From: Microcoleus sp. EPA2
Lineage (GTDB): Bacteria; Cyanobacteriota; Cyanobacteriia; Cyanobacteriales; Microcoleaceae
Length of the DNA stretch: 64,000 nucleotides
Assembly: GCA_020882975.1 (NCBI GenBank)
Contig: JAHRFD010000026.1
Location: forward strand, 1 to 64,000
Reading direction: 5' to 3'
Positions 1 to 64,000 of this stretch are shown here, one piece after another. The position numbers and the translations under genes were made by a program. The notes below the pieces were generated by a model, which was given only the letters and a program-made list of their open reading frames with translations, had not been told where the DNA came from and searched no databases. Within the stretch, counting starts at the first letter, position 1, and each line of letters starts with the position of its first letter.

Positions 1-81
1 TTGGTATCTTGCTTTCATTTTTACTGGCTGTTTACTTGCTCTATTATACCATGACTGACTGATAGAATAAGGACAATTAAA

Positions 82-240
82 GCCGTCCTATAAGGACGGG
101 GCTTTAGACCCATTTCTTTGGTAAAGGAAGAACCCATCGGATTCTGTTTGTGGTGGAGTAGGATACCGTCGCGATATTACACATTCGTCACCGCCACCCG
201 TGCTCCTTTAGGTACTGAACCACCAGAGTAATCGCATCAA
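82..240 (-). mobile_element. Right-end remnant of an IS200/IS605 (TnpB-type) element
   Basis: Read on the minus strand this stretch ends in a GC-rich hairpin (CCGTCCT / AGGACGG) preceded by GGGTCTAAAGCCC. The terminal ~50 bases recur at 19257-19305. From memory of cyanobacterial tnpB elements this resembles their right end, which is also the source of the TnpB guide RNA scaffold. No tnpB reading frame remains next to it, so it would be a relic or a solo end. The family assignment is inferred from recognition; the shared hairpin block is seen directly. Confidence 0.45.
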
Positions 241-250
241 ATAGTCAATA

Positions 251-335
251 AAGAGCGATCGCCCTTCACACCAAATACCAAACACTGCGATGATTGTACG
301 GAGTGCGATCGCCCTTCACGCATCAAGAGAGAGCG
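251..335. repeat. HIP1-rich dispersed repeat, copy 1 (module A)
   Basis: Contains AGCGATCGCCCTTCAC, then ACCAAATACCAAACACTGCG, then GTTGTACGGAGTGCGATCGC-like sequence. The same order of blocks recurs near 1210, 1978, 2958 and 3070. The rest of 1-416 shows no coding sequence. Confidence 0.8.
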
Positions 336-416
336 CCTACAACAATATAGAATATCCATCTCGCTGAGGGTCGTTATACCCGAAAGCAAAGTTGTATGGC
401 TTCATTACGCTATTGC

Positions 417-806
417 CTAACTGAGTGTTTGTAGTGCCGAATTGCCTGTAAGGTTGGCATCAACTGTGGCTAATGTTAAGCCATAGTAAATAGCTGTGGC
501 ACTAATGAATCGGTCTGCGGGGTCTTGATGAGGTAGTGCAATTTCGCGACTTAAAATCGCAATTGAATGGTTCATTTGGGCTTCACGAGTTTCCAAAGTT
601 TTTAAAGCTAAGTTAACCCATGTAACCGGATCTGGCTGTAAAGATATCCGTCCTTTTTCTGCAAGGATGAGTGTTTCCCAAATGCTAATTGGACTCAACC
701 AAAGTTCGGTGTTAGGATCGGCGATCGCCGTTTGAAGCGATCGCGATAGGCGCAGGTCGCCGAGTAAATACCACAGCCAAATGTGGGTATCTAGTAAAAG
801 TTTCAT
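417..806 (-). CDS. PIN-domain ribonuclease toxin, VapC-like
   Basis: About 129 residues starting MKLLLDTHIWLWYLLGD. This has the PIN-domain N-terminal Asp (LLDTH), a central acidic residue (SIWETL) and a C-terminal acidic cluster (DPADRF), the pattern of Mg-dependent VapC endoribonucleases. I chose the ATG at 804-806 over an upstream in-frame start because it overlaps the stop of the preceding antitoxin as ATGA, the usual coupling of these pairs. Family knowledge: VapC toxins cleave tRNA or rRNA and are neutralised by the cognate antitoxin. The target here is unknown. Confidence 0.88.
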   Translation of the reverse strand: MKLLLDTHIWLWYLLGDLRLSRSLQTAIADPNTELWLSPISIWETLILAEKGRISLQPDPVTWVNLALKTLETREAQMNHSIAILSREIALPHQDPADRFISATAIYYGLTLATVDANLTGNSALQTLS

Positions 807-1033
807 TCTAAAACCTCCCACGGTTCGGCGACAGGAGCAATTAAATCTCCTAATATTTCACCGCTCCCTTTCATTGCGCCAAAGCTGGGACGTAGAGTTT
901 GGGTAGTGGCAGGATAAATAATTACTAATGCTTTTCCTTCATGGATGACGGTTAGAGGGGTTTTGGTACGTTCGACCTCTATCAATAGAGTCTGGAGGGT
1001 TTGGGGTAATTCAGTCGTGGTAATTTGTGCCAT
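803..1033 (-). CDS. Antitoxin of the PIN toxin, Phd/YefM or AbrB-like
   Basis: A 76-residue protein (MAQITTTELPQ...) just upstream of the PIN toxin, with a 4-base ATGA overlap. The N-terminal half has the short strand-helix pattern of small antitoxins (VIHEGKALVIIYP). The C-terminal half, rich in Pro, Gly and acidic residues, ends EPWEVLE and would be the toxin-wrapping tail. Role is inferred from size, position and coupling. Such pairs normally autoregulate their own promoter; no operator could be identified. Confidence 0.8.
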   Translation of the reverse strand: MAQITTTELPQTLQTLLIEVERTKTPLTVIHEGKALVIIYPATTQTLRPSFGAMKGSGEILGDLIAPVAEPWEVLE

Positions 1034-1071
1034 TTATTGACCGCTCACAATCTTATTCTATTTCCACCATT

Positions 1072-1300
1072 CTAATGCGATGATTGCACGGATTGCGATC
1101 GCCCTTCCTTTTTTCTGATAACCGATCGCCTAAAATAAAAGAGCGATCGCCCTTTCTTGTTTCTGATGATCGATCGCCTAAAATGAAAGAGCGATCGCCC
1201 ACCACACATAAAGAGCGATCACCCCTCGCACCAAATACCAAACAGTGCGATGATTGTACGGGTAGCGATCGCCCTTCATACCAAATACCTTCTGACTGCA
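1072..1300. repeat. HIP1-rich dispersed repeat, copy 2 (modules B, B, A)
   Basis: Two tandem copies of module B (GCGATCGCCCTTTCTTGTTTC followed by TGATGATCGATCGCCTAAAA and TGAAAGAGCGATCGCCC), followed by module A (ACCAAATACCAAACAGTGCG). Both strands are open as reading frames only because the repeat lacks stops, so I do not call genes here. Confidence 0.85.
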
Positions 1301-1349
1301 ATTACAGTATAATGAGTAAGCATGATATCGTAAAAATTGCACAAAAATC

Positions 1350-1571
1350 ATGACTATCGATCTACAGATTTTTCAAACTGTCCTCAAGATGCCAGAATCT
1401 CTAAAACAAGAGATCTTGCATTATGCAAAATATCTACTTGAAAAACACGCCAAAACTGAATCATCTCCAGAACAACTTGAACAACCTCATGGTTATGGTA
1501 GTTGGGCCGGTCAAATCGTTATATCTGATGATTTCGATGAACCGCTGGAAGATTTAAAGGAATATATGTAA
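1350..1571 (+). CDS. Small antitoxin, DUF2281/VapB-like
   Basis: A 73-residue protein with the N-terminal helix seen in DUF2281 proteins (LKMPESLKQEILHYAKYLLEK), a linker, and a C-terminal segment with GSWAGQIVISDDFDEPLEDLKEYM-type sequence. The motif ending 'DDFDEPLEDL' is typical of antitoxins paired with PIN toxins in cyanobacteria. The stop codon lies one base before the toxin ATG, so the two are co-translated. The function as antitoxin follows from family and arrangement, not from any test. Confidence 0.85.
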   Translation: MTIDLQIFQTVLKMPESLKQEILHYAKYLLEKHAKTESSPEQLEQPHGYGSWAGQIVISDDFDEPLEDLKEYM

Positions 1572-1572
1572 C

Positions 1573-1953
1573 ATGGAATCCCTTTTAGATACTTATGCCT
1601 TTCTGTGGTACTTGCTTGGCGATTCCAATCTAGGTAGTAAAGCAAAAGAAGCGATCGATACTAAAACAGGTTTATATTTTAGTATTGCCAGCCTTTGGGA
1701 AATCTCCATTAAAATTAATGTCGGTAAGCTTCAACTGAATCGCCAATTTGAAGACCTGCCAAAAGAATTGGAATACATTAACGTTCAAATTCTACCAATT
1801 ACATTTGAAGACACTGAGATTTATACAAGTCTTCCTCTGCATCATCGAGATCCGTTCGATCGCATTTTGGTAGCACAGACGATGAATCACTCGCTGGTTT
1901 TGATTAGTCGCGATGAAGCTTTTGATGCTTATCAAATTCAGCGGGTGTGGTGA
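1573..1953 (+). CDS. PIN-domain ribonuclease toxin, VapC-like
   Basis: A 126-residue PIN protein starting MESLLDTYAFLWYLLGD, with conserved Asp in LLDTY, Glu in SLWEISIK, and the DPFDRILVAQ motif that carries the C-terminal acidic residues. It forms the toxin half with the preceding DUF2281-type gene (1-base gap). It resembles the 417-806 toxin in architecture but comes with a different antitoxin family and on the opposite strand, so the two pairs are independent acquisitions rather than a local duplication (inference). Confidence 0.88.
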   Translation: MESLLDTYAFLWYLLGDSNLGSKAKEAIDTKTGLYFSIASLWEISIKINVGKLQLNRQFEDLPKELEYINVQILPITFEDTEIYTSLPLHHRDPFDRILVAQTMNHSLVLISRDEAFDAYQIQRVW

Positions 1954-1977
1954 TGAAGGAGGCAAAAAGTTTATACT

Positions 1978-2062
1978 CGCGATCGCCCTTGACACCAAAC
2001 ACCAAACAGTGCGATCGTTGTACGGAGTGCGATCGCCCATCACGCATCAAGAGCGATCGATA
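1978..2062. repeat. HIP1-rich dispersed repeat, copy 3 (module A)
   Basis: GCGATCGCCCTTGACACC, then AAACACCAAACAGTGCGATC, then GTTGTACGGAGTGCGATCGC and CATCACGCATCAAGAGCG. Same block order as copy 1. Confidence 0.82.
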
Positions 2063-2091
2063 TCTAGAACCAAAAGCATCAACTATTAATT

Positions 2092-2427
2092 CTAGCTCAC
2101 TGCAAATTCTGTGAACTGACGCATATAAGGTGGATGAAACCCAACCACAATATCCGACTTCGGCACACCTATATTAACCAGCTCTTGTCCTAAATCGATT
2201 TCTGTTCCATTCTGCTGAATCCAGATTTTGCCATCCTTAATATCCAGATGTATAGGACAACCGTAAACTCGCTGTTTGTTATCCCAACCGACTCGAACAA
2301 CTTGATAATGATTGTGTTCTGTGTCAAAAACAACTTGCATCTCCACTTCTCCATAGGAAGGCTTGTATGCAGCATATTTTGTCAGAACTTGTTTGATACA
2401 ATCCCGATATTTTTCTACTTTTTCCAT
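2092..2427 (-). CDS. xisI: XisI-like fdxN element excision controlling factor
   Basis: A 111-residue protein beginning MEKVEKYRDCIKQVLTKYA, with the family's central VVFDTEHNHYQVVRVGWDN region and C-terminal VVGFHPPYMRQFTEFAVS end. Both are hallmark features of XisI. In heterocyst-forming Anabaena, XisH and XisI are needed with the recombinase XisF to excise the fdxN element. Here the pair stands among toxin-antitoxin genes with no recombinase visible, as is common in non-heterocystous cyanobacteria, where the role is unknown. It lies 47 bases downstream of xisH on the same strand. Confidence 0.9.
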   Translation of the reverse strand: MEKVEKYRDCIKQVLTKYAAYKPSYGEVEMQVVFDTEHNHYQVVRVGWDNKQRVYGCPIHLDIKDGKIWIQQNGTEIDLGQELVNIGVPKSDIVVGFHPPYMRQFTEFAVS

Positions 2428-2474
2428 AAAGCTATTACCTCTTCTTCTACGTCATAGACCAATAATTTAAACTG

Positions 2475-2831
2475 CTAATCATCCACAACAGCGATTGCCA
2501 ATTCACGCTTGAAGAAATCGTTATACGCCGTCAAAGGAATTGCCAAAAATAGCTGACGTTGGGGGTCTTTTAATTTTAGTGCTGTACGGTAATTGATAAA
2601 TTGTCCAACCGCTAAATGAAAATCAGTTATGGCTGAAGTATTCAAAAAGCTCTTGATTTCTACAGCAATTTTCTCGCCCTGGCGTTCGGCTGCGAGCAGA
2701 CGTTCCGCCCCCAGATCGATTAACATATCAACTCCACCCACACTGATGGAAAGTGGGTCATCTGTAATCTGCCAACCATCCTTTTCCAAGGCAATCTTCA
2801 CAACATCATGAAATTTATCCTTTGCTGACAT
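2475..2831 (-). CDS. xisH: XisH-like protein with nuclease-fold motif
   Basis: 118 residues starting MSAKDKFHDVVKIALEKDGW, the canonical XisH N-terminus. I rejected a 27-residue upstream extension that lacks family similarity. The middle shows D-(x)n-E-x-K spacing (MLIDLGAE ... KIAVEIKSF), as in PD-(D/E)XK nuclease-fold proteins, and the end is the conserved LFLAIPLTAYNDFF region. Partner of xisI downstream. Known role is control of fdxN-element excision; the nuclease-like motif suggests the pair may have another function outside heterocystous species (inference). Confidence 0.9.
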   Translation of the reverse strand: MSAKDKFHDVVKIALEKDGWQITDDPLSISVGGVDMLIDLGAERLLAAERQGEKIAVEIKSFLNTSAITDFHLAVGQFINYRTALKLKDPQRQLFLAIPLTAYNDFFKRELAIAVVDD

Positions 2832-2957
2832 AAAGCCTTGGTGACAAACAACTATAATTATACTGCCATTAATTGAGATTTGTGAGTGTAATTCAGGTTG
2901 CTGACTCACCAACTCAAGCCTCGTGTCCGATCGCGCTTTCGTAAGACTTGTTCAAAG

Positions 2958-3140
2958 GAGTGCGCCCTTGGCACCAAATACCAAACACTGCGATCGTTGT
3001 ACTCAAGAGCGATCGCCCTTTGTTATTTCTGATGACCGATCGCCTAAAATGAAAGAGCGATCACCCTTCACGCCAAATACCAAACACTACGATCGTTGTA
3101 CGGAGTGCGACCGCTTGAGTTAAAAAAGAGCGATCGCCAT
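2958..3140. repeat. HIP1-rich dispersed repeat, copy 4 (modules A, B, A)
   Basis: Module A (ACCAAATACCAAACACTGCG), module B (TTTCTGATGACCGATCGCCT), then module A again with base changes. This A-B-A composite is the longest copy. An open frame across it (2923-3123) is a repeat artefact. Confidence 0.85.
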
Positions 3141-3193
3141 TCAAACGCTAGCTTAAAGGCTAAAATAAATGTATATAATCTTAAATAAGCGAT

Positions 3194-3454
3194 ATGCCAC
3201 TCAGCGAGCTTTTACCCACCGTCGATCAATTATCTCATCAAGATAAACTGCGACTAATTCACTTTCTCCTACTTGCAGTTGCCAAGGAAGAAGGATGCAG
3301 CCTAGAACCTGCTGAAGATACTAATTCAGAAAATTTACTTCTGAATCAACTAGCATCAACGAGTGCAGTTGTATGGTCTCCACAGGCCGATCGAGAATCA
3401 GTTCAAGCATTATCAGAACTTCTACTTGCCGCCCAAGCATCAGCTCATGCTTAA
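3194..3454 (+). CDS. Small conserved protein upstream of aspartic protease
   Basis: An 86-residue protein (MPLSELLPTVDQLSHQDKLRLIHFLLLAVAKEE...), mainly helical, with no recognised domain. The start MPLSELLPTVDQLSH... recalls short cyanobacterial proteins encoded before small protease or toxin genes. Its final codons overlap the start of the next gene by 8 bases in another frame, indicating translational coupling. A two-gene, toxin-antitoxin-like arrangement is an inference from size and overlap only. Confidence 0.7.
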   Translation: MPLSELLPTVDQLSHQDKLRLIHFLLLAVAKEEGCSLEPAEDTNSENLLLNQLASTSAVVWSPQADRESVQALSELLLAAQASAHA

Positions 3455-3866
3455 TAGTCAGCGATTTCCATTTATAGAGCGAATTGATAGCCTTGGGCGA
3501 TCGAGTATCATGCCATATTTGCCCATCACTCTCTCCAACGGCAGCAACTCCGTAGAAGTGATGGCATTGTTGGATACAGGTGCAAGTGTCAACGTTTTGC
3601 CTTATCAGATTGGTCTACAACTAGGGGCAACATGGGAACAGCAAACTGTTCCTATTCAATTGAGCGGGAATTTGGCTCACAGTGAGGCGCGGGGATTAGT
3701 GCTTTCGGGTACAGTTGGTCAGTTTTCGCCACTTTTGCTTGCATTCGCTTGGACTCGTTCGACAGATGCACCTGTAATCCTTGGACACCTTAACTTTTTC
3801 TCGGAGTTTAATGTCTGTTTTTTTCGTCACGAGTTAGCTTTTGAGGTTTACCCAAGGGAAAAATGA
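3447..3866 (+). CDS. Retropepsin-like aspartic protease
   Basis: About 139 residues from the ATG at 3447 (MLNSQRFPFIERI). The fold signature VMALLDTGASVNVLP is the single active-site Asp motif (D-T-G-A-S) of retroviral-type (clan AA) aspartic proteases, which work as dimers. A second conserved hydrophobic-Gly element (APVILGHLNFFSEF) corresponds to the usual C-terminal psi loop region (ILG). I chose the internal ATG because upstream residues lie in the coding region of the preceding gene and look unrelated. Substrate unknown. Confidence 0.85.
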   Translation: MLNSQRFPFIERIDSLGRSSIMPYLPITLSNGSNSVEVMALLDTGASVNVLPYQIGLQLGATWEQQTVPIQLSGNLAHSEARGLVLSGTVGQFSPLLLAFAWTRSTDAPVILGHLNFFSEFNVCFFRHELAFEVYPREK

Positions 3867-3879
3867 ATTGTTTAAGCAA

Positions 3880-3950
3880 TATGCGATCGCCCATCACACA
3901 TAAAGCGCGATCGCCCTTTGTTGTTTCTGATGACCGATCGCCTAAAACAT
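3880..3950. repeat. HIP1-rich dispersed repeat, copy 5 (module B)
   Basis: GCGATCGCCCATCACACATA, then GCGATCGCCCTTTGTTGTTT and CTGATGACCGATCGCCTAAAA. Same as the module B blocks near 1100 and 3010. This is the last copy in the window, marking the right border of the repeat-rich island. Confidence 0.82.
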
Positions 3951-4047
3951 TGTTTCCATATCAGACTCCAGAAACTTCGAGCAATTCTAGTTTAATTCAA
4001 AGCTGTTCACCTTTGCCAGTATCTCGTGACTGATGACGAATGACTAA

Positions 4048-4341
4048 CTAATGCAAGAACTTGCGGACTTGATATTCGCGACTTTCGGCGATCGGCATTT
4101 GCAGATCCCCCATTTTCGCATCCAACTCATCGATTAGACTTGGCGACACCGACTTCCACAACTCTTTACTTTCCCAGCGAATCAACATCACCACCTCATT
4201 CTCCACCGGATCTACCCAAGTTTCCTTACCCAAAAAACCGGGTAAACTTCTTAATCCAGCAGTCCAAACTTCTTCATCTCGCTGCATAAATGCTTCCCAC
4301 TTTTCGTGAGGCACTTTAAATCTCAGCCACTCGATAACCAT
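4048..4341 (-). CDS. TIGR03792 family protein (cyanobacterial, ABM-like fold)
   Basis: 97 residues from MVIEWLRFKVP, with the hallmark features FLGKETWVDP and VVMLIRWESKELWKS and the end ESREYQVRKF. These match the cyanobacterial TIGR03792 family, which resembles small ferredoxin-like monooxygenase-type (ABM) domains; function unknown. The internal ATG was chosen over an upstream in-frame one because family members start MVIEW. It lies 26 bases downstream of the large kinase on the same strand, so it may be co-transcribed. Confidence 0.85.
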   Translation of the reverse strand: MVIEWLRFKVPHEKWEAFMQRDEEVWTAGLRSLPGFLGKETWVDPVENEVVMLIRWESKELWKSVSPSLIDELDAKMGDLQMPIAESREYQVRKFLH

Positions 4342-4367
4342 AAAAATTGCCCTGTGTAAATAGCTAA

Positions 4368-6647
4368 TCAACCATTGCCGATCGCAATTTTAACAATTAC
4401 CTCAGTTCCCCGTCCCGGCTCAGAAATATATTCCAATTTACCACCATGTTTTTCTACTACCAAATGTCGGGATATTGACAAACCCAAACCGGTGTTAGTC
4501 CCTGGGGGTTTAGTGGTAAACAAAGGGTCAAAGATACAACCGAGGACTTCTTCTGTCATACCTGGCCCGTTGTCGCTAATCACGATCGCCACTTCACTTT
4601 CCCCTACCATTTCCGTCCGAATCCGAATTTCGGGATTTGGCATTTTACCTGGGGAGTAGTGAGCGGATAAATCAGCATGGTTTTTGATTGTACCAGATTT
4701 TTCGGCATTTTTTACTCCCGTTTCCACGGCATCGATCGCATTGGTTAACAAGTGCATGAACACTTGGTTGAGATGCCCTGGATAGCAATGGACGCGCGGT
4801 AAATTACCGTATTCTTTAATCAGAGAAATGCCAGTGCGTCCGCCTTTAGCTTGGAGGCGATTTTGCAAAATCAGCAGAGTGCTATCCAAGCCCTCATGGA
4901 TATCTGCGGACTTCATTTCGGCTTCGTCGGTACGGGAAAATAGGCGGAGCGATCGCACGACATCGCGAATTCTTTCGGAACCTACCTGCATAGAGTTTAG
5001 CAGTTTCACCAAATCTTTTTTGAGAAAATCTAAGTCTAATTCTTCGATGTAATTTTGAATTTCTGGCACTACACTGGGATAATATGTTTGGTAAAGTTCC
5101 ACCAATTGCAACAGTTCTTCAATGTAGCCTCTAGCGTGGCTGACATTGCCGGAAATAAAACTAACTGGATTGTTAATTTCGTGGGCGACTCCAGCCACTA
5201 ATTGTCCCAGAGATGACATTTTTTCCGTTTGAATCAATTGAGTTTGAGTGCGCTGCAACACCAACAGCATTTGTTCCAATTTTGCTGCTTGCTGTCGCAG
5301 ACGTTCCTCCGATTCCTGCAAAGCTGAGAGAGCTTGTTTCCTGTCTGTAATGTCCAATCCTACAAACACACCCATGGTATTTTTTTGGTATTTTTGAGCA
5401 ACAATTAAATAGGTTTTGTTTTCTCCTTTAACGCTGGCTGTTACTTCTTCTGATGTGGTTTTATCATCGCTGGCAAAAAACTTGTATACTAAATCGTTAA
5501 ACTTGGAACTTGTTTCTAAAAAACCTACTTTTTGACCGACAAATATTTCAGCAGGCATTTGGTAAGCAGCAGCTAAATGGCGGTTAACTCCCAAGTACCG
5601 CAAATCGGAACTTACCCAAGAAACTAATCCGGGTACGGCATCCAAGACGGCTTGCAGTTGCTCTTTAGCTTCTAAAAGTGCTAGTTGTGCTACTTTGCGA
5701 TCGGAGATGTCGCGGGCGATCGCGCAGTAGTATTCTTGACCGTCTGATTCAAAATAATTGACTTTTACTTCTACGGGCAAGCTTTTGCCTTCTTTGCTTT
5801 GACACAGGGCTTCAAAAGTCAGACTATTTTGTGCCTTAATTTGACTACAGTGAGTCTGCCAATCTACTAGGGATAAGTGGGGATTTATGTCGGTAACTTT
5901 GAGTTGTTGCAGTTCTGACTCAGAGTAGCCGAGATTGCGACAAATAGCTTCGTTGGCGTAGCATATTTGACCTTCTGAGGTAGCGAACAGGACTAGATCG
6001 GCGCAGGTATCGATCGCCAGTTTAGTGATGTGTGCTGCTGTTTCTAAGCGATCGGTTTGGAGCTCCGATGGCAAAGGGCGATCGCCATGATGTGAGGAGA
6101 TGCGATCGGCTAGAGATGAAGTAGATAGAATCAAACCTCCGATCGCCCCGTCGCTATTTTTCCAAGGTTTAAACGCCCATTTGATGGCTGCGCCAGCAGT
6201 GCCGGGCCCGGTTTTGTTGGCGATCGATAATGTCGATCGCGCTTCGACAAACTCGGTATATTCTAAAACACCAGCCAACATAGCGCGGATAGTTTGCTGC
6301 CAATATTCCGCCAGATGAGGGAACAGTTCCCAATGAGACTTGCCGATGACATCTGGGGCACTTAAGTTACAAGCTGTTTCCCAGGGACGAGAAACAGACA
6401 GGTAGCGCATTTCACAGTCTACCATTGCTACGGCGTCAGGGGAATGCTCCACAAACCGCTGAAATTGCTCTTTACTCTCAGACACGGCTGCCTCTGTCAG
6501 TTTGTGGGTAACGAAGGTTGGACGATCGGCATACCTTTCCAGTACCTGACTTTTTTGCTTAACTGGCCTAGTTTGCACGGTTGGGGAAGTCCTCCTGATC
6601 TGTCTTGTTGGCAAAAAATCAACGCAGAAACCTGGTTTTTCGAGCAA
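4368..6647 (-). CDS. Three-PAS sensor histidine kinase
   Basis: A soluble kinase of up to 759 residues. Domain order: PAS at about 60-185, PAS about 205-315, PAS about 325-438, coiled coil about 440-478, phosphoacceptor region with GVAHEINNP (His about 489), and a C-terminal HATPase domain with NAIDA (N box), DNGPG (G1), and TNTGLGLSI (G2). No transmembrane segment and no receiver partner nearby. The core is very similar to the kinase at 57429-59423, including a long insert between the His helix and the FSRTDEAEM motif. The TTG start is uncertain because the first ~20 residues read through a repeat-like stretch. Confidence 0.9.
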   Translation of the reverse strand: MLEKPGFCVDFLPTRQIRRTSPTVQTRPVKQKSQVLERYADRPTFVTHKLTEAAVSESKEQFQRFVEHSPDAVAMVDCEMRYLSVSRPWETACNLSAPDVIGKSHWELFPHLAEYWQQTIRAMLAGVLEYTEFVEARSTLSIANKTGPGTAGAAIKWAFKPWKNSDGAIGGLILSTSSLADRISSHHGDRPLPSELQTDRLETAAHITKLAIDTCADLVLFATSEGQICYANEAICRNLGYSESELQQLKVTDINPHLSLVDWQTHCSQIKAQNSLTFEALCQSKEGKSLPVEVKVNYFESDGQEYYCAIARDISDRKVAQLALLEAKEQLQAVLDAVPGLVSWVSSDLRYLGVNRHLAAAYQMPAEIFVGQKVGFLETSSKFNDLVYKFFASDDKTTSEEVTASVKGENKTYLIVAQKYQKNTMGVFVGLDITDRKQALSALQESEERLRQQAAKLEQMLLVLQRTQTQLIQTEKMSSLGQLVAGVAHEINNPVSFISGNVSHARGYIEELLQLVELYQTYYPSVVPEIQNYIEELDLDFLKKDLVKLLNSMQVGSERIRDVVRSLRLFSRTDEAEMKSADIHEGLDSTLLILQNRLQAKGGRTGISLIKEYGNLPRVHCYPGHLNQVFMHLLTNAIDAVETGVKNAEKSGTIKNHADLSAHYSPGKMPNPEIRIRTEMVGESEVAIVISDNGPGMTEEVLGCIFDPLFTTKPPGTNTGLGLSISRHLVVEKHGGKLEYISEPGRGTEVIVKIAIGNG

Positions 6648-6982
6648 AATACGGCGTTAAGACCTTTAATTTTGTCAAAAAACCCCGGTTTATTTAGTCA
6701 GGAGTGGGTAAATCCTGAAAAATTCTTTTTAATACAAAAAATGCTTTTTCCCTGATGAACTCGATCGGGTAATACCCTAGAGGGGTCTTACCCATCAGTG
6801 ATATCATTTTTGATCGGGAGATGTCTATAGGCCAGCGGAAAATTTCGCTTTAAATTATCAGATTCAAGTCTTAACAGCCTATTTGGGAGATGTCTAAGGG
6901 TCAGCATTCTAAGTATTATTGCGGATGACCAGAGGGAAAATTTATGGGCTCGTGCAGATTTATAGAGACTCGGAAATTTAAG
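6648..6982. other. Intergenic region with short imperfect direct repeat
   Basis: No coding sequence. GGGAGATGTCTA occurs twice (about 6822 and 6884), each followed by a similar GG-N-CAGC block about 63 bases apart. It lies upstream of the kinase and downstream of the AAA ATPase gene, so it holds the kinase promoter, which I could not identify. Confidence 0.5.
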
Positions 6983-8176
6983 TCAGACAAATTTGTAAGT
7001 AAATTCACAGGTAAAGTCCACTCTTCCTTTCCGTAATATTGCGGGGTCTAGTCTTTCTGTCGTATTACACGTCATCAAAACTACGAGTTTTTGCTGAAAT
7101 TGAATACCATGTTCATCTATGACACTTTGATACAAAGTTCCATCCAGCAAACTCAGAATATGTTCAGTTTTATTACTGCGTTGGGCTGAAACAGTCGATC
7201 GATCCTGTGCCAAATTATCAGCTTCGTTGATAATAATACAAATCCGCTCTAAATAACTAGGTGGCACAAAATTTTCCACAGCATCGTGGTCTAAGATAAA
7301 AATCACATAACCAAGGGGGACTAAAATTTCCTTAGCCACGGCTTGAGTCCAGGCAGTTTTGCCAGTCCCTGGTGCGCCGCTGATCAGAACAGCCAACTGA
7401 TTTTGGTCAAGAATTGCCTGCTGAACACTATCTGTAAAACTTTGAACATCGGCGGGAAAAGTCCGAATTTGATACTGACTATTCACCTGTCCAACGCGGC
7501 TTTTGTATCCACTCAGAATCACTGCTAAATTGTAAGTTGCTTTCCTGACCATCGGCGCAATGTTTTGGCAAATTAGAGTGTAGCGCCGCTTTCCCCTATC
7601 GTAGCTGTCTATTTGTAACCAGCAGGATGCGTCTGCCCAATAAGCATAAACACTACCCAAAACTTCCAAGCGTTCCCAGCTCGTAAATCGTTCCGGGGGA
7701 AAGGAAAAATTTTTGTCCATAAATACCTGGGTAATGGCATCGGGCTTCCCCAGCAAATCCAGAATTTTGAAAACAGTAATTTCTTGGAATTTGTTGAGAA
7801 CATATTCGATGGGAATGCTGGCGCGACTGACTAATTGTACCACTGGTGTTTCGGTGGTTAATACATCTTGGAAGCGATAATTTGGGTAAACTTGCTGGGG
7901 AGTAATGTAATCCCAAAATTCGTCAATTTCGTAACGAGTATTTTCGGAAAACACATTTAAGATATTGGCCCACCAACTATATTGATGTCGTCCCATTGCA
8001 TCGGCAATATCGCTGGCTATATCTAAGGTTTTTTGAGTTAATTCCTTGGGGTCTGTCGCGACTAAGTGCAGGAAGTGTTCCCAGTCAAATTGTCGATATA
8101 GAGGTTGCCACCCCGCTCCTAGTAGGCCTCGGTTTTGAGGAGTTTTTTGAGTGTAATTGTTGTCAAAATCGTTCAT
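6983..8176 (-). CDS. AAA family ATPase
   Basis: About 397 residues from MNDFDNNYTQ. A N-terminal region of ~250 residues without recognised domain precedes a single AAA module: Walker A SGAPGTGKTA, Walker B ICIIINEAD, a sensor-like region VVLMTCNTTERLD, and PAILRKGRVD with the arginines expected of sensor/finger positions. The pattern is like BCS1- or Rubisco-activase-like AAA proteins, but I cannot place it. A TTG upstream (8245) with an AGGAG-like context would add 23 residues. It follows kptA by ~90 bases on the same strand, so the two probably form an operon. Confidence 0.82.
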   Translation of the reverse strand: MNDFDNNYTQKTPQNRGLLGAGWQPLYRQFDWEHFLHLVATDPKELTQKTLDIASDIADAMGRHQYSWWANILNVFSENTRYEIDEFWDYITPQQVYPNYRFQDVLTTETPVVQLVSRASIPIEYVLNKFQEITVFKILDLLGKPDAITQVFMDKNFSFPPERFTSWERLEVLGSVYAYWADASCWLQIDSYDRGKRRYTLICQNIAPMVRKATYNLAVILSGYKSRVGQVNSQYQIRTFPADVQSFTDSVQQAILDQNQLAVLISGAPGTGKTAWTQAVAKEILVPLGYVIFILDHDAVENFVPPSYLERICIIINEADNLAQDRSTVSAQRSNKTEHILSLLDGTLYQSVIDEHGIQFQQKLVVLMTCNTTERLDPAILRKGRVDFTCEFTYKFV

Positions 8177-8265
8177 ATATATTGAGCTTGTGATTGTTAA
8201 TGATGTTTTTTGGAGGTTTTCTAATTTAATTTTTTGTCTCCTCAAATCTCGGAATTAACTGCTGC

Positions 8266-8814
8266 TTAACTGTTGATTACTAGATATTTTTGGGGGACAA
8301 ACTCAACTAGCCAGACTCCATTGTTTGAACAGTAAAATCTGTAGCTATCTCTGTGCATTGCTGAGGTATCTACAATTAAAACTGCTGGTATGCCGTGTCT
8401 TGCACCGACTCGGCGCGCCGTTTCAATTGCCGTTGATAAATGAACGTGATGGCGAGACATTTTTCTAATTCCTTCCTTGAGAATAGACTCAACTGCACTG
8501 GTAGTAGTTCCGTGATACAAAGTATCGGGAGGAATGGCTGGTTCTAATTCTAAATCAATCTCTATACTGTGTCCTTGATTGGCACGAATCATCGTCCCTG
8601 TGTGGTCAAAGGAAAAGCGTTGTTTGTCGTTTTGCTTTACTACTTCTTGCAGTTGATTAAGCTGAATGGGAAAGTTATGTTTTTGGCAAGCATTGAGGAG
8701 TTCGCTCACAGGAACCCAGCCACCGGAACCGAGTTGAATGCCGATGCGTTCGGGTGTGTGTCGCAGGTGTCTGCTGAGATATTTGCTGATTTTAACTAGC
8801 CGTGAATTGTTCAT
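8266..8814 (-). CDS. kptA: RNA 2'-phosphotransferase, Tpt1/KptA family
   Basis: 182 residues. The N-terminal KISKYLSRHLRHTPERIG is the winged-helix RNA-binding half. The C-terminal half has the ADP-ribosyltransferase-like NAD-binding core: LYHGTTTSAVESILKEGI, HHVHLSTAIETARRVGARHG and the end GVWLVEFVPQKYL. Tpt1 transfers an internal RNA 2'-phosphate to NAD+, giving ADP-ribose 1'',2''-cyclic phosphate and nicotinamide. Conserved residues (SRHLRH Arg/His, H in YHGT, R in ARRVG) are present, so it should be active. Most bacteria lack a known substrate for this enzyme. Paired with an AAA ATPase downstream. Confidence 0.93.
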   Translation of the reverse strand: MNNSRLVKISKYLSRHLRHTPERIGIQLGSGGWVPVSELLNACQKHNFPIQLNQLQEVVKQNDKQRFSFDHTGTMIRANQGHSIEIDLELEPAIPPDTLYHGTTTSAVESILKEGIRKMSRHHVHLSTAIETARRVGARHGIPAVLIVDTSAMHRDSYRFYCSNNGVWLVEFVPQKYLVINS

Positions 8815-9436
8815 TTAGTTGTTTGTATTTTTAGGCTCGGTTTAGGGTTGGAAGGAAACTGGTCGAGTTCAGGTAGAGTGACATGATTAGATCTGTTAGT
8901 ATTTTGAAGGTCATTGTATATTTTTATTAACTTATCCTGCTGATTGACTTTTTTATTTAGGCTTCGTTTGTGTATCTAAATTCACAGATATTTTTTCTCA
9001 ATATGTTAATCTTCTAGTTCCTCAATAGTTTGTTACCTAAACCTCAAAAGCGTGTATTATTTTTATAATACAACGAAAATACACATCTGTCAAGATGTAG
9101 AAAAAAAATGATGAAAATTGCTACCGATAGGAAGATGCGCCATGGATTAGTCGAGCAGCATAAATTATTTATCAACAATCAATACCTCTGTATTGAGTGC
9201 GGTAATTATACAAAAAACACCAAAAATCTAAGCAGGCGCTGAGATTGCACAGGGAATAATAACACTAGGCAGCGATGGAGGAGATAGTTATATAATTGAT
9301 GTGACTCCAGACTAGGGAGTCCATTTGAAAATCAAAATCTAGCAAGTATTGCACTCCCAGGCGCGGTAAAAAAAACAGGGGTAATGTCTGTGGGTGTGAG
9401 TAAATAAGGTGTTAGCTATCAGGGGAAAAAACAGCA
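8815..9436. other. 622-bp intergenic region, AT-rich, possible tiny ORF
   Basis: Divergent promoter region between kptA (-) and the hybrid kinase (+). One short frame on + at 9108-9242 encodes 44 residues with a single CIEC motif (LCIECGNY) but no clear ribosome binding site, so I do not call it a gene. GACTCC...GGAGTC at 9303-9321 could form a small hairpin. Otherwise nothing recognised. Confidence 0.5.
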
Positions 9437-12157
9437 ATGAATATCAAAAAGCAGATTCAGGCTCAAACAGAATTCACAAAACAGGAGCGAGTCGATCGCG
9501 ATGGCATTAGTATTGCCAAAGGCATAGACTCATCTATTCAAGAATGTTTAGATTTGAAAGTAGCGATCGACCGCTCGGCATTGGCGGTAAGAACAGATGG
9601 GAACGGAATTATCAATTACGTGAGCGATCGAGTTTGCTCGATTTCTCAATATCTGCGAAGCGAACTAATCGGTTGTCACTTTGGTATCCTCCATTCGGAA
9701 GATCAATCTTCGGTATTAATGAGAAATTTGCGGTCAACGGTGACAAAAAATGAAGTTTGGCAAGGGGAAATTAAAAATCAAACCAAAGATGGCACTGATT
9801 ATTGGGTACATGGAGTAATAGTTCCGTTCCTGGATTTTCAAGGAAGACCCTATCAGTATTTAGCGATCGGATTCGACATCACAAACCACAAAACGGAGGA
9901 AGCAGCACTAGCCCAACTCAACCGCGCCAAAGATGAATTTTTGGGAATCGCTTCCCACGAACTACGATCGCCCCTCAGCGCCATTTTGGGATGGGTGCAA
10001 CTAGCGCGATCGCGGAAATTAAACGAAGCCACTACCAGTAGGGCTTTGGAAATCATCGAGCGCAACGCCAAGATACAAAACCAGCAAATAGACAATCTCC
10101 TAGATCTGTCGCGGCTGCTGCGAGGTCAAGTACGGCTCAATATTGTTCGAGTCCACCTCCCATCAGCGATCGAATCGGCGATCGACATTCTCCATCCCGC
10201 AGCAGATGCCAAAAACATCCAAATAGAAAAATCTTTCGATCCCACTATCGACTATATTTTGGGAGATGCAGAACGCTTGCAGCAAATAATCTGGAACCTG
10301 CTTTCCAACGCGATCAAATTTACCCCGAAATCGGCGGCGGGGGTAGTTCAAATCACGATGGAGTCTGTCCCGTCGGGGGTGCTAATTCAAGTCAGGGATA
10401 GGGGTTGCGGGATCGATGCCAAATTGTTGCCCCACATTTTTGACTACTTCCGCCCCGGAGATAACTGGAATAGCAAGGAACAAAACCGTCTGGGTTTGGG
10501 GCTGTCGATTGTACGCCAGTTGGTGGAACTCCACGGAGGAACTGTGTGGGCTTCGAGTCCTGGTATTGGTGAGGGGGCGACCTTTGGGGTGCAGCTACCC
10601 ATGGTCAATCACCAGAATGTACCAGACGATCGCCTTGGTGCGATCGGTAGCAGGAAAAATCTAGACTCATCAGTTCCCCAAGCCTTAGCCGGAAAGCAAG
10701 TGCTGCTGGTGAAGGATAGCGCCGAGAGCGGGGAATATTTGATTTCTGCCTTGGAAGCATTGGGAGCAAAGGTAACAGCAGTCCGTAGCGTCCCCGAAGT
10801 AATGGCAGAGTTAGCAAAATCATGGCCTGACGTGTTGGTGAGCGATTTGGGGATACCGGAAGCAGAGGGCTGGGATTTGATTCGTCGCGTCAGAGCGATG
10901 GAAATTTCTGAGCGGAGGGAATTGCTGCCGGCGGTGGCGTTGACTGCTGGTGTGGCGGAAGATGATGCAACATGGGCTCAGAAAGCGGGTTTTCAGAAAC
11001 ATTTGTCCAAGCCCGTGGAGCTAAATCAGTTGGTGGGTGCCATCGTTCAACTGGCGGGACTCAAGGGATTTGGGAACTCCCCCTGGAGTCGGGAAAATGT
11101 CACAGCGATCGCCCCGGAATGCGTTCTAGCTGGAACCCACTGTTCCCAGTCGCCAAAAAACGCAGCCGAATATGTCGATGACTGCCGAGAGTTACCGCTG
11201 TTACTCTTAGTAGAAGACAACTATTTTTTGCTGGCTTACTTGCAAACTTTACTCACTCCTCATTACCGAGTCGCTGTGGCGCGGGATGGAGTAGAAGGTT
11301 TAGAAACTGCCAAAACATTGCGACCCAATTTAATTATCAGCGACCAAATAATGCCCCGACAAGACGGGTTGCATTTACTGAAAGAAATTCGGAATACAGC
11401 AGAATTGAGTTCAACTCCGGTCATTTTTTTGACAGCTCGCACGGGGATGGAAGCTCGGATTGAAAGTTTGGATGCTGGTGCGGATGATTATATTTCTAAG
11501 CCTTTTGATGAAAGAGAATTACTGGCGAGGGTGAGAAATTTGTTGCGATCGCACGCGGCGGAACAGCAGTTGGTAGCGCTCAACCGTCAGTTGCTGGAGC
11601 AAAAACAGCAGTTAGAAACGGTGAATGAAGCCTTGCATTATTTAGCAACCTATGACAGTTTAACTCAGGTAAAAAATCGTCGGTGTTTTAATGAATATCT
11701 CGATACTGAATGGCGGCGTTTGGCGAGGGAAGAAGCTACGCTGTCTTTGATTATGTGCGATATCGATTATTTCAAGCTGTACAACGATACCTACGGCCAC
11801 CAAGCGGGGGATGAATGTTTGCGACGAGTGGCTACTGTGCTTCAGTGTTCGGTAAAACGTTCTGCTGATTTAGTGGCGCGTTACGGTGGCGAAGAATTTG
11901 TAGTAGTTTTGCCGAATACGGATATTCAAGGTGCTGCTTGCGTGGCGGAATTTATCCGTGAAGAAGTGCGGAATTTGCAGATAGTTCACGCTAAGTCTGC
12001 TGTTAGCGAATATGTGACGCTGAGTTTGGGTGTTGCTTGCTGTATTCCCGCACCGATGTCGCAGTCTGGGACGCTGATTGCGATCGCAGATGAGGCACTT
12101 TATCGAGCTAAAAAAGCTGGGCGCGATCGGGTATCAGTTGCCTCTTTTCCAGAATAG
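9437..12157 (+). CDS. Hybrid histidine kinase - double receiver - diguanylate cyclase
   Basis: 906 residues, soluble. Order: PAS about 45-155; HisKA with IASHELRSP (His 174); HATPase about 270-390; receiver 1 about 420-540 with Asp 470 (VSDLGIP), but its acidic pocket reads LVKDSAE, so the first usual Asp is Lys; receiver 2 about 588-705 with Asp 636; coiled coil; GGDEF about 735-900 with GGEEF at 817-821 and an inhibitory-site RSAD at 808-811, exactly five residues upstream. It should convert an intramolecular phosphorelay into c-di-GMP synthesis. There is no operon partner. Confidence 0.93.
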   Translation: MNIKKQIQAQTEFTKQERVDRDGISIAKGIDSSIQECLDLKVAIDRSALAVRTDGNGIINYVSDRVCSISQYLRSELIGCHFGILHSEDQSSVLMRNLRSTVTKNEVWQGEIKNQTKDGTDYWVHGVIVPFLDFQGRPYQYLAIGFDITNHKTEEAALAQLNRAKDEFLGIASHELRSPLSAILGWVQLARSRKLNEATTSRALEIIERNAKIQNQQIDNLLDLSRLLRGQVRLNIVRVHLPSAIESAIDILHPAADAKNIQIEKSFDPTIDYILGDAERLQQIIWNLLSNAIKFTPKSAAGVVQITMESVPSGVLIQVRDRGCGIDAKLLPHIFDYFRPGDNWNSKEQNRLGLGLSIVRQLVELHGGTVWASSPGIGEGATFGVQLPMVNHQNVPDDRLGAIGSRKNLDSSVPQALAGKQVLLVKDSAESGEYLISALEALGAKVTAVRSVPEVMAELAKSWPDVLVSDLGIPEAEGWDLIRRVRAMEISERRELLPAVALTAGVAEDDATWAQKAGFQKHLSKPVELNQLVGAIVQLAGLKGFGNSPWSRENVTAIAPECVLAGTHCSQSPKNAAEYVDDCRELPLLLLVEDNYFLLAYLQTLLTPHYRVAVARDGVEGLETAKTLRPNLIISDQIMPRQDGLHLLKEIRNTAELSSTPVIFLTARTGMEARIESLDAGADDYISKPFDERELLARVRNLLRSHAAEQQLVALNRQLLEQKQQLETVNEALHYLATYDSLTQVKNRRCFNEYLDTEWRRLAREEATLSLIMCDIDYFKLYNDTYGHQAGDECLRRVATVLQCSVKRSADLVARYGGEEFVVVLPNTDIQGAACVAEFIREEVRNLQIVHAKSAVSEYVTLSLGVACCIPAPMSQSGTLIAIADEALYRAKKAGRDRVSVASFPE

Positions 12158-12245
12158 TCTCTGGTTTTTTGTTAGTTGGGAAACCTGGGCGTAAAAAAGG
12201 TGTTTTTACCTATTGATTTTTGGTGTTTTTTGAGTTATATTTTAG

Positions 12246-12295
12246 ATAATGGGAGTGGTGACAAAAATAATTATTTTTGTCACCACTCCCATTAT
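12246..12295. terminator. Perfect 50-bp palindrome downstream of the hybrid kinase gene
   Basis: Two 25-base arms (ATAATGGGAGTGGTGACAAA... and its exact complement) meet with no spacer. In RNA it would form a very long hairpin with an AT-rich tip. It lies 88 bases after the kinase stop and may act as terminator; the absence of a T-tract right after it and its complete symmetry make a protein-binding site or mobile-element origin also possible. Confidence 0.6.
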
Positions 12296-12665
12296 TAGAT
12301 GATACCTAATTAACGAGGAATTGTCAACCTTTTAACCTTCAAAAAAAGGGCGATTTTTTTAATTTGTATCAAAAAAATATCTTGAAGTGAGTTAAGTAGA
12401 AATAGAAACAAAAGAAGAGGCGATGGATAGTCAAAGCTAGAGTTGTGGCGAAGCAGAGCCAACTTGAGTGAAGGCGCAAATTAGGTGGCAACCACATAAT
12501 AAATTATCACGAATTTGTCCTCTAATGTACGAAATGTAAGGAATGTACGGAATGTCAGAAAAAGGGCGATCGCCTGAAAAATTTCGAGTAGATTGATTTT
12601 TCCGACAAGGGATTTTCATCTATACTATTTGGAGTATAAAAAATCTTAGTCTTCAGCAATCATCT
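12296..12665. other. Intergenic region with nonamer repeat
   Basis: A degenerate 9-base tandem repeat (GGAATGTAC type, four units) lies at about 12522-12556. An open frame on the minus strand over it is an artefact of the repeat. The + strand promoter for the protease must lie here but is not obvious. Confidence 0.5.
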
Positions 12666-14147
12666 ATGAATAGGGGTTATTCGCGGTTTGATTCCCTCGC
12701 CAGCATCCTAGCAGGAACAGTAACGGTAGCAGGAATAGTCGTCTTTCCAGCAGCACCAGTTTTCGCAAAAACTCCCCAAGAAATTGCGAAACTAGCTGAA
12801 TCTGTCACTGTTCAGATTAATGGAACAGATAGTCGTAGCGGGACTGGATTTATTATTGCCAAACAAGGGACGACTTACACGGTTTTGACAGCTAAACACG
12901 TTGTTCCAAATAGTCAAGTTACCTATAAAATTCGCACTTATACGGGAAAAGAACATCAAGTAACTCGTGTGATGCCATTACAAAAAACCGATCGGGAACT
13001 GGATTTAGCCGTCGTAACATTTAACAGCACAGAAACTTATCGAGTTGTAACTTTAGGCGATTCTGTACAAGCCGAGAGCGGTACACAAATTTTTGTGATT
13101 GGCTATCCAAATAATAGATCGAGAAATCAGCAGAATCCTGAGTTTACACAGGGTTTTGTTACCAGTCGTTCTCCGAGTCACAAGCGCGGTTATACCTTGC
13201 GTTATACTGCAATAACTCAAAAAGGAATGAGTGGAGGGCCTGTATTTGATGGGGAAGGGCGTGTAGTTGGGATTCATGGAGAAGGGGAACTAGATTTTTC
13301 TACAAATGATACAGGAACATCTGTAGATTCAATCTCCAAAACAGGATTTAATTCTGCAATTCCTATTAGCACTTTTCTAGCTAAATTATCGGAAGCAGGT
13401 TTAAATCGATCGGCTCTTTTGATAAATACTTCTCCAACTGCTAATGCACCTCTAAAACTGAACAATCCGCAAGATGCTAAGACTTATTACGTTCGCGGTT
13501 TAACTCGGTTTGACAAGGGAGATTTGTCAGGTGCTGTTGCCGATTTCAACCAAGCAATTCAAACTCAATCCGATTATTCAGAAGCTTATTTTTATCGGGC
13601 ACTGGCTTATTTTGATTTGAGACAAATGCCCAAAAGTATCGCTGATTATAGCAAGGCGATCGCCCTTAATGCCAGTTATGTTGACGCTTACTACAATCGG
13701 GGGCTGGTGTTGTCGGCGATGGGAGATAAACCAGGGGCGATCGCCGATTATACTCAAGTCATCCGCTTGGATCGAAACTTTGCCGCAGCTTACAACAATC
13801 GAGGATTAGCGCTTTCAGAATTAGGCGATCAAAAAGGGGCGATCGACGATTTCAATCAAGCGCTCCAAATTAATCCCGGTCGTGCTAACACCTATTTTAA
13901 CAGGGGATTGGCGCTATTTCGCATCAATAACGATCGCTCGGCCTTAGCTGATTACACCCAAGCAATTCAACTAAATCCCAACTATGCCAAGGCTTTTGCT
14001 AACCGAGGAATTACCTTGTTGAGAATGGGAGACAGACAAGGGGCGATCGCAGATTTGCAGCAAGCGGCTCGTTTATTTAAGGTTCAAGGAATGAATGCAG
14101 ATGCTCAAAAAGCATTAGAGTTGATTAGTCAAATGCAAAGACAATAA
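12666..14147 (+). CDS. Secreted trypsin-like serine protease with TPR repeats
   Basis: 493 residues with an N-terminal signal peptide (hydrophobic stretch about 10-35, cleavage likely after VFA). A trypsin/Deg-like protease domain spans about 38-240, with a catalytic triad visible as TAKHVV (His), RELDLAVV (Asp) and GMSGGPVF (Ser). From about 275 there are around six tetratricopeptide repeats (for example AYYNRGLVLSAMGDKPGAIA and similar). It likely acts in the periplasm or at the cell surface, the TPR array binding a partner. This protease-TPR architecture is common in filamentous cyanobacteria; substrate unknown. Confidence 0.9.
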   Translation: MNRGYSRFDSLASILAGTVTVAGIVVFPAAPVFAKTPQEIAKLAESVTVQINGTDSRSGTGFIIAKQGTTYTVLTAKHVVPNSQVTYKIRTYTGKEHQVTRVMPLQKTDRELDLAVVTFNSTETYRVVTLGDSVQAESGTQIFVIGYPNNRSRNQQNPEFTQGFVTSRSPSHKRGYTLRYTAITQKGMSGGPVFDGEGRVVGIHGEGELDFSTNDTGTSVDSISKTGFNSAIPISTFLAKLSEAGLNRSALLINTSPTANAPLKLNNPQDAKTYYVRGLTRFDKGDLSGAVADFNQAIQTQSDYSEAYFYRALAYFDLRQMPKSIADYSKAIALNASYVDAYYNRGLVLSAMGDKPGAIADYTQVIRLDRNFAAAYNNRGLALSELGDQKGAIDDFNQALQINPGRANTYFNRGLALFRINNDRSALADYTQAIQLNPNYAKAFANRGITLLRMGDRQGAIADLQQAARLFKVQGMNADAQKALELISQMQRQ

Positions 14148-14190
14148 ACTGTATGATATCATCGACCATAATATTGCCATTAATCCTGTA

Positions 14191-14247
14191 GGGGCGGGTT
14201 CCACCAACAATAATTGCCCAAAACACACAATATCGCAAACCCGCCCC
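14191..14247. terminator. Inverted repeat between convergent genes
   Basis: GGGGCGGGTT (14191-14200) is complementary to AACCCGCCCC (14238-14247), with a 37-base loop. It sits between the 3' ends of the protease (+) and the haloperoxidase-like gene (-), so it could serve as bidirectional terminator, although the loop is long and no T-tract is strong. It also resembles dispersed GC-rich repeats. Confidence 0.45.
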
Positions 14248-14267
14248 CACCCCACAAAAAACCTTTC

Positions 14268-15998
14268 CTAAGCCTTTAAGAAATTTTGAACAACATAGTT
14301 GCCAACATTTCTGCCAGAACTTAAACCATCCACGTTAGCAGTCATGAAATGGATGCCTCCGTAAAGGCGACTTATACCCGATTCATCAGCAGCTTGAGCA
14401 AAGTTGTCAAAAGTTCGCAAACTGTTAACAGTTTTATCTCCTTTATCCGCAAACCCAAAATCCGAACCAAATACAGAGTTCATAACAGGCTCTGCCGCAC
14501 CGCTAAAGGTACTGTGACCCGACGTGTACTCAGGGAAGGGCGGAGTTACCAGCAGCGGAGTCCACTGGGGGTCGGCTATGGTGTTAGGATTATTGTCTTT
14601 GTCAGCTTCGCGGATGGCCGTGACCGGCCGCCACAGCTTGTACTGGTACTTGGCATCCCACGAACTAATAGCTGCATCAGCTTGGGCAATATTTAGCAGG
14701 GCGAACAAGCGGGCGGCATCTTCCAGGGACTTACCCGTCAGGGCAGATGCGTCTTGGGCGATTTGGTTCCAGTGGCCCGGAGGCGTAAAAGTACCTGCAC
14801 CGTTAGCCCAAAATTTGGCAATCGCTGTTTGGTCTGGGGTCCGCGTGAGACTGTCAATTTTGCCGATTTCTTTGACGTAGTTCAGTTCCTCTCCGTACTT
14901 GGCACTGTCGAGGGCGGGAGGGCCGGCAGGACGGAATTGGGAACCGCTAGTCATCGCAAAGGGAGTCACATCTGGCCACTGTGGCAGCAAGGCGGAAGCC
15001 AAAGCGGGGGGAGTCGGAACCCAAGTTCCGAGCTCATTGGTGGGTGTGTATGCCACTACTTTGGTGGCACCGTCTGTACTCCGCCAACTAATCATGTCGT
15101 CGGCCACCTTTTCTCCCAGGGCGATGCCGTCGTCTTTGGATTTGCCGTCGGCAATTTTGGCTAGAGACGATGCGTAGGCTTCATTGAATTTGACTGCTTG
15201 GGCTGGGTAAAGGCTGACTAACACGCGGTGGGCGGCCGTGGCGGTGGCGGCTTCTTCTGATGCACCCTCTGGTGCATCTATTTGCACGCGGTAAGGGCTA
15301 TATTTTTTACTGATGGAGTTAACAGCGTCGTAAATGGCTCCGTGAACCATTGCCATGTTCCGGGAGGCCAAGGGAGGTGCTGTGCTGGCTGTCCGCACGG
15401 CATCGAGGGTGGTGGCATTCCAGTCTGTGACAGCGTTTCCTGAGATGTGAGTTGTGAAGTTGTTGGGGTTGATGCTGCTACTGTTGACTCCTGGCAATAC
15501 TGCTAAATACTCTCCCGTAAGTTTGTCTTGAATTATGGTGCTGTTGCTGTTAGCATCGGAGCCTTGCTGGATGTTTAAATCTTCAAAGGTGAGGCCGTTT
15601 AGCAAGCGAATTTTGTCATTGCCGTTACCGAAATCGCTGATGTAATCTGCTGTGGCTAAGGTTGTGCCTCCACTACCTTTGGCAATGGCAAATATATCAT
15701 CGCCTTCCCCACCGGTGATGGTATCGCTGTCTACACCACCGTAAATGATATCGTTGCCGGAGTTACCAACAATTAGGTCGCGACCTTTGCCTCCCCAGAG
15801 GATATCGTCGTCTGCACCGCCAAAAATGCTATCGTTTCCTTGGTCGCCACAGATTTTGTCTTTGCCTCCATCCCCTTGGAGAAAGTCATCTCCACTATTG
15901 GCATAAATTATGTCGTTGCCATCGAGGGCACTAATTGTATCTGATGCGGATGTTCCTTCCAGATAGTCAAATTTGGGATTTCCAGTAAGAGATGCCAT
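14268..15998 (-). CDS. RTX-repeat protein fused to a vanadium-dependent haloperoxidase-type domain
   Basis: 576 residues. Residues about 15-140 carry six or more Gly/Asp-rich calcium-binding nonapeptides (GGxGxDxLx type, such as GGKGRDLIVGN). Residues about 190-576 form a PAP2/vanadium haloperoxidase domain with all three vanadate-site motifs: K-x6-R-P (Lys450, Arg457), SGH (493-495) and R-x5-H (Arg544, His550). Such enzymes oxidise bromide or chloride with peroxide; family members can instead be phosphatases. RTX repeats suggest export by a type I system. No signal peptide. The halide preference cannot be told from sequence. Confidence 0.9.
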   Translation of the reverse strand: MASLTGNPKFDYLEGTSASDTISALDGNDIIYANSGDDFLQGDGGKDKICGDQGNDSIFGGADDDILWGGKGRDLIVGNSGNDIIYGGVDSDTITGGEGDDIFAIAKGSGGTTLATADYISDFGNGNDKIRLLNGLTFEDLNIQQGSDANSNSTIIQDKLTGEYLAVLPGVNSSSINPNNFTTHISGNAVTDWNATTLDAVRTASTAPPLASRNMAMVHGAIYDAVNSISKKYSPYRVQIDAPEGASEEAATATAAHRVLVSLYPAQAVKFNEAYASSLAKIADGKSKDDGIALGEKVADDMISWRSTDGATKVVAYTPTNELGTWVPTPPALASALLPQWPDVTPFAMTSGSQFRPAGPPALDSAKYGEELNYVKEIGKIDSLTRTPDQTAIAKFWANGAGTFTPPGHWNQIAQDASALTGKSLEDAARLFALLNIAQADAAISSWDAKYQYKLWRPVTAIREADKDNNPNTIADPQWTPLLVTPPFPEYTSGHSTFSGAAEPVMNSVFGSDFGFADKGDKTVNSLRTFDNFAQAADESGISRLYGGIHFMTANVDGLSSGRNVGNYVVQNFLKA

Positions 15999-16329
15999 AT
16001 CTATTTATTGGATATTTTGATTCCATCGCCAAGATAGTTATTGTCTTTAGTAGATGCCCAGGTTGGTTTGTTGCTGGTTTCAGCTTACGATATTTTATCG
16101 AATATAAGTAGCACAGCAATGAGAACTTTATGGAATCTTTACTATTTAAGGGATTTTTTATGAAGTTTTGAGGCATGACGGAGCGTAGTAATACTGTCTT
16201 CAAAAGTTCCTCAATTTCTGCTATTTTTATTCAATTTTTACAATTAAACACTTATTTTAATATTTAGATATAAATATTTTGGGGAAGCATCAAAGTAGTC
16301 AATTATATCACTAAGTAATTAAATACTTA
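15999..16329. other. 331-bp AT-rich intergenic region
   Basis: No credible gene; an open minus-strand frame crossing into the haloperoxidase start has no similarity I recognise. It carries the upstream region of the haloperoxidase gene and the downstream end of the first permease. Confidence 0.5.
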
Positions 16330-17550
16330 TTAAGCGCTTCTCAAGGCGGCGATCGCGTCTAGTTTGGCAGCTTGGCGGGCTGGGACAACGCCGAAGAAGA
16401 GGCCGACAGCACCGGAGACGCTGACTGCAAGGGCGATCGCCACGGGGGATATTCCAGCTTGTAGGGGTGTGAAATTAGCGATGAGTAAAATGCCGCTGAC
16501 ACCAACCAAAGTGCCGACTAGGCCTCCGGCGGCAGATAAAATTACAGCTTCGATAATAAATTGAAATAAGATATCTTGTTGGGATGCTCCGATCGCCTTT
16601 CTGAGTCCAATTTCCTGAGTACGTTCGCTCACCGACACCAGCATAATGTTCATAATCCCAATTCCACCAACTAACAAAGAAATGCTAGCAACGGCAGTTA
16701 ACATAATTGTCAACGCCCCAGAAATTGCCCCCATTCTTGCCATTAAATCTTTCTGATTTCTGACAGTAAAATCATCTTCTATGGTAGTTTTATGTCGCAA
16801 TCTCAGCAGGTTTTCTACCTGAAATTGAGCCGCGTCCATTTTCGATTCATCTTTAATAGAAATATATATAGATGTCACAGCTAAACCGTAGGGAGATTTT
16901 CGCCCGACAATGCGGTTTGCCATTGTGGCGATCGGTACTACGGCTGAATTGTCATAATTAGTACCAAAAGATGTGCCTTTTGGTGCTAATACTCCAATTA
17001 TTTTCATACTGACATTTTTAATCCGCACTTGTTGGTCCAGAGGATTAGTATTACCAAAGAGTTTCTCTGCTAATTCTGAACCAAGAACCACAACTTGGTT
17101 GTTTTCTTTGACATCAATATCTGTTAAAAACCGCCCCTTTGCCATTTCAAAGTTTCGGACTTGCAAAAATTCGGGAATTGTGCCAAAAATCAAAGACGAA
17201 ACATTTTTGTTGCTGTAGCGAACGATTTCGGAACTGTTAAGTTCTGCGGAAACGCCTTGAACCGAGGGGACTTGAGAGGCGATCGCATGAGCATCTTCTA
17301 CTATCAGCGTCTGAGGTGCATTGCTAATTGCATTACGCCTAGCATTGGGTACTCCCGGCCTCACAATTAATACGTTAGTACCGAGGGATTGAACTTGTCC
17401 TGCGACATATTTTTGAGCTCCTTCTCCCACTCCAATCATCGCAATTACTGAGGCGTTACCCACAATCATCCCAATCATGGTTAAACTGCTGCGGGTTTTA
17501 TTCGCTACTAGAGTTTGACCGGCCATCTTGACGCTTTCAATAAAATTCAT
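16330..17550 (-). CDS. MacB-like ABC transporter permease, paralog 1
   Basis: 406 residues: N-terminal transmembrane helix (about 20-42), a periplasmic MacB_PCD domain about 45-245, then three helices in a FtsX-type domain (LLVGGIGIMNIMLVSVSERTQEIGLRKAIGA is the conserved coupling region). These permeases transduce ATP hydrolysis to drive the periplasmic part of tripartite exporters. It is highly similar to the next gene (17666-18883), including the start MDIVESVKMA/MNFIESVKMA and end ALRSA. No ATP-binding subunit is found in the window, so the partner must be encoded elsewhere. Confidence 0.92.
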   Translation of the reverse strand: MNFIESVKMAGQTLVANKTRSSLTMIGMIVGNASVIAMIGVGEGAQKYVAGQVQSLGTNVLIVRPGVPNARRNAISNAPQTLIVEDAHAIASQVPSVQGVSAELNSSEIVRYSNKNVSSLIFGTIPEFLQVRNFEMAKGRFLTDIDVKENNQVVVLGSELAEKLFGNTNPLDQQVRIKNVSMKIIGVLAPKGTSFGTNYDNSAVVPIATMANRIVGRKSPYGLAVTSIYISIKDESKMDAAQFQVENLLRLRHKTTIEDDFTVRNQKDLMARMGAISGALTIMLTAVASISLLVGGIGIMNIMLVSVSERTQEIGLRKAIGASQQDILFQFIIEAVILSAAGGLVGTLVGVSGILLIANFTPLQAGISPVAIALAVSVSGAVGLFFGVVPARQAAKLDAIAALRSA

Positions 17551-17609
17551 AATTTGGGAATGGGGAATTGGGCATCGGGTATCGGGAATTGGGAATTGAA
17601 ACCAACAAA

Positions 17610-17662
17610 TGACTAATAACTAATGACTAATAACTAATGACTAATAACTAATGACTAATGAC
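17610..17662 (-). repeat. Heptamer array between the two permease genes
   Basis: About seven tandem units TGACTAA/TAACTAA on the + strand (TTAGTCA/TTAGTTA in the coding direction), almost touching the stop of the upstream permease gene. Just downstream (17555-17597) are GGGAATTGGG-type short repeats of another class. Confidence 0.9.
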
Positions 17663-17665
17663 TTC

Positions 17666-18883
17666 TTAAGCACTTCTGAGTGCAACAATTGGGTCTAGTT
17701 TGGCAGCTTGTTTTGCGGGTACGATGCCGAAAAATAAACCAATGCTACCGGAAACACCGACTGCAAGGGCGATCGCCATTGGAGAAACACTAGCTTGCAA
17801 AGGAGTAAAAGCAGATACCAAAAGCACGCCACCAATACCAAATCCAGTGCCGATCGCCCCACCTGCCGCCGATAAAATCACCGATTCAATCATAAACTGA
17901 ATTAAGATATCTTGCTCCGATGCTCCGATCGCCTTTCTGAGTCCAATTTCCTTAGTCCGCTCAGTCACAGAAACCAGCATAATATTCATAATCCCGATCC
18001 CACCGACCAACAGCGAAATGGCCGCCACAAAAGCCAACATCAAAGTTAAAGCCGCTGTAATACTACCCAAAGTATTCATCAAATCTTTCTGATTTCTGAC
18101 AGTAAAATCATCCTCCTTAGTAATTTTGTGACGCAATCTCAGCAGGTTTTCTATTTGAAATTGCGCCGCTTGCATCATACTTTCATCTTTGATAGAAACC
18201 GAAATAAATGTTACTTTTGTACCGTAGGGAGATGAGCGGCCTACGATCCGATTTGCCATTGTTGTCAGCGGCAAATAAACATTCATATCTTGATTATCAC
18301 CAAAGCTAGAACCCTTAGCCTGCATCACTCCAATCACTTGAAAAGTCGAATTTTTGATGCGAATATATTGACCAATTGGCGGTGTATTACCAAACAATTG
18401 TTCGGCGGCTTCTGAACCTAAAGCTACTACATTTTCTTGTCTGGCTAAATCTAGTTTATTTAAAAAACGACCTTGGGCAACATCAAAGCTTCTAACTGTC
18501 AGAAACTCTGGAGTAGTTCCTACCACAGAAGACGAAACATTTTTGTTACGATAGGTAACAAGTTGACTATCATTGAGAGTTGGTGCAACTTCTTCGACAG
18601 AAGGAACTTGAGAGGCGATCGCCTCTGAATCTTCCAACACCAAAGTCTGAGGTGGAATCACGGGGCGACTTTGTGCTTCGGGACTTCCGGGAATAATAAA
18701 TAGCAAGTTGGAACCCAGAGAGTTAACTTGTCCCTCGATAAAGGTTTGAGCTCCTTCGCCAATGCCAATCATAGAAATTACGGAAGCATTACCGATGATA
18801 ATTCCTAACATCGTCAAGCTACTGCGAAGTTTGTTTGCCATCAAAGTTGTGACAGCCATTTTGACGCTTTCAACAATATCCAT
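17666..18883 (-). CDS. MacB-like ABC transporter permease, paralog 2
   Basis: 405 residues with the same layout as the neighbour at 16330-17550: N-terminal helix, large periplasmic MacB core with EVAPTLNDSQLVTYRNKNVSS, and C-terminal FtsX-type helices with GGIGIMNIMLVSVTERTKEIGLRKAIGASEQD. Local duplication is evident from end-to-end similarity. The two may heterodimerise or be alternative permeases for the membrane fusion protein upstream (inference). No ATPase gene lies beside it; a 350-bp heptamer array and a transposon-end remnant occupy the space between it and the fusion protein gene. Confidence 0.92.
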   Translation of the reverse strand: MDIVESVKMAVTTLMANKLRSSLTMLGIIIGNASVISMIGIGEGAQTFIEGQVNSLGSNLLFIIPGSPEAQSRPVIPPQTLVLEDSEAIASQVPSVEEVAPTLNDSQLVTYRNKNVSSSVVGTTPEFLTVRSFDVAQGRFLNKLDLARQENVVALGSEAAEQLFGNTPPIGQYIRIKNSTFQVIGVMQAKGSSFGDNQDMNVYLPLTTMANRIVGRSSPYGTKVTFISVSIKDESMMQAAQFQIENLLRLRHKITKEDDFTVRNQKDLMNTLGSITAALTLMLAFVAAISLLVGGIGIMNIMLVSVTERTKEIGLRKAIGASEQDILIQFMIESVILSAAGGAIGTGFGIGGVLLVSAFTPLQASVSPMAIALAVGVSGSIGLFFGIVPAKQAAKLDPIVALRSA

Positions 18884-18888
18884 AGTTT

Positions 18889-19238
18889 TTAGTCATTAGT
18901 CATTAGTTATTAGTCATTAGTCATTAGTTATTGGTCATTAGTCATTAGTTATTAGTTATTGGTCATTAGTCATTAGTTATTGGTCATTAGTCATTAGTTA
19001 TTGGTTATTAGTCATTAGTCATTAGTCATTAGTCATTAGTTATTGGTTATTAGTCATTAGTTATTGGTCATTAGTCATTAGTTATTGGTCATTAGTTATT
19101 GGTCATTAGTCATTAGTTATTGGTCATTAGTCATTAGTTATTGGTCATTAGTCATTAGTTATTGGTCATTAGTCATTAGTTATTGGTCATTAGTCATTAG
19201 TTATTGGTTATTAGTCATTAGTTATTGGTTATTAGTTA
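18889..19238 (+). repeat. 350-bp array of 50 tandem heptamers
   Basis: Exactly 50 in-register units of TT(A/G)GT(C/T)A with no insertions or deletions. Only four variants occur: TTAGTCA, TTAGTTA, TTGGTCA and TTGGTTA. A 21-bp higher-order order TTAGTTA-TTGGTCA-TTAGTCA dominates. This is like the short tandemly repeated repetitive (STRR) heptamers known in cyanobacteria. It starts 5 bp upstream of the permease ATG, so it covers the ribosome binding region of that gene. Confidence 0.95.
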
Positions 19239-19256
19239 TATCATGTCCGCGTCAAT

Positions 19257-19305
19257 TTAAAGCCGTCCTAGAAGGACGGGGCTTTAGACCCAGTTTTTTG
19301 GTAAA
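19257..19305 (-). mobile_element. IS605/TnpB-type right-end fragment, second copy
   Basis: About 50 bases matching the terminal part of the element at 82-130, including CCGTCCTAGAAGGACGG, GGGCTTTAGACCCA and TTTTTTGGTAAA. It is flanked by heptamer arrays on both sides. Only the extreme end is present, so the rest is deleted or it is a solo end. Confidence 0.45.
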
Positions 19306-19320
19306 CCCGCCCTGCCACAG

Positions 19321-19350
19321 CTAATGACTAATGACTAATGACTAATGACT
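19321..19350 (-). repeat. Short heptamer array overlapping a stop codon
   Basis: Four units of TAATGAC on + (TTAGTCA in coding direction). The TAG stop of the membrane fusion protein gene forms part of the first unit. Confidence 0.9.
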
Positions 19351-21202
19351 ATTTCTGATTCTTGATAATATCCTCCAACTTCTTACCTTGAGGCAGTTCT
19401 GTGAACACCCGATCGCCAGCCTTCGCACCCTCCAAAATCTGAATCTTATTACCGATGGTTGAACCGATGGTAACTGGGTGAAACTTAGGCTGCTGTTTTT
19501 CATCTGGAATCAACACACCTGTTTGACCTTTATTCGTCACAATTGCCACCGTCGGCACAACTAAAGCATTGCTCAACTTTTGACCCACAAATCTCAAATC
19601 TACATTCATCCCCGACTGCAACAAATCTTTGCCCGTATCTATGGCTACTCGGACTTGAAATAACGTCACATCCCGTTCTTTGACAGCTTCTGGGGCAATT
19701 AATTTAACGCCGCCTTTAAACACTTTATCTGGATAAGCATCTGCCACTATTTCCACTACTTGACCCGGTTTAATTTGACTAATATCGGCTTCCGGGACTT
19801 TCGCCAAGACTTCCACATCTCTTGCTAAAGCCACAATCGATGTCGAAGTTGCTGAAGTAGCTTCAGATGCCGAAGTTGCCGGAGTCACAAAAGCTCCTTG
19901 GATGGCGTACCTTTGGGTAATTATTCCTGGAAAGGGAGCGCGAACTTTGGTATCTTCTAACTGCACTTCTTGATAACGGACTTGAGCTTGAGCTTCTGCT
20001 AAGTCAGCTTTAGCTTGTGCTATTTCTTCCGGGCGAGAGCCGTTTACTTGTACTGCTAATTGGCTTTTTGCTTCGGCAACTGCTGCTTGGGCTTTGGCTA
20101 TTTCTTCTGGACGATTGCCGTTTTCTAACTGTGTTAATTTGCTTTTGGCTTCAGCAACTTCTGCTTCGGCTTTGGCTATGGCTTCCGATCGCGTCCCGTT
20201 TTTCAATTGGTTTAATCCTTGCTGCTCGACTTCAACAGCAGCTTGCAGTTGCTGGATTTGGGACAGCCGATTTTCTTGCAGTTGTTGCAGCCGTCTTTGG
20301 GATTCTGTTACTTTAGCTTGGGCAGTCCGATTTTCTTTAATTAATTCATCCAATTTATCTTGAGCCAGAGCACCTTCTTTGACTAATGACCTATTGCGTT
20401 CGACACGTTGAGCTGTTAGTTCGGCTTGGGCTTTACTGGATTCAATTTGGGTTTGTGCTTGGGCAATTTCTTGTTTTAAACTACCAGTTTGAGCGTCGGC
20501 TAAACGAGCTTGAGCTTGGGCTAATCTCGCTCGCCCTTGGCTGACTTCTTCGACTCGATTACCGGCTCGTAGTTGCTGCAAGCCGGCTTGACTTTGTTGC
20601 AAGCGGGCTCTGGCTCCTGCGACTTCTTCCACCCGACTGCCGGCTTGGAGTTGAGCGAGACTGGCTTCGGCTTGAGCTAGGCGGGCTTCGGCACTGGCGA
20701 TGTCTTCCGAGCGATTCCCGGCCTCGATTTTGGCAAGTTTGGCTCGAATGCTAGTTTCCCTGGCTTTGGCTTGTTGGAGTTGGGCTTCGATGTCGCGACT
20801 TTCCATGCGGGCAATAATTTGTCCTGCTTCGACGGAATCGCCCTGTTCGACAAATAATTCTGCAATCCGCCCGGAGCCTTTCGGGCTGAGATTCACGCGC
20901 TGTACAGGCTGCACCGTGCCACTAGATGTGATCCGCACGGTGAGGTTTTGCGATTCCACAGGCACTGTCAGGGTGGCGATCGCATCTACTTTGGGCTGGG
21001 ATTTACTCTTTACTATATAGATGGTGGTCGGTACAGCTATCAACCCTGCGGCCAGCAGCCCGATCGCCCACCGTTTCGATTTGGGCGCGGGTTTTTTGGG
21101 GGACTGCTTTTGAGCGGTTTTGGTATCTGCAATCTGGGTATCTGCCGTCTTGGTGTCTTCCACTTGGACTTGAGCAGTTTCCTTTTTAGGGCTAACGATC
21201 AT
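19349..21202 (-). CDS. HlyD-type membrane fusion protein with 26-residue hairpin repeats
   Basis: 617 residues. A cytoplasmic tail and one N-terminal membrane helix (about 45-63, GLLAAGLIAVPTTIYIV) precede lipoyl and barrel domains (VQPVQRVNLSPKGSGRIAEL, and the C-terminal GTVQ/AGDRVFTELPQG region). The middle is a long coiled-coil hairpin built of six 26-residue repeats, three in each arm, beginning AGNRSED, AGSRVEE, AGNRVEE, then NGTRSEA, NGNRPEE, NGSRPEE. Periplasmic adaptor of a tripartite efflux pump, serving the two MacB-like permeases downstream. The ATPase subunit and outer membrane channel are not in the window. Confidence 0.93.
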   Translation of the reverse strand: MIVSPKKETAQVQVEDTKTADTQIADTKTAQKQSPKKPAPKSKRWAIGLLAAGLIAVPTTIYIVKSKSQPKVDAIATLTVPVESQNLTVRITSSGTVQPVQRVNLSPKGSGRIAELFVEQGDSVEAGQIIARMESRDIEAQLQQAKARETSIRAKLAKIEAGNRSEDIASAEARLAQAEASLAQLQAGSRVEEVAGARARLQQSQAGLQQLRAGNRVEEVSQGRARLAQAQARLADAQTGSLKQEIAQAQTQIESSKAQAELTAQRVERNRSLVKEGALAQDKLDELIKENRTAQAKVTESQRRLQQLQENRLSQIQQLQAAVEVEQQGLNQLKNGTRSEAIAKAEAEVAEAKSKLTQLENGNRPEEIAKAQAAVAEAKSQLAVQVNGSRPEEIAQAKADLAEAQAQVRYQEVQLEDTKVRAPFPGIITQRYAIQGAFVTPATSASEATSATSTSIVALARDVEVLAKVPEADISQIKPGQVVEIVADAYPDKVFKGGVKLIAPEAVKERDVTLFQVRVAIDTGKDLLQSGMNVDLRFVGQKLSNALVVPTVAIVTNKGQTGVLIPDEKQQPKFHPVTIGSTIGNKIQILEGAKAGDRVFTELPQGKKLEDIIKNQK

Positions 21203-21433
21203 ACCGAGTCACCTAATTTAATCTCAGGATTACCTTTAAGGTAAAGTTTTTGTTAATGTTTGGCATCGTCTTTGAGACTCATCCGATCGGGTGATTTCAA
21301 AAAAGTTCCCGAATCAACATCTATTAAGAATTATATAGCCTATTTGACGTTTTTGAACCCAGCGAGGTAAAATTATCTACCCTGAACCCTACCTAGGGGC
21401 AAAATAAGTTATTCAAAAAATCAAGACACAAAC
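21203..21433. other. Intergenic region upstream of efflux operon
   Basis: No gene seen. It is the probable promoter region of the fusion protein gene (minus strand); no box could be assigned with confidence. Confidence 0.4.
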
Positions 21434-21462
21434 AAAAACCGGGTAACTCCAAAGCTACCCGG
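21434..21462 (-). terminator. Rho-independent terminator of the aldolase gene
   Basis: On the minus strand CCGGGTA...TACCCGG (7-bp stem) is followed directly by TTTTT. It lies about 50 bases after the aldolase stop. Confidence 0.8.
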
Positions 21463-21513
21463 AAATACCAAATTTAGGATTCAGACAAATCTAAAATCTA
21501 AACCTTAAAATTC

Positions 21514-22593
21514 TTAAACAGTTACAGCTTTCTTAGCAGTAGAGCTCAATTCGCCCTTAGCATATTTAGCTGCAAAATCATCCAAAGATACTTGCTTGAT
21601 GTTTGTACCGTGGCCAGCACAGCCAAAAGATTGATAGCGATCGCTACAAACTTTTTGCATATACTTGATCGATGGCTTCAGGAAGTGACGGGGGTCGAAC
21701 TCATCGGGCTTGGCAAACAAAGCTTCGCGCACCGCCGCGGTAATCGCCAAACGGTTGTCAGTATCGATATTGATCTTGCGAACGCCGCACTTAATGCCCT
21801 TTTGGATTTCTTCGACGGGTACGCCGTAGGTTTCGCGGATTTTGCCACCGTTGTTGTTGATAATTTCCAGCAATTCTTGGGGCACAGAAGAAGAACCGTG
21901 CATTACCAAGTGAGTATTTGGTAAGCGGCGGTGAATTTCTTCAATGCGGCTGATTGCCAAAATTTCGCCAGTGGGCTTGCGAGTAAACTTGTAAGCGCCG
22001 TGAGAAGTGCCGATCGCCACTGCTAAAGCATCAACGCCGGTTTGCTCAACGAAATCAACTGCTTGTTCAGGATCTGTCAACAATTGATCGTGAGACAGAG
22101 CGCCTTCAAAGCCGTGGCCGTCTTCTGCTTCGCCCATCCCGGTTTCCAGAGAGCCCAAGCAACCCAGTTCACCTTCGACGCTAACGCCGATGGAATGAGC
22201 AACATTGACAACATCGCGAGTAACTTGAACGTTGTACTCGTAGCTAGCAGGAGTTTTAGCATCTGCTTCCAAAGAACCGTCCATCATCACGCTGGTGAAA
22301 CCTTGGCGCATGGCAGAATAGCAAGTACCGGGGGCATTGCCGTGGTCTTGGTGCATGGAAATGGGGATGTGAGGATAGGTTTCAACTGCGGCCAAAATCA
22401 AGTGGCGCAGGAAGTTTTCCCCAGCGTAGGAGCGAGCGCCGCGAGAAGCTTGCAGGATCACGGGGCTGTTGGTTTCGTCAGCAGCACGCATGATGGCTTG
22501 GATTTGCTCCATGTTATTGACGTTGTAAGCCGGTAGGCCGTAACCATTTTCAGCCGCGTGGTCGAGCAGCAGTCGCATAGGTACTAGCGCCAT
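21514..22593 (-). CDS. fba: Class II fructose-bisphosphate aldolase (Calvin cycle subtype)
   Basis: 359 residues, full length. It catalyses reversible condensation of glyceraldehyde 3-phosphate and dihydroxyacetone phosphate, and in cyanobacteria also makes sedoheptulose-1,7-bisphosphate in the Calvin cycle. Metal and substrate motifs: SMHQDHGN (zinc His), [28 protein letters not shown] and [12 protein letters not shown], all intact. The start ATG has a strong ribosome binding site AGGAGG at 22601-22606, seven bases upstream. It is a single-gene unit with its own terminator. Confidence 0.98.
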
Positions 22594-22726
22594 AGATATT
22601 CCTCCTAATTATTTGTGGTTTCTGGCCAGTGAATTTGGGACAAGTTCAATTCTTAGGACAATCTTAAGACAATTTGCTACCGATCGCGCAGGATGTTTCC
22701 AGATTCCATTGAAAATTCTACCTACT

Positions 22727-22763
22727 AAAACATTGAGTTCTGAGTGTTATACTCAGAACTCAA
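22727..22763 (-). terminator. Terminator hairpin of tRNA-Lys
   Basis: A perfect 13-bp stem (TTGAGTTCTGAGT with its complement, 5-base loop) spans 22733-22763, followed on the minus strand by a short T-run (22727-22730). It lies 24 bases past the tRNA 3' end. Confidence 0.75.
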
Positions 22764-22787
22764 TATTTCTTGTTTGATGTTGACTTA

Positions 22788-22859
22788 TGGGTCGCCCGGG
22801 ATTTGAACCCGAGACCAATCGGTTAAAAGCCGAATGCTCTACCGCTGAGCTAGCGACCC
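22788..22859 (-). tRNA. trnK: tRNA-Lys (anticodon UUU)
   Basis: The minus strand folds as a cloverleaf: acceptor GGGTCGC/GCGACCC, D arm GCTC...GAGC, anticodon loop CTTTTAA (anticodon TTT), and T arm with GGTTCAAATCC. Discriminator A; CCA is not encoded. The outermost anticodon-stem pair is a T-T mismatch. Confidence 0.97.
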
Positions 22860-22926
22860 GCGTAACCATTGTTACCGCGCACATTTACTAATAGTAGCAC
22901 CCATCATTTTAAATAGCAAGTCTTTT

Positions 22927-23805
22927 TTACAAAAAAGTTGCCGTCATCCGCACCAACATCTCGCAAGTCGCGCCGGGGGGCAAATACATCAAGTGTTCGC
23001 CTGTGTTTAGGGCATTCCGAGGAGCAGTCCAAGGTTCCAAACAGTAAAAATCCTTGCCTTTGAGCATCCAGAACACCAACTTGCCATAGCTAGAGCTGTA
23101 ACTAAGGGTGAGGCGCAAATCGCGAGCCGAGTCAGTGACAGTAGCAGCTAGGCCAGTGAGTTCATCAAAGGAAACATCTATTTCATCCAGGTTGGGGTCA
23201 AAAACTCCGGTGAAATAACCCTTGGAGTGAGTGTTCTGATCTCTGTACTGCATCCCCGGAATTTCAAAGCGGAGCTGGGATTTGTCCTCTGCTAAAAAGT
23301 AAGGGTGTAAGCCGCTAGAAAAGGGCATCGGTTCCTCTGACAGATTGGTGTATCGCTGAAAAATTTCCAAAGCATTGCCTTTAATCTGATAAGTAAAGGC
23401 TAGTTGGAAATCAAAGGGATAAACAGCCAGAGTCTTGTCGCTACTTTCGAGCATCAGGGTAACAGCGGCGCAACCCTCCGTCACCATTTCCTCTACCGTC
23501 CAAGGTAAATCGCGAGCAAAGCCGTGCTGTTTGAGTTGCCACTGCACTCCCTTGTGTGTGTAGGTATTGTCTGGGAGATTGCCACAGATGGGAAACAGAA
23601 TCGGCACTCCGCCTCGGACAGTCAAATCGGGATTAGTGAAGCGTTCGGTGTCTAAGTATAAGATTTCTTTGCCTTCAACCAGCCAGCTAGTGGCAATACC
23701 GCCTCGTTCCGGCACAACTTCGAGAGTGGAGTTAGCGGTTTCGTCAGAGAGGACGTAGGTTTTGTACTGCTTTTGCTTGAGCGCGATCGCAAACACATTT
23801 GTCAT
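22927..23805 (-). CDS. Aldose 1-epimerase-like (galactose mutarotase superfamily) protein
   Basis: About 292 residues. Conserved family elements: VPERGGIATSW, GGVPILFPICGNLPDN, HGFARDLPW, SSGLHPYF (catalytic His region) and FYCLEPWTAP (with the acidic residue). Closest to cyanobacterial mutarotase-like or hexose-6-phosphate epimerase-like proteins that act on sugar anomers. The start at 23805 (MTNVFAIALK) fits homologs; an ATG seven codons upstream (23826) is also possible. Stands alone. Confidence 0.85.
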   Translation of the reverse strand: MTNVFAIALKQKQYKTYVLSDETANSTLEVVPERGGIATSWLVEGKEILYLDTERFTNPDLTVRGGVPILFPICGNLPDNTYTHKGVQWQLKQHGFARDLPWTVEEMVTEGCAAVTLMLESSDKTLAVYPFDFQLAFTYQIKGNALEIFQRYTNLSEEPMPFSSGLHPYFLAEDKSQLRFEIPGMQYRDQNTHSKGYFTGVFDPNLDEIDVSFDELTGLAATVTDSARDLRLTLSYSSSYGKLVFWMLKGKDFYCLEPWTAPRNALNTGEHLMYLPPGATCEMLVRMTATFL

Positions 23806-23919
23806 CGGTAGTAGGTCATGGATCATTGGTTGTCAGTCAATTTGTGGTTAGTAGTTAGTCGCCCATTTGTTGCTACCCCTTGGACTCTGATTTCTTCCCC
23901 TGGTAGTCCTCCCTGCTGG

Positions 23920-26001
23920 TTAACCGATCTTTGGAGATAGGGGAGGCAAGGCGATCGGCTTGTAGTCGCTGGAGGTTTTTTTAGCTGGGAGCAGGGCTGT
24001 GGGAGTCGGTGGTTTGACCGCGAGTTTGAAGGATACAGACTGAGTTGGCGGAAGATAACTTTGGGGACTGCTTCCGGTTGGCGAACTTGGAGATGGCGGG
24101 GAAATGAACGGTTCTTTGATGAATGGCTCTTTGGTAAATGGATCTGATTCCCCACTAGGTTTTTGACGTTCACCTCGGTAGATGCGGGGTGGCAAATCTT
24201 TACTCGGAGGCGGACTTGACTCCACAGCCGGAAAATTTCCGTTGTCAAAAAATGACGAATTTTCCTGCTGTTTGGGTGCCACGGGCAAAGTGGGCAAACT
24301 ACGATTTGGTTTGATTTGTCCTGGCTGGGGTTGGCTACTTTCACCTCCTAGGGAAGGGGCATCTGGCTGGGATTTTTGTGTACGGTTCTTAATCACTCCT
24401 GGTAATTGAGAATTCGGATTTTTTTGGTCTGGTACTCCCGAAAATGGGGCTTCTAGAACTACTTGCGATCGCATCGGTCGATCGAAAATACTCGAAATCT
24501 GCTCGACGTGCTTGAGGATGCGATCGCCCGCTGCTCCTGTAACCACCTTCGGCTGAAACTTTTTTACCTCCACAGGCAGAAACTCTACTTTCATGTTTCT
24601 GTCTTTGAGCGATACTTTCAGCACTGCTGTGTCGTAATCGCTACGAGCATTGCCCCCAAAGATAAAATTTCCCAGGGAGTAAACTATCGGTCTGCCTTTG
24701 TAAACTTCCGCACCTTGCAGAACATGGGGGTGGTGTCCTACCACCAAATCAGCTCCTTGGTCGATGGTGAACCGAGCCAAATCTATCTGCCAATCCCCTG
24801 GATAATCTGCCAATTCTACTCCCCAGTGATAATTCACAATAATCCAGTCTACCTGACCCCTGAGAGCTCGAATATCCTCCGCCACACGGTTATTGCGGCG
24901 TGGGTTAGTTCCGGCTTTCCCCAAGTCGGCAGCATGGAGGTCAGAATCGTAGTAACCAAGGTAAGCTATCCGCTGACCCTTAACTTCAATAATATCTGGA
25001 CGCCTTGCTTCTTTAATATTTTTGCCTGCTCCCAGATGCTGAATTCCCGCATTATTTAGAGTATTTATAGTTTCCACCAGTCCAGGTTCTTGGTAGTCCA
25101 TAGCGTGGTTATTTGCTAGATTGACGATATCCACTCCGCCTGCTGTTAATACTTTGACCAGTTCTGGATCGGCTTGAAAATTTAATTGTTTTTTATTTTT
25201 ACCCAAGCTAGAGCGAGTCAGGGGATTTTCTAGGTTCACCATCGCCACATCTGCTTTGCGATATTCTTCCATATTTGCGAAGGCCCAATCGTAGCCTCGG
25301 TCTGCCACTTTGGAAAAGGCATCTAATAGATTTACATTCCCGCCGAACATCAGGGTAACAGTAGGGTCATAAGGATTGGCAACTCGATCGAGCTTTACTA
25401 CTGGTAATGTTTCTAAGGCTCCTTGCACGGTGTTCCCGCGCTTGGGAGGAGGACCGGACATTACAGCCATTTTTTGGTATGCAGAGGTGGGCGGGTCTAA
25501 CCGCATCACCAGAGCTTCTTGGTATGTCACCCAACAACCTAATATAAATGAAGCCAGTGATGAACCGACTAGCAGTAGAGAACGATAGCTTTTAAATTTA
25601 ACCCAATCGACTACCAATAGGGAACGGAAACGTCGCCGTCGCCGATTTGCTGGAGTGACTATGCGTACTGATTGTTTCCAGAGAATTTCTGGTTCTCCTG
25701 CTAAACGCGCGTGAATTCTCACGCCTTCTACTGCTGGCGAGTTAAGTCTCCACAGTTGGTGACAAATGAATTTGACTAAACCTTCTCGCAAAGTGCTCCC
25801 CAGTAGTGTGGCATCTGAAGCAAAGTCGCGCTGAAATTCTACCAAGATTTGCACGCATCCGGCCTGAGCCTCTTCGACGCGGGCATAAATCCCTTCAGGT
25901 CGCAGCAAACTGTCTATCCAATAATTAAGCGCTTGAAAGTTTCCCGATCGCGCTAGCTCCAGAATAGACGGCTGCGACCAATTTTCTGCATATACCATCA
26001 A
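23920..26001 (-). CDS. CapA-family (PGA_cap) metallophosphatase-like protein
   Basis: 693 residues. A cyanobacteria-type N-terminal domain (1-110) and one membrane helix (about 141-161, SLLLVGSSLASFILGCWV) precede a CapA domain at about 215-475: TLMFGGNVNL, VNLENPLT, ANNHAMDYQ, GHHPHVLQ and YSLGNFIFGG are all present. A Pro/Ser-rich tail of about 170 residues follows, probably extending from the membrane. Known for poly-gamma-glutamate capsule synthesis in Bacillus; in cyanobacteria the role is unknown. Start preceded by AGGAGG-like sequence. Confidence 0.9.
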   Translation of the reverse strand: MMVYAENWSQPSILELARSGNFQALNYWIDSLLRPEGIYARVEEAQAGCVQILVEFQRDFASDATLLGSTLREGLVKFICHQLWRLNSPAVEGVRIHARLAGEPEILWKQSVRIVTPANRRRRRFRSLLVVDWVKFKSYRSLLLVGSSLASFILGCWVTYQEALVMRLDPPTSAYQKMAVMSGPPPKRGNTVQGALETLPVVKLDRVANPYDPTVTLMFGGNVNLLDAFSKVADRGYDWAFANMEEYRKADVAMVNLENPLTRSSLGKNKKQLNFQADPELVKVLTAGGVDIVNLANNHAMDYQEPGLVETINTLNNAGIQHLGAGKNIKEARRPDIIEVKGQRIAYLGYYDSDLHAADLGKAGTNPRRNNRVAEDIRALRGQVDWIIVNYHWGVELADYPGDWQIDLARFTIDQGADLVVGHHPHVLQGAEVYKGRPIVYSLGNFIFGGNARSDYDTAVLKVSLKDRNMKVEFLPVEVKKFQPKVVTGAAGDRILKHVEQISSIFDRPMRSQVVLEAPFSGVPDQKNPNSQLPGVIKNRTQKSQPDAPSLGGESSQPQPGQIKPNRSLPTLPVAPKQQENSSFFDNGNFPAVESSPPPSKDLPPRIYRGERQKPSGESDPFTKEPFIKEPFISPPSPSSPTGSSPQSYLPPTQSVSFKLAVKPPTPTALLPAKKTSSDYKPIALPPLSPKIG

Positions 26002-26637
26002 TTAGCCTCCTTAACACGCTTCACTCGCGCTGACTTCAATTTTGTTTTAACGGAACCGCAATTTTCTTAGCTTAACCGCCACAGGTTCCGCTGCCCGCTT
26101 TGAAGCTAGTTATTGGCCGCCACCATTTTCTACATTTAGTTACCCACTGCTGTCAGTGACTTCCATCACAATTGGCTAATTTTAATCATCACCAAAGGTC
26201 ATGAGTGGTACAATTTGCGGAAAAATGGATAGGCGATCGAAATTTTTTTTGCAGAGTCTGTTTTTATTATCCTTGTTTGAGTGCCGTTTTGGCCCTCAAT
26301 CTGGACATACTTAGACCCAACAGTCAGTTGGCCAGTGCCAGCAAACCGGGCTACTCCAACGGGGTTTGCTGGCAAGGGCGAGAGGATGTTTGGCAGTAAC
26401 AGGGTGGTTCGATCGCTCGCCCTCATACAGCCACAGCATAAACTGCGACAATATAAATGGCGTAGTAGGTAGATTTAGTGGTATGATTTAATTTGGTAAT
26501 TCCCATCGGTTTCAAAGTTTTGGAAAACGTGAAACTGGCTAGTCTATCGGGCTGTGCCTTCCGATGTAAAGCTCAAAGTACGTTAATGTAAACAGGCAAT
26601 CTTTTAAGCAAGTTACACTGCGCAGGAGAACTGACAA
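26002..26637. other. 636-bp intergenic region with a strong hairpin
   Basis: No convincing gene; small frames around 26199-26472 overlap each other on both strands and lack family features. GCCAGCAAACC (26337-26347) pairs perfectly with GGTTTGCTGGC (26363-26373), an 11-bp stem and 15-base loop. Its location more than 260 bases upstream of the next + gene and 335 bases upstream of capA suggests a structured RNA or attenuator rather than a simple terminator (inference). Confidence 0.5.
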
Positions 26638-26949
26638 ATGCTACAGCGCAAAATCTATCAACTCTGTTGTGATGGTCGTGAGGTTTCTATTTTTCTTCGA
26701 GATCAGCAACGTTGGATAGAGCGCGCTCGTATCCTAGATATTGAAGGGGATCTAGTCACGCTGCGCTACGAAACCGACGAAGAAGACGAACTCAGCTCTT
26801 GGGAAGAAATGGTGCGTCTAGAGAGTATTGGCTCGGTGTCCCAAAAATTGGCTTCGGTGTCGAGAATTAACTGCGAGCCCCTAGTTTCTGACGATTGTCC
26901 AGAAGCAGAACAAATTCGCAATCACTACCCAGACTCTAGTTTGGAATAG
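26638..26949 (+). CDS. Conserved cyanobacterial protein (DUF6679-like)
   Basis: 103 residues beginning MLQRKIYQLCCDGREVSIFLRDQQRWIERARI. It has the strongly conserved pattern of a small cyanobacteria-specific family of unknown function, with beta strands and acidic stretch YETDEEDELSSWEEMVRLESIG. I recognise the family as DUF6679-like from memory. A ribosome binding site (GGAGA) lies 8 bases upstream and a terminator follows, so it is monocistronic. No catalytic motif is visible. Confidence 0.8.
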   Translation: MLQRKIYQLCCDGREVSIFLRDQQRWIERARILDIEGDLVTLRYETDEEDELSSWEEMVRLESIGSVSQKLASVSRINCEPLVSDDCPEAEQIRNHYPDSSLE

Positions 26950-26983
26950 TTTTCAGATTCTGTCTAGGGAGCAAATCACACTG

Positions 26984-27016
26984 GGGAGATTAGAAAATAA
27001 CTTTTCTCCCTTTTTT
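26984..27016 (+). terminator. Rho-independent terminator
   Basis: GGGAGA ... TCTCCC stem with an A/T-rich loop, followed directly by TTTTTT (27011-27016), 35 bases after the DUF6679-like stop. Confidence 0.7.
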
Positions 27017-27048
27017 GCGCTGTGTTTCGGTTGTACTTGAATATCAAA

Positions 27049-28692
27049 CTAGGGGCTGTCGGTTTCCTCCGAGGGGGAGAGTTCAGACTCTGGTATCGAT
27101 TTAAACACGGGACAGTAGCCATCGGGAGTGACTTTGAATCCAAACAAAGGAGATAATTGACTCCAACAGCGCTGGCCGCGGTAGTGCTGGCAGTTGGCAC
27201 AGCATTCGATGTTGATGATGCGAGTTCGATCGGTCCCTTGAAACAACAGTTCCCGTTGAGAAATCCCTCGCAGCACAAGTTCCTCCCCTTGCCATCGGGC
27301 TTCTACCAAACCGGTATCGGCAAAATTGACCCAGCGGGGATCGTCTGCAATCTGGTGTGGCAAATTAATCGCTACTTCCGTCCCCAAGTCACTGAGTTCT
27401 CCCTCATAATTAGTTTCCGGGATGGCCGGTTGCAAAAACATTTCGCCCAGGGGCAGATCTACAATAGTTCCCGTGGCTGGAGTGTGCAACTGGTAGCGGT
27501 TTCGCAACTCGTCCAAATTAGCCAAATCCGCCAAATAGGCGGGGGAACCGTGGATCAAAATTACGTGCTGCGGGCGTAAGTTGTGAATTAGCTGGGTAGT
27601 TCCGGGTCCGTCACAGTGTTCGGCTAACAAGTAAGTTTCGATCAGTCTGACTCCTGATTCCTGTCTGTCACCAACAGATTCTCTGATAGGATATCCGGGT
27701 TTTTGAGGTAGAAGTACAATCCAAGGATGGGTGCGATCGGCAACGTACAAATTCCAATCAGCAGTTTCATCAGTAATCACAATACAGGGGCCTTGGCCCA
27801 AAAATGGCTGCTGTTTGGGATCTCGTCGGCGCACGCGGGGTTTGACCCTTTCATCCCAAAATAAAGGTTGATGCAGAGCAAAATTTTGGACTGCTGTGGG
27901 AAATTGAGGTAGTAATTCCAAATAAGCGTCGCAGCCGTCAGCCACAGCGCCATCTACCCAGATATCTAAGTCGCGACCGGTAAAATAGTGGTGGCTGCGG
28001 AGTAGCATGAGTAGTTCTTGGCCCAAACCCAGTGCTGGGGTGGGCAACAGTACGGAATAGCCGTCGGCGATCGCGCGATGAATCCGTTCTGCTAACTGAT
28101 TTTCTAGTTGTCGGCGGTGAGGGTGACGGGCAGTACCATAACTGCCTTCCAAAATTAGCACATCGGGTTTGAGTCCCCGGAGTTCTCCCAGGGGCAACCC
28201 TTCCACCAAACGAGAATTGGACAGAAAAAAATCACCGGTGTAAACGAGGGTGTAGGTGCGGTGGGGGGCAGCATAGGTGAGGATGGCAGTGGCCGCTCCG
28301 GGCAAATGGCCCGATGGGAATAACTGGACGGTGAGTCCCCGGCGCAGTTCCACGGGGGACTGCCAAGGCAGTGGCTGACAGAACTGCAAATCTGATGACT
28401 GGGCCTGTTGTAACCAGTTCAGGGGTAGCAGTTGGGTTGTGACTTCGCTGGCATAGATGGGTAACTGGGGGAAAGATTGGTGAAGTGCTAGTAAACCTCT
28501 GGCGTGGTCGGCATGGGCATGGGTACATATCACTAAATCGGCGGGATCTGGCCGATCGAGTTCTGCTGACAGCAGTGGGATATTTTCGACACCACAGTCG
28601 AGTAAAATCCGGTGCGGTCCCATTCGCACTAACAGACAGACGCCTTCATTAGCATGACCTGCGCCGTAAGGTAAACAATCGAGTTCCATCAT
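27049..28692 (-). CDS. Metallo-beta-lactamase fold hydrolase (beta-CASP-like) with C-terminal Cys cluster
   Basis: 547 residues. The N-terminal metallo-beta-lactamase fold has THAHADHARG (H-x-H-x-D-H), VYTGDFFLS (later metal Asp) and SGHLPGAA. The central part (LILEGSYGTARHPHRR... and VILIHGSP) matches beta-CASP RNA-processing nucleases. The last ~60 residues hold a Cys-rich block (ECCANCQHYRGQRCW...GYCPVF) that could bind a metal. Likely an RNA or DNA nuclease; target unknown. Monocistronic on the minus strand, convergent with the DUF6679 gene. Confidence 0.85.
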   Translation of the reverse strand: MMELDCLPYGAGHANEGVCLLVRMGPHRILLDCGVENIPLLSAELDRPDPADLVICTHAHADHARGLLALHQSFPQLPIYASEVTTQLLPLNWLQQAQSSDLQFCQPLPWQSPVELRRGLTVQLFPSGHLPGAATAILTYAAPHRTYTLVYTGDFFLSNSRLVEGLPLGELRGLKPDVLILEGSYGTARHPHRRQLENQLAERIHRAIADGYSVLLPTPALGLGQELLMLLRSHHYFTGRDLDIWVDGAVADGCDAYLELLPQFPTAVQNFALHQPLFWDERVKPRVRRRDPKQQPFLGQGPCIVITDETADWNLYVADRTHPWIVLLPQKPGYPIRESVGDRQESGVRLIETYLLAEHCDGPGTTQLIHNLRPQHVILIHGSPAYLADLANLDELRNRYQLHTPATGTIVDLPLGEMFLQPAIPETNYEGELSDLGTEVAINLPHQIADDPRWVNFADTGLVEARWQGEELVLRGISQRELLFQGTDRTRIINIECCANCQHYRGQRCWSQLSPLFGFKVTPDGYCPVFKSIPESELSPSEETDSP

Positions 28693-28995
28693 TGCGGTGA
28701 GCTCCCTGCTTTGCGCGCAATTTGCCGTATCACCACATTTAAACTCTTGTTACGACTCCATTGAGCGATCGAGTGGAAATGTTTGCGATACAAATTCTGC
28801 CCTTAAGATTTGATGCTATCAAGGAAAGGGATCTTGCGAGTGATACATAATTGGTAGTTAATCAGGATTTATCAGAAAACTGGGTTGAAAACCCAGTCAC
28901 TTCGGCGAAGCTGAACTCTTAACCGCAGTTTTGCATCTGGCTCGAATACACTGATGTTCGTTAGCATTTCTTAGCAAAAATCTATCGGATAACTC
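28693..28995. other. Divergent promoter region with hairpin
   Basis: Between the metallo-hydrolase (-) and the polysaccharide cluster (+). An ACTGGGTT-GAAA-ACCCAGT hairpin lies at about 28879-28897, a dispersed AAACCGGGTTT-like repeat. No gene seen. Confidence 0.5.
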
Positions 28996-30189
28996 ATGGC
29001 AACAGCTATTCTCGACCTTGAAATTTCTCAACTGCCGCCAGAAATAGTGTTTGAGAAACCCTACAGCCAAGCGCTGGTGTTAATTCGATCGCACGGAAAT
29101 CCGATCGGCCAAGCAACTTTGCCAGTAGTCGGAGGTCGCATTGGCGGCGATGAATTACGGGAAACACTGACGCAGGCTGTGGGGAAAAACCTTGGAAAAA
29201 ACTGGCTTTGGGATGCCTTAGCATGGGACGAACGGGGGCCTGTGCAGCCTGTGCCGATCGCCACCGTAGCGGTTTGCACGCGCGATCGCCCGGAAGATTT
29301 GCAGCGCACTCTTGAAGCATTGATGGGACTGCCCGATGATGGTCAGGAATACTTGGTAATTGACAACTGTCCCGCCACGGATAGTACCAGGGAACTGGTC
29401 AAAAATTACCCAAAAGTCCGCTATGTGCGGGAGGATGTACCGGGTTCCAGCGCGGCCCGCAATCGAGCTTTACGGGAAGCTAAACACGAATTCGTGGCGT
29501 TTACAGATGACGATGCGACTCCCGATCGGCACTGGTTGCGATCGCTCTTGCAAAATTTCAGTGACCCCAGAGTGATGTGCGTCACGGGCCTAGTGATGCC
29601 ACTGGAACTGGAAACAGAAGCCCAAGAATGGTTTGAGCGCTACAGCCCCCACGGGCGGGGATTTGAGCGCCTAGTGTTTGATGGGGCCCACAGCAATCCT
29701 CTGGTTGTGCATCTGGTGGGGGTTTCAGCGAGTATGGCTGTGCGTTCAAGTTCGATGGAGTTTATCGGGCTGTTTGACGAAGCTTTGGGGGCCGGAACGC
29801 CGGCGGCTAGCGGGGAAGACTGCGAATTTTTTACCCGCATTTTGCGATCGGGCTACTGCATTGTCTACGAGCCCAGGGCCTTGAGTTGGCATCGCCATCG
29901 GCGCACTTGGGAAGAACTGCGGAATACTCTTGAAGGCTATGGAGTGGGAGTCTATGCTTTTTGGACGCAGATGATTTTGGTGCATCGAGAATTCGGCGTG
30001 ATGCTGTTAGGCTTGTCATGGTTGTGCTACAAACAAATTCCTGAACTAATTGCTTCATTGCGAAAGCAACCGGATGCTGTTCCTAGTGATTTGCTGTTGG
30101 CTCAATTACGGGGCTGCATGAGGGGGCCGATGGCTTATTTTGCTTCTAGGAAGTGGTTGCAAAAAATCAAGGAAGAAATTATTAGTTAG
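28996..30189 (+). CDS. Family 2 glycosyltransferase with N-terminal accessory module
   Basis: 397 residues. Residues about 23-65 form a short module (ALVLIRSHGNPIGQATLPVV) that recurs in two other proteins of this cluster. A GT-A domain follows from about 88: VAVCTRDRPEDLQRTLEAL, the DXD-type metal site FTDDDATPD, GSSAARNRAL, and an acidic catalytic region SGEDCEFFTRI. C-terminal hydrophobic stretch (GVMLLGLSWLCYK) may associate with the membrane. Predicted to add a sugar from a nucleotide donor during assembly of the exported glycan. First gene of the cluster. Confidence 0.9.
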   Translation: MATAILDLEISQLPPEIVFEKPYSQALVLIRSHGNPIGQATLPVVGGRIGGDELRETLTQAVGKNLGKNWLWDALAWDERGPVQPVPIATVAVCTRDRPEDLQRTLEALMGLPDDGQEYLVIDNCPATDSTRELVKNYPKVRYVREDVPGSSAARNRALREAKHEFVAFTDDDATPDRHWLRSLLQNFSDPRVMCVTGLVMPLELETEAQEWFERYSPHGRGFERLVFDGAHSNPLVVHLVGVSASMAVRSSSMEFIGLFDEALGAGTPAASGEDCEFFTRILRSGYCIVYEPRALSWHRHRRTWEELRNTLEGYGVGVYAFWTQMILVHREFGVMLLGLSWLCYKQIPELIASLRKQPDAVPSDLLLAQLRGCMRGPMAYFASRKWLQKIKEEIIS

Positions 30190-30269
30190 TTATTTGTTAG
30201 TTGTTAGTTGTTGATTATAATAACCGATGCCCGATTCCCAATTCCCAATTCCCAATTCCCAATGTAAAT

Positions 30270-31616
30270 ATGGAAAACATAACATTTAGTATAGTTCTAA
30301 TAACTCACAACCGCAGTTATTCGCTGCGCCGGGCTTTGGATGCTTTGCAATTACAGACTTATCCCTTAGAACTCATCGAAGTTAGGGTGGTTGCAGATAG
30401 CTGCATTGACGATACTTTAGCAATGTTAGAAGAGTACAAAGCTCCTTTTAAACTGCAAATAATTGAGGCAAATTGCCGCAGTGTGGGTATGTCTCGTAAT
30501 GTGGGAGCAGCGGAGGCTACTGGACAAATGTTGCTGTTTCTCGATGATGATATAGAACCAACTCCCTGTTTAGTAGAAAACCATTTGCGAGTTCATCAAG
30601 AACATCCGGGCTGCGCTGCGATCGGTCCTTATCCACCAAAGTTACGCTCCAGGACTAAGTTTTTTGAGATAGAAGTGCGGACTTGGTGGGAGGAAAAATT
30701 TTACCAGATGAGCAAGCCCGATCACCGCTATAGTTATCAAGATTTGCTCTGTGGCAATCTTTCTATTGAGACTAAACTGTTTGCTAGCACCGCAGGTTTT
30801 GATTCTGCTTTCGGTCCTGGTACTGCTTATGAAGATTATGAATTCGCCTTGCGTCTGCTCAAGGCAAAAGTGCCTTTTGTGGCGGCACCGGATGCTGTTG
30901 GCTATCATTATGAACATGAAACTAATAATCTCGATCGCTCTTTTGGTCGTGCTCGTGCGGAAGGGCGATCGGATGTTTTGATCGGTGAGCGACACCCAGA
31001 AATCAAACCCTTTCTACACATCAAGGACTATGACACTCCTGATGCGTTGGTAGATAAAATTTTGGTGGCGATGGTGTTTCTATGGCCAGCCGGCTTAGAT
31101 TTGTTGACTATCGGACTCAGAAAATCCCTTGACTGGCTGGAATACCTGGGGATGCGGGGTAGTTGGCGGTGGCTGCGGACGAGACTATTGGCTTACTCCT
31201 ATTTGCGGGGGGTGATGGATAGTTTGCCAACGCGATCGGCTGTGGCGAGTTTTATGCAATCTGGAACGGCTAGCGCGGCTGTCAGGGCACAGGAAATTGA
31301 AATTGACTTGCAGGAAGGTTGGTTGGAGGCAGAGCGAATCATTGACGAAAAACGACCGGATGGGGTTCACCTGCGTTACGGTGAAATTCCGGTGGGTCAC
31401 ATCGCCCCGAAAGTTGGTATGGAACCACTACGAGGGGTTCACTTGCGTCCAATTTTGGCAAATACGATGGGGGAGGAATTGCTAGGGGCGATCGCCCTTA
31501 AGGGTATGCCGAAAAGTGCTACCCAGAATGAGTCTAGTTTAGTTGACAACCGCCTACTTCAACATCTACAGTTATCTATAGTATTGGACCCAAAAATCAG
31601 CGATCGTCCTTCCTAG
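30270..31616 (+). CDS. Family 2 glycosyltransferase with C-terminal accessory module
   Basis: 448 residues from the ATG at 30270 (MENITFSIVLITHNRS). A longer frame from 30201 reads through TTAGTTG and ATTCCCA repeats and is rejected. GT-A core: LITHNRSYSLRRAL, metal site FLDDDIEP, GMSRNVGAAEA and TAYEDYEFALRLL. A C-terminal segment about 365-415 (HLRYGEIPVGHIAPKVG) matches the module in the GT upstream and in the sulfotransferase protein. It follows the first glycosyltransferase in the same direction, so shared transcription is likely. Confidence 0.9.
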   Translation: MENITFSIVLITHNRSYSLRRALDALQLQTYPLELIEVRVVADSCIDDTLAMLEEYKAPFKLQIIEANCRSVGMSRNVGAAEATGQMLLFLDDDIEPTPCLVENHLRVHQEHPGCAAIGPYPPKLRSRTKFFEIEVRTWWEEKFYQMSKPDHRYSYQDLLCGNLSIETKLFASTAGFDSAFGPGTAYEDYEFALRLLKAKVPFVAAPDAVGYHYEHETNNLDRSFGRARAEGRSDVLIGERHPEIKPFLHIKDYDTPDALVDKILVAMVFLWPAGLDLLTIGLRKSLDWLEYLGMRGSWRWLRTRLLAYSYLRGVMDSLPTRSAVASFMQSGTASAAVRAQEIEIDLQEGWLEAERIIDEKRPDGVHLRYGEIPVGHIAPKVGMEPLRGVHLRPILANTMGEELLGAIALKGMPKSATQNESSLVDNRLLQHLQLSIVLDPKISDRPS

Positions 31617-31766
31617 AAAGCAGCTACAGGGAGAAACCTGGTTTGTGACGACAATATTATATTTAAATCTTTAATAATGGCAAAAACCAGATTGATTGCT
31701 TCCTCCTGCTTAATTCTTATGATTTTAACCAAGATGAATGGGTCGTTAAATAATTAGGAATCAACC

Positions 31767-31907
31767 ATGGTAATTAGGGCACTAAAACTGATGGGAGTCG
31801 ATTTTTTACAATCAAGGGCTGAGCCAGGAACTCAGGTGCAGCTTGAATGGGTGGAGACTACACAACCAGAACTTGAAATAATGGATGGGGTATGCTGTGA
31901 AAAATAG
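31767..31907 (+). CDS. Possible 46-residue small protein upstream of the ABC permease
   Basis: An ATG preceded by TTAGGA opens a 46-codon frame (MVIRALKLMGVDFLQSRAEP...GVCCEK). It overlaps the permease start (31885) by 23 bases, which could couple translation. I do not recognise the sequence, and it could be chance. Confidence 0.35.
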   Translation: MVIRALKLMGVDFLQSRAEPGTQVQLEWVETTQPELEIMDGVCCEK

Positions 31908-32688
31908 GGTAAATGTGGGGTACATTCGCAAAATCATTCATTTCTTTGATTTGCTGCGGGTGTTGGTCGATCGAGATATGAAATTACTTTACAAGCGATC
32001 GTCTTTAGGTATTGCTTGGACTTTAATCAGTCCGCTGTTACAGTTAGCTGTATTTTCCTTTGTGTTTCGCTCCGTAATACCGATTAATGTTTCTAAGTTC
32101 TCTTCGTTTGCGTTCAGCGGTTTGTTAATATGGACTTGGAGTCAGACAGCGCTATTCAAATCGACGGCACTCATTACCAACAACCGCGCTTTAATTAGAC
32201 AGCCAAATTTTCCCACAGAAATTTTACCATTGGTGACAACAACCACGGGGTTAATTCACTTTTTGCTGGCGCTACCAGTGCTAATTATTTTTCTGGCTGT
32301 GGATGGCGTGCGGCCTAGTTATGTACTGCTGATTTTACCGCTATTGATGTTGATTCAGTTTATTTTGACCGTGAGTTTTGCTTATCCACTAGCTGCGTTG
32401 AATGTCACTTTTCGTGATACTCAACACACTTTGGGTGTGCTGTTACAGATGTTTTTTTACCTGACTCCGATTTTTTACGACCTCAGCAGCGTCCCGGAAT
32501 CCTATCGGGGATTGTATCAGTTAAATCCCATGGTACCTCTGATGCAAGCTTACCGCGATGTACTGTTGAGAGGTATTCAGCCGGATTGGCTAGCACTGTT
32601 TATTGTCAGCGCTGTTGTGGCTGCTCTTTTTCCGATCGGGTTGGGGATTTTTCGACGCCAAAGCAATCGTTTTGTGGAGGAATTGTAA
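31885..32688 (+). CDS. ABC-2 type polysaccharide export permease (Wzm-like)
   Basis: 267 residues with about six membrane helices. The N-terminal amphipathic stretch FFDLLRVLVDRDMKLLYKRSSLGIAWTLISPLLQL is the conserved ABC-2 family hallmark of O-antigen and teichoic-acid exporters; the later FFYLTPIFYDLSSVPESYRGLYQLNPM is equally typical. It moves lipid-linked glycan across the inner membrane with the ATPase gene that begins on the next base after its stop (32689), so the pair is clearly an operon. A GTG at 31898 is a possible alternative start. Confidence 0.93.
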   Translation: MGYAVKNRVNVGYIRKIIHFFDLLRVLVDRDMKLLYKRSSLGIAWTLISPLLQLAVFSFVFRSVIPINVSKFSSFAFSGLLIWTWSQTALFKSTALITNNRALIRQPNFPTEILPLVTTTTGLIHFLLALPVLIIFLAVDGVRPSYVLLILPLLMLIQFILTVSFAYPLAALNVTFRDTQHTLGVLLQMFFYLTPIFYDLSSVPESYRGLYQLNPMVPLMQAYRDVLLRGIQPDWLALFIVSAVVAALFPIGLGIFRRQSNRFVEEL

Positions 32689-34758
32689 ATGCGTCCAGCT
32701 ATTGTTGTTAAGGGTTTGGGGAAACGTTTTAACCGCTACAGTGCCGATCGACCTTTTACTATTATGGAGGCCGCTTTGTGGGGATGGTGGCGGATGAAAC
32801 CCCAGGCTCATTTTTGGGCGCTGCGTGATGTGAGTTTTACGGTTTCTCCTGGGGAAATGCTGGGAATTATTGGCAAAAATGGGGCCGGAAAATCGACCCT
32901 ATTACAACTTGTGGGCGGTATTGGCTGCGCTGAGGAAGGGACTATTGAGGTTAATGGCAGAATTGGTGGTTTGTTGGATTTGGGTGCGGGTTTTCATTTG
33001 GATTTAACTGGTAGAGAAAATGTGTTTGTGGGGGCGGTGGTGGCTGGTTTGACTCACAGAGAAGCGGGGCGTCGGTTTGATGATATTGTTGAATTTGCGG
33101 AGTTGGAAAAGTTTATTGATAGCCCCATGCGGACTTACAGTACGGGGATGCAAATGCGGCTGGCTTTTTCGGTGGCGGTTCACACCGATCCAGAAGTGCT
33201 TTTAGTAGATGAACATTTGTCGGTTGGGGATGTGGCTTTTCAAACTAAATGTTTGAATAAGATTAATGATTTTAAGAGTCAAGGTTGTGCAATTGTTTTG
33301 ATTTCTCACATGGCTGAGCAAATTCAGAAAATGTGCGATCGCGCTTTGTGGTTGCGATCGGGTACAATCATGGCTTACGGGCAGACTGAAGCCGTAATCA
33401 GTCAGTATTTGGGGGAAATGGGTTCGGAAACTGAAATACTTAATCCTCTGATTGTTCCTCAAGTAACAACGGTTGGTACACAGCAAGTTAGTCAAAATCG
33501 CTTTGGTTATTTAGGTATCAAAATTACTGAGGTAAAAGTGTTACCGGATGGCGAAATTGAGAGTGGAAATCCTGTAACTATTGAGATTGATTATGCGGTG
33601 GAAAAGTCAATTTCTGGTGTGATATTTGGGGTGACAATTAGCCGGAAAGACGGTCAAGTTTGTTTCGATATTAAGACAAATAAAATCGGTCAATTGCTAC
33701 CGCTGGCTCCTGGTAGTGGTAAAATTAGGCTGTATTTAGATAGATTAGATTTGGGGAATGGTCAATATTATGTAAATGTTGGGGTTTATGAAAAAACCTT
33801 GGCTTATATTTATGATTATCGCCATCATGTTACTCCGTTGTATGTGCGATCGCCTTTACGTCAAAACACGATTCTTTGTCCTCCTTACCGCTGGGAGTTG
33901 GATGGTCAAATCGAGAGTGCCCAATTACCAAATCAAGTTGACAAAACTCACCCGATTAATAAAAACAATCCCAATTATGCGACAATTTTGACTCAGGTGA
34001 AACAGCAGAGTAGGCCTAATTTTTTACTGGTGGGTTCTCAACAATGCGGTATTGAGGGTTTGTATCGATATCTGGAAAATTCCTTGCAAATTATTCAAGC
34101 AGGTGCTAGAAAAGTTCACTTTTTTGACTTAAATTACGATCGCGGTGTCGAGTGGTATAGCCAGCAGTTGACTCTGGGTGTGGCGGGAGATACAGTGCTG
34201 CGCTGGGAGATGACTCCTGAGTATATGGATCATCCTTTGGTAGCCCAACGGGTTTATAAGTGTTTCCCCGATGTGAAATTAATTATGATGCTCAGAAATC
34301 CAGTGCAAAGAGCATGGATGCACTATAATTTGGAAGTGGCGATGGGTTGTGAAGAGTTCGATGTTACCAAGGCGATCGCTTCTGAGTGCGATCGGCTAGC
34401 AGGTGAAATTGAAAAAATGCGCTCTACTCCAAATTACCACAGTTTTAATCACCAGCACTACTCCTATTTGTCGCGGGGTATTTATGTGGAACAAATCAAG
34501 AATTGGCTCGACTATTTCCCACGGGAACAATTGTTGATTTTGAAAACCGAAGATTTTCAAGCAAATTCCGATCGCGTGTTGTCTGAAGTGGGTAATTTCT
34601 TGGATTTTAGCGCTAGTGCTGGGGAGGAATTTGAGATTAATAGTGTTGAGAATGATAGTAAAATGCCAGAAGCGATCGAGCAAAAGTTAATCGCTTATTT
34701 TGAACCTTATAATCGGCAACTTTCTGATTTATTGAAGGAGGATTTTAGTTGGAGTTAG
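32689..34758 (+). CDS. Wzt-like ABC ATPase fused to a sulfotransferase-like domain
   Basis: 689 residues. ABC ATPase about 1-245: Walker A GKNGAGKST (62-70), signature YSTGM (150-154), Walker B VLLVDE, and H-loop LISHM. Residues about 270-405 look like the Wzt carbohydrate-binding C-terminal fold. Residues about 443-640 are a sulfotransferase domain of heparan-N-sulfotransferase type: FLLVGSQQCGIEGLYRYL (5'-phosphosulfate loop, where the usual Lys is Gln), KVHFFDLNYDRG, EMTPEYMDHP and LIMMLRNPVQRAW. The fusion would couple export to glycan recognition or sulfation. Loop substitutions make activity doubtful. Confidence 0.88.
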   Translation: MRPAIVVKGLGKRFNRYSADRPFTIMEAALWGWWRMKPQAHFWALRDVSFTVSPGEMLGIIGKNGAGKSTLLQLVGGIGCAEEGTIEVNGRIGGLLDLGAGFHLDLTGRENVFVGAVVAGLTHREAGRRFDDIVEFAELEKFIDSPMRTYSTGMQMRLAFSVAVHTDPEVLLVDEHLSVGDVAFQTKCLNKINDFKSQGCAIVLISHMAEQIQKMCDRALWLRSGTIMAYGQTEAVISQYLGEMGSETEILNPLIVPQVTTVGTQQVSQNRFGYLGIKITEVKVLPDGEIESGNPVTIEIDYAVEKSISGVIFGVTISRKDGQVCFDIKTNKIGQLLPLAPGSGKIRLYLDRLDLGNGQYYVNVGVYEKTLAYIYDYRHHVTPLYVRSPLRQNTILCPPYRWELDGQIESAQLPNQVDKTHPINKNNPNYATILTQVKQQSRPNFLLVGSQQCGIEGLYRYLENSLQIIQAGARKVHFFDLNYDRGVEWYSQQLTLGVAGDTVLRWEMTPEYMDHPLVAQRVYKCFPDVKLIMMLRNPVQRAWMHYNLEVAMGCEEFDVTKAIASECDRLAGEIEKMRSTPNYHSFNHQHYSYLSRGIYVEQIKNWLDYFPREQLLILKTEDFQANSDRVLSEVGNFLDFSASAGEEFEINSVENDSKMPEAIEQKLIAYFEPYNRQLSDLLKEDFSWS

Positions 34759-34778
34759 GGAAAGATTTTTTTACCACA

Positions 34779-34862
34779 GAGAGCGCAGAGAGCGCAGAGA
34801 GTGCTGAAAAAAATATGAATTATACCTCTTTCTTTTCTTCCTCTGTGCCCTCTGCGCTCTAG
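34779..34862. repeat. CAGAGAGCGCAGAG-type intergenic inverted repeat
   Basis: AGAGAGCGCAGAGAG at the left is complementary to CTCTGCGCTCT at the right, with T/C-rich sequence between. A relative (CCACAGAGAACACAGAG) occurs at 62697. It may act as an intercistronic hairpin before the sulfotransferase gene. Confidence 0.7.
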
Positions 34863-34913
34863 TAAGGTGAATTCAAAAAAATCTTATTCAGCAACAATTT
34901 ATCAAGTATCAAC

Positions 34914-37325
34914 ATGAAACGGATATTTTTAGTGGGTGCTCCCCGAAGCGGTACGACACTGCTTCAGAGTTTGTTAGCTGCTCATCCTGAAATTATTTCT
35001 TTTCCCGAATCTAAGTTTTTTCAGTATTTACTGTATAATAAGTTTGTTAAAAAGTTTCCCGCTAGACTCTCAGCTTTTTTTAAGGATGAAATTAATCGTC
35101 CTGAGTTTTTACAGGATTTTGATAACAGCCAATCTACGGATGTTAAAGTGAGTTGGTTTGTCGGTGTTTTAGATGGTTTGGCTGCGGAAAAGCAGAAAAG
35201 TATTTGGTTGGAAAAAACACCGGAACATCTATATTTTATTAAAGATATAGAACGCTTTTTACCTGATGCTAAGTTTATCTATATCTGGCGCAATCCTATG
35301 GATACCATAGCTTCTCTTTATGAAGTTACTAGGATTTCCCCGGAATTGTGGGGCGATGGCTGGGATTTAGACCATTGTATTAAACGTTGGCAAGAGGGGG
35401 TGTTAACTAGCTACAGTCATGTTCACAAGTCTAATCATAAACTGGTGAAATATGAGAATTTGTTAGAGGATAAAACTAAATTTTTAGCGGAGATATGTGA
35501 TTTTCTTGAAATTGATTATGATAGTAAAATGCTGGTAAATTATAAAGCCAAAGCTGCTAATTTAAGTTTGAATTTACCTTGGCATACGGGACTTGCAAGA
35601 GATATTGAAAGCAGTAAAGTTTATAAATATCATAGTTGTTTTAAAAGCCGGGAAATTCAATATATTTTAGATAAAATCAAGGGTGTAAATTCGGAAATTG
35701 CCGCGCGGGTTAAGGTGGAGGTGACTGAACCTATTTCAGATATTGAGATTCCGCACATATTCGATCGCCTTTACTGCACTGTCCAACTAGAAGGTGTTAA
35801 ACTTGGAGTTGTTGAATTGCCAGTATGTGACGGGATGGTGGCTGGCGCGGTTTTGGCAGATGCGATCGCAGCTAAGTTTGCTTGGCCAATTCTGCAACGC
35901 TTTTTTCAATATAGAACCTGGGAAAGTATACGTCATTTATCGGAAAGTTCTCTGAGTAAATTGCATCGAAAAATTGAAGGGAAGGATTTTTTACAGGAAA
36001 TATGGGATGGTTGTGATGATGATTCTAATCCTCAGTTAAGGAGAAATGAATTATCAATTATTAGTCATAGTCAAGACTTGATTGTGGTGGAAATTAGCGA
36101 AGAATTGCCCAATATTCAAGTTGATTTTTCGGAAATTGATGTGTTGGTGAAAGTCGGCGGTGTTCCGATTGGGATTGTCACAGTTGCGGTTGAAGATAAT
36201 TTGGTTTCTGCGGAAAAAGTGCGATCGGCAATTATTCAAAATACCAATTTTGAATTGTGTGTGGCTGCGGTGCGGGAGGCTTTGTTGGGAAGACCGCTAG
36301 ACGGTAAGATGTCGCTACGATCGCATTTAGCCTTGTCTGCTCAAAAAATGGCGAATGCCTCCAACAGCTTGAATGCAGGGGTTTCTGGCGGTATTTACCC
36401 ACGGGATGCGGTGATATTTGGCAGGCATCAGGGGGCGATCGGAACCAGTGTTAGTCGTCGGGCTACACTACCAGTGGCGGCGCTGCGGGAATTAGCAGAA
36501 GTGGCGGAAATTTCCGGGGAAAAGATAATTCCCATATTTCTAGCAAACGACTTTCCCAAACAAATAATTTACGCACCGGAAATCCTCGATCAAAATCCCG
36601 GCGATGGAGAAGTTTCTAAATCAGTTAAATCTCAATTTTTTAACAATAAGACTGTTACTCAACAACTGCCAATTTTTGCATACCGCCAGATTTCTCCCGA
36701 CGGTTTCAATGCAGTGACTCCCCAGGGTTTTGCACAACAGTTGCAGAGGCTTAAAAAGCAAGGCTATTATAGTGTGAGTTGGGAAAATTGGCAAAGTGCA
36801 AAACTCACTAAAACTGCTTTACCTGGTAAACCTATGTTGCTGACTTTTGACGGTGGTTATCTCGACTTTTTGGAATATGCTTTCCCTCTGCTACAACAGT
36901 TTGACTTTACTGCAACGGTGTTTGTAGTAGCAGAGTCCATCGGTAAGACAAATAGTTGGGAAAAAGCAGATTCGCCAGCAGTCCAATTAATGGGATGGCC
37001 GGAAATTAGACAACTGCGGGATGCTGGGATAGAGATTGGTTCCATGTCTGCTACTTATCAACCTCTGACTGGTTTGTCGCCCACAGAAATTGTGCGGGAA
37101 GCGGCAAAATCTCGTGCTATTTTGGAAGGCGGATTGGGGAAATATGTTAAATGTTTTGCTTATCCCTACGGGAGTGTGGATCAAATTGTAGAGCATTTAA
37201 TAGGAGCTATAGGCTATACTTTTGGTGTAGGTTACGGCTCAAGATTTAGTAGTTTTGCCGATTCTTTATTGTCGCTTCCTCGGATGCAAGTTACCGCCGC
37301 TAATTGGGGAAAATTAGGTGGCTAA
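34914..37325 (+). CDS. Sulfotransferase - double module - degenerate NodB protein
   Basis: 803 residues. Residues 1-260: PAPS-dependent sulfotransferase with intact GAPRSGTTLLQSLL and FIYIWRNPMDTIASLYE. Residues about 284-322 (VQLEGVKLGVVELPV) and about 408-446 (VLVKVGGVPIGIVTV) are two copies of the module seen in the neighbouring glycosyltransferases. Residues about 585-800: NodB-like polysaccharide deacetylase fold (IFAYRQISPDGFNAV, FAYPYGSVD), but TFDDG is TFDGG (644-648) and the H-x3-H metal motif is M711-SAT-Y715. Catalytic deacetylation is therefore unlikely; the domain may bind glycan. Last gene of the cluster. Confidence 0.87.
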   Translation: MKRIFLVGAPRSGTTLLQSLLAAHPEIISFPESKFFQYLLYNKFVKKFPARLSAFFKDEINRPEFLQDFDNSQSTDVKVSWFVGVLDGLAAEKQKSIWLEKTPEHLYFIKDIERFLPDAKFIYIWRNPMDTIASLYEVTRISPELWGDGWDLDHCIKRWQEGVLTSYSHVHKSNHKLVKYENLLEDKTKFLAEICDFLEIDYDSKMLVNYKAKAANLSLNLPWHTGLARDIESSKVYKYHSCFKSREIQYILDKIKGVNSEIAARVKVEVTEPISDIEIPHIFDRLYCTVQLEGVKLGVVELPVCDGMVAGAVLADAIAAKFAWPILQRFFQYRTWESIRHLSESSLSKLHRKIEGKDFLQEIWDGCDDDSNPQLRRNELSIISHSQDLIVVEISEELPNIQVDFSEIDVLVKVGGVPIGIVTVAVEDNLVSAEKVRSAIIQNTNFELCVAAVREALLGRPLDGKMSLRSHLALSAQKMANASNSLNAGVSGGIYPRDAVIFGRHQGAIGTSVSRRATLPVAALRELAEVAEISGEKIIPIFLANDFPKQIIYAPEILDQNPGDGEVSKSVKSQFFNNKTVTQQLPIFAYRQISPDGFNAVTPQGFAQQLQRLKKQGYYSVSWENWQSAKLTKTALPGKPMLLTFDGGYLDFLEYAFPLLQQFDFTATVFVVAESIGKTNSWEKADSPAVQLMGWPEIRQLRDAGIEIGSMSATYQPLTGLSPTEIVREAAKSRAILEGGLGKYVKCFAYPYGSVDQIVEHLIGAIGYTFGVGYGSRFSSFADSLLSLPRMQVTAANWGKLGG

Positions 37326-37352
37326 CACAAATTCCTAATCTTAATCGGGGTT

Positions 37353-38573
37353 TCAACCGCCGAGACGCTGAATAAAACCCTTTATTTTCCTTTTTAAATA
37401 ACCAGCCAGTCCTCTAGAAATTATCTCAAATTTATAATCAAAGATAATGTTCATCACTTCTTCAGTTTTCATGTACTTCAAATAAGAAATTATTTTGTCA
37501 GTTAGTACATCATTCACATCATCGATATACTTTCTGACAGCCAATCTTTCCGAAATATGCCATTTTTTATCAAACTTGCGGTGCATTTCTCTTTCATAAT
37601 CCCGAAAACTTGAAATTTGGCCGTCCAAATATTTTGCCATATATTTAGCTGCTATTTCTGCACCATCCATCCCGTGTCTAATTCCTTCGCCGCCGAGAAA
37701 GTTAACCGTAGAAACAGCATCGCCGATCGCAATTATATTATCCTGATAATAAATATCCTTCAAACCCTGACTGTATTTCAGTGTGGAACCATGTTTGTCA
37801 ATAATTTGATAATTTTTCGACTTCAGATACTCATCAATCAGTAAATCTATATATTTTTTCAGCGGTGACAAATGCTTAACTGTTTTGGGATCTAAAAAAA
37901 TCCTAGCAGTACCAACTTTCAGCCGATTTGGTTCCATGGGAAAAATCCAAGCATAACCTTTGGGCATCCATTTATCGCCCAAAAAAAAGATTAAATTCCC
38001 ATCGTATTTATTGTAAATTTCTGGTTCTACTTCAATTAGATATTCGATGCCGGTTCCAGATAAAAAATCGGGTTTATTATTCTCTTTTTCATACATAATC
38101 GCCCTAGCAAAACCCGTCGCATCAACCAAGACTTTAGTGCTAACTTGGATGAGTTTACCATCGGATAGCTGTTTAAATTCGACGATGGTTTCGCCGTTGG
38201 CTTGTGAGTGTTTGATGTAGCGATAACCAAGCCAAACTTCACTTCCATGTTGCTGAACTTCGGTGGCGAGAAACTCTCTAAATTTAGCAAAGTTTAACAC
38301 TACTCCCAAGCTTTTAGGAGATTCCCAAGTTTGACTGACTTTGCTAGTTTGAATCGTAATTTTTTGCCAAAAACTGCCGATTACCGATTCGGGTAAATCA
38401 AATTTTGAGAGGGTTTCTAGAGGCGTAGCGGCGCTAGAAAAGTCATTTTTATTAAAATTCTCGTTTTGCTCTACAAGTAAGACTGGGCGACCGGATTTGG
38501 CGAGAATTCTAGCACAGTGGCCGCCTGCGGGGCCTGCTCCTACTATTACGATGTCAAAGCTTTTTAAATTCAT
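37353..38573 (-). CDS. Geranylgeranyl reductase-like FAD-dependent oxidoreductase
   Basis: 406 residues. N-terminal FAD-binding Rossmann motif DIVIVGAGPAGGHCARIL and the later IIAIGDAVSTVNFLGGEGIRHGMDGAEIAA region (ribose/FAD site), with VLVDATGFAR in between. Similar to the geranylgeranyl-reductase family of flavoproteins, which reduce isoprenoid or other alkenes. Distinct from the chlorophyll-pathway ChlP. It is convergent with the polysaccharide cluster and has an LGG end; whether it contributes to that pathway is unknown. Substrate not predicted. Confidence 0.85.
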   Translation of the reverse strand: MNLKSFDIVIVGAGPAGGHCARILAKSGRPVLLVEQNENFNKNDFSSAATPLETLSKFDLPESVIGSFWQKITIQTSKVSQTWESPKSLGVVLNFAKFREFLATEVQQHGSEVWLGYRYIKHSQANGETIVEFKQLSDGKLIQVSTKVLVDATGFARAIMYEKENNKPDFLSGTGIEYLIEVEPEIYNKYDGNLIFFLGDKWMPKGYAWIFPMEPNRLKVGTARIFLDPKTVKHLSPLKKYIDLLIDEYLKSKNYQIIDKHGSTLKYSQGLKDIYYQDNIIAIGDAVSTVNFLGGEGIRHGMDGAEIAAKYMAKYLDGQISSFRDYEREMHRKFDKKWHISERLAVRKYIDDVNDVLTDKIISYLKYMKTEEVMNIIFDYKFEIISRGLAGYLKRKIKGFIQRLGG

Positions 38574-38745
38574 CTTGCTTTCAATTAGCTTCCAATGTCA
38601 AAACACCAACCCACACGATCGCTAAATTATCCTTGAATCATGTTGAGTTGAGATAAGTCATTCCGTGGTTGTGAAATCTTTTGTCAATCCAATCATACCA
38701 CAAAGTGTGGCTGGCACGTTCTCAGGCAACTCTTGACGCTGCTTC

Positions 38746-39564
38746 GTGTCATATGTTAGCGTATCTTTCGTAAATTGCATTTTTTCGATATCGATCGTGG
38801 CAAACACTTTTAACTTAACTAACAATGCTGATAATTTTACAATCGCTCCTGGTTTGATGGCTCAGTTTCCTGGAGGTGTTTTAGGATTAGGAAGCAATGA
38901 TACCATTGTGGGTTCGATTGAGAATGATATCGCCAATGGCAATGATGGTGGAGATATTTTATTCGGGAAAGATGGGAATGACAACTTGCAAGGCGGTAAA
39001 GGCGATGATGATTTATACGGTGAAGGTGGCAGAGACATTTTGACTGGTGGTTCTGATGATGATTATATCGTAGGTGGTGACGGAGATGATGTCTTGAATG
39101 GCGGCCGAGGTGATGATTTATTAGAGGGAGGTGCGGGTAACGATACTCTCAGTGGCGATCGGGGTTACACTTATTACAGAGGCGGAACGGGTAGCGATGT
39201 GTTTGTGCTGAGAACGGATGTTGTGGCAGAAGATCCAAGGCGTAACTCTAACCGTAGTTTTAGTGGTTCGGCATGGGATGCTATTCTAGACTTTGAAAGG
39301 TCGGTCGATCGCATTGGTTTGACTGGCGGTTTAACTGAGGCAAATATTACACTTATTCCCTTTTCTTTCGCGCTATCGAGTGTTATTTTCGTTTCAGGGA
39401 GGTTTCCTCGAGAAGGCAAAATTTCAGCCGCCGATACAGATGTAGATAAAAATGGCCGTTATGACGGTACTACGATTCAAATTGCTGCCACAGGTCAAAT
39501 TTTAGGTAGAGTGCTGAATGTGATACCATCTGACTTGCGGGGTCGTTTTATTACACTCTCGTAA
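38746..39564 (+). CDS. Hemolysin-type calcium-binding (RTX) repeat protein
   Basis: 272 residues. Residues about 50-145 contain around nine RTX nonapeptides (such as GGKGDDDLYGEGGRDILTGG), and the C-terminal part has TDVDKNGRYDGTTIQ, a Ca-binding-like loop. Typical of type I secreted surface proteins. The upstream hydrophobic stretch MSYVSVSFVNCIFSISIV may be untranslated leader: a GTG at 38797 gives VANTFNLTNN and is as likely a start. No enzyme domain. It could be a surface-layer or adhesion protein. Calcium-dependent folding is inferred from the family. Confidence 0.82.
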   Translation: MSYVSVSFVNCIFSISIVANTFNLTNNADNFTIAPGLMAQFPGGVLGLGSNDTIVGSIENDIANGNDGGDILFGKDGNDNLQGGKGDDDLYGEGGRDILTGGSDDDYIVGGDGDDVLNGGRGDDLLEGGAGNDTLSGDRGYTYYRGGTGSDVFVLRTDVVAEDPRRNSNRSFSGSAWDAILDFERSVDRIGLTGGLTEANITLIPFSFALSSVIFVSGRFPREGKISAADTDVDKNGRYDGTTIQIAATGQILGRVLNVIPSDLRGRFITLS

Positions 39565-39600
39565 CCTGAAAGCGATAGTCTTTCTTGTTTGTATCAAAGT

Positions 39601-39903
39601 CTAGATCCCCCCCTAGCCCCCAGGGCTGTTTCATTCTCTTGTAGGGGCAGCCCCCCGTGGCTGCCCCAATCTCTGAAATGACGGAAAATGGTTGGTGGGG
39701 GGGGTAGGCACGCACCATCCACTACCCCTACAAACCCCTCGTTTTTTGGAGAATGAAACAGCCCTGCCCTAGCCCCCCTTCTTAAGGGGGGGACAAGATT
39801 CTTCTCAAAGTCCCCCTTATTAAGGGGGATGCGCGGGGGATCTAGACTAGACTAAAAGCGAGATTTATTATGCGCTTCAGTCTTAAGTTGTCGCTAATGG
39901 GCA
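39601..39903 (+). repeat. GATCCCCC element, copy a (interrupted)
   Basis: Boundary repeats CTAGATCCCCC ... GGGGGATCTAGA, then a conserved tail (TAAAAGCG, then TTATTATGCGCTTCAGTC and TTAAGTTGTCGCTAATGGGC). Same architecture as at 59649-59793 and, inverted, 62161-62303. Another element (39621-39766) is inserted near the left end. Confidence 0.85.
39621..39766 (+). mobile_element. MITE-like element, copy 1
   Basis: 146 bp with perfect 18-bp terminal inverted repeats CAGGGCTGTTTCATTCTC. Flanked by the direct duplication CCCTAGCCCC (39611-39620 and 39767-39776), the sign of target-site duplication. About 90% identical to the reverse complement of 50565-50706. Non-coding. Confidence 0.85.
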
Positions 39904-39924
39904 GAGCCTGGTAACGAGTAAGAA

Positions 39925-41832
39925 TTAGACGCTAACAGGTGACTGTTTGCGGCTGTATGTTGCCAAGATACGATCGCACATTTGCGATGGAGTTAAACCC
40001 AAAGTTGCAAAGGATTGTTCCGGCGTTGCGTGATCTACCAATGTATCAGGTACGCCCAAGCGCATTACTGGCACAACCACGTTATTATCTAGCAAAGCTT
40101 CGGCCACTGCTGAACCGAAACCGCCCATCAAACAGCCTTCTTCCATGGTGACAACTTTGCCAATTCGCTGGGCTAAAGGCAAGATTAATTCGGTGTCTAA
40201 AGGCTTGACAAAACGCGCATTAATCACAGTTGCTTCGATGCCGTGTTCGCTCAACATCTCGGCGGTTTGCATTGCTGGATACACCATGGAACCGTAACCT
40301 AATATCAGCACGTCGTCCCCGTTGCGCAGGATTTCCGCTTTGCCGATCGGCAATTCTTCCCAACCTTCTTCCATCAATGGTACGCCGTAACCGTTGCCGC
40401 GCGGGTAACGCATGGCGATCGGACCGCTGGTATGGTTGACTCCCGTGACTACCATCCGCTGCAATTCTGCCTCGTCTTTTGGCGCCATAATTGTCATATT
40501 CGGCAGACACCGCAAGAAGGAAATGTCGTACATTCCTTGGTGAGTCGGGCCGTCTGCACCGACGATTCCGGCTCGATCTAAGCAGAAGAAAACAGGCAAA
40601 TTTTGGATGCAAACATCGTGAACGATTTGGTCGTATCCACGCTGTAAAAATGTCGAATAAATTGCCACTACCGGGCGCATTTTTTCGCACGCTAAACCAG
40701 CCGCTAAAGTGACGGCGTGCTGTTCGGCAATGCCGACATCAATGTACTGTTTAGGCAGTTTTTCCTGAAGTTTATCTAAGCCAGTTCCCGTTGCCATGGC
40801 GGCGGTAATGCCAACAACTTTGGGATTATTTTCTGCTAGTTTAACTAGACAGTGGGCAAAAACTTTTGAGTAAGCTGGAGGCTTGGGTTTGGTGGAAGGA
40901 ATGCCTTTACCTGTGGCTAAGTTAAAGGGATTTTGGGCGTGATATCCTACTTGGTCTTTTTCGGCGATCGCATATCCTTTGCCCTTCACCGTTACAACAT
41001 GAACTAACACCGGCCCTTGGATGGTATGACCTTGTTTGAAAGTGGCAATTAACTCTTCCAAATTGTGTCCGTCTACTGGCCCCATGTAGGTAAAGCCTAA
41101 TTCTTCAATGACGGCTCCAACTTTAGACACGGCTAACCGTTTCATCCCTTCTTTGAGGCGTTCCATTTCAGGAGTAAATGTTTCGCCCACAAACGGAATT
41201 TGTTTGAATTGTTCCTCTAAGTTATCTTTGAGAAATTGCACCGGCTGGGAGAGTCGCATCTTGTTCAAATAGCGAGTAATGGCGCCGACATTGGGGGAGA
41301 TTGACATCTCGTTGTCGTTGAGCACTACCATCACATTAGTTTTCGGCATATGACCTGCGTGGTTAATCGCTTCGAGTGCCATACCCCCTGTCAGGGCTCC
41401 GTCGCCGATGACTGCTACTGTTTTAAAGTTTTCACCTTTGAGATCCCGCGCCATTGCCATTCCCAGAGCTGCGGAAATGCTTGTAGAAGCGTGGCCGGCA
41501 CCAAAATGGTCAAATTTGCTCTCGCAACGCTTGAGATAGCCTGCAACGCCGTCTTTTTGGCGCAGGGTATGGAATTGGTTGTAGCGGCCGGTGATTAGTT
41601 TGTGTGGGTAAGCTTGGTGGCCGACATCCCAGGTTACTTTGTCGCGATCGAGGTCTAGTGTCTGGTAGAGTGCTAAAGTCAGTTCGACTACGCCCAATCC
41701 GGGGCCGAGGTGCCCGCCACTGGCTGCTACAGTTTCTAAATGCTTTTCTCGAATTTGTCTGGCAATTTGTTCGAGTTGATGAATGGACAAGCCATGTAAT
41801 TGGTTTGGGTGAGTCAGTTCGCTCAGATGCAT
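39925..41832 (-). CDS. dxs: 1-deoxy-D-xylulose-5-phosphate synthase
   Basis: 635 residues, full length. First enzyme of the MEP isoprenoid pathway; condenses pyruvate and glyceraldehyde 3-phosphate using thiamine diphosphate, supplying carotenoid, phytol and quinone precursors. Seen: [33 protein letters not shown] (ThDP-Mg motif GDG...), [38 protein letters not shown] (catalytic Glu) and PRGNGYG. Start ATG at 41832; its ribosome binding site is not obvious. Gene stands alone, convergent with the repeat region to its left. Confidence 0.98.
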
Positions 41833-42050
41833 ATTTTAAAATCTTGCTCCTGTGAATCAGGACGAATCCTTAACAGCTATAGGTTGAGCCTGCGACGCTT
41901 GGGACGTGCAGGTTAGAATAGTTTAACGGTTATTTGCAAAAAACAGTGAAGTGTAACAATTTTATTGTTTCTTAATTGGGAATTGTAGTAAATAAATATT
42001 AAATAATTGACAATATAGCCTTTTTCCGAAACATGAGGTAGGAGTGAGAA

Positions 42051-42120
42051 TTGGTAATTGGTAATAGGTAATTGGTAATTGGTAATAGGTAATTAGTAAT
42101 GGGTAATTGGTAATTGGTAA
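42051..42120 (+). repeat. Ten-unit heptamer array (TTGGTAA class)
   Basis: TTGGTAA, TAGGTAA, TTAGTAA and TGGGTAA, ten units in register with no gaps. Different variant class from TT(A/G)GT(C/T)A of the efflux region. It sits just past the clpX terminator. Confidence 0.9.
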
Positions 42121-42143
42121 AGCGATTTCAATCCCCCACTATT

Positions 42144-42170
42144 AAAAAACAAGGTGGGCATTGCCCACCT
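42144..42170 (-). terminator. Rho-independent terminator of clpX
   Basis: On the minus strand AGGTGGGCAATGCCCACCT folds into a 9-bp stem, followed by TTTTTT (42144-42149). It starts 7 bases past the clpX stop. Confidence 0.85.
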
Positions 42171-42176
42171 CATAAA

Positions 42177-43559
42177 TTAAGCAGTTTCGTGCTGTTGGTG
42201 CCAAGCAGGATGCCACAGCAACTCCGCAGTCGATCGCTTCTCGACCATTTCCTTAGTAATCGTACAGTTAGCTACATCCTTGCGAGAAGGCAACTCATAC
42301 ATCACATCGAGCATTAATTCCTCTAAAATGCTGCGCAGGGCTCTAGCACCAGTTTTGCGGCGACAGGCTTCCTGGGCGATCGCCCGCAGCGCCTCTGGTT
42401 CAAATTCCAACTGCACACTATCCATATTTAACAACTTTTGATACTGCTTGACTAGGGCATTGCGAGGTTCAGTCAATATCTGTATCAAAGCTGCTTCATC
42501 CAGGGGTGAAATTACTGTCACCACCGGTATCCGCCCGACAAATTCAGGAATTAAACCAAACTTCACTAAATCATCAGCTTGTACCTGTTGTAAAATATCG
42601 GCAGCCCGCTTATCTTTTGGTAGCAAAGTCGAGTTGCTCTCACTTTCGACTGGCTGAATAAACCCTAAAGATTTTTTACCCAAACGCTGTTCAACTATTT
42701 TTTCCAAACCGACAAAAGCACCGCCACAAATAAATAAAATTTTGCTCGTGTCAATTTGAATAAAATCTTGGTAAGGATGTTTGCGGCCGCCTTGGGGTGG
42801 CACGTTAACCACCGTTCCTTCCAACATTTTCAGTAGCGCTTGCTGCACTCCTTCTCCTGATACATCTCGCGTGATTGAAGTGTTTTCACTTTTGCGAGCA
42901 ATCTTGTCAATTTCATCAATATAAATAATGCCGCGCTGGGCCGCTTCGACATCAAAATCTGCCATTTGCAACAGTCGCAACAAGATATTTTCTACATCAT
43001 CACCAACATAGCCTGCTTCCGTCAGCGTTGTGGCATCGGCTACTGCAAAGGGGACTTCTAGCATTTGTGCCAAACTTTGGGCTAGGAGAGTTTTGCCACA
43101 ACCTGTTGGCCCGACTAGCATGATGTTAGACTTTTGTAGTTCCACATCGCTGTCTTGGGCAGGTTTGCTACTATCTTTGGCTTGGTCAACGCTTAACCTT
43201 TTGTAGTGGTTATAAACTGCTACTGACAGAACTTTTTTGGCTGAGTGTTGGCCGATGACGTGGCCGTCTAAATGTTGCTTAATGTCTGTTGGTTTGGGAA
43301 TTTTAGCTAAAGTAATTTTCGATTTGTTCGATCGACCCTGGCGTCGTGTTTTTTGTCCTTGAGGCTCTTGAATTTCTGACTGGGCTGCTTGTTGAGCCAC
43401 TAATTTGCCAGAGTCAAAGAATTCCTCTTCTAGAATTTCATTGCATAGCTCCACACATTCATCGCAAATGTAGACGCCGGGCCCAGCTATTAACTTGCGG
43501 ACGTACTCCTGGGACTTGCCACAAAAGGAGCATCTGAGATGGGAGTCATATTTTGACAT
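42177..43559 (-). CDS. clpX: ATP-dependent Clp protease ATP-binding subunit ClpX
   Basis: 460 residues, full length. N-terminal C4 zinc finger (LRCSFCGK ... [10 protein letters not shown]), then AAA+ with Walker [16 protein letters not shown], Walker [15 protein letters not shown], the pore GYVG ([10 protein letters not shown]), sensor and box VII regions ([10 protein letters not shown]), and the C-terminal [14 protein letters not shown]. Unfolds substrates for ClpP. In many cyanobacteria clpX follows tig and clpP; here the upstream neighbour is cynS, separated by a 268-bp gap, so clpP must be elsewhere. Has its own terminator. Confidence 0.98.
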
Positions 43560-43827
43560 TATTTTCCTCTTAATTTACAGTTGCGTTTGGCTGTGGGGAT
43601 TTAGGGAGTTTTTTCCCGATCGAACATGGTGCTGTTCTCAGCAAGGGAAGGGCGATCGCATACCCAAGCCACTCCAGCTTCGCGCTCTCTGTCTCTAAGT
43701 TAACACTTTTGAGGCCTCAGTCATTAGTCATTATTCATCAGTCACACATCAAAATACAAATTTCTGATACAGACATTCATGAAAATATACGCTCACAAAA
43801 TTTTACCTGCTACCTTCAAAAACTGAC

Positions 43828-44271
43828 TTACCATTTTTTGTATTCCAGAAATTTTCCTGACATGATTATTTTCACCCGATCGCCTTTGGGGTCTGCTTCT
43901 TTCTCCACATCCAAAGTAAAGTCGATCGCGCTCATAATTCCATCACCGAATTTTTCGTGAATCACTGCTTTAAGAGGCATTCCATAGACCTGCATAATTT
44001 CATAAAACCGATAAATCAGCGGGTCTACCGGAACTGTGGCATCTAAGGAACCTTTGAGAGTCGGTTCTGATAAAAACTGAGCCATCTCGCCATCGAGTCC
44101 CAAAGCAGACACAATTTTTTGTGCTTCCTCTGCCGATGCACTTGCTTGACGGTAAATCACCGCAGCAATCCAAACTTCATCGCGACCCAGCAATTTTTCT
44201 AAATCTGCAAAACTAATTCCCTGAGCTTTTTTGGCCGCCAAAAGTTTTTCGGTAATATTTGAAATTGGCAT
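43828..44271 (-). CDS. cynS: Cyanate hydratase (cyanase)
   Basis: 147 residues, the family's usual length, from [22 protein letters not shown] lies about 10 bases upstream of the ATG; a 19-residue upstream extension was rejected. Decomposes cyanate with bicarbonate to ammonia and carbon dioxide. Catalytic residues visible as [11 protein letters not shown] (Arg and Glu) and IMSAIDF (Ser). The N-terminal half is a helix-turn-helix-like domain. Stands alone, without the cyanate/nitrate transporter genes seen beside cynS in some cyanobacteria. Confidence 0.96.
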
Positions 44272-44584
44272 TAAATTTTCTCCTGTTCGCTGCGGTGGAA
44301 GATGTGAAATGTATCTCATATTTTTCATCTCTTGTCAATGGCAAATCCCGGAAATATGATAAATTGATAACTCGTCGCGACAGCAATAGCCAATCTCGTC
44401 ATCCTCGACAACTGGCGATTGAGAGATCGGCGATCGCTTCCCTACAAAAATGGTACAGTTACCAGTACGTGTAATCAAAATTACATAGTCTCTGCTGCGC
44501 GATCGCCAGTACCCAGGGTGGGTCTGGTACCCGGTCGCACCGGCAAAACCCCTTTACCGCTAACAAGTGACCACTGAAAAAAAT

Positions 44585-44929
44585 ATGGAGATTAACACCC
44601 AAGATTACAGCATCCTGTACGATAGCGCTACTGATACAGTGACCTGCTGTGGCTCTTTCCGGCTCAGCCAAATGGAAGAATACGCCCCGATCGTACAGTT
44701 GCTCAATGATGTGGCTGACGGCGAGCAGAAGACCATTACTCTCGATTTGCGAAAACTAGAATTTTTAAATAGTTCAGGGATTAATATTATATCAAAATTT
44801 GTGATCAAAGTCCGACAGCAAAAAAGTATTCAGATCGCAGTCAAAGGCTCCAAGGAAATACCGTGGCAGGGAAAGTCCCTCAAAAACTTGCAGCGACTGA
44901 TGCCTTCCTTGCGATTGGAATTGGAATAG
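44585..44929 (+). CDS. slr1659-type STAS-like regulator
   Basis: 114 residues from the ATG at 44585 (MEINTQDYSILYDSATDTVTCCGSFRL). The core LRKLEFLNSSGINIISKFVIKVRQ corresponds to the STAS/anti-sigma-antagonist element with a conserved Ser near the phosphorylation site (NSSG). The combination fits the cyanobacterial slr1659 superfamily, thought to act in partner-switching or response signalling. A GTG 18 bases upstream (44567) would add six residues. It lies 150 bp upstream of a sensor kinase on the same strand, which suggests a functional pair (inference). Confidence 0.8.
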   Translation: MEINTQDYSILYDSATDTVTCCGSFRLSQMEEYAPIVQLLNDVADGEQKTITLDLRKLEFLNSSGINIISKFVIKVRQQKSIQIAVKGSKEIPWQGKSLKNLQRLMPSLRLELE

Positions 44930-45081
44930 TTAATCCTTTAAGGTAAACTTGAGCTCAAAGCTAAGTCGGGGAAGCATAACTAGGGATTTGTAATACAGGA
45001 AAATAAGTCATAGTTAAGTTAGCAGCCAACGCTCAAACACTGCGGAACTGACTACCTACAAGTTACCAATTTTCAATTGCT

Positions 45082-47214
45082 ATGCAGGAAGAACCATCGA
45101 AAGAACAGCTAATTTTGGAAGTTCAGGCTCTGCGTGCAGAACTGGAAAACTTGAAACGCGAAAAAGCCGATCTAGAAATTTTGCTGGAGACGACAACGGA
45201 ACACTCCGATACCATAGAAGCTGACTTGCTATCAAAAGCTGAGTTGGCCGTGCGCTCCAGCGAAGAGCAGTTTCGGGCGATCGCCTCAGCAACTCCCGTT
45301 CCTGTACTGGTTTCTCGCCTCTGTGACGGTTTAATTCTGTATGCAAACGCTCAAATGGCTGCTCTCCTGGATACACCCTTAGCAGAATTGATCGGATGCT
45401 ATACCCCAGACTTTTACTTCGATCCCGCAGAACGCTCAAAGGTACTCGAAATCCTGGCCAAAGATGGACACATCAAAAATTACGAACTGCACTGCAAAAA
45501 GGCAGATGGTAGCAGTTTCTGGGCCATCATTTCCGTTCAGTCCCTGTTGTTCAATGGTCAGCCCACAGCGTTGTGTGCGTTGTACGACCTTACCCAGCGC
45601 AAGGAAGCAGAACAAGCACTCCAAGAGAGCGAACAACGACTGCGCCGCCAAAGTCTAGCCCTGTTGCAGCTAGGTAGGCAGAGGACGATCAACAACGGGG
45701 CGCTGAATTTGGGAGTTCGAGAAATTACCGAGGCGGCAGCGCGCACTTTGGATGTGGAAAAAGTGAGCGTTTGGCTCTACAATCATGTCAGATTTGGAAC
45801 TCGCTACGCCACAGATACTCAGGCAAATTTGGCTGCTAGAGCGATCGCCCACAACCAAAGTCTGGTCATCAATCGAGAGGCGATCGAGCTTCCAGCAGAG
45901 CATCAGGTCTATCATTCTAAGTTGACAACCCAAAACCTCAAATTAGTTTGTCTCGATTTGTACGATCGGACCAGTAAAAGCCATTTGAATCGTACAAAAA
46001 ACCATATAAAAGTTTTAAAATTAGATGGAGAAGGCGATGTGGGCAGCGAAAACAGTCCATCCTCCCCTCCTTTAAACTCGCCATTGACAACTCAAAATCC
46101 TGTAACAACAGATCTATACAAGTTATCTTTAGAAACAGAACATACCCCACTCCTTGGCCAGGAAAGCGCTCCAAATTCATCCATCTTAAATGTAGCCATT
46201 AGGCTCGGCGGCCAGATCGTCGGCATCCTGTCTCTCGAACATCTCGGAGCACCCCGCCAATGGGCCTTGGAAGAACGAACCTTCGCCGATTCTTTGGCAA
46301 ATTTAGTCGCACTGGCGATCGAAGGATTTGAACGCCAGCGAGCCCAAGAAGCACTCTCCAAAGCCAAGTCGGAACTAGAAATCACTGTCGAGCAACGCAC
46401 TGCTCAACTCACCGCCTCCAATAAACTCCTCCGCATCGAAATTGCCGAGCGCAAAAGAGCCGAAATAGCTTTACAAGAAGCATTACACAAAGCCGAAGCA
46501 GCTTCCAGAGCTAAAAGCACTTTTTTAGCTAACATGAGCCACGAACTGCGGACACCCCTCAACGCCATTATCGGTTACAGCGAAATCCTAGAAGAAGAAG
46601 CACTAGAAGCAGGGTTCGAGGACTTAATTCCCGACACTCAAAAAATTCAGACCGCAGGCAAACATTTACTCACTTTAATTAATGATATTCTTGACCTTTC
46701 TAAGATAGAAGCTGGCAGAATGGAGCTTTATTTAGAAGATTTTCATCTAGGTAATTTAGTAGAAGAAGTCGTAGCAACTTTGTACCCTTTGGTTGAAAAG
46801 AATCGCAATCAATTACAAGTTTGTTGCTCTCCTGATTTCGGAGTAATGTATGCTGACTTGACTAAAGTGCGGCAAATTTTGTTAAATTTACTCTCCAATG
46901 CCCTCAAGTTTACCCAAGAGGGAACCGTAGTCATCAGTGCAACTCGCGAATTAACAGACGGGACTGAATGGATTTATTTGCGGGTAGCAGATACCGGCAT
47001 TGGAATGTCTCCTCAACAACAGGAGGGTTTATTTGAACCTTTTATTCAAGGAGATGCTTCTACCACTCGTAAGTATGGAGGAACTGGTTTAGGATTGGCA
47101 ATTAGCCGTCTGTTTTGCCAGATGATGGGAGGTGATATCACCATTGAAAGTGAGTTAGGTGTAGGCTCAACTTTTACTGTGCAATTGAAAGCAAAGGTTG
47201 AGGCTAGTTGTTAG
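45082..47214 (+). CDS. PAS-GAF sensor histidine kinase with insertion in GAF
   Basis: 710 residues, soluble. N-terminal coiled coil 1-50; PAS about 62-175; GAF about 190-420; coiled coil about 420-475; HisKA with FLANMSHELRTPLNA (His 487); HATPase about 590-705 (NLLSNALKF, ADTGIGM, GGTGLGLAI). The GAF domain is split by about 90 residues (about 278-366), low-complexity and polar (LTTQNLKL...NSPLTTQNP), with a partial LTTQN repeat. Its TAG stop is inside a heptamer repeat. Upstream neighbour is an STAS-like gene; no receiver nearby. Confidence 0.92.
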   Translation: MQEEPSKEQLILEVQALRAELENLKREKADLEILLETTTEHSDTIEADLLSKAELAVRSSEEQFRAIASATPVPVLVSRLCDGLILYANAQMAALLDTPLAELIGCYTPDFYFDPAERSKVLEILAKDGHIKNYELHCKKADGSSFWAIISVQSLLFNGQPTALCALYDLTQRKEAEQALQESEQRLRRQSLALLQLGRQRTINNGALNLGVREITEAAARTLDVEKVSVWLYNHVRFGTRYATDTQANLAARAIAHNQSLVINREAIELPAEHQVYHSKLTTQNLKLVCLDLYDRTSKSHLNRTKNHIKVLKLDGEGDVGSENSPSSPPLNSPLTTQNPVTTDLYKLSLETEHTPLLGQESAPNSSILNVAIRLGGQIVGILSLEHLGAPRQWALEERTFADSLANLVALAIEGFERQRAQEALSKAKSELEITVEQRTAQLTASNKLLRIEIAERKRAEIALQEALHKAEAASRAKSTFLANMSHELRTPLNAIIGYSEILEEEALEAGFEDLIPDTQKIQTAGKHLLTLINDILDLSKIEAGRMELYLEDFHLGNLVEEVVATLYPLVEKNRNQLQVCCSPDFGVMYADLTKVRQILLNLLSNALKFTQEGTVVISATRELTDGTEWIYLRVADTGIGMSPQQQEGLFEPFIQGDASTTRKYGGTGLGLAISRLFCQMMGGDITIESELGVGSTFTVQLKAKVEASC

Positions 47215-47252
47215 TTATTGGTTATTGGTTATTGGTTGTTGGTTATTGGTTA
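47211..47252 (+). repeat. Heptamer array overlapping kinase stop codon
   Basis: TTAGTTA, then TTGGTTA x2, TTGGTTG, TTGGTTA x2. The kinase stop TAG (47212-47214) is part of the first unit. Confidence 0.9.
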
Positions 47253-47406
47253 TTTGTGATTCAGATCGCAATTAACCATGTCATAGATCACAAAGTAGTG
47301 TGTTTCACCAGCCTAGAATGCTTTTATTATCAGGCAATTACGGTACGTTAATATCAATCAAGCTTCAAGCTGCGTGAAAATCGTGATTATTTAGGAGTGC
47401 ATCAAG

Positions 47407-47685
47407 ATGATTACACCTTCCAATCAACCTCTAAAAACTAACCCTTTTAACACTTATCGCGATCCAGTTACAGGTAAGTGGACTGTAGTGCAAACTGTTG
47501 AAAATCACACCCAAACAGACTCAAATTTTCCACCAAAAGTGGTGGGTAAAAATGAAATCAAACTAGAAAGGATTCCCAGTGCTTCCCCATCGGCATTGCT
47601 GACCCCAAAAAACTTTTCTTTCCCCTTGTCTGTCGTCCAACACCAACGCAAAAGATCTGCTCATCTTAAATCATTATCCCATTGA
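47407..47685 (+). CDS. Small hypothetical protein
   Basis: 92 residues (MITPSNQPLKTNPFNTYRDPVTGKWTVVQTVE...). AGGAG lies 9 bases upstream of the ATG, supporting translation. The middle YRDPVTGKWTVV pattern recalls short cyanobacterial hypothetical proteins; the C-terminus is basic (QHQRKRSAHLKS). No domain recognised, no membrane segment. It sits alone between two kinases. Confidence 0.65.
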   Translation: MITPSNQPLKTNPFNTYRDPVTGKWTVVQTVENHTQTDSNFPPKVVGKNEIKLERIPSASPSALLTPKNFSFPLSVVQHQRKRSAHLKSLSH

Positions 47686-47891
47686 ATAATCAATAAAAAT
47701 CCAAGTTTATCGGCATAAGTACCTGTTTTCTTAACCAAAAAACCGTTGACTTATTGCCGATAGAAACGGATTTTATATACCTAGCTCAAAAGCATTTGCT
47801 TCAGAGCAAAAATCAAAAAATAGCAGAAGTTGTCAAAAAGTGATATAATTCAACACATATTCTTTAGCCCCCGCTGTCTTGATAACTATTC

Positions 47892-50465
47892 ATGAAGGAT
47901 TCGTTAAATCGCTTCTTACAAGTTGTATGGAAAGGCCGACCCATTCGCCAGCGGGGAACAGTCATCGTAGCTATCCCCGTAATTTGTCTGTTTGCTTCGC
48001 TGATAGTCATAGCAGGACTGCGAAACAGAGCGATACAAACAAGAAAGGAACTAGATAGCAATAAGGAAATGCTTCAGCAAACAAACCGTTTGTTAAAAAC
48101 AGTGGTGGATGCGGAAACTGGTCTTCGAGGTTATGGGCTAACCAAGCGGCGGGTCTTTTTAGCACCATATTTTGAAGCAAAGAAAAATTTGTCAGAACAA
48201 CTTTCTCAACTCAAGACTCTTACTAAAAAAAATCAGATTCAAAGTCGGCAAGTTGCCGAAATTAAAAAAATTACGGAAGAGCAAATAATCTTTTTGGAAC
48301 AGACTCTAAAAAAGATTGACAATTCAGACATAAAAATCCAGTCACCCCAAATCACTCAGGCATTCACTGAAGGCAAATTCAAGATGGATAGGCTGCGGGA
48401 CAAAATTGATGCCTTTACAGACGCAGGTGAAGCCTACAAGAACGTTCTAGAGCCACAAATGCAGCAGTGGGTGAGTCTAACTAATTACGTCCAATTTACG
48501 GCTTTAGTGGTGGGCTGTTTGGGTGCCGCAGCTTCTTGGTATTTATTTGATAGTTTAGAGAAAGAATTGAACCAGCGGGAAGTGAGTTTGCAAGAGAGTA
48601 AAACTCGCATTCAAGCTGTAGTCGATCATGCAGCGGACGGCATTATTACTTTGGACGAATTCGGCACTATTGAGTCTTTTAATGCTGCTGCTGAACGGAT
48701 TTTTGGCTGGAGTGCCGATCGCATAATTGGCTCAAATCTCCGAAAACTGCTTGCCAAACCTCTACCAAACAAAAGCGTTGGCGATTATTCCATTGAATAT
48801 TTTTTGCTAAATCCTGGTACTAAACTAAATGTTTATCAGCAAGAAACAACCGGAATTCGCCTGGATGGAAAAATTTTTCCAATGGAAGTGGCAATCAGCG
48901 AAATGCCTTTGAAAAATCAACGTTTGTTTATTGCAATTTGTCGCGATTTTGGACAACGAAAACAAGCTGAAGAAACTCTACGCAAGCAAGCACAAATGCT
49001 TGATTTAGCCAACGATACGATCGCCTTATTGGACTTGAACGGCAAAATCTCTTATTGGAACTATGGGGCGAAGCGACTCTACGGGTGGCCCAATTCCGAA
49101 GCAACGGGAAAAAATATTCATGAACTTTTGCAAACAGAATGGACTCAGCCCTTTGAGGCAATTCAAGAGGAGTTTTTATCTACAGGAGATTGGCAAGGTG
49201 AACTGGTGCGTAGTAAGCGAGATGGCACAAAAATCACCGTAGCAAGTCGCTGGACTTTGCAACGGGACGAAGAAGGCGAACCCCAGGCTATTTTAGAAAT
49301 TAGCAACGATATTAGCGATCGCAAATTGTCCGAAATTGCCGCTTCCGAAAGTGCCGAACGGTTTCGCGCCACCTTCGAGCAAGCCGCCGTTGGGATGGCC
49401 CAAGCAAATCTCGAAGGCAAATTGCTGTTAGTCAATCAAAAACTCTGCGAAATTTTGGGTTACAGTCGAGCCGAACTGATCGAGAAAAAATTTCAAGAAA
49501 TTACTTTCCCCGAAGATTTGGAACCAGAACTGCATCATTTGCAACGGTTATTAGCAGGAGAAATTGAAACTTACTCTATGGAAAAGCGCTATATCCGCAA
49601 AAATGGAGATTTGATCTGGGCAAACTTGAGTGTTTCCCTGCTGCAAGAACAAAATGGCAATAAATATTTAATGGGTGCTGTAGAAAATATTATGGCACGC
49701 AAACAAGCTGAGGAATTTTCGCGCTTACAAAAACAAGAATTGAGGTGGATGGCCGACAGCCTAGCTAAACTCAGCCATAATTTAAGAAAGCAGAATGAAG
49801 AACTAGAGCAGTTTGCCTATGTAGTTTCTCACGATTTGAAAGCGCCACTGCGGGCGATCGCCAATCTCAGCAGTTGGATAGAAGAAGACCTCAGCGAGTC
49901 CATGACAGAGGATACTCTACACCAAATGAACCTACTGCGCGGCAGAGTCCACAGAATGGAAGGTTTGATTGAAGGACTGCTGCAATATTCCCGCGTCGGA
50001 CGGATGCAAGTGGCTTCCGAAACAGTAAAAGTAGATAAGTTATTAGCAGAAATAATTGATTCCCTAGCACCCCCACCGCAATTTGTGGTGGAAGTCCAAC
50101 CAGGAATGCCAACTTTTGTAGCAGAAAGACTGCTCTTACAACAAGTTTTTTCTAATTTAATTAGCAACGCCATCAAACATCACAGAAGTCCCACCGGTCA
50201 CATCACCATCTCTGTGGAAGACATCGGTGATTTTTATAAATTTGCTGTAGCAGATGACGGGCCGGGAATTGCTGCTCAGTATCACGAGAAAGTTTTTGTA
50301 ATTTTTCAAACTTTGGAAGCTCGCGATCGAGTAGAAAATACTGGTATTGGTCTGTCCCTGGTTAAGAAAATTGTGGAAAATCAAGGTGGAATTATTTTTT
50401 TAGAATCCGCAGAAGGTGAAGGGGCAACCTTTCGCTTTACTTGGCCAAAGCAGCCTATTAAGTAG
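47892..50465 (+). CDS. CHASE3 - triple PAS membrane histidine kinase
   Basis: 857 residues. Membrane helix 23-42, extracytoplasmic CHASE3 domain about 45-195 (VVDAETGLRGYGLTK is the signature), second helix about 200-220, PAS about 235-355 (DGIITLDEFG), PAS about 365-478, PAS/PAC about 488-602, a short coiled coil, HisKA with YVVSHDLKAPLRAI (His 647) and HATPase (NLISNAIKH, ADDGPGI, TGIGLSLVKK). The HisKA is of the phytochrome/PAS-type class. Orphan kinase with no receiver beside it; input ligand unknown. Confidence 0.94.
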   Translation: MKDSLNRFLQVVWKGRPIRQRGTVIVAIPVICLFASLIVIAGLRNRAIQTRKELDSNKEMLQQTNRLLKTVVDAETGLRGYGLTKRRVFLAPYFEAKKNLSEQLSQLKTLTKKNQIQSRQVAEIKKITEEQIIFLEQTLKKIDNSDIKIQSPQITQAFTEGKFKMDRLRDKIDAFTDAGEAYKNVLEPQMQQWVSLTNYVQFTALVVGCLGAAASWYLFDSLEKELNQREVSLQESKTRIQAVVDHAADGIITLDEFGTIESFNAAAERIFGWSADRIIGSNLRKLLAKPLPNKSVGDYSIEYFLLNPGTKLNVYQQETTGIRLDGKIFPMEVAISEMPLKNQRLFIAICRDFGQRKQAEETLRKQAQMLDLANDTIALLDLNGKISYWNYGAKRLYGWPNSEATGKNIHELLQTEWTQPFEAIQEEFLSTGDWQGELVRSKRDGTKITVASRWTLQRDEEGEPQAILEISNDISDRKLSEIAASESAERFRATFEQAAVGMAQANLEGKLLLVNQKLCEILGYSRAELIEKKFQEITFPEDLEPELHHLQRLLAGEIETYSMEKRYIRKNGDLIWANLSVSLLQEQNGNKYLMGAVENIMARKQAEEFSRLQKQELRWMADSLAKLSHNLRKQNEELEQFAYVVSHDLKAPLRAIANLSSWIEEDLSESMTEDTLHQMNLLRGRVHRMEGLIEGLLQYSRVGRMQVASETVKVDKLLAEIIDSLAPPPQFVVEVQPGMPTFVAERLLLQQVFSNLISNAIKHHRSPTGHITISVEDIGDFYKFAVADDGPGIAAQYHEKVFVIFQTLEARDRVENTGIGLSLVKKIVENQGGIIFLESAEGEGATFRFTWPKQPIK

Positions 50466-50564
50466 AAGAAAGAAGTCATATCAAATCCGTTCCTATCATC
50501 CTATATTTATAGCTCTCATCCCAAATCCTAGTTGAAAACTCTCATCTCAAGAGAGGGGGAGAGG

Positions 50565-50706
50565 CAGGGCTGTTTCATTCTCACCAAAAAAAGGGTTTTG
50601 TAGGGGTAGCGCCCCCGTGCCTACCCCCCCACCGACCATTTTCCGTCATTTCAGAGATTGGGGCAGCCACGGGGGGCAGCCCCTACAAGAGAATGAAACC
50701 GCCCTG
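50565..50706 (-). mobile_element. MITE-like element, copy 2 (inverted relative to copy 1)
   Basis: 142 bp with the same terminal repeats CAGGGCTGTTTCATTCTC (one base changed in the right arm). Flanks share GGGAGAG (7 of 8 positions). Non-coding. The remaining intergenic sequence (50466-51042) has STRR-like CCCCATGCCCC and CCCAATTCCC stretches at 50915-50972 and no gene. Confidence 0.85.
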
Positions 50707-51042
50707 GGGAGAGTGGGGGTTGTCTAGTATTTGTATAGCAGATAGTTTCTTTAATTCATAACGGGTGTACAGCGTCCGTGGGATGCTCTCAAGAGGACTA
50801 ATGAGTTGAAAAGTGTTTTTCTCAGTCCTCAGAGCGAGGACTTTCGCTTGGAGACAGGGAATTCATTCCCTGTCGGACTATTGGTTTGACGTTAAGTTGA
50901 CACCAATGTGCTTGCCCATGCCCCATGCCCCATGCCCAATCCCCAATTCTCAATTCCCCATCCCCAATTCCCATGACTTTGGGCAATATCAGTCTACAAT
51001 TTGTAACGTTGAGCCTTATTGAAGTGCAGGAGCGAAGCTGGC

Positions 51043-51864
51043 TTGGATAACGCGAGTCTATCGAGAAAAACCCCGCAAGCATCAGAGCTTGGGATTGACG
51101 AAATTCCAGAAGCAGTACGAGACCATCCATATATTGAAGTCAAGCCTAGTCAGTCCAGAAAAAAAGGGCTGATTTGGAAACTGCTAGGGTTGGGCGTAGT
51201 CGCCTTTGGGGTCAGCATTTGGCTGCACCTCAACTTTAATTTTTTCCCAGACACCAGTAGGGTAGAACAAAGTCAAAAAATCCCAGTATCGGCAAGTTCC
51301 CCCTCACCCACAAGTCCCGTTGCTAACTCAAAAAGCAGTACGGCCACACCGGACAAACTACTGGGACATTTACCTTATCAAGAAGCACCAGCCTCTGACT
51401 TGGTAGCCGTCACCGGAGACGGTGGGATCAAACTCCGCAAAGCCGCAGCCGCCAAATATCAAGAAATGGCAAACGCGGCGGCGGCCCAAGGCATATATTT
51501 TGCTCCGATATCCGGTTTTCGTTCCCTGGAAGACCAACAACACGTATTTTTTGACGTAAAAGCTGAACGCAAGCAAGATGTTAGCAAGCGGGCGGAAGTT
51601 AGCGCTCCTCCAGGATATAGCGAACATCATACCGGTTACGCGATCGACCTAGGAGACGGCAGTGTCCCCTCAGCAAACCTCAGTACCAGCTTTGAAGATA
51701 CCCCAGCATTCAAGTGGCTAGAAGCTAACGCTACTTCCTTCAGCTTTGAAATGTCCTTCCCCAAAAACAATCGCCAAAAAGTCAGTTACGAACCTTGGCA
51801 CTGGCGGTTTGTCGGGGACAAGCAAAGCCTCGAAACTTTCTACAAGGCTCATTCGCTTCCTTGA
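51043..51864 (+). CDS. D-alanyl-D-alanine carboxypeptidase, VanY family
   Basis: 273 residues from a TTG with AGGAG 10 bases upstream; an alternative TTG at 51019 adds 8 residues. One membrane helix about 42-62 (LLGLGVVAFGVSIWLH) anchors it; a Ser/Pro-rich linker follows. Peptidase about 110-270: GFRSLEDQQ, the zinc-binding PGYSEHHTGYAIDLGD (His and Asp) and EPWHWRF (His). It trims the terminal D-Ala of peptidoglycan stem peptides in the periplasm. Upstream of coaD by 71 bp. Confidence 0.9.
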   Translation: MDNASLSRKTPQASELGIDEIPEAVRDHPYIEVKPSQSRKKGLIWKLLGLGVVAFGVSIWLHLNFNFFPDTSRVEQSQKIPVSASSPSPTSPVANSKSSTATPDKLLGHLPYQEAPASDLVAVTGDGGIKLRKAAAAKYQEMANAAAAQGIYFAPISGFRSLEDQQHVFFDVKAERKQDVSKRAEVSAPPGYSEHHTGYAIDLGDGSVPSANLSTSFEDTPAFKWLEANATSFSFEMSFPKNNRQKVSYEPWHWRFVGDKQSLETFYKAHSLP

Positions 51865-51935
51865 CAACTCCAGAGTTTTCCGAGAAACTGGTATTTTTCC
51901 TTTAGTCATGTTAATTACCGCATCGGGCCCAATTT

Positions 51936-52514
51936 GTGATTGCAATTTATCCAGGCAGCTTTGACCCGATTACTTTGGGTCACGTAGATATCATCGAGCG
52001 AGGCTGTAAACTGTTCGATCGAGTAATCGTGACCATAGTCCGAAATCCCAGCAAAGTCCCTCTATTCACCGTAGAAGAACGGATAGAACAGATTCGGCGC
52101 TCTACCCAACACTTGCCAAACGTAGAAGTAGATAGTTTTGAGGGTTTGACAGTAAACTATGCTAAAATCCGACAAGCCAAAGTGCTGCTACGGGGGCTGC
52201 GAGTATTAACAGACTTTGAAATGGAACTCCAGATGGCCCACACCAATAAAACCCTGTTGGGTGAAATTGAAACAGTCTTTTTGGCCACTTCTAATGCCTA
52301 CAGCTTTTTAAGTAGTAGTGTAGTGAAAGAAATAGCCAAGTTTGGTGGCTCCGTAGATCATCTTGTTCCGAAACACGTCGCCCTAGATATTTACCAATGT
52401 TACGCCAGCAGGAACCAACTCGTATCGAACCCAACAGCACCGGACGCACCACTGAGAACGAACCACCTCAGCACCCAGCCGCCTTCGGAGACGACAGCAG
52501 AACCGCAGGAGTAG
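51936..52514 (+). CDS. coaD: Pantetheine-phosphate adenylyltransferase (CoaD)
   Basis: 192 residues from a GTG. Penultimate step of coenzyme A synthesis: 4'-phosphopantetheine plus ATP to dephospho-CoA. Motifs: [19 protein letters not shown] (nucleotidyl transferase H-x-G-H equivalent, TLGH), [27 protein letters not shown]. The enzyme normally ends near residue 160; the 37-residue tail (from about 155, YASRNQ...) overlaps the next gene in another frame by 118 bases. The tail is Thr/Pro-rich and probably dispensable. Confidence 0.95.
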
Positions 52515-53062
52515 ACATCCAGCGGGAATTGAATCGGCTTGAGGAAATTGTTCTCGACAGTCCGCGTATCCCCATGACCAGACGTACTCTGGTGGATGAA
52601 GAACAGTTACTTGACCAGCTAGATTTGGTGAGGCTCAATTTGCCCATCGCCTTTCAGGAAGCCGAGTTGATTATCCGCCACAAGGATGACTTGCTGCAAG
52701 AGGCTGAACTCTATGCTCAAGAAGTTATAGAAGCGGCAGAACAGCGAGCGGCAGAGCTTTTAAACGATATGGGCCTGATCCAGCAGGCGAAGGTGGAAGC
52801 GGATCAGTTGCGACAACAGGTATTGCTTGACTGTGAAGCAATTCAGCAAGCAACCCTGGCGGAAGTTGAACAAATTCGCTATCAAGCTCAAGAAGAATTG
52901 GCAGAAATGAGAGCGAGGGTGATGGCAGAATGCGAGGAAATTCAAAACGGAGCCGACGACTACGCGGATCAAGTTCTCGATGATATTGAGCGTAAGCTCA
53001 GCGATGCGCTGCGTGTGGTTCGCAATGGCCGCCAGCAGTTGGATAATGTTTCTGGCTCTTGA
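52397..53062 (+). CDS. Coiled-coil protein overlapping coaD
   Basis: 221 residues, beginning [22 protein letters not shown]. From about 40 the protein is mostly helical and heavily charged: [45 protein letters not shown], then a long coiled coil with [19 protein letters not shown]. Reminiscent of DivIVA-like or ATP synthase b subunit-like cyanobacterial proteins found downstream of coaD. The first 40 codons share DNA with the coaD tail in another frame. A role in cell structure is inference only. Confidence 0.85.
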
Positions 53063-53144
53063 ATTTATAATCCCAAGGAATGTAATTCTTGGTGGAACAG
53101 GCTTTCCTGCCTGTTCTTGATGATAAGTAAGGGCAGTTTGTTGG

Positions 53145-53876
53145 TTAGCGAACCTCTTCATAAAATTGTTTTAAATACTTCCCAGAAACTCCAAAACCCC
53201 ACAAAAAACCAATCGCAAGATAGATAAAAATTGCTTTAAATTCCCCCCAAGATTCAACTCGGCGATCGCTACTTTCGACTATCCTATTTACTAACTTAAT
53301 TTTACCTAGTCTGACTAATTTTAAACACAAATCTGCTTCCTCCATAATTGGTAGTTCTGCATCAAAACCATCGCATTCTAAAAAATCTGTACGACGGCAA
53401 AAAATAACTTGATCCCCAAAGATTAACCGCAATCCTTTGATAAATAAATGAGGGCGAAATAATAACGGGGCATAGTAAGTTTTCAGGTAATTATGTAGCG
53501 AAAAACCCCATCTTGTTTGTTGGGAACCCGACATCAGAGAGATAAATCCGCCACCGACTATTTGACTGTCAAACAGGGTTTTCTGGATGACGGCTACCAT
53601 GTCATCGGGTACTAAAGTATCAGCGTGGAGAAAGCACAGAATGTCACCAGTGGCGGTTTGTGCACCTAGGTTCATTTGGACGGAACGTCGGGGTATATTG
53701 CTAGAAATAACCTGGGTTTGGCAGGAAAGGGCGATCGCCACTGTTTCATCTTGACTACCACCATCTACCACCAACACCTCCCAAGCAGCAGGATTGAGAA
53801 TGCTGAGTTGACCCAGGGTACGTTCCAGACAAGTCGCTTCATTCAGAGTGGGGATAATAATAGAAACGCGATTCAT
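53145..53876 (-). CDS. Family 2 glycosyltransferase, TIGR04283-like
   Basis: About 243 residues from MNRVSIIIPTLNEATCLERTL; an ATG five codons upstream (53891) is possible, and longer extensions are rejected. GT-A core with VLVVDGGSQDETV, metal site FLHADTLVP, GGGFISLM and the C-terminal GFLWGFGVSGKYLK. It matches TIGR04283, linked by annotation to arsenosugar biosynthesis. It is divergent from the neighbouring methyltransferase gene, and the pair may share a promoter region. Substrate unproven. Confidence 0.88.
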   Translation of the reverse strand: MNRVSIIIPTLNEATCLERTLGQLSILNPAAWEVLVVDGGSQDETVAIALSCQTQVISSNIPRRSVQMNLGAQTATGDILCFLHADTLVPDDMVAVIQKTLFDSQIVGGGFISLMSGSQQTRWGFSLHNYLKTYYAPLLFRPHLFIKGLRLIFGDQVIFCRRTDFLECDGFDAELPIMEEADLCLKLVRLGKIKLVNRIVESSDRRVESWGEFKAIFIYLAIGFLWGFGVSGKYLKQFYEEVR

Positions 53877-53952
53877 CGGGTTGAAATTCATGGGAAAACT
53901 ATTATAATCATAAATTGTGGCGATGTAAACTCTTCTAAGTAGGAAACAACCA

Positions 53953-54801
53953 GTGGTAAAAACTGAAGTCAAAAATGATTTAGAATTTTATGATGAAAAC
54001 GCCGATAATTGGTGGGACGAAAAATCTAAAATCTACGCTCTTTACCATCTCAACAAACCCAGATTTGAGTTTTTCGATAGACACGCGACAAATTGGCAGG
54101 GACTAAAAACCTTAGATGTCGGTTGTGGTGGCGGTTTTTCCTGCGAGTTTATGGCAGAGAGAGGCGCTATCGTTTCGGGAATAGACCAATCTGAGAAATG
54201 CGTTCAAGCCGCCAAAAATCATGCAGTGATTAGCGGTTTCGAGATTGACTACAGACAAGGTTTTGCCGAAAATATGCCCTACGATGATAATACCTTTGAT
54301 GTGGTAATTTGTGTTGATGTTCTAGAACACGTTGCCGATTATAAACAAGTTGTCTCCGAAGTTCACAGAATTCTGAAGCCTGGGGGATTGTTCTTTTTTG
54401 ATACGATTAATCGAACTTTTTCGTCACAAGTTGTAATGATTGGGCTGATGGAAAATATCTTGGGTGAAATTAGGAAGGGCGTTCACGATTGGGACAAGTT
54501 TATTACGCCGGAAGAACTGTCTGTGGTGATGGGTAATACTGGTTTTGGCAATATCGAAATTAAAGGTTTTGATATGTTTGGCAAAATTGGTGCTCTTTTA
54601 GCTGAGATGAATGGTTTTTGGGGAAATTTGATGGGCGGAAAGCAGCTATTTCCAGATTCTGGTGTGATGAAACAAGCATCTCAAACATTAATGTCTAATT
54701 TCGGTAATTATGTTGATTACAAAAAGTCTGGGTTGTTTAAAATCCAAATTAATGAGGATACTTCGATTATGTATGTTGGGGTGGGGATGAAGAATAATTA
54801 G
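53953..54801 (+). CDS. UbiG-like SAM-dependent methyltransferase
   Basis: 282 residues from a GTG. Class I methyltransferase fold: motif I LDVGCGGGFSCEFMA, GIDQSEKC, FDVVICVDVLEHVADY and RILKPGGLFFFDTIN, all as in UbiG-type O-methyltransferases. Cyanobacteria lack ubiquinone, so the substrate is uncertain. The divergent TIGR04283 glycosyltransferase next door would fit a joint role (inference). Its TAG stop is inside a TTAGTCA array. Confidence 0.9.
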   Translation: MVKTEVKNDLEFYDENADNWWDEKSKIYALYHLNKPRFEFFDRHATNWQGLKTLDVGCGGGFSCEFMAERGAIVSGIDQSEKCVQAAKNHAVISGFEIDYRQGFAENMPYDDNTFDVVICVDVLEHVADYKQVVSEVHRILKPGGLFFFDTINRTFSSQVVMIGLMENILGEIRKGVHDWDKFITPEELSVVMGNTGFGNIEIKGFDMFGKIGALLAEMNGFWGNLMGGKQLFPDSGVMKQASQTLMSNFGNYVDYKKSGLFKIQINEDTSIMYVGVGMKNN

Positions 54802-54825
54802 TCATTAGTCATTAGTCATTAGTCA
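54798..54825 (+). repeat. Four-unit TTAGTCA array overlapping stop codon
   Basis: TTAGTCA x4, starting at the last base before the UbiG-like gene's TAG stop (54799-54801). Confidence 0.9.
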
Positions 54826-54828
54826 TTT

Positions 54829-55010
54829 GCGGTTCCCTGAGCGGAGTCGAAGGGTTATTTGCGGTTCCCTGAGCGGAGTCGAAGGGTTATTTGCGGTTCC
54901 CTGAGCGGAGTCGAAGGGTTATTTGCGGTGCCCTGAGCGGAGTCGAAGGGTTATTTGCGGTTCCCTGAACCCTTCGACCCTTCGACTCCGCTCAGGGCAC
55001 CGCTCCGCTC
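54829..55010 (+). repeat. 32-bp tandem repeat with palindromic cores
   Basis: Four direct 32-bp copies (GCGGTTCCCTGAGCGGAGTC then GAAGGGTTATTT) at 54829, 54861, 54893 and 54925, then a partial copy and inverted copies of the core CCCTGAGCGGAGTCGAAGGG. A related core occurs at 55141-55165. Not a CRISPR: no unique spacers. The rest of 55011-55262 shows no gene. Confidence 0.9.
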
Positions 55011-55262
55011 AGGGAGCAATAACCAAAGCGCCTTGGCGACTGCTATAACTGAAAATTATTAGCAAGTATTCTGCGGTGGGTGCGATCGCGCCCATCGCAC
55101 TTTTTCTGCCCAAAATTACCACCCACCAACACTATACACGGTCACTGAGCGTAGTCGAAGTGTCCAGATAGGCTTGGCTTGGCGACTACTTGTAAAACCA
55201 GATACTTAGCTTATTGTAACAAAACTTAATGTTATGCTTTTGACAATTTATCGAGATTATAT

Positions 55263-55297
55263 GGTAGCTTATTGATTATAAATCGCAATAACTACCG
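55263..55297 (+). promoter_or_regulatory. Inverted repeat in the cupin-isiB promoter region
   Basis: GGTAGCTTATTG and CAATAACTACC form an 11-bp inverted repeat (one bulged base) around ATTATAAATCG, ending 31 bases before the cupin start. Flavodoxin operons are commonly Fur-regulated; this element may be a metal-dependent operator or an RNA hairpin. It does not match the classic Fur box closely. Confidence 0.45.
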
Positions 55298-55327
55298 GAA
55301 GTTAATAGTACCTGGAGGTCAATCATC

Positions 55328-55660
55328 GTGACAGCAACAGCAGCAATGGTGTCCTTGTTTGCCGATCGCACCTGCGACACACAAGCCCCGTACAGCCAAA
55401 AACTGATGAATTTGTACCCAAATTCAGAAATACCCGACCTCGATAATTCTCAAGATGTCAGCATCGCCGTCTTAGAAGGGCTGGGAAATCTCATGGTGGG
55501 CGATCGGACAGTTACTTTACAACCGGGAGTATTTGTGTTTGTACCCGCCGGCATTCCGCGCACCTTAAAAGTAGCAACGACGCTGAATTTGTTACTAATT
55601 AACTGCGAAGCAGACCCCGATCTGAGCGAGTCGGCTTGGTTAATGAATTTTCAACTTTAA
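55328..55660 (+). CDS. Small cupin-domain protein
   Basis: 110 residues from a GTG with GGAGG 12 bases upstream. A single cupin fold: SIAVLEGLGNLMVGDRTVTLQPGVFVFVPAGIPRTLKV, with the usual GxGxxxVG pattern but with few metal His residues, so it may not be an enzyme. First gene of a tight + strand operon: 4 bases before the zinc-ribbon gene, which is 2 bases before the flavodoxin gene. Possible metal or ligand sensor (inference). Confidence 0.85.
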   Translation: MTATAAMVSLFADRTCDTQAPYSQKLMNLYPNSEIPDLDNSQDVSIAVLEGLGNLMVGDRTVTLQPGVFVFVPAGIPRTLKVATTLNLLLINCEADPDLSESAWLMNFQL

Positions 55661-55664
55661 GCAG

Positions 55665-55820
55665 ATGAAAAAACAGTGTCCTTGCTGTCTTGATTCCCTG
55701 ATTTCTCAGGTTCACCGCAATCGCATCTACTGTTTTTGTCTCAATTGCAGGCAGGAAATGCCAAATCCTGATGCAAAAAAAATAAATCTTAAACTCAGGC
55801 AACTTTCACCTTCGGAGTAA
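55665..55820 (+). CDS. 51-residue zinc-ribbon protein
   Basis: MKKQCPCCLDSLISQVHRNRIYCFCLNCRQEMPNPDAK-like frame. Two CxxC pairs (C5-x2-C8, C25-x2-C28) make a zinc ribbon, and the CFCLNCRQEMP pattern resembles short cyanobacterial CPCC...CxxC proteins. Start 4 bases after the cupin stop, stop 2 bases before the flavodoxin ATG. Its GGAG overlaps the last codons and serves the flavodoxin. Too short for usual gene cutoffs. Function unknown. Confidence 0.85.
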   Translation: MKKQCPCCLDSLISQVHRNRIYCFCLNCRQEMPNPDAKKINLKLRQLSPSE

Positions 55821-55822
55821 CA

Positions 55823-56335
55823 ATGTCGAAATCAATTGGTCTTTTTTACGGAACCACAACTGGTAAAACTGAGTCTGTCGCTGACATGATTCGGGATGAA
55901 TTTGGCGGTAGTATCGTGACTTTGCACGATATCGGCAATACTGACAGCGATGATTTTGCTGAATACGAATGTTTGATTATCGCTTGTCCTACCTGGAACA
56001 TCGGCGAACTCCAAAGCGACTGGGAAGGATTTTTGCCAGAAATCGAAAATATTGATTTTAGTGGCAAGAAAGTAGCTTATTTGGGAACTGGCGACCAAGA
56101 GGGCTACCCGGATAATTTTATGGATGCAATGGGGATTTTGGCTGAGAAAATCACGGAACAGGGTGGCGAAACTGTTGGCTATTGGCCGGTAGACGGCTAT
56201 GATTTTAATGAATCTAAGGCCGTGGTTGATGGCAAATTTTTCGGTTTGGCGATCGATGAAGACAACCAATCTGAGATGACGGAAGCGCGGGTTAAATCTT
56301 GGGTATCTCAACTCAAGAAAGAATTTGGGATCTAG
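55823..56335 (+). CDS. isiB: Flavodoxin
   Basis: 170 residues, long-chain type. FMN phosphate loop LFYGTTTGKTESVAD, FMN stacking Trp loop CPTWNIGELQSDW, and Tyr loop TGDQEGYPDNFMDAMG are all intact. It replaces ferredoxin as electron carrier from photosystem I under iron limitation. Here it is the third gene of a cupin / zinc-ribbon / flavodoxin operon rather than beside isiA. Strong GGAG ribosome site in the end of the preceding gene. Confidence 0.97.
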   Translation: MSKSIGLFYGTTTGKTESVADMIRDEFGGSIVTLHDIGNTDSDDFAEYECLIIACPTWNIGELQSDWEGFLPEIENIDFSGKKVAYLGTGDQEGYPDNFMDAMGILAEKITEQGGETVGYWPVDGYDFNESKAVVDGKFFGLAIDEDNQSEMTEARVKSWVSQLKKEFGI

Positions 56336-56349
56336 CTAGCATTTTACTT

Positions 56350-56453
56350 GTTCCCAGGCTGTGCCTGGTAACGCAGATCCGGAGGCTCTGCCTCCAATTT
56401 TACTCCGCGAGGCAGAGCCTCTAGATATCGGTTCCTAGGCAGAGCCTGGGAAC
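56350..56453 (+). repeat. Nested hairpin repeat after isiB
   Basis: Outer arms GTTCCCAGGCT / AGCCTGGGAAC (11 bp, perfect) enclose an inner GAGGCTCTGCCTC / GAGGCAGAGCCTC pair (13 bp). Similar GC-rich cassette repeats are known between genes in filamentous cyanobacteria. It may terminate the isiB operon. Confidence 0.75.
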
Positions 56454-56491
56454 CAGTTATTCTGAATAACTTTATTTCCAGCTTAAAATTG

Positions 56492-57229
56492 ATGAGATTT
56501 ACTTCAGATGATGTGCTGTGGCTAAGTGCCAGTCCAAGTTTGCAATTATTCGATCGCTCTCTGCTTAACTACTTAAATCAGTCAGTACCAATCCAAATAT
56601 GGGAATACGAACAAACTGAAGATGAAGGTTGTTCTTTAGATGTCGCTGTTGAGCTACTACATCACTATTTAAAATCGCGCGATCGCCCAATTCATCTAAT
56701 CGGTCACAGTACGAGTGGACTAATTGGTTTAATGTATGCGCGCCGCTATCCTCACAAAGTAAGCTCTTTGGGACTCTTAGCTGTCGGCTTACCATCTAAT
56801 ATTAATTGGCAAGCTCACTACTATACACATCTTTCGGCTTTTACCTGGAGCAGCGAACAAGTTTTAACGCAAATGGTAAAGGATATGTTGGGAGAACAGA
56901 ATCAGTATATCAATCAAAGATTTGTATCGTATTTTGAAGAAGATTTAGCACTTTCGCCTTGTCCTCACTCCTTATTCACGATGAGTAATTTCCGTGATGA
57001 GGGTGTAGAAGTACCTTTGTTGTTATGCAGTAGCAAGACAGATTTTGTCGTATCTCCCATGCTCATGCGCCGCTGGTCGAAATTTCTTAAAAAAAGCGAT
57101 CGGCTTTGGGAATGTAAAGACGGTAGGCATTTTTTCCATCACTTCTATCCAGAACAAGTCGGGGAAGAAATACTTAATTTTTGGCTATCTATACACAGCC
57201 GCCAACCGATTTTAGATTTGAAGTTCTAA
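56492..57229 (+). CDS. Alpha/beta hydrolase
   Basis: 245 residues starting MRFTSDDVLWLSASPSL (TTG at 56489 is an alternative). Nucleophile elbow HLIGHSTSGLIGLMYARRYP, an acid region LLCSSKTDFVVSP and a C-terminal His in DGRHFFHHFYPEQV complete the catalytic triad pattern of the family. Lid region not characterised. Substrate unknown; stands alone. Confidence 0.82.
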   Translation: MRFTSDDVLWLSASPSLQLFDRSLLNYLNQSVPIQIWEYEQTEDEGCSLDVAVELLHHYLKSRDRPIHLIGHSTSGLIGLMYARRYPHKVSSLGLLAVGLPSNINWQAHYYTHLSAFTWSSEQVLTQMVKDMLGEQNQYINQRFVSYFEEDLALSPCPHSLFTMSNFRDEGVEVPLLLCSSKTDFVVSPMLMRRWSKFLKKSDRLWECKDGRHFFHHFYPEQVGEEILNFWLSIHSRQPILDLKF

Positions 57230-57428
57230 ATTTGCGATCGCCACTATTGACATCTATAACTAACAAATTTTGGCTACTAAAAGCAGTCTACTCGCCAGGC
57301 TGCCCAAATTAATTACAGCGTAAATTCTTTATATATCAAAGATTTGTAGGACTAGCAGCTCGTCGGAATGAAAATTTACGGTTAATGTATTATGATATCT
57401 TAATGAGTTTTATTTTTAATAATGATTT
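57230..57428. other. Short intergenic region
   Basis: No gene or notable structure. Confidence 0.4.
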
Positions 57429-59423
57429 ATGAACAATCTAAAAAGTGTGATGGCTAGGCCCCGGCTTGCGCCTACGAAGGTAACAACAGCTCAATCAAGA
57501 TTCCGCCGTTTTCGAGTACCGCTGAGCCTCAAAATTATCGTGCCGTTTCTAAGTGTATCGGTCACTCTATTGTTATTAGTGATACATACAGTCAAAATTG
57601 GATTTGCCAACACTCTCGAAAAAGGAGTGCGCGATCAAGTTGAAAACCAAGCAGCTTTAGCCGTGCGAGACTTCAAAAGTCGATCGACTCAATTGACAAA
57701 GCAAGCCAAATTGTTATCAGAAGAACCAGAAGTTATTCGTGCAGTAGAACAAAAAGACACAGACATCTTGCGTCAAGATATATTATCTCTACAAACCACT
57801 TTTAAATTGGATTTAGTCGAAGTAGTAAACGCGCAAGGTGGCATAGTAGCAGAGTTGCGAGAAGATTGGCTCACAGGGGAAAACTTGAGCAATAGCGCAG
57901 CGATAAATTCAGCACTTAAAGGCTTAGAAAAGTCAAATTTCGTCAGCATTGACGGCAAACCACAAGCATTGCTAGTAGGATTTGCACCGATTAGAAGCAG
58001 TAATAGGATAATTGGCGCTGTACTAATGGGTTATTTAGTGACAGACGAACAATTGCAGCAAATCAGCATTGATACTAACAATGTGAATTACTTTGCCATC
58101 TTCAAATCCGGCGAATTAATTGCCACTAATTTTCCCGAAATTCGCTCTAAATCTTGGCAAGCACCTGCACAACAAACATCAACTACTAAAATCGATATTG
58201 AGCACCAATCTTACATCATGCAAACGGTAGAAATGTCGGAGATAAGCGACAGCATAACCCTAGCAGTGTTTAACCCAACAGCGGCAATGCAGCAAACGCA
58301 ATTAACTTTATCTAATAGGCTAGATAGTTTCTTTTGGGGAGGAGTAATTTTAGCCACTATTGTTGGTGGTGTAGTTAGCCGAATCATCGGAAAACCAATT
58401 ATAGATTTAACTCAAAATGTGAATTGGATGGCAAGCAATGAATACTTTTCTGGTAAAGTACCCATTCCTTCTGGCTATGAATTAGGTCAACTTGCTGAAG
58501 CTTTTAACTTTATGATAGAACAAGTAGAAAAGCGCGATAGTGAACTCAACCTACAGTTGCACCAACTTAGACAAACGCTTCATGATTTAAAAAATGCCCA
58601 ATCTCAGCTAATTCAAGCCGAAAAAATGTCCGGTTTAGGATTAATGATGGCCGGTATCGCTCACGAAATTAACAACCCAGTCAACTTTATTTATGGCAAT
58701 CTTTGTCACGCCAACCAATATACCAAAGATTTGCTCAGACTTATAGAGCTTTACCAGCAAGAATATCCGACTGCAAGTGCAGAGATTCAAGACTGCATAG
58801 CAGAAATTGAACTCGATTTTTTATCAGAAGATTTGTCAAAGTTACTATCTTCTATGAAAATGGGAACTGAGCGAATTCAGCAAATTGTTTTATCGCTGCG
58901 GAACTTCTCTAGGTTAGATGAAGCTGAAATGAAACCAGTCGATATCCATGAAGGAATTGATAGCACTCTATTAATTTTAAACAGCAAAATCAAAACTGCC
59001 ATTAAAGTCATTAAAAAATATGGAAAACTGCCTTTAGTAGAGTGCTATCCATCGCAGTTAAACCAGGTATTTATGAATATCACAGCCAATGCTGCTGATG
59101 CACTGCTGAGCAATCCAAATCTGCGAAACAAGGAGATTGAAATTATCACAGAAATAGCCGGAGTAGATCGAGTGGTGGTGAAGATTAGAGATAACGGTAC
59201 TGGGATTGACCCGGATGTGATTAATAAATTATTTGATCCATTTTTCACGACTAAACCTGTGGGAAAAGGGACTGGTTTAGGGCTGTCGATTTCCTACCAA
59301 ATTATCGAGAAGCATCAGGGGAAAATCGAAGTGACTTCGGAACTAGGTGAGGGAGCAGAGTTTGCAATTTATTTGCCTGTTAAATCCCGCATCAGAGAAG
59401 CTGCTTGTCTGTGTGGGAGTTAA
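57429..59423 (+). CDS. Membrane histidine kinase with dCache-like sensor and HAMP
   Basis: 664 residues. Membrane helix about 34-54, extracytoplasmic region about 58-295 (contains VEVVNAQGGIVAELREDWLTG, a Cache-like pattern), second helix about 300-320, HAMP about 320-372, coiled coil about 372-398, phosphoacceptor GIAHEINNPVNF (His 412), a long insert, and HATPase (ANAADAL, DNGTGI, GKGTGLGLSI). The core from about 395 to the HATPase is closely similar to the kinase at 4368-6647. No receiver nearby. Confidence 0.92.
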   Translation: MNNLKSVMARPRLAPTKVTTAQSRFRRFRVPLSLKIIVPFLSVSVTLLLLVIHTVKIGFANTLEKGVRDQVENQAALAVRDFKSRSTQLTKQAKLLSEEPEVIRAVEQKDTDILRQDILSLQTTFKLDLVEVVNAQGGIVAELREDWLTGENLSNSAAINSALKGLEKSNFVSIDGKPQALLVGFAPIRSSNRIIGAVLMGYLVTDEQLQQISIDTNNVNYFAIFKSGELIATNFPEIRSKSWQAPAQQTSTTKIDIEHQSYIMQTVEMSEISDSITLAVFNPTAAMQQTQLTLSNRLDSFFWGGVILATIVGGVVSRIIGKPIIDLTQNVNWMASNEYFSGKVPIPSGYELGQLAEAFNFMIEQVEKRDSELNLQLHQLRQTLHDLKNAQSQLIQAEKMSGLGLMMAGIAHEINNPVNFIYGNLCHANQYTKDLLRLIELYQQEYPTASAEIQDCIAEIELDFLSEDLSKLLSSMKMGTERIQQIVLSLRNFSRLDEAEMKPVDIHEGIDSTLLILNSKIKTAIKVIKKYGKLPLVECYPSQLNQVFMNITANAADALLSNPNLRNKEIEIITEIAGVDRVVVKIRDNGTGIDPDVINKLFDPFFTTKPVGKGTGLGLSISYQIIEKHQGKIEVTSELGEGAEFAIYLPVKSRIREAACLCGS

Positions 59424-59648
59424 TCGGGCTTCATGAATTTAATATCAGTTGGTGCATCCATATTTTTAAATTTTTAAGTTTGATTAGAAGACACGGCAAG
59501 GGAGCATCCAATGAGTACAAATATATCCTCCAACATTGGGATGCACCCTATAACCATCGCCCGATTAATTGTAGGGAAACGGCACTACCCAAGGAGTGTC
59601 AACTTAAGGTCAAACCCAGTCAGAGAATGCTGCTTGACTATTAAGGCC
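59424..59648. other. Intergenic region
   Basis: No gene. It includes a CCATCGCCCGATTAATTG stretch and leads into a GATCCCCC element. Confidence 0.4.
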
Positions 59649-59793
59649 AGATCCCCCCTAGCCCCCCGATCGAAGGGGGGGACAGGAGTCTTTTCTCTCG
59701 TCCCCCTTCGATCGGGGGATTTAGGGGGATCTGGACTTTGCCTAAAAGCTACATTTATATGGGTTTCAGGCTTAAGTTAGCACCAATGGGCAC
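59649..59793 (+). repeat. GATCCCCC element, copy b
   Basis: AGATCCCCCCTAGCCCCCC ... GGGGGATTTAGGGGGATCTGG inverted ends with inner stem CCCCCCGATCGAAGGGGGG, then tail ACATTTATATGGGTTTCAGG and CTTAAGTTAGCACCAATGGG. Intact version of copy a. Length 145 bp. Confidence 0.88.
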
Positions 59794-59845
59794 TGCCGTT
59801 TCCTGACTATGGGTAATATCTATTCCGATGCCACGGGATTTGGTA

Positions 59846-62056
59846 TTACTTAGAACGAAATAATCGCATTCCATTTGCTGTCACAATTAAGGATGTTCCT
59901 GTATCTGCAAGCACTGCAACTGCTAACCCAACAAATCCAAAAGTTCCCAATAACAAAAACAGCGCTTTTGTTACTATCGAAAAAATCACATTCTGCTGAA
60001 TTACAGATACAGTGCGGCGGCTCAAATCGACTGCATAGGCGAGTTTTCTTAAGTCGCTACCAACTAGCACTACATCGGCGGTTTCTAGTGCGATATCAAT
60101 GCCGCCAACTGCAAAGCTGATATCGGCGGCTGCTAAAGCTGGGGCATCGTTTATGCCGTCGCCCACCATTCCGACAGTCCCGAATTTTCGTAATGCTTGA
60201 ATTTCTTGCAGTTTGTCTTCCGGGAGCAGTTCTGCTTTATACTCAGATAAGTTGAGTTGTTCAGCTATCTGTGCTGCCACAAAAGTACGATCGCCCGTGA
60301 GCATTACCAATCGCTTCAGCCCCATCTGTTTGAGGGAATGTACCGCCTCCCCAGCTTCCAACCGCAAGCCGTCAGCCAAAGCAATGATGCCCAACAAACC
60401 GCGATTGCTGCCTACCAAAACAGGGGTTTGTCCTAGCTTTTCAATGTCATCTAAAAGAGATAATATTGATGCTGAAAGTGCAATATTTTGGTCGGCAAAT
60501 AACCTGCGATTGCCTGCAAAATAGAGGTTGTTGCCAAACTTGCCACTAATTCCTTTACCGGGGTAAGCCGTAAAACTTTCAGGAGTTTCTAACTCAATTC
60601 CCTCTGCCTCAGCTTGGGCAACAATTGCCTTAGCTAAAGGATGTTCCGATCGCCTTTCCAAACAAGCTCCAATCAATAATACCGCATTTGCGCTCAACTC
60701 TCCCAGATCGTACACCTTTTTTACCGTAGGTTTGCCTTGGGTCAAAGTTCCGGTTTTATCAAAAGCAATACTCTGGAGTTTTCCAGCAGTTTCTAGGCCA
60801 TTTCCACCCTTGAACAAAATGCCTTGACTGGTGGCTGCACCAATGGCGCTGACAATTGACACGGGAGTGGAAATTACTAAGGCGCAAGGACAGGCTATTA
60901 CTAACATTACCAGGGATCTGTAAAACCAAACGTTAAAGGGCTGAGCAAAAATTAAGGGCCCAATTACAGTTAGGGCGATCGCACTTACAATCACAATAGG
61001 AGTATAAATCTCTGCAAACTTGTCCACCCACTGCTGAGTCGGGGCGCGGCTGGATTGTGCTGATTCGACTAAGTGAACAATTTTAGCAACCGTCGTATCG
61101 CTAGAAATGTGGGTGACTTGGACTTCCAAAAAGCCAGTTTGATTTAACGTTCCCGCAAAAACCCGATCGCCCTTTTGCTTATCTTCCGGGATAGATTCGC
61201 CCGTAATTGGCGATTGGTCGATCGCAGAATTGCCCGATACAACTATACCATCCAAAGCCACCTTTTGTCCGGGGCGAATTGTCAGAATTTCTCCTACTTG
61301 AATCTCCTCGACGCGCACCGTTACTTCATGATTATTGTCGCGCTTGACAGTTGCCGTCGGAGGTGTAATATCCATTAAACTAGCAATGGCGCTGCGAGTG
61401 CGACTGAAAGTGAAAGTTTGCAAAGTCGTTCCCAAACTAAATAAAAATACAACCAGCGCCCCTTCAAACCAATCGCCTAAAATCACCGCACCAATTACCG
61501 AAATTGTCATCAACAAATTCATGTCAGCCCGCCACAAGCGCAACTCCATCAGACCGGCGCGGGCGATCGCAAATCCGGCTACAATAATACCGATACCGTA
61601 AAAACCCCGCGACAGCCAAATTGGCAGTGCTAAATGCTGAGTTAACAATCCCAGAACTAATCCCAATCCTGCTAAAATTACAGCCTGTGCCCGGCGATTG
61701 CGAATCCAGAATTCCCAGTTAGTTGGATTTGTCTTTTGAGTTTTCTCGACAGTTGAATGCTGGTGATGATGAGGGTGTTCGTGTTCGTGGGAACAGCAGG
61801 AATCCTCTGATGGAGGTATTGTTGCGGTATGCTGTTCGATAGTGTAGCCCAAGGTTTTAATGCGATCGAAAATTGCCTTCTCGCTGACTTGTTGCGGGTC
61901 ATAATTTAACCGCAAGCTTTCTGTTGCAAAAACTACATTGATATCGGTGATTCCCGGTAACTTTTGCAACCCTGCTTCTACGGTTTTGGCGCAGCTACCG
62001 CAATCCATGCCGCCAATTTTAGTTTGTAAGGTTTTGAGTGGAGAAGTTGCAGTCAT
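59846..62056 (-). CDS. Heavy-metal translocating P-type ATPase (zinc/cadmium-type)
   Basis: 736 residues. N-terminal heavy-metal-associated domain with GMDCGSCAKT, then a His-rich linker (CCSHEHEHPHHHQHS), eight membrane helices with CPC (ACPCALVIS), phosphorylation DKTGT (DKTGTLTQG), the SEHPLAKA motif, and GDGINDAPALAAADI. The CPC and His-rich features fit a zinc, cadmium, cobalt or lead exporter rather than a copper pump, though specificity is not certain. Next to feoC/feoB by ~300 bp, which suggests a metal-homeostasis region. Confidence 0.95.
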   Translation of the reverse strand: MTATSPLKTLQTKIGGMDCGSCAKTVEAGLQKLPGITDINVVFATESLRLNYDPQQVSEKAIFDRIKTLGYTIEQHTATIPPSEDSCCSHEHEHPHHHQHSTVEKTQKTNPTNWEFWIRNRRAQAVILAGLGLVLGLLTQHLALPIWLSRGFYGIGIIVAGFAIARAGLMELRLWRADMNLLMTISVIGAVILGDWFEGALVVFLFSLGTTLQTFTFSRTRSAIASLMDITPPTATVKRDNNHEVTVRVEEIQVGEILTIRPGQKVALDGIVVSGNSAIDQSPITGESIPEDKQKGDRVFAGTLNQTGFLEVQVTHISSDTTVAKIVHLVESAQSSRAPTQQWVDKFAEIYTPIVIVSAIALTVIGPLIFAQPFNVWFYRSLVMLVIACPCALVISTPVSIVSAIGAATSQGILFKGGNGLETAGKLQSIAFDKTGTLTQGKPTVKKVYDLGELSANAVLLIGACLERRSEHPLAKAIVAQAEAEGIELETPESFTAYPGKGISGKFGNNLYFAGNRRLFADQNIALSASILSLLDDIEKLGQTPVLVGSNRGLLGIIALADGLRLEAGEAVHSLKQMGLKRLVMLTGDRTFVAAQIAEQLNLSEYKAELLPEDKLQEIQALRKFGTVGMVGDGINDAPALAAADISFAVGGIDIALETADVVLVGSDLRKLAYAVDLSRRTVSVIQQNVIFSIVTKALFLLLGTFGFVGLAVAVLADTGTSLIVTANGMRLFRSK

Positions 62057-62160
62057 AATCAGTATCCTATTGAGATTTTAGAATAATTATCACAATCATT
62101 GAACAGATATTCAGATGTTTAATAAAATCATATACTAATTTCACTAAAGTTGTCTAGTAA

Positions 62161-62303
62161 GCCCATTGCTAACAACTAAGACTGAAGCCCATAATAAATG
62201 TCGCTTTTATTCGAGTCTAGATCCCCCTCGCATCCCCCTTAAGAAGGGGGACTTTGATCGGAATCTTGTCCCCCCCTCCCACCAGGGGGGTTAGGGGGGA
62301 TCT
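62161..62303 (-). repeat. GATCCCCC element, copy c (inverted)
   Basis: Reverse orientation of copies a and b: the tail (GCCCATTGCTAACAACTAAG, ATAATAAATGTCGCTTTTA) comes first, then TCTAGATCCCCCTCGCATCC and the CCCCCC...GGGGGG-type ends. 143 bp. Confidence 0.88.
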
Positions 62304-62349
62304 CCGGGTTTGATTAGTATTCTGTTTTTGAGGTGAGCTTACTTATCAC

Positions 62350-62616
62350 TTAATGGCAAGTTGCAGAAACAGGCTCTTTTTCTGACACCGACTCACCAGA
62401 GTTTACCCATACATAAATCTCGGTTGCATCATCGGCGCAACTACCACACCCGCCGCACTTTTTGGCTTGTTCCATTTTTCTGATTCGCCCTTTACGAATT
62501 AGGCGATTTAGCATTCCGCGCAAAGCGTCACCATCCATGCGGAAGTGAATTTTTAGATCCGCAATGGAGGCTCTTTTGTTGTCAGCAATAAATTTTTGCA
62601 GTTCGCTTAAAATCAT
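62350..62616 (-). CDS. feoC: FeoC-like regulator
   Basis: 88 residues. A winged-helix N-terminus (MILSELQKFIADNKRASIADLKIHFRMDGDALRGMLNRLIRKGRI) followed by a Cys cluster KKCGGCGSCADD that fits an iron-sulfur site. Typical FeoC-like protein, thought to regulate or stabilise FeoB in response to iron/oxygen. It lies downstream of feoB on the same strand (204-bp gap), giving the order (feoA off-window), feoB, feoC. Confidence 0.85.
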   Translation of the reverse strand: MILSELQKFIADNKRASIADLKIHFRMDGDALRGMLNRLIRKGRIRKMEQAKKCGGCGSCADDATEIYVWVNSGESVSEKEPVSATCH

Positions 62617-62820
62617 GGTTTTTCTGGTTTGGTTGACAGTTAAACGCAGTTATGGGTTAGCGGTTATATCAATTCTGGTTGTATCGGAATGATTAAACCA
62701 CAGAGAACACAGAGCACACAGAGAAAGAGAAGAGAGAAATAGTAATTCCGATGTCAACGGATTTGATATTATCGGTTATTGGTTAGCTGCTAATAACCAA
62801 TAACCCAAAATTAATAACAA

Positions 62821-64000
62821 TTAACTACTAATTGCTTCGCGCCGTTTTGGTAGTTTGTCTCCAGCCATTTTTAATCCCGTAATAGTCACACCCATAGCTA
62901 TTGTTAGTCCGACAATCCAAGCAAGAGACGATTGTGGATGCTGTGAAAATGTGGCGAGTTGATAGTAGCCAACTGCTGTGAAATAGGCGATGCCAGTAGT
63001 CCAAGAACCCGCGAATATTGTCCAACCTAAGTTAGTTTCGCGGTAAAGTGCAGCGGTGGCGGAGACGCAGGGAAAGTATAGCAATACAAACAGCAAATAG
63101 GCAAAAGCGGCTGCATTAGAACCGAACCGCTGGGACATTTGTCCGTAGGTGCTACCAGAGATGCCTTGCGCTTCTTCTGCTTGTTTTTGATCTGTAATAT
63201 TGGCTGAACTTAAGCCGAGGGGATCGAAAAGTTGACCGGGGAGTTTTGCGAAATTATCTGGAATACTGACAAATGCTTTGCCGATGTTTCCCCAAAAGCT
63301 AAATTCTTCTTCTTTCTCAGGTGCGGAGCCTGCTGCTGATTTTTGTTCGTCTGCTAGTTGGGTGTATAGGGAATCTAAGGTTCCAACCATTACTTCTTTG
63401 GCAAATACTCCTGTTAGTAAACCGACGGTGGCTGGCCAGTTTTCTTGGCTGATTCCCATGGGGGTAAATACAGGTGTGACTGTGCGGCCGACGGCGCTCA
63501 AAATTGAGTCTTTGCTGTTTTCTTTGCCGAAGGAACCATCGGTGCCGACGGAGTTCATGAATCCTAGTATAATCACCATGATCACGATCGCAATTCCGGC
63601 TTTTCTGATAAACGCTTTGAGTCTATCCCAAGTACGCAGTAGCACTCCTTTGAGTTTGGGAATGTGATAGGGCGGCAGTTCCATCACAAAGGGCGCCGCT
63701 TCTCCTTGCAAAAGGGTATTTTTTAAAATGAGTCCGGTGAAAACTGCTGCTAAAATTCCGATTAGGTAAAGTCCCAATACCATATTTTGACCGCCGACTT
63801 GGAAGAATGCGCCACAAAATAGGGCGTAAACTGCTAATCGGGCGCTACAAGACATGAATGGATTCATCATAATCGTCATGGTGCGATCGCGCTTATTTTC
63901 CAAAGTCCGCGTCGCCATAATTCCGGGAATGTTGCAGCCGAAACCTACCATCATCGGTACAAAGGATTTACCGGGAAGTCCGACAAATCGCATTAATCTG
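62821..64000 (-). CDS. feoB: Ferrous iron transporter FeoB, C-terminal part (cut by window edge)
   Basis: The frame is open to the window end, so only the C-terminal ~393 residues are present. Visible: FVPMMVGFGCNIPGIMATRTLE, a gate-type segment typical of FeoB, then several membrane helices and a second gate LFVLLYFPCVSATAALYRE. The N-terminal G-protein domain lies beyond 64000. The listed first ATG (63993) is internal to the gene. FeoB imports Fe2+ across the inner membrane. A 204-bp gap to feoC holds TTAT-type short repeats and no gene. Confidence 0.93.
   Translation of the reverse strand, partial: RLMRFVGLPGKSFVPMMVGFGCNIPGIMATRTLENKRDRTMTIMMNPFMSCSARLAVYALFCGAFFQVGGQNMVLGLYLIGILAAVFTGLILKNTLLQGEAAPFVMELPPYHIPKLKGVLLRTWDRLKAFIRKAGIAIVIMVIILGFMNSVGTDGSFGKENSKDSILSAVGRTVTPVFTPMGISQENWPATVGLLTGVFAKEVMVGTLDSLYTQLADEQKSAAGSAPEKEEEFSFWGNIGKAFVSIPDNFAKLPGQLFDPLGLSSANITDQKQAEEAQGISGSTYGQMSQRFGSNAAAFAYLLFVLLYFPCVSATAALYRETNLGWTIFAGSWTTGIAYFTAVGYYQLATFSQHPQSSLAWIVGLTIAMGVTITGLKMAGDKLPKRREAISS

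What the first reader, a model, noticed from the sequence alone, without database searches (positions are those of the whole stretch)
28996..37325. ABC glycan-export cluster with two sulfotransferase fusions and a recurring module
Five genes on one strand: two family 2 glycosyltransferases, an ABC-2 permease, a Wzt-type ATPase with a C-terminal sulfotransferase domain, and a sulfotransferase-NodB-like fusion. The permease and ATPase genes abut with no spacing. Sulfotransferase domains attached to both the export ATPase and a NodB-like protein would tie sulfation to export. Sulfated exopolysaccharide made by Wzy-type clusters is known in Synechocystis (synechan); an ABC-exported variant with a sulfotransferase built into Wzt is, as far as I know, unusual.
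Basis: partly seen in the sequence, partly recalled or inferred. Interest (0 to 1): 0.85.

Follow-up and report, generated by a model that had tools for sequence, protein, structure and literature searches.

The report
Glycan exporter carrying a dead sulfotransferase
A gene cluster of Microcoleus-type cyanobacteria probably makes and exports a sulfated surface sugar chain, and the exporter's extra 'sulfotransferase' part looks like a disabled enzyme kept to recognise the chain rather than to sulfate it.

Summary
The five genes are real, at the stated coordinates, and conserved in the genus (Microcoleus/Tychonema). The Wzt-sulfotransferase fusion is found in 26 of 29 same-genus genomes (25 full length, 1 split between contigs), in fixed order. 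In a 386-genome phylum sample only this genus has it; one unsampled sister-genus genome has it too.

The fused domain is a sulfotransferase by descent (heparan-sulfate type), but its PAPS site is eroded. The 3'-phosphate Ser is gone in 28 of 28 fused copies and present in 24 of 24 unfused relatives. All 27 genus copies have Glu/Asp in the 5' loop where unfused ones have Thr/Ser/Asn. Yet the domain is under purifying selection. In gene 5 the sulfotransferase looks intact, but the NodB domain lost two metal ligands in 21 of 21 copies.

Best reading: gene 5 sulfates (perhaps caps) the glycan, and the dead domain on Wzt helps recognise it. Recognition is inferred.

The 'recurring module' is an unnamed ~75-residue domain on glycosyltransferases under at least 12 phylum-level names. 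It mostly lies near ABC exporters: Wzm and/or Wzt hits in 69 of 78 loci; of 11 other loci, one has Wzm-Wzt, ten a HepA-like exporter.

The parts
28996..30189 (+). Gene 1: N-terminal module + family 2 glycosyltransferase (397 aa)
   Evidence: relatives in 78 GTDB loci
28996..29232 (+). Module copy 1 (N-terminal in gene 1)
   Evidence: AF2 model of residues 1-88
30270..31616 (+). Gene 2: GT2 (EpsD-like, below the NCBIfam cut-off) with C-terminal module; ATG at 30270 preferred over TTG at 30201
31356..31505 (+). Module copy 2 (C-terminal in gene 2)
31617..31884 (+). Gap where most relatives carry a third module-glycosyltransferase (~414 aa); no remnant of it detected here; an internally deleted copy in L056 and weak C-terminal remnants in L053-L055
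31885..32688 (+). Gene 3: ABC-2 permease (Wzm)
32689..34758 (+). Gene 4: Wzt ATPase + Wzt_C + degenerate sulfotransferase domain (689 aa)
33493..33849 (+). Wzt_C carbohydrate-binding domain (aa 269-387)
34018..34626 (+). Sulfotransferase-fold domain of Wzt, PAPS site eroded
34033..34062 (+). Eroded 5'-phosphosulfate loop (aa 449-458)
34318..34320 (+). Codon of residue 544, Met here, where 24 of 24 unfused relatives have the 3'-phosphate Ser
34914..37325 (+). Gene 5: sulfotransferase - module - module - NodB-like (803 aa)
34923..35522 (+). Sulfotransferase_3 domain with intact PAPS motifs
35709..35912 (+). Module copy 3
36081..36284 (+). Module copy 4
36819..37223 (+). NodB-like domain with metal ligands lost

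Best explanation
The cluster is an ABC-transporter-dependent pathway for a surface glycan. Genes 1 and 2 (and in most relatives a third module-glycosyltransferase) build the chain in the cytoplasm. Gene 5 adds sulfate with an intact, PAPS-dependent sulfotransferase domain, probably to the chain end or another late site. The glycan is then exported by Wzm-Wzt. The sulfotransferase-like domain fused to Wzt has most likely lost catalysis and is kept as an added glycan-recognition domain next to the normal Wzt_C domain, so that only correctly finished chains leave. The dead NodB domain of gene 5 probably serves likewise as a sugar-binding part. The small module probably docks these enzymes to each other, to the exporter or to the membrane. 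Shown: domains, order, conservation, loss of the site residues, purifying selection, neighbourhood of the module. Inferred: loss of activity, sulfation of this glycan, recognition by the dead domains, docking by the module.
For: Conserved set and order. Fused domain matches 3rnl, HS 3-O-sulfotransferases and NDST1 by phmmer (4e-19 to 5.8e-7). The 3'-phosphate Ser is lost in 28 of 28 fused copies and kept in 24 of 24 unfused relatives (Fisher 2.3e-15 treats related copies as independent). Glu/Asp at the second Thr place of the 5' loop in 27 of 27 genus fusions, 0 of 24 unfused; the first Thr kept in 14 of 27 against 24 of 24. dN/dS of the domain 0.127, as low as ABC 0.151 and Wzt_C 0.160, linkers 0.31-0.38 (13 sequences). 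Of 71 positions conserved in the 18 closest unfused relatives, 50 are kept in at least 90% of genus fusions, 13 in part, 8 lost, that Ser among the lost. The Glu of the EASP/EMTP motif is kept in 28 of 28. Gene 5 sulfotransferase motifs kept in 30 of 30 ST-headed copies aligned. NodB Asp and first His lost in 21 of 21 ST-headed copies, all three ligands present in 3 of 5 distinct GT-headed relatives. APS kinase present in the genome. Precedent: the CBM on Wzt reads the terminal cap (passages of PMC11231755, and PMC3482155).
Against: No biochemical data. In 20 of 27 genus fusions the 5'-loop Lys is still present and the Arg of the 3' motif is kept in all 27, so weak PAPS binding or activity cannot be excluded. 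HS 3-O-sulfotransferases also depart from Thr at the second Thr place (Arg). G034 and G036 have the gene 5 sulfotransferase but a plain Wzt of 408-410 aa, so the two parts are not obligatorily paired. The AF2 model of gene 4 is poor in this domain (block means about 33-82 pLDDT), so the pocket could not be checked. Sulfate, the sugar, and the capping position have not been seen.
Confidence: 0.5

Rival explanations
1. One reading: the Wzt domain is an active sulfotransferase that sulfates the chain while it is exported.
For: Fold and much of the sequence kept, including the Glu of the EASP/EMTP motif in 28 of 28 and the 5'-loop Lys in 20 of 27 genus copies.
Against: 3'-phosphate Ser lost in 28 of 28 and acidic residue in the 5' loop in 27 of 27 genus copies, while 24 of 24 unfused relatives, including two in the same genome (L001, L002), keep the Ser.
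Confidence: 0.12
2. The fused domain is dead and acts only in protein-protein contact: it holds the real sulfotransferase (gene 5) or the glycosyltransferases at the exporter, as pseudoenzymes often do, without binding sugar.
For: Purifying selection without an intact PAPS site; gene 5 follows gene 4 in all 26 loci that hold gene 4.
Against: No interaction data; the acceptor-side Glu is kept in 28 of 28, which fits a kept acceptor pocket at least as well.
Confidence: 0.25
3. The fused domain is a relic with no function, tolerated at the C-terminus.
For: PAPS site eroded; sister lineages G034 and G036 lack the domain.
Against: dN/dS 0.127 and 78% mean identity, like Wzt_C; full length kept in 25 of 29 genus genomes.
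Confidence: 0.08

Closest known systems
Capped O-antigen ABC systems (E. coli O8/O9a, Klebsiella O12, O4): Wzt with C-terminal CBM plus a chain-terminating enzyme such as WbdD
   Same: Wzm-Wzt pair, Wzt_C domain, a multidomain modifying enzyme encoded beside the exporter (passages of PMC11231755 and PMC3482155)
   Different: Wzt carries a second, sulfotransferase-derived domain; the modifying enzyme is sulfotransferase-module-module-dead NodB, not methyltransferase/kinase; cap not shown
Synechan (xss) cluster of Synechocystis 6803
   Same: Cyanobacterial cluster with two sulfotransferase segments and several glycosyltransferases (passages)
   Different: Wzx/Wzy export; two separate sulfotransferase genes; no fusion to an exporter mentioned in the passages
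ABC-type clusters with sulfotransferase genes in other cyanobacteria, and A. salmonicida wbsalmo with a separate sulfotransferase-like ORF after wzt
   Same: Sulfotransferase gene near wzm/wzt (passages)
   Different: No fusion described in the passages read; [quoted passage not shown] salmonicida O-antigen
Heparan sulfate 3-O-sulfotransferases / NDST (PDB 1t8t, 1nst)
   Same: With 3rnl, the closest solved relatives of the fused domain by sequence
   Different: The 3' Ser is present in the aligned 3-O-sulfotransferases and lost here
PgaB/IcaB-type CE4 (NodB) deacetylases
   Same: Sequence homology of the gene 5 C-terminus
   Different: Two metal ligands lost in 21 of 21 ST-headed copies

Membership tests
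ABC-dependent glycan export (Wzm/Wzt) | ABC-2 permease next to a Wzt-type ATPase | tested here: met
Wzt with C-terminal carbohydrate-binding domain | Wzt_C domain (PF14524) over the curated cut-off | tested here: met
   69.6 bits, cut-off 30.4; only weak direct hits to solved Wzt domains (6o14 0.11, 7k2t 0.21)
Capped-chain ABC systems (WbdD type) | A terminator enzyme whose cap is needed for export | not testable with these tools
   architecture only; coiled coil not tested
Sulfotransferases (gene 4 domain) | Homology to the fold | tested here: met
   PF00685 38.6 bits, cut-off 22; 3rnl, HS3OST, NDST by sequence; AF2 model too poor to add
Sulfotransferases (gene 4 domain) | PAPS-binding 5'-PSB and 3'-PB residues (definition recalled) | tested here: not met
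   3' Ser lost in 28 of 28; acidic residue in the 5' loop in 27 of 27 genus copies; Lys kept in 20 of 27 and Arg in 27 of 27
Sulfotransferases (gene 5 domain) | PAPS-binding residues (definition recalled) | tested here: met
   PRSGTT loop and 3' Ser kept in 30 of 30 ST-headed copies aligned
CE4/NodB deacetylases (gene 5 C-terminus) | Asp-His-His metal site (definition recalled) | tested here: not met
   Asp to Gly and first His to Met/Leu in 21 of 21 ST-headed copies; second His kept in 7 of 21
Synechan-type Wzx/Wzy clusters | Wzx, Wzy and PCP genes in the cluster | tested here: not met
   none among the five genes and two downstream genes scanned
PUA-like domains (for the module) | Significant profile or fold match | tested here: inconclusive
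   Methyltranf_PUA best 0.0033 in 3 of 66 members; Foldseek best E 0.3, some PUA-type chains among weak hits

The most novel reading that the evidence does not exclude
A writer-reader pair made from one enzyme superfamily: an active sulfotransferase (gene 5) writes a sulfate mark on the glycan, and a dead sulfotransferase built into the exporter ATPase reads it, so a biosynthetic enzyme has become the cargo-recognition domain of an ABC exporter. The associated ~75-residue module would be an undescribed, widely distributed docking tag that gathers glycosyltransferases and modifying enzymes at ABC glycan exporters of two different architectures (Wzm-Wzt and HepA-like).
Probability: 0.3. Interest if true: 0.82.

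Novelty: new variant of a known kind. Interest (0 to 1): 0.62.

Why it matters
How ABC exporters choose finished sugar chains is known for only a few O-antigens. A decayed enzyme turned into a recognition domain would be a new way to build such a check, and can be tested directly with purified protein. The module offers a sequence handle for finding glycosyltransferases that feed ABC exporters in many phyla. Sulfated cyanobacterial glycans are also of practical interest as materials.

Tried and rejected
Rejected: (1) active sulfation by the Wzt domain, because of the eroded PAPS site. (2) Active NodB deacetylation in this genus. (3) My early idea that the module always lies beside Wzm-Wzt: 69 of 78 loci found through gene 1 relatives have a module with a Wzm and/or Wzt-type hit (65 both, 4 one only), but only 1 of 11 further loci found with the module profile alone; the other 10 have a HepA-like full ABC exporter instead. 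(4) Equating those loci with the Anabaena heterocyst island: the Anabaena alr2836 and alr2837 genes are about 320 codons by the coordinates in PMC2211374 (passage), too short, and the exporter scores 578-582 bits against the NCBIfam HepA cut-off of 725 in the two loci scanned. (5) A known name for the module: best Pfam hit E 0.0033 in 3 of 66 members, best PDB sequence hit E 0.42, best PDB fold hit E 0.3.

Led nowhere: viral contig scans for the fused domain (nothing; 32 stretches, none confirmed). The gene 4 AF2 model is too poor in the sulfotransferase part to judge the pocket (mean pLDDT 66.8, 42 rows, of which 21 are fusions covering that domain). Two low module hits (G431 0.0033, G322 0.0059) have no glycosyltransferase or exporter context with my profiles and were dropped as probably false.

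Rows dropped or limits: L168 is cut before most of NodB and was left out of that count; L173 has no module but stays in the 78; dN/dS used 13 of the 21 window and named-locus fusion sequences. The 20 control GT2 loci were taken down the ranked list, skipping module regions and near neighbours; they come from 7 of the 11 genomes of the test loci. The HepA profile was built from two of the 11 test loci (L246, L250), which favours those two. One search scored only about four candidates per genome. Only cyanobacteria were sampled for the fusion.
Full report
Observation. The five genes are present as described. Gene 1: GT2. Gene 2: GT2, better start at 30270. Gene 3: ABC-2 permease. Gene 4: ABC ATPase (aa 45-176), Wzt_C (269-387), Sulfotransfer_1 (444-646, 38.6 bits, cut-off 22). 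Gene 5: Sulfotransfer_3 (4-203) and Polysacc_deac_1 (636-770). Genes 3 and 4 abut exactly. Downstream: an FAD (geranylgeranyl-reductase-like) gene on the other strand and an RTX-repeat gene, then a gene on the other strand (39925-41832) that I take to be dxs from its sequence (recalled, not scanned).

Conservation. Gene 4 is found with at least 687 of 689 residues in 25 of 29 same-genus genomes and split between two contigs in one more (G016); G001, G005 and G010 show no full copy. G005 and G010 are 74% and 84% complete, and in G001 gene 5 lies at the start of a contig, so gene 4 may be cut off there. Titles of the closest named loci mostly read Microcoleus, Tychonema or an unnamed Oscillatoriales. 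Gene order is GT1-GT2-(GT3)-Wzm-WztST-STNodB (27 loci, several cut by contig ends). GT3, a third module-glycosyltransferase of ~414 aa, is present in 20 of the 26 loci that cover the interval, cut by a contig end in one (L042), absent in four (L032, L053-L055) and reduced in one (L056, 189 aa). The reduced copy is an internally deleted one; L053-L055 show only weak C-terminal matches (best E 0.002-0.006); nothing was found in the window. In a sample of 386 cyanobacterial genomes (142 genera) a stretch covering both Wzt_C and sulfotransferase occurs in 7 genomes, all of this genus (about four candidates per genome were scored). In the sister genus g7, one of three genomes (G035) has the fusion; G034 and G036 have a plain Wzt. 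Long gene 5 matches are seen in 28 of 29 same-genus genomes, some in pieces, and in the three g7 genomes; among the other 29 of the 61 family genomes no listed row pair shows both parts together, though that list was cut.

The fused sulfotransferase domain. By sequence it belongs to the heparan-sulfate type: phmmer matches 3rnl 4e-19, HS3OST5 2.8e-15, HS3OST3A1 about 1e-14, NDST1 7.4e-8. In a tree of the domain the 28 fused copies form one clade (support 1.0) next to an unfused enzyme, L215 (0.994; midpoint rooted). In all 28 fused copies the Ser of the 3'-phosphate motif is Met, Leu or Val; in 24 of 24 unfused domains it is Ser. In the 5'-phosphosulfate loop all 27 genus copies carry Glu (25) or Asp (2) where unfused ones carry Thr, Ser or Asn; the preceding Thr is kept in 14 of 27 against 24 of 24; the loop Lys is Gln or Asn in 7 of 27 genus copies, Phe in G035, and Lys or Arg in 24 of 24 unfused. 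HS 3-O-sulfotransferases carry Arg at the second Thr place, so that position alone is not decisive; the acidic change together with the lost Ser and the loose loop is the argument. Against full decay, the 3' Arg is kept in 27 of 27 genus copies and the Glu of the EASP/EMTP motif in 28 of 28. Of 71 positions conserved in at least 90% of the 18 closest unfused domains, 50 are kept in at least 90% of the genus fusions, 13 in part and 8 in at most 10%. Nei-Gojobori dN/dS medians over pairs of 13 sequences (78 pairs; 76 for the second linker): ABC 0.151, Wzt_C 0.160, sulfotransferase 0.127, linkers 0.380 and 0.310. So the domain is maintained but probably not as an ordinary enzyme. Which residues bind PAPS is recalled from the literature on these enzymes, not from a call.

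Gene 5. Its sulfotransferase domain keeps the PRSGTT loop and the 3' Ser in 30 of 30 ST-headed copies aligned, and resembles CurM and tyrosylprotein sulfotransferases. Its NodB domain has Gly for the second Asp of TFDD and Met or Leu for the first His in 21 of 21 ST-headed copies (18 of the genus, 3 of g7); the second His is kept in 7 of 21. In relatives with a glycosyltransferase head all three ligands are present in 3 of 5 distinct proteins (L156, L180, L204) and partly lost in L161 and in a second G119 protein. Of the GT-headed proteins scanned with Pfam, L161 and L204 also carry a NodS-like methyltransferase domain and the 981-aa G119 protein does not. Thus the module pair links different head enzymes (ST or GT) to a NodB domain, intact or degenerate.

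The recurring module. About 50-80 residues, in gene 1 (N-terminal), gene 2 (C-terminal), the relatives' GT3 (N-terminal) and gene 5 (twice), not found in genes 3 and 4. No named family fits: best Pfam E 0.0033 in 3 of 66 members, best PDB sequence E 0.42, best fold E 0.3. AF2 of residues 1-88 of gene 1 on a 66-row alignment: mean pLDDT 77.8, pTM 0.57, block means 83-88 for the first 60 residues; strands 3-9, 16-18, 25-32, 35-43, 48-50, then a helix 51-79 whose later part is less sure. A distant PUA-like relation is hinted at by weak hits (Methyltranf_PUA; TruB, RsmF, ASCH-type and YTH chains among Foldseek hits with E above 0.4) and is unproven. Relatives of gene 1 occur in 78 loci (the best 80 of 265 confirmed stretches were kept) under at least 12 phylum-level names, several of them apparently isolates (Flavisolibacter, Segetibacter, Ornatilinea, Defluviimonas, Rubellimicrobium, Haloferula); many others are MAGs, where misbinning is possible. 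In 69 of the 78 the module and a Wzm and/or Wzt-type hit are present (65 with both, 4 with one); of 174 module ORFs 160 lie within 6 kb of such a hit on the same strand. Of the nine others, eight have the module without exporter in the fetched stretch (seven of these stretches are shorter than 14 kb) and one (L173) has no module. About a quarter of the 78 are loci of this same genus (20 carry the fusion), so they are not independent.

A less biased test. A 66-row module profile found 22 of 386 cyanobacterial genomes (14 of 142 genera). I fetched 11 loci not seen before. One lies beside Wzm-Wzt, ten have a full-length HepA-like ABC exporter in the stretch (774-1303 bits with my own profile; 578-582 bits with NCBIfam HepA, below its cut-off of 725, for the two scanned). 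Of 20 control GT2 loci from 7 of those 11 genomes 2 lie beside Wzm-Wzt (L267, L270), none has a HepA-like exporter of that score, and 6 have weaker ABC exporters (213-473 bits). Strictly 11 of 11 against 2 of 20 (Fisher 9e-7); counting the weaker ones 8 of 20 (0.0014). The test is small, and the HepA profile came from two of the test loci.

Mechanism. In known capped systems the CBM on Wzt recognises a terminal residue or modification and only finished chains are exported (passages of PMC11231755; PMC3482155). This cluster keeps Wzt_C and adds a decayed sulfotransferase domain, with an apparently active sulfotransferase encoded next door and an APS kinase in the genome. A reader role for the decayed domain is the most economical explanation, but a scaffold role is a serious rival. 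That gene 5 acts at the chain end is conjecture.

Literature. [quoted passage not shown] Full-text search for Wzt with sulfotransferase gave 4 papers; passages of three were seen and none describes a fusion; the fourth, PMC11976392, was seen only in listings. A search for pseudoenzyme, sulfotransferase and PAPS gave none. The census of Mann, Kimber and Whitfield (2019), most likely to have met this architecture, is not held, so absence from print is not established.

Verdict. Real, conserved and unusual; the stated mechanism is partly wrong in an informative way. I score interest 0.62.

Noticed in passing
   Followed up: no
L242-L247, L249-L252: Other module-glycosyltransferases lie near HepA-like full-length ABC exporters in other cyanobacteria; product unknown.
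   Followed up: partly
L169, L170, L174, L175, L178-L181, L183-L185, L188, L190, L191, L193-L202, L204: Tandem module-GT-module-GT proteins of ~850-930 aa near Wzm-Wzt. The first GT of the 881-aa protein at L117 11331-13976 has a degenerate DDD region.
   Followed up: partly
L036, L037 (G008, G002): Gene 1 is duplicated in tandem in some relatives.
   Followed up: no
L214, L216, L217: Sulfotransferases of ~525 aa with the sulfotransferase domain in the first half only; partner domain not identified.
   Followed up: no
window 38746-39564: RTX nonapeptide-repeat protein downstream of the FAD gene; a relative is assigned in some genus loci and not in others.
   Followed up: no
window 34758-34914: The intergenic stretch before gene 5 holds short GAGCGCAGA-type direct repeats and a matching inverted stretch (seen by eye).
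   Followed up: no
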